Position numbers and translations under genes: made by a program. Positions 1 to 6,591 of a DNA stretch of 6,591 nucleotides are shown here, one piece after another. The stretch is from a bacterium (GTDB lineage: Bacteria > JAJVIF01 > JAGGVT01), in NCBI GenBank assembly GCA_021157815.1, contig JAGGVT010000216.1:1-6591 (forward strand), in the 5' to 3' direction. Each line of letters begins with the position of its first letter. The stretch's first letter is position 1. The notes below the pieces were generated by a model that was not told where the DNA came from, searched no databases, and saw only the letters and a program-made list of their open reading frames with translations.

Positions 1-120
1 AACTTACTAACCTGCTAACTTACTAACCTGCTAACTTACTAACCTGCTAACTTACTAACCTGCTAACTTACTAACCTGCTAACTTACTAACTTACTAACT
101 TACTAACCTGCTAACTTCTT
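1..120. repeat. 8-bp tandem repeat array with two alternating unit variants (left edge cut by window)
   Basis: Fourteen uninterrupted 8-bp units cover bases 1-112, followed by a decayed unit (AACTTCTT) at 113-120. Two unit types occur, A = AACTTACT and B = AACCTGCT, in the order ABABABABABAAAB, so most of the array is also a 16-bp repeat. The run of three A units at 81-104 breaks the alternation and looks like a slippage or conversion event. Each unit boundary carries a TAA on the + strand and TAA/TAG on the - strand. Because 8 is not a multiple of 3, stops fall in all six frames, so the array is non-coding. It starts at the first base of the window, so its true length is unknown. There are no unique spacers, which excludes CRISPR. 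Confidence 0.97.
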
Positions 121-168
121 TTATGGTAAAATTCAATCTGACAAACACAATTATTTAAGGATTGCCGT

Positions 169-1101
169 ATGGACTACAAAAACGCATTAATAACCGGTGG
201 GGCTGGTTTTATCGGCGGGCATATCGCGCATCGACTTGTGGATGCCGGTCGGAATGTCAAAGCGCTCGATAACCTATCCGTGGGTAGAAAGGAAAACTTA
301 CCAGATAGCGCAGAGCTGATTGTAGGTGATATCCGAGACACTGAAATTCTTAAATCAGCTTTTGAAAATGTCGATGTTGTTTTTCACCTTGCCGCGAAAG
401 TCAGCATACGGCTTGCTATCGAGGAATTTCACGATGACGCTGATATCAATCTTATTGGCACGTTGAATGTTCTGAAAGCGGCTCGTGATGCCGGAGTGAA
501 GAAATTTATTTACGCGTCATCGATGGCGATTTATGGCAATCCCGATTACTCTCCCCAGGATGAGAATCATCCCCAACGGCCAACATCACCGTACGGCGTA
601 TCAAAACTGGCAAGTGAAAGGTACATTTCAATTCTCGCGCCGTTATGGGGAATTGATTTTATCAACCTGCGATTGTTTAACACCTATGGCCCGCGCCAGA
701 CGCCATCGCCGTACGTCGGTGTAATCACAATTTTCATCCGCAATATTCTTTCAGGCGAGCAGGTTAAAATATTCGGCGATGGCAAACAGAAGCGTGATTT
801 TATCTATGTCGGAGATGTCGCCCGGGCTTTCGATTTGGCAGCGTCGAGCGATGTGTCTGGAATCACTCTCAATATTGGCACGGGAATTCCAACCGATGTA
901 AACACGATTGCCGATATTCTTATTAACAGGCTGGACAGGAATGTCAAACCTGTTAATACACCGCCTGTGGCTGGAGAGCCGGGAGATTCACTCGCTGATA
1001 TTTCACTTGCGCAATCGATGATAGGATTCAGCGCGAAGTATGGAATTGAGGAGAAAATAGATGAGGCAATCGAGTGGAATCGGGTGGCATCAGACATATA
1101 A
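169..1101 (+). CDS. NAD-dependent epimerase/dehydratase (extended SDR, nucleotide-sugar type)
   Basis: This 310-residue protein is a typical full-length extended short-chain dehydrogenase of the GalE/RmlB-like superfamily, which uses bound NAD(P) to epimerise or dehydrate nucleotide-diphospho-sugars in the cytoplasm. Visible motifs are the Rossmann glycine motif TGGAGFIG at residues 9-16, D34 after the second beta strand (favours NAD), HLAA at 73-76, SS at 117-118, and the catalytic Y142-x3-K146 in SPYGVSK. An RLFNTYGPRQ segment at 168-177 and GDGKQKRDFIYVGDVA further on are typical of the sugar-binding half. The ATG at 169 has AAGGA at 157-161, 7 nt upstream. A TAAAAT at 127-132 could be a -10 box, but no good -35 accompanies it. 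The neighbour galU also makes nucleotide sugars, so a UDP-sugar 4-epimerase is a reasonable guess. The exact substrate (UDP-Glc, UDP-GlcNAc, UDP-GlcA or another) cannot be read from sequence, so no gene symbol is given. Confidence 0.93.
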   Translation: MDYKNALITGGAGFIGGHIAHRLVDAGRNVKALDNLSVGRKENLPDSAELIVGDIRDTEILKSAFENVDVVFHLAAKVSIRLAIEEFHDDADINLIGTLNVLKAARDAGVKKFIYASSMAIYGNPDYSPQDENHPQRPTSPYGVSKLASERYISILAPLWGIDFINLRLFNTYGPRQTPSPYVGVITIFIRNILSGEQVKIFGDGKQKRDFIYVGDVARAFDLAASSDVSGITLNIGTGIPTDVNTIADILINRLDRNVKPVNTPPVAGEPGDSLADISLAQSMIGFSAKYGIEEKIDEAIEWNRVASDI

Positions 1102-1115
1102 AATTGCTTGATTTC

Positions 1116-1144
1116 TTGACATAACGGTATTAATCAATTACAAA
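1116..1144 (+). promoter_or_regulatory. Likely sigma-70 promoter of galU
   Basis: A perfect -35 box TTGACA (1116-1121) is followed after 17 bp by TACAAA (1139-1144), which matches 4 of 6 positions of the -10 consensus. Transcription would begin near 1151, giving a leader of about 37 nt that contains the AAGGAAGG ribosome-binding site. It lies in the 86-nt gap between the epimerase stop and the galU start, so galU can be transcribed independently of the epimerase gene. Confidence 0.55.
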
Positions 1145-1187
1145 TTAATACTTGGTTTCGTGAAGTTTTATCAAGGAAGGTGTGGAT

Positions 1188-2054
1188 ATGTTAATCAGGA
1201 AAGCGGTAATCCCCGCGGCCGGACTCGGCACACGATTTCTGCCGGCAACAAAGGCGCAACCGAAAGAGATGCTGCCAATTGTCGATAAACCCGCAATTCA
1301 ATTTGTGGTCGAGGAGGTGTTGACCGCGGGAATCAGCGACATCCTGATTATTACAGGACGCGGTAAACGGGCGATTGAGGACCATTTCGACCGCGCGTTT
1401 GAGCTGGAATACTACCTTAAAAAGCAGGGAAAGGGAAAACTGCTTGACGAGGTCGGAACAATAGCAAGCATGGGGCAAATTCATTTTATTCGCCAGGGAA
1501 CTCCTGCCGGACTTGGCCATGCGGTTTTACAGGCAAAGGATCATGTCGGCAATGAGCCGTTTGTTGTTCTTCTTGGTGATGATATCCTTGGTGGCAATCC
1601 GGCTTGTATTCAGGAAATGATGCGCATTTACGAGGAAAAGAAATGCTCTGTAGTTGCTGTTGAACAGGTTCCCATTGAGGAAGCACACAAATACGGTGTC
1701 GTTGTGGGCGAAAAAGCAAATGACAATGATAACCTTATTAAGGTTGATTATTTGAAGGAGAAACCCAAAAAACCGAAATCTGATCTTGCCATTATGGGTC
1801 GATATGTTTTAACACCGGAAATTTTTACAATGCTTGAAAATATTAGTCCTGATGAAAAGGGTGAAATACAGCTTACACATGCACTGGAAGAACTTTTGAA
1901 AATGCAGCCAATTTACGCTTATCTCTTTGAGGGCCTTAGGTGGGATATTGGTAATAAAATAGGCTTTCTTAAAGCGACAGTCGATTACGCGCTTTCAACC
2001 GATGAAGTTCGTGATGAGTTCACAGAATACCTGAAGGATAAATTAGGCAATTAA
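1188..2054 (+). CDS. galU: UTP-glucose-1-phosphate uridylyltransferase (UDP-glucose pyrophosphorylase)
   Basis: The enzyme joins UTP and glucose-1-phosphate to UDP-glucose plus pyrophosphate, feeding cell-envelope glycan, exopolysaccharide and galactose pathways in the cytoplasm. The 288-residue product has the usual GalU length. It shows the nucleotide-binding signature GLGTRFLP at 12-19 with K26 in QPKEMLP, GTPAGLGHAV at 104-113, the metal-binding LGDD at 129-132, KEKP with K192, and GRYVL at 204-208. The GEIQLTHAL segment (225-233) has His where many GalU proteins have Asp. I place the start at the ATG at 1188 because AAGGAAGG (1173-1180) sits 7 nt before it. The in-frame GTG at 1182 would overlap that ribosome-binding site and add only two residues. 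The gene has its own likely promoter and is followed after 23 nt by the DUF488 gene, suggesting a two-gene transcript. The epimerase upstream fits a shared role in sugar-nucleotide supply. Confidence 0.96.
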   Translation: MLIRKAVIPAAGLGTRFLPATKAQPKEMLPIVDKPAIQFVVEEVLTAGISDILIITGRGKRAIEDHFDRAFELEYYLKKQGKGKLLDEVGTIASMGQIHFIRQGTPAGLGHAVLQAKDHVGNEPFVVLLGDDILGGNPACIQEMMRIYEEKKCSVVAVEQVPIEEAHKYGVVVGEKANDNDNLIKVDYLKEKPKKPKSDLAIMGRYVLTPEIFTMLENISPDEKGEIQLTHALEELLKMQPIYAYLFEGLRWDIGNKIGFLKATVDYALSTDEVRDEFTEYLKDKLGN

Positions 2055-2077
2055 AATAAATTCAACGGTTTTCTGAC

Positions 2078-2578
2078 ATGGCATCCAAAACAATTTTCAC
2101 ATTAGGATTTGAAAATTTCACACTTGTGGATTTTATTCACATTGTTAACGAACAGAATATTATCAGAGTCGTTGACATTCGAGGCAAAGACAGGATAGCT
2201 CATGGCCGCGCGCCATTTTCACCTGAGCAGCTCAAATCGATTCTTCCCAATATTAACGTGGAATATATTCAAATGCCCGAGGTTGGCATGCCGGACAAAC
2301 TAAGGAAATTGTCCAGTGACAACGGGAATAGAGCTGATTTCATCAAGGAGTACTTTGAGTTTATCAGTTCTGACAAATCCATTATCAAAAAGATTAAGAA
2401 ATACTTCTCTGATGACAAAGTGCTGATACTGTGCATCGAGGAGGACCCCTACACCTGCAAGCGAAAACCGTTTGCTAAATTCATTTCATCCACACTCAAT
2501 GGAAAAATAATCATAAAAGACCTCTCCATCAAGGACCTTAAACCGCGTGTGATACCACCACTTCCGCCACTTGAGTAG
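2078..2578 (+). CDS. DUF488-family protein
   Basis: This 166-residue soluble protein has the DUF488 layout. It has an N-terminal strand FTLGFENF (7-14) where the family usually has a TIGHS-like motif, VVDIRGKDR (31-39) in the place of the family's VDVR segment, and the signature LCIEEDPYTCKR at 118-129 with two cysteines (C119, C127). Two changes from the usual family pattern are visible: the early GH-S is GFE, and the C-H-R triplet is C-K-R. The biochemical function of DUF488 proteins is not settled, so no activity is assigned. The tail is proline-rich (PPLPPLE). The gene starts 23 nt after the galU stop and has no clear Shine-Dalgarno sequence, so translation may depend on coupling or a leader independent of SD pairing. 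It ends in TAG followed directly by a second in-phase TAG. It looks lysine-rich and more A+T-rich than galU. Confidence 0.85.
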   Translation: MASKTIFTLGFENFTLVDFIHIVNEQNIIRVVDIRGKDRIAHGRAPFSPEQLKSILPNINVEYIQMPEVGMPDKLRKLSSDNGNRADFIKEYFEFISSDKSIIKKIKKYFSDDKVLILCIEEDPYTCKRKPFAKFISSTLNGKIIIKDLSIKDLKPRVIPPLPPLE

Positions 2579-2615
2579 TATTTGCCAGCAAAAATATCTA
2601 ACAGCGATTTCCTTT

Positions 2616-2643
2616 TTGACATCAATATTTGATGGTGTATAAT
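2616..2643 (+). promoter_or_regulatory. Consensus sigma-70 promoter in front of nuoN
   Basis: Both hexamers match the consensus exactly: TTGACA at 2616-2621 and TATAAT at 2638-2643, separated by 16 bp. Transcription should start near 2650. The promoter lies in the 81-nt gap between the DUF488 stop and the longest nuoN reading frame, which makes nuoN a separate transcription unit. It is the best sigma-70 match in the window. Confidence 0.8.
2620..2634. promoter_or_regulatory. Operator-like dyad in the nuoN promoter spacer
   Basis: A 15-bp inverted repeat, CATCAA-TAT-TTGATG, with perfect 6-bp arms, occupies almost all of the spacer and touches the last bases of the -35 box. A dimeric repressor bound here would block RNA polymerase. 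The symmetry is seen directly; its use as an operator is inferred. The A+T-rich context makes a chance dyad of this size possible. Confidence 0.35.
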
Positions 2644-2659
2644 TGCTTTTTCGTTAACT

Positions 2660-4318
2660 GTGATTAATGTCCGGATGGCTGGAACATTTTCGATGATACT
2701 ACTTTATGCCGCGTTTGGTGATTCACTTGTGATGACGATGTACAGAGCGTACATCCATCAGCCGCTTGAGAATTTTGCCAACAACTATACCGCCTATTTC
2801 CTGCTTCTGCCGGAAAGCATTGTGCTGGGAACAGCGGTTCTCCTTCTTGTTCTGGATTTAATCAAGCCGAATCGAGATTCACTTAAAGCGCCGGTGGTGG
2901 CGATTGTCGGTACGCTTATTTCGCTTTCAATGGTGTATTACACGCAGTACCTGACATCAAGATATTTCAATCCGGCGCTGGGGCAGTACTGGGGCGGCCT
3001 TGAAACAATTGACCCGTTTAGCTTATTTTTAAAATCGATTGCTTTCCTCGGTGTGATTTTCGCTATTTTGATGTCTATCAAGACAAGACTGCCGAGAAAG
3101 CATACGGGTGAATACTACTCTCTATTATTATTTGCCACAGTGGCGATGACTTTCGTTGTGTCATCATCGGATGTTCTCGCTATCTGGATAATGACTGAAT
3201 TTGTCTCGCTGACAAGTTATATCATCGTCGCGTTCAACAAGCATGAACCGAGATCGGTCGAGGGCGGATTGAAATATCTCCTGCTGGGCGCTATTTCATC
3301 AGCTTTCATGCTGTATGGTTTCTCAATCCTGTATGGTTACACGGGGACAACAAATCTATATGTGATGAAAACCATCCTTATTCAGTCAGCTGAACAGGTT
3401 ACGAATCCGATATTCGTGCTCGCGATTGGCATGTTCATGGTTGGCATCGGATTCAAACTTGCAATCGCGCCATTTCACACTTGGGCGCCGGATGCGTTCG
3501 AGGGAGCGCCTTTGCCTGTCGCAGCTTTTATTGCTGTAACGCCCAAAATAGCTGTCGTCGCAGTGTTTTTAAGGGTTTTCCTTCTTGGACTCGCGAATGT
3601 CGCTGTAATCTGGGTCCCGATGATGATTGGGTGCGCCATTCTGAGCATGGTTATCGGCAACCTGTTCGCGATTCGCCAGAATAATATCAAACGATTCCTC
3701 GCATATAGCGGAGTCGCGCAAATGGGGTTTGTGCTGATGGGCTTATGCGCTGCGGGGGTGCAATCGCAAAGCGACCCCAATGCCGCCATTAAATCCCTTG
3801 GATACAACGCGATGCTCAACTACATGGTGATTTACGCCATAATGACGCTTGGAGCGTTTTTGATAGCTAATGTTGTAAAATTTCATACAGGCAGCGAGGA
3901 CTTCAGGGCGTACCGGGGACTATTCCAGCGCGCCCCGGCATCGGCACTTACCATGATGGTCTGCCTGCTGTCGCTTGCCGGCATTCCGCCAACATTAGGT
4001 TTCAGCGCAAAATTTTTCGTCTTTGCGGCTGCAATCGCCAAAGAGATGTGGCTGCTTGTTATCGTTGGCGCGCTGATGTCGGTTATCGCAGTATTTTACT
4101 ATCTTAGGTGGATTTGGGTAATGTTCCTTGTTGAACCGGAAGACAGTACATTAATCCTTCCAAGTCGCCTGCACAGATTGTCAATGATTCTTCCGATCTG
4201 GCTGCTCGCTTTCGCTTATGTTCCATTCCCTTTCGTCGGGGGAACCATTGCTAAATGGATTTATGACTACGCCGCAGGAGCCTATTTCCTTACAATCAAC
4301 GTCTATTTCGGATCATAG
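2660..4318 (+). CDS. nuoN: NADH-quinone oxidoreductase subunit N (complex I antiporter-like subunit)
   Basis: NuoN is one of the three antiporter-like membrane subunits of complex I and conducts protons across the cytoplasmic membrane. The product is strongly hydrophobic with about 14 predicted membrane segments. Family landmarks, numbered from the GTG at 2660, are E180 in IMTEFVSLTSY, K205 in EGGLKYLLLG, K266 in GFKLAIAPFHTWAPD, the EGAPLPVAAF loop (281-290), K296 in VTPKIA, NLFAIRQNNIKRFLAYS (334-350), and K451 in GIPPTLGFSAKFF. These correspond to the charged residues of the proton path. From GTG 2660 the protein is 552 residues, some 50 longer than typical NuoN, and that start lies only about 10 nt after the predicted transcription start. 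ATG codons at 2675, 2693 and 2732 are in frame. The one at 2732 (528 residues) has GGTGAT at 2717-2722, though the spacing is long. The start is therefore uncertain. No nuoL or nuoM is adjacent. A related antiporter subunit is a less likely alternative. Confidence 0.92.
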   Translation: MINVRMAGTFSMILLYAAFGDSLVMTMYRAYIHQPLENFANNYTAYFLLLPESIVLGTAVLLLVLDLIKPNRDSLKAPVVAIVGTLISLSMVYYTQYLTSRYFNPALGQYWGGLETIDPFSLFLKSIAFLGVIFAILMSIKTRLPRKHTGEYYSLLLFATVAMTFVVSSSDVLAIWIMTEFVSLTSYIIVAFNKHEPRSVEGGLKYLLLGAISSAFMLYGFSILYGYTGTTNLYVMKTILIQSAEQVTNPIFVLAIGMFMVGIGFKLAIAPFHTWAPDAFEGAPLPVAAFIAVTPKIAVVAVFLRVFLLGLANVAVIWVPMMIGCAILSMVIGNLFAIRQNNIKRFLAYSGVAQMGFVLMGLCAAGVQSQSDPNAAIKSLGYNAMLNYMVIYAIMTLGAFLIANVVKFHTGSEDFRAYRGLFQRAPASALTMMVCLLSLAGIPPTLGFSAKFFVFAAAIAKEMWLLVIVGALMSVIAVFYYLRWIWVMFLVEPEDSTLILPSRLHRLSMILPIWLLAFAYVPFPFVGGTIAKWIYDYAAGAYFLTINVYFGS

Positions 4319-4338
4319 AATCCTCAATAAGCCGAATG

Positions 4339-4593
4339 GGGACACCAGGTTACATTTTATAAACCTAAAAGTTTTTCACCTGGGAGCGCTGGTTTCTAAC
4401 CGGCACCTGTGTCAGGTTAATAGAAATCAATTGAGCTTTTCTAATAAACGACATATCCAAAAACAGGCGTTGAGTTAATCAGCCATGTTTGTAAGATTCC
4501 CGTTTTGGCACTTTAGTTAGTCTGTTCAAGTGCCGGTTAGAAACCAGCGCTCCCAAGGGAAAACAAAGAAATAATGATGTAACCCGGTGTCCC
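4339..4593. repeat. 255-bp element of nested inverted repeats
   Basis: An inner pair of 26-bp arms at 4381-4406 and 4530-4555 is perfectly complementary. The left arm begins TGGGAGCGCTGG and ends CCGGCAC. An outer pair of 17-bp arms at 4339-4355 (GGGACACCAGGTTACAT) and 4577-4593 pairs with a single mismatch. The arms are separated by 25 and 21 unpaired bases, and the central loop is 123 nt (4407-4529). Immediately after the inner left arm a small dyad ACCTG-TGT-CAGGT occurs at 4405-4417. Transcribed RNA could fold into a long stem. No target-site duplication is evident at the outer ends and no protein is encoded. A short non-autonomous mobile element or a structured intergenic repeat is the most likely identity. 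Confidence 0.8.
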
Positions 4594-4602
4594 TTCACCG
4601 GG
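4583..4602. repeat. GC-rich hairpin competing with the outer arm of the nested element
   Basis: CCCGGTG (4583-4589) and CACCGGG (4596-4602) form a perfect 7-bp stem with a six-base loop. Bases 4583-4589 also belong to the outer right arm that pairs with 4339-4355, so the two pairings exclude each other. There is no T-run after the stem on either strand, so it does not look like an intrinsic terminator. Confidence 0.6.
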
Positions 4603-4716
4603 GTAATACGTGAATCAACCATATTTCCACAAAAATGCATTACCGTGCGACATCATTCATCAGCACAAAACACCCAAACAAAATAACCGAGTTCGGTTAA
4701 TAATCACTTTTTCGAA

Positions 4717-4743
4717 TTTAATTCGTACCCGGTACAAATTAAA
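4717..4743. repeat. 27-bp near-perfect palindrome, copy 1
   Basis: Arms TTTAATTCGTACC (4717-4729) and GGTACAAATTAAA (4731-4743) flank a single central C and pair at 12 of 13 positions. The surrounding 30 bp (4712-4741) match the second copy at 4832-4861 in 27 of 30 positions, in direct orientation. It resembles a binding site for a dimeric regulator or a dispersed intergenic palindrome. A smaller dyad, TAACCGA-GT-TCGGTTA, lies just upstream at 4684-4699. Confidence 0.75.
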
Positions 4744-4837
4744 ATACCCGAATCCACCGCTTTTGGGTAATTCACTCAAACAGGCATTAATCCAAGCAAC
4801 TGAGTATATTTGTCGCCACCCAAGAAATGCCTCAAAT

Positions 4838-4862
4838 TTAATTTGTACCCGGTACCAATTAA
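4838..4862. repeat. 25-bp near-perfect palindrome, copy 2
   Basis: Arms TTAATTTGTACC (4838-4849) and GGTACCAATTAA (4851-4862) flank a central C and pair at 11 of 12 positions. The core GTACC-C-GGTAC is identical to copy 1 and lies exactly 120 bp downstream of it. Its centre is about 90 bp upstream of the -24 element of the sigma-54 promoter match, within the usual range for an enhancer-binding site. Confidence 0.75.
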
Positions 4863-4873
4863 GTACCAATTAA
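4852..4873. repeat. 11-bp tandem duplication
   Basis: GTACCAATTAA is present twice head to tail (4852-4862 and 4863-4873) with no mismatch. It duplicates most of the right arm of palindrome copy 2 and probably arose by local slippage. It could add a further half-site if the palindrome binds protein. Confidence 0.85.
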
Positions 4874-4938
4874 CACTCACCAAATTTTATTGCCTGCCGC
4901 ACCACATTTTCCGAGTCAATTTTGAATCAAATCCGGTT

Positions 4939-4955
4939 TTGGAACCAAGATTGCA
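4939..4955 (+). promoter_or_regulatory. Sigma-54 (-24/-12) promoter match upstream of the response regulator
   Basis: TTGGAAC (4939-4945), five bases (CAAGA), then TTGCA (4951-4955) matches 11 of 12 positions of the sigma-54 pattern TTGGCAC-N5-TTGCA, with correct GG-to-GC spacing. The single departure is A for C in the -24 element. Transcription would begin near 4966, about 217 nt before the regulator's ATG, so the leader would be long. The following gene is itself a sigma-54 activator, which makes the match more credible but also invites over-reading; no experiment is implied. Confidence 0.5.
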
Positions 4956-5141
4956 CAGTAATACCCTCATGGAACAAGTAATGCCTGAAATAACACGAAA
5001 CGGCATAATTCTGTATAAGAATGTGCAAGTTTACTTATACATATTGGGCTACAGAGAGTTATACATATCTGATGTGCCTGTTTGGATCAAAAAGCGAGCG
5101 TGTCAAAAATGAAACGTTTGCGTAAAAATAATGTGTCTAAT

Positions 5142-5159
5142 TGTGTTATATTATACACA
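5142..5159. promoter_or_regulatory. A+T-rich -10-like segment within a small dyad before the response-regulator gene
   Basis: TGTGT (5142-5146) and ACACA (5155-5159) form 5-bp inverted arms around TATATTAT, which contains -10-like hexamers (TATATT at 5147-5152, TATTAT at 5149-5154). No convincing -35 lies 16-18 bp upstream. It could be a weak or activated housekeeping promoter with an overlapping operator, but the support is thin. Confidence 0.25.
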
Positions 5160-5182
5160 GAACATAAGGGAAGGTGTTTGTC

Positions 5183-6571
5183 ATGTCAAAGGGAAAAATC
5201 CTGATTGTTGATGATGAAAAAAACATAACGAAAAGCATATCGAACATCCTGAAGCGTGAGGGTTATGAAACCGTGCTGGCATATAATTATGAGGAAGGAA
5301 AAGAAGCTGTTTTCAACAAACCGATTGATCTGGCGCTTCTCGATATCCTTCTGCCGGATGGCGATGGCCTTGAACTTCTAAAGGAACTCGCGGAGAAAAA
5401 ACGCAATTTTACCGTTGTCATGATGTCCGGCCATGGCACGATTGAAACAGCGGTCGAGGCGACAAAACTTGGGGCGTATGATTTCCTCGAAAAACCAATC
5501 AGCCTTGATAAACTTCTCATAACTGTTGAGAACGGTCTCAGGTTGAAAGTTCTGGAAAACGAAAATGTAAAACTGAGGGAGGAGGTTGAAAAGAACCGCG
5601 ATGATTTCATCGGCGAATCTCCCGCGATGAAGGACCTGATGCGTAAAATCGAGACAGTCGCCCCGACAAACGGAAAGGTACTGATAACCGGCGAAAACGG
5701 CACTGGCAAGGAGATGGTCGCGCGCGCAATTCATGAGAAATCGAAACGCGCCGATGCGCCTTTCATTAAAGTAAACTGCGCGGCGATTCCAAATGAACTG
5801 ATTGAGTCCGAACTTTTCGGCCATGAAAAAGGCGCGTTTACGGGAGCGCATCAGGCGAAAGCAGGCAAGTTCGAACTGGCGAACGGCGGCACTATTTTCC
5901 TCGATGAAATCGCTGACATGTCACTCGACACTCAGGCGAAAGTTCTTCGAGTTTTGCAGGAGCAGGAATTTGAACGAGTCGGCGGAACTTATTCAATACA
6001 GGTTGATGTACGCGTAATCACAGCCACAAATACCGACCTTCCGTCGCGGGTCGAGGATGGCAAATTCCGTGAGGATTTATTCTACCGCCTGAATGTAATT
6101 CCGTTTCATATCCCGCCGCTGCGCGAACGCCTGGAGGATATCCCGCCACTGGTGAAATACTATTTCGAGAAATTCGCGAATGAATACGACCGCGCGTTCA
6201 AGGAGCTTTCCGAGAGCGCAATGGAACTGTTTATCGCGCATCCCTGGCCCGGCAACATCCGTGAATTGAAAAATCTCATCGAGCGAATAATAATCATGAT
6301 CCCCGAAGACCAGTTGAATTTCGACATGCTTGAGGAGCTGTTCGTCCAAAGCCGTATGCCATCGCGGCGGGATGACAGCGGATTGGATAAAATCCTGCTC
6401 TCCGGACAGTACAGGGATTCAGTCTCGAATTTCGAACGCTTAATGATAGAGCGCCGGTTGAAAAGCAACTCGTGGAATGTAACGCAAACCGCAAAGGAAC
6501 TCGGCCTGGAGCGCAGCCATTTATATAAGAAGATGAAAGGCCTCGGCATCCAGAAACCGGATATTGGTTGA
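5183..6571 (+). CDS. Sigma-54-dependent two-component response regulator (NtrC family)
   Basis: The product has 462 residues and all three domains of an NtrC-type activator. The receiver domain (about 1-120) has acidic D10-D11, phospho-acceptor D54, S82 and K104. After a short helical linker, the AAA+ domain (about 142-375) has Walker A GENGTGKE at 170-177, the sigma-54-contacting loop GAFTGA at 217-222, Walker B with D241-E242, arginine fingers R296 and R302 in [11 protein letters not shown], and WPGNIREL at 355-362. A Fis-type HTH (about 418-455) ends with [20 protein letters not shown]. No key residue is missing, so it should hydrolyse ATP and open sigma-54 promoters when phosphorylated. 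The ATG at 5183 is preferred because AAGGTG (5171-5176) lies 6 nt upstream; the GTG at 5174 overlaps that site. No histidine kinase is visible, although only 20 bp remain downstream. A sigma-54-like promoter and paired palindromes upstream suggest autoregulation. The regulated pathway cannot be inferred. Confidence 0.96.
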
Positions 6572-6591
6572 TTGAGTTTGTGAACATTCAG

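Follow-up and report, generated by a model that had tools for sequence, protein, structure and literature searches.

A lineage-restricted family of REPIN-like, long-spacer REP doublets, one of them behind nuoN, with sites that appear to be maintained while their spacers diverge

The gap behind nuoN analyzed here raises the question of why non-coding DNA should hold a nested inverted repeat with perfectly matching inner arms, and whether this perfection reflects youth or maintenance. The repeat lies within a stretch of 6,591 nt (the window), in the long gap between nuoN and a response-regulator gene, and starts 20 nt 3' of the nuoN stop codon (4316–4318). Re-measurement returned exactly the layout described in a first-pass annotation of the window: an inner arm pair of 26 bp without mismatch and an outer pair of 17 bp with one mismatch (GGGACACCAGGTTACAT/ATGTAACCCGGTGTCCC, 4339–4355 with 4577–4593), nested around a 123-nt loop (Table 1). 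The assertion that the inner repeat is far beyond chance also stands, as the longest perfect inverted repeat in 300 simulated 255-nt sequences (first-order Markov) was 16 bp. With mismatches tolerated, the inner pair extends to 37 nt at 92% complementarity, and the predicted RNA fold of the element reaches −108.5 kcal/mol (z = −10.5; none of 200 shuffles was as good).

Table 1. Features of the element in the window (window coordinates)
Feature	Position	Strand	Description
Left outer arm	4338–4353	−	Truncated REP2 (GTAACCTGGTGTCCCC on the − strand), second hairpin half absent
Left inner arm, REP1	4381–4406	+	24-mer core 4382–4405, GGGAGCGCTGGTTTCTAACCGGCA
Asymmetric spacer	4407–4529	+	123 nt between the perfect arms; 117 nt between the 28-nt arms
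Right inner arm, REP1 inverted	4530–4555	−	24-mer core 4531–4554
3' shell piece	4556–4578	+	GGGAAAACAAAGAAATAAT...; common to copies L002, L003, L005 and L006
Right outer arm	4579–4603	+	Complete REP2 hairpin GTAACCCGGTGTCCCTTCACCGGGG; several dozen REP2 in the genome

The element is one of many. In the source genome (3.2 Mb in 221 contigs, about 91% complete), about 40 further copies were found at 73–93% identity, and the family as a whole comprises about 45 dispersed copies, a number that may in truth be higher because some copies lie at contig ends. The idea of a dispersed structured repeat family, one of the candidates raised from the letters, is thereby borne out. The 24-nt inner site by itself has 96 matches in the genome at up to 3 mismatches, and a reversed pattern used as control has 0. 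The repeat was not found in 39 related genomes, only 3 of which belong to the same class; the 24-mer pattern had no match in 84,980 GTDB-220 species genomes and IMG/VR (source genome excluded), and a search of a plasmid collection gave just one short chance match to the window element. Judged by these searches, the family is apparently lineage-restricted. The first-pass annotation had held that a single copy without conservation in relatives and without RNA would speak against its reading; the copy is not single, although the relatives searched did indeed lack it.

All aligned copies share one plan, namely a 24-nt site, an asymmetric spacer and the same site inverted. The conserved unit, REP1 (GGGAGCGCTGGTYTCTRACCGGCA), consists of an unpaired GGGAG head, preceded by CCT, and a small hairpin, which reads GCTGGTC-TCT-GACCGGC in the consensus and GCTGGTT-TCT-AACCGGC in the left arm of the window. 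This local hairpin is also predicted as ssDNA, and over a longer range the two facing sites can form one long hairpin with 26 predicted pairs. Covariation of the stem, a check proposed at the outset, could be found at the local level: across 17 distinct REP1-type sequences, 91.6% of the cells are paired with 8 two-sided changes, and the covariation score of 0.230 compares with 0.111 in shuffles (none of 500 came up to it) and with no more than 0.088 on sliding the hairpin position. The closing pair varies between C-G, T-A and A-T. In the subfamily of the window element (L001–L005), C13T and G17A occur in both arms, the closing pair is T-A, and it is through these four coordinated changes that local and long-range pairing are both kept. 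Spacer length between the 28-nt arms is 112–119 nt for 36 copies, against 135 nt for the copy on contig C117. Related REP1 variants also occur as short inverted doublets (C27, C50, C144 and C148).

Sites and spacers have changed at very different rates. On a spacer tree built with FastTree from the copies of this one genome, 22 changes fall on the 48 site positions (12 and 10 in the two sites), compared with 461 on the 117 spacer positions, which makes the sites 8.6-fold, or about nine-fold, slower per position. Tip branches alone add up to 4.6 substitutions per site on this tree, and for this reason about 220 site changes would be expected under post-insertion drift. The conservation has a sharp edge at base 24, with positions 25–28 varying at the speed of the spacer, and the copy on C117 combines identical arms with an almost unrelated spacer. 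Detection bias does not explain the pattern, since a search with the spacer alone gave 41 matches, every one of them a known family member bearing the conserved sites. As decay would strike site and spacer equally, we infer from the copies of this single genome that the sites must have been protected after insertion, be it by selection or by homogenization. A recent origin of the arms, which had been considered as one reason for their perfect pairing, is contradicted by the divergence around them: over the element as a whole, even the nearest copy reaches only 92–93% identity, and spacers show up to 30% divergence from the consensus; still the arms are the same. The arms thus pair perfectly because each 24-nt site is conserved, not because they are young.

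In most copies, a decayed DUF772 (IS5-type) insertion sequence with the terminal inverted repeat GTCGTCCCTGAAAAA has provided the enclosing ends, and the earlier suggestion of a non-autonomous mobile element is in this respect well founded. The IS ends are placed about 45–60 bp or more beyond the arms and carry 0–4 mismatches in 15–18 positions. A remnant of the DUF772 transposase is present on C217 (E = 1e-15), with decayed relatives on C28 and C64; an intact DUF772 transposase was not found, the C217 remnant itself being the sole protein match. Candidate 6-bp TANNTA target duplications show 73% identity versus 57% for mispaired flanks, in a comparison of 8 elements. The copy on C129 and five contig-end fragments are 97–100% identical, which indicates recent movement. 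Flank combinations are shuffled, with R-R ends in L020, L035, L039 and L066, the spacer is inverted in L034, and L010, L013 and L023 have mosaic shells; the shuffled flanks and the reversed spacer demonstrate recombination via the arms. A minisatellite of CTAACTTA/CTAACCTG units was noticed at window positions 1–117, with similar arrays next to other family copies (C27), and an array of this kind apparently took up one family copy (end of C164 with start of C71).

It could be argued that the elements are plain IS-derived MITEs whose inner arms are alike simply because the copies are young, and the IS ends outside the arms of most copies as well as the nearly identical C129 subfamily would fit this. 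However, the spacers have diverged where the arms have not, a rate contrast that disfavors youth, and the IS ends themselves have drifted. Moreover, the window copy and others house the same cassette in a different shell, and C117 kept its arms with a spacer that is almost unrelated; we therefore judge this explanation to be quite improbable. Homogenization deserves somewhat more credit but is still unlikely in our view: gene conversion between identical arms would keep the sites alike without any function, and the shuffled flanks, the inverted L034 spacer and the mosaic shells indicate that arms do recombine. Yet conservation ends at base 24 although homology runs on, and conversion tracts should include positions 25–28, which instead vary like the spacer. 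In addition, a single arm can differ from the 24-nt site while its partner arm is unchanged. It is the sharp edge at base 24 that makes us favor selection over homogenization.

Two further explanations concern the element as a regulatory device. Long perfect inverted repeats around about 120 bp, and a spacer reversed relative to its shell in L034, are reminiscent of an invertible switch in which the arms flip a spacer that would hold a promoter. An active switch should result in a mixture of orientations, but nearly all classifiable copies in IS shells share one spacer orientation; on account of this near-uniformity the switch was rejected, and we give it almost no credence. The very stable fold and the position after gene ends could raise the suspicion of a factor-independent terminator, or of a curated structured RNA, at the nuoN 3' end; a structured RNA at this side of nuoN had been among the initial candidates. 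The stem, however, lacks a T-run and is followed by A-rich DNA, for which reason the terminator was rejected. Rfam contained no family at gathering score, and its only match, a weak microRNA hairpin far below the cut-off, was dismissed as a chance match to a long hairpin. The terminator or RNA explanation is thus very unlikely, and the element is not an RNA specific to nuoN, which is just one among many neighbors of the copies.

With a simple ORF caller, 16 copies were placed in convergent, 15 in tandem and 4 in divergent gene gaps, with 3 ambiguous cases and 0 intragenic ones (p = 0.012 for convergent versus divergent gaps). This is the pattern described for REPs, which lie mainly between genes in tandem or convergent order (PMC3733652). 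The gap behind nuoN holds a second, unrelated palindrome, TTAATTNGTACC(C/G)GGTACNAATTAA, at window positions 4718–4742 and 4838–4862, which occurs at about 59 genomic sites and is frequently paired; the spacings of 12 pairs with apparently unrelated spacers are 94, 106, 107, 107, 119, 120, 129, 131, 131, 131, 141 and 143, in steps of roughly 12 bp, and 0 of 5000 simulations were as periodic in this post hoc analysis. A gene for a DUF488 protein (window 2078–2578) is located between nuoN and a nucleotidyltransferase-like gene.

The REP1 loop itself has been a target of insertions. On C133 and C218, two unlike small insertions with matching ends occupy the same loop base; the accompanying TTCTA duplication is exact in C133 and has one mismatch in C218. 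According to the literature, known REPs serve as insertion targets of certain ISs, ISPpu9 being one example (PMC8450116). The loop insertions (L080 928–1117; L007, which is C218) have GGGGCTGTTGAAAAA-type ends and unlike interiors, and a further GGGGCTGTTGAAAAA-type element with an ATCCT duplication was seen on C43.

A shell other than these IS ends surrounds the window copy and its closest relatives, with a hairpin of another REP type, REP2 (GTAACCCGG/GTAGCCCGG), in the 5' flank. The window copy has REP2 pieces in both flanks, where they constitute the outer arm pair; its left outer arm matches the 5' flank common to copies L002, L004, L010, L013, L023 and L080. On C182, REP2 lies around a RAYT gene (L047 1300–2110), and a similar GTAACCCGG-type REP flanks a RAYT gene on C85 (L048 362–1060); RAYT-linked REPs are thus present in this genome, with at least two REP-transposase pairs. 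The exact REP1 24-mer flanks none of the nine Y1/RAYT (Y1_Tnp) genes of the genome, and a degenerate relative of REP1 was seen only at the RAYT gene on C65, some 65 bp upstream of it, with a chance probability near 0.06 by a rough estimate.

How does the family relate to known repeats? The 24-mer is, as REPs are, an extragenic imperfect palindrome of 20–40 nt present in many copies, and its likeness to the GTAG REPs (Di Nocera et al., 2013, PMC3733652) includes the unpaired head, the organization as dimers, the occurrence of several REP types per genome, the Y1 transposases and the location in tandem and convergent gaps. In contrast to these, there is no GTAG tag, with GGGAG in practically all sites instead, and the spacer is longer than the 20–100 bp of most REP dimers (PMC3733652). 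With REPINs (Bertels and Rainey, 2011, PMC3116915), the family shares inverted REP-like sites joined by a less conserved spacer, an extragenic location and the capacity to form one long hairpin, which all complete copies have; it differs in the GGGAG rather than GTAG head, in a near-constant spacer of 117–123 nt (112–119 nt between the 28-nt arms, and 135 nt in C117) instead of about 20–100 bp, in a cognate RAYT that is only a candidate, and in the IS-derived shell of most copies. IS5-type MITEs (DUF772) are likewise non-coding, with terminal inverted repeats that match a decayed IS of the genome—as is the case for most of our copies—and putative 6-bp TANNTA duplications, but here a REP doublet takes the place of the transposase gene, and the window copy has other flanks without an IS shell. 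Correia/NEMIS and ERIC are small dispersed intergenic inverted-repeat elements as well, Correia with ends of about 26 bp. The likeness to them is one of description; in our family, the arms are hairpin sites in their own right, and the shells are different. In conclusion, the family is a long-spacing REP doublet that is REPIN-like, and we do not file it as a REPIN because its tag and spacer depart from those of the known doublets and its cognate RAYT is at best putative.

Taken together, we consider it probable that the element is a REPIN-like long-spacer REP doublet, in most copies within IS-derived shells, whose sites are selected for a hairpin- or protein-recognized function at gene 3' ends. 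IS-derived shells would then carry most REP1 doublets around the genome, and selection would hold the 24-nt sites where they land near gene ends; the recognizing factor and the 3'-end role are putative. More tentatively, and with some doubt on our side, purifying selection may act on the 24-nt sites copy by copy, for a host role that is independent of mobility and in which a nucleoid, RNA or hairpin protein would bind them, with the long neutral spacer serving as a built-in clock. In REPs and REPINs, recent spread and maintenance of the sites are hard to distinguish, and here each copy brings its own diverged spacer of about 117 nt as an internal yardstick for site conservation. If selection does act copy by copy, this spacer clock allows recent spread to be told apart from selection on REP sites. 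Furthermore, packing of a REP doublet into IS ends could enable a REP type to spread without a transposase of its own.
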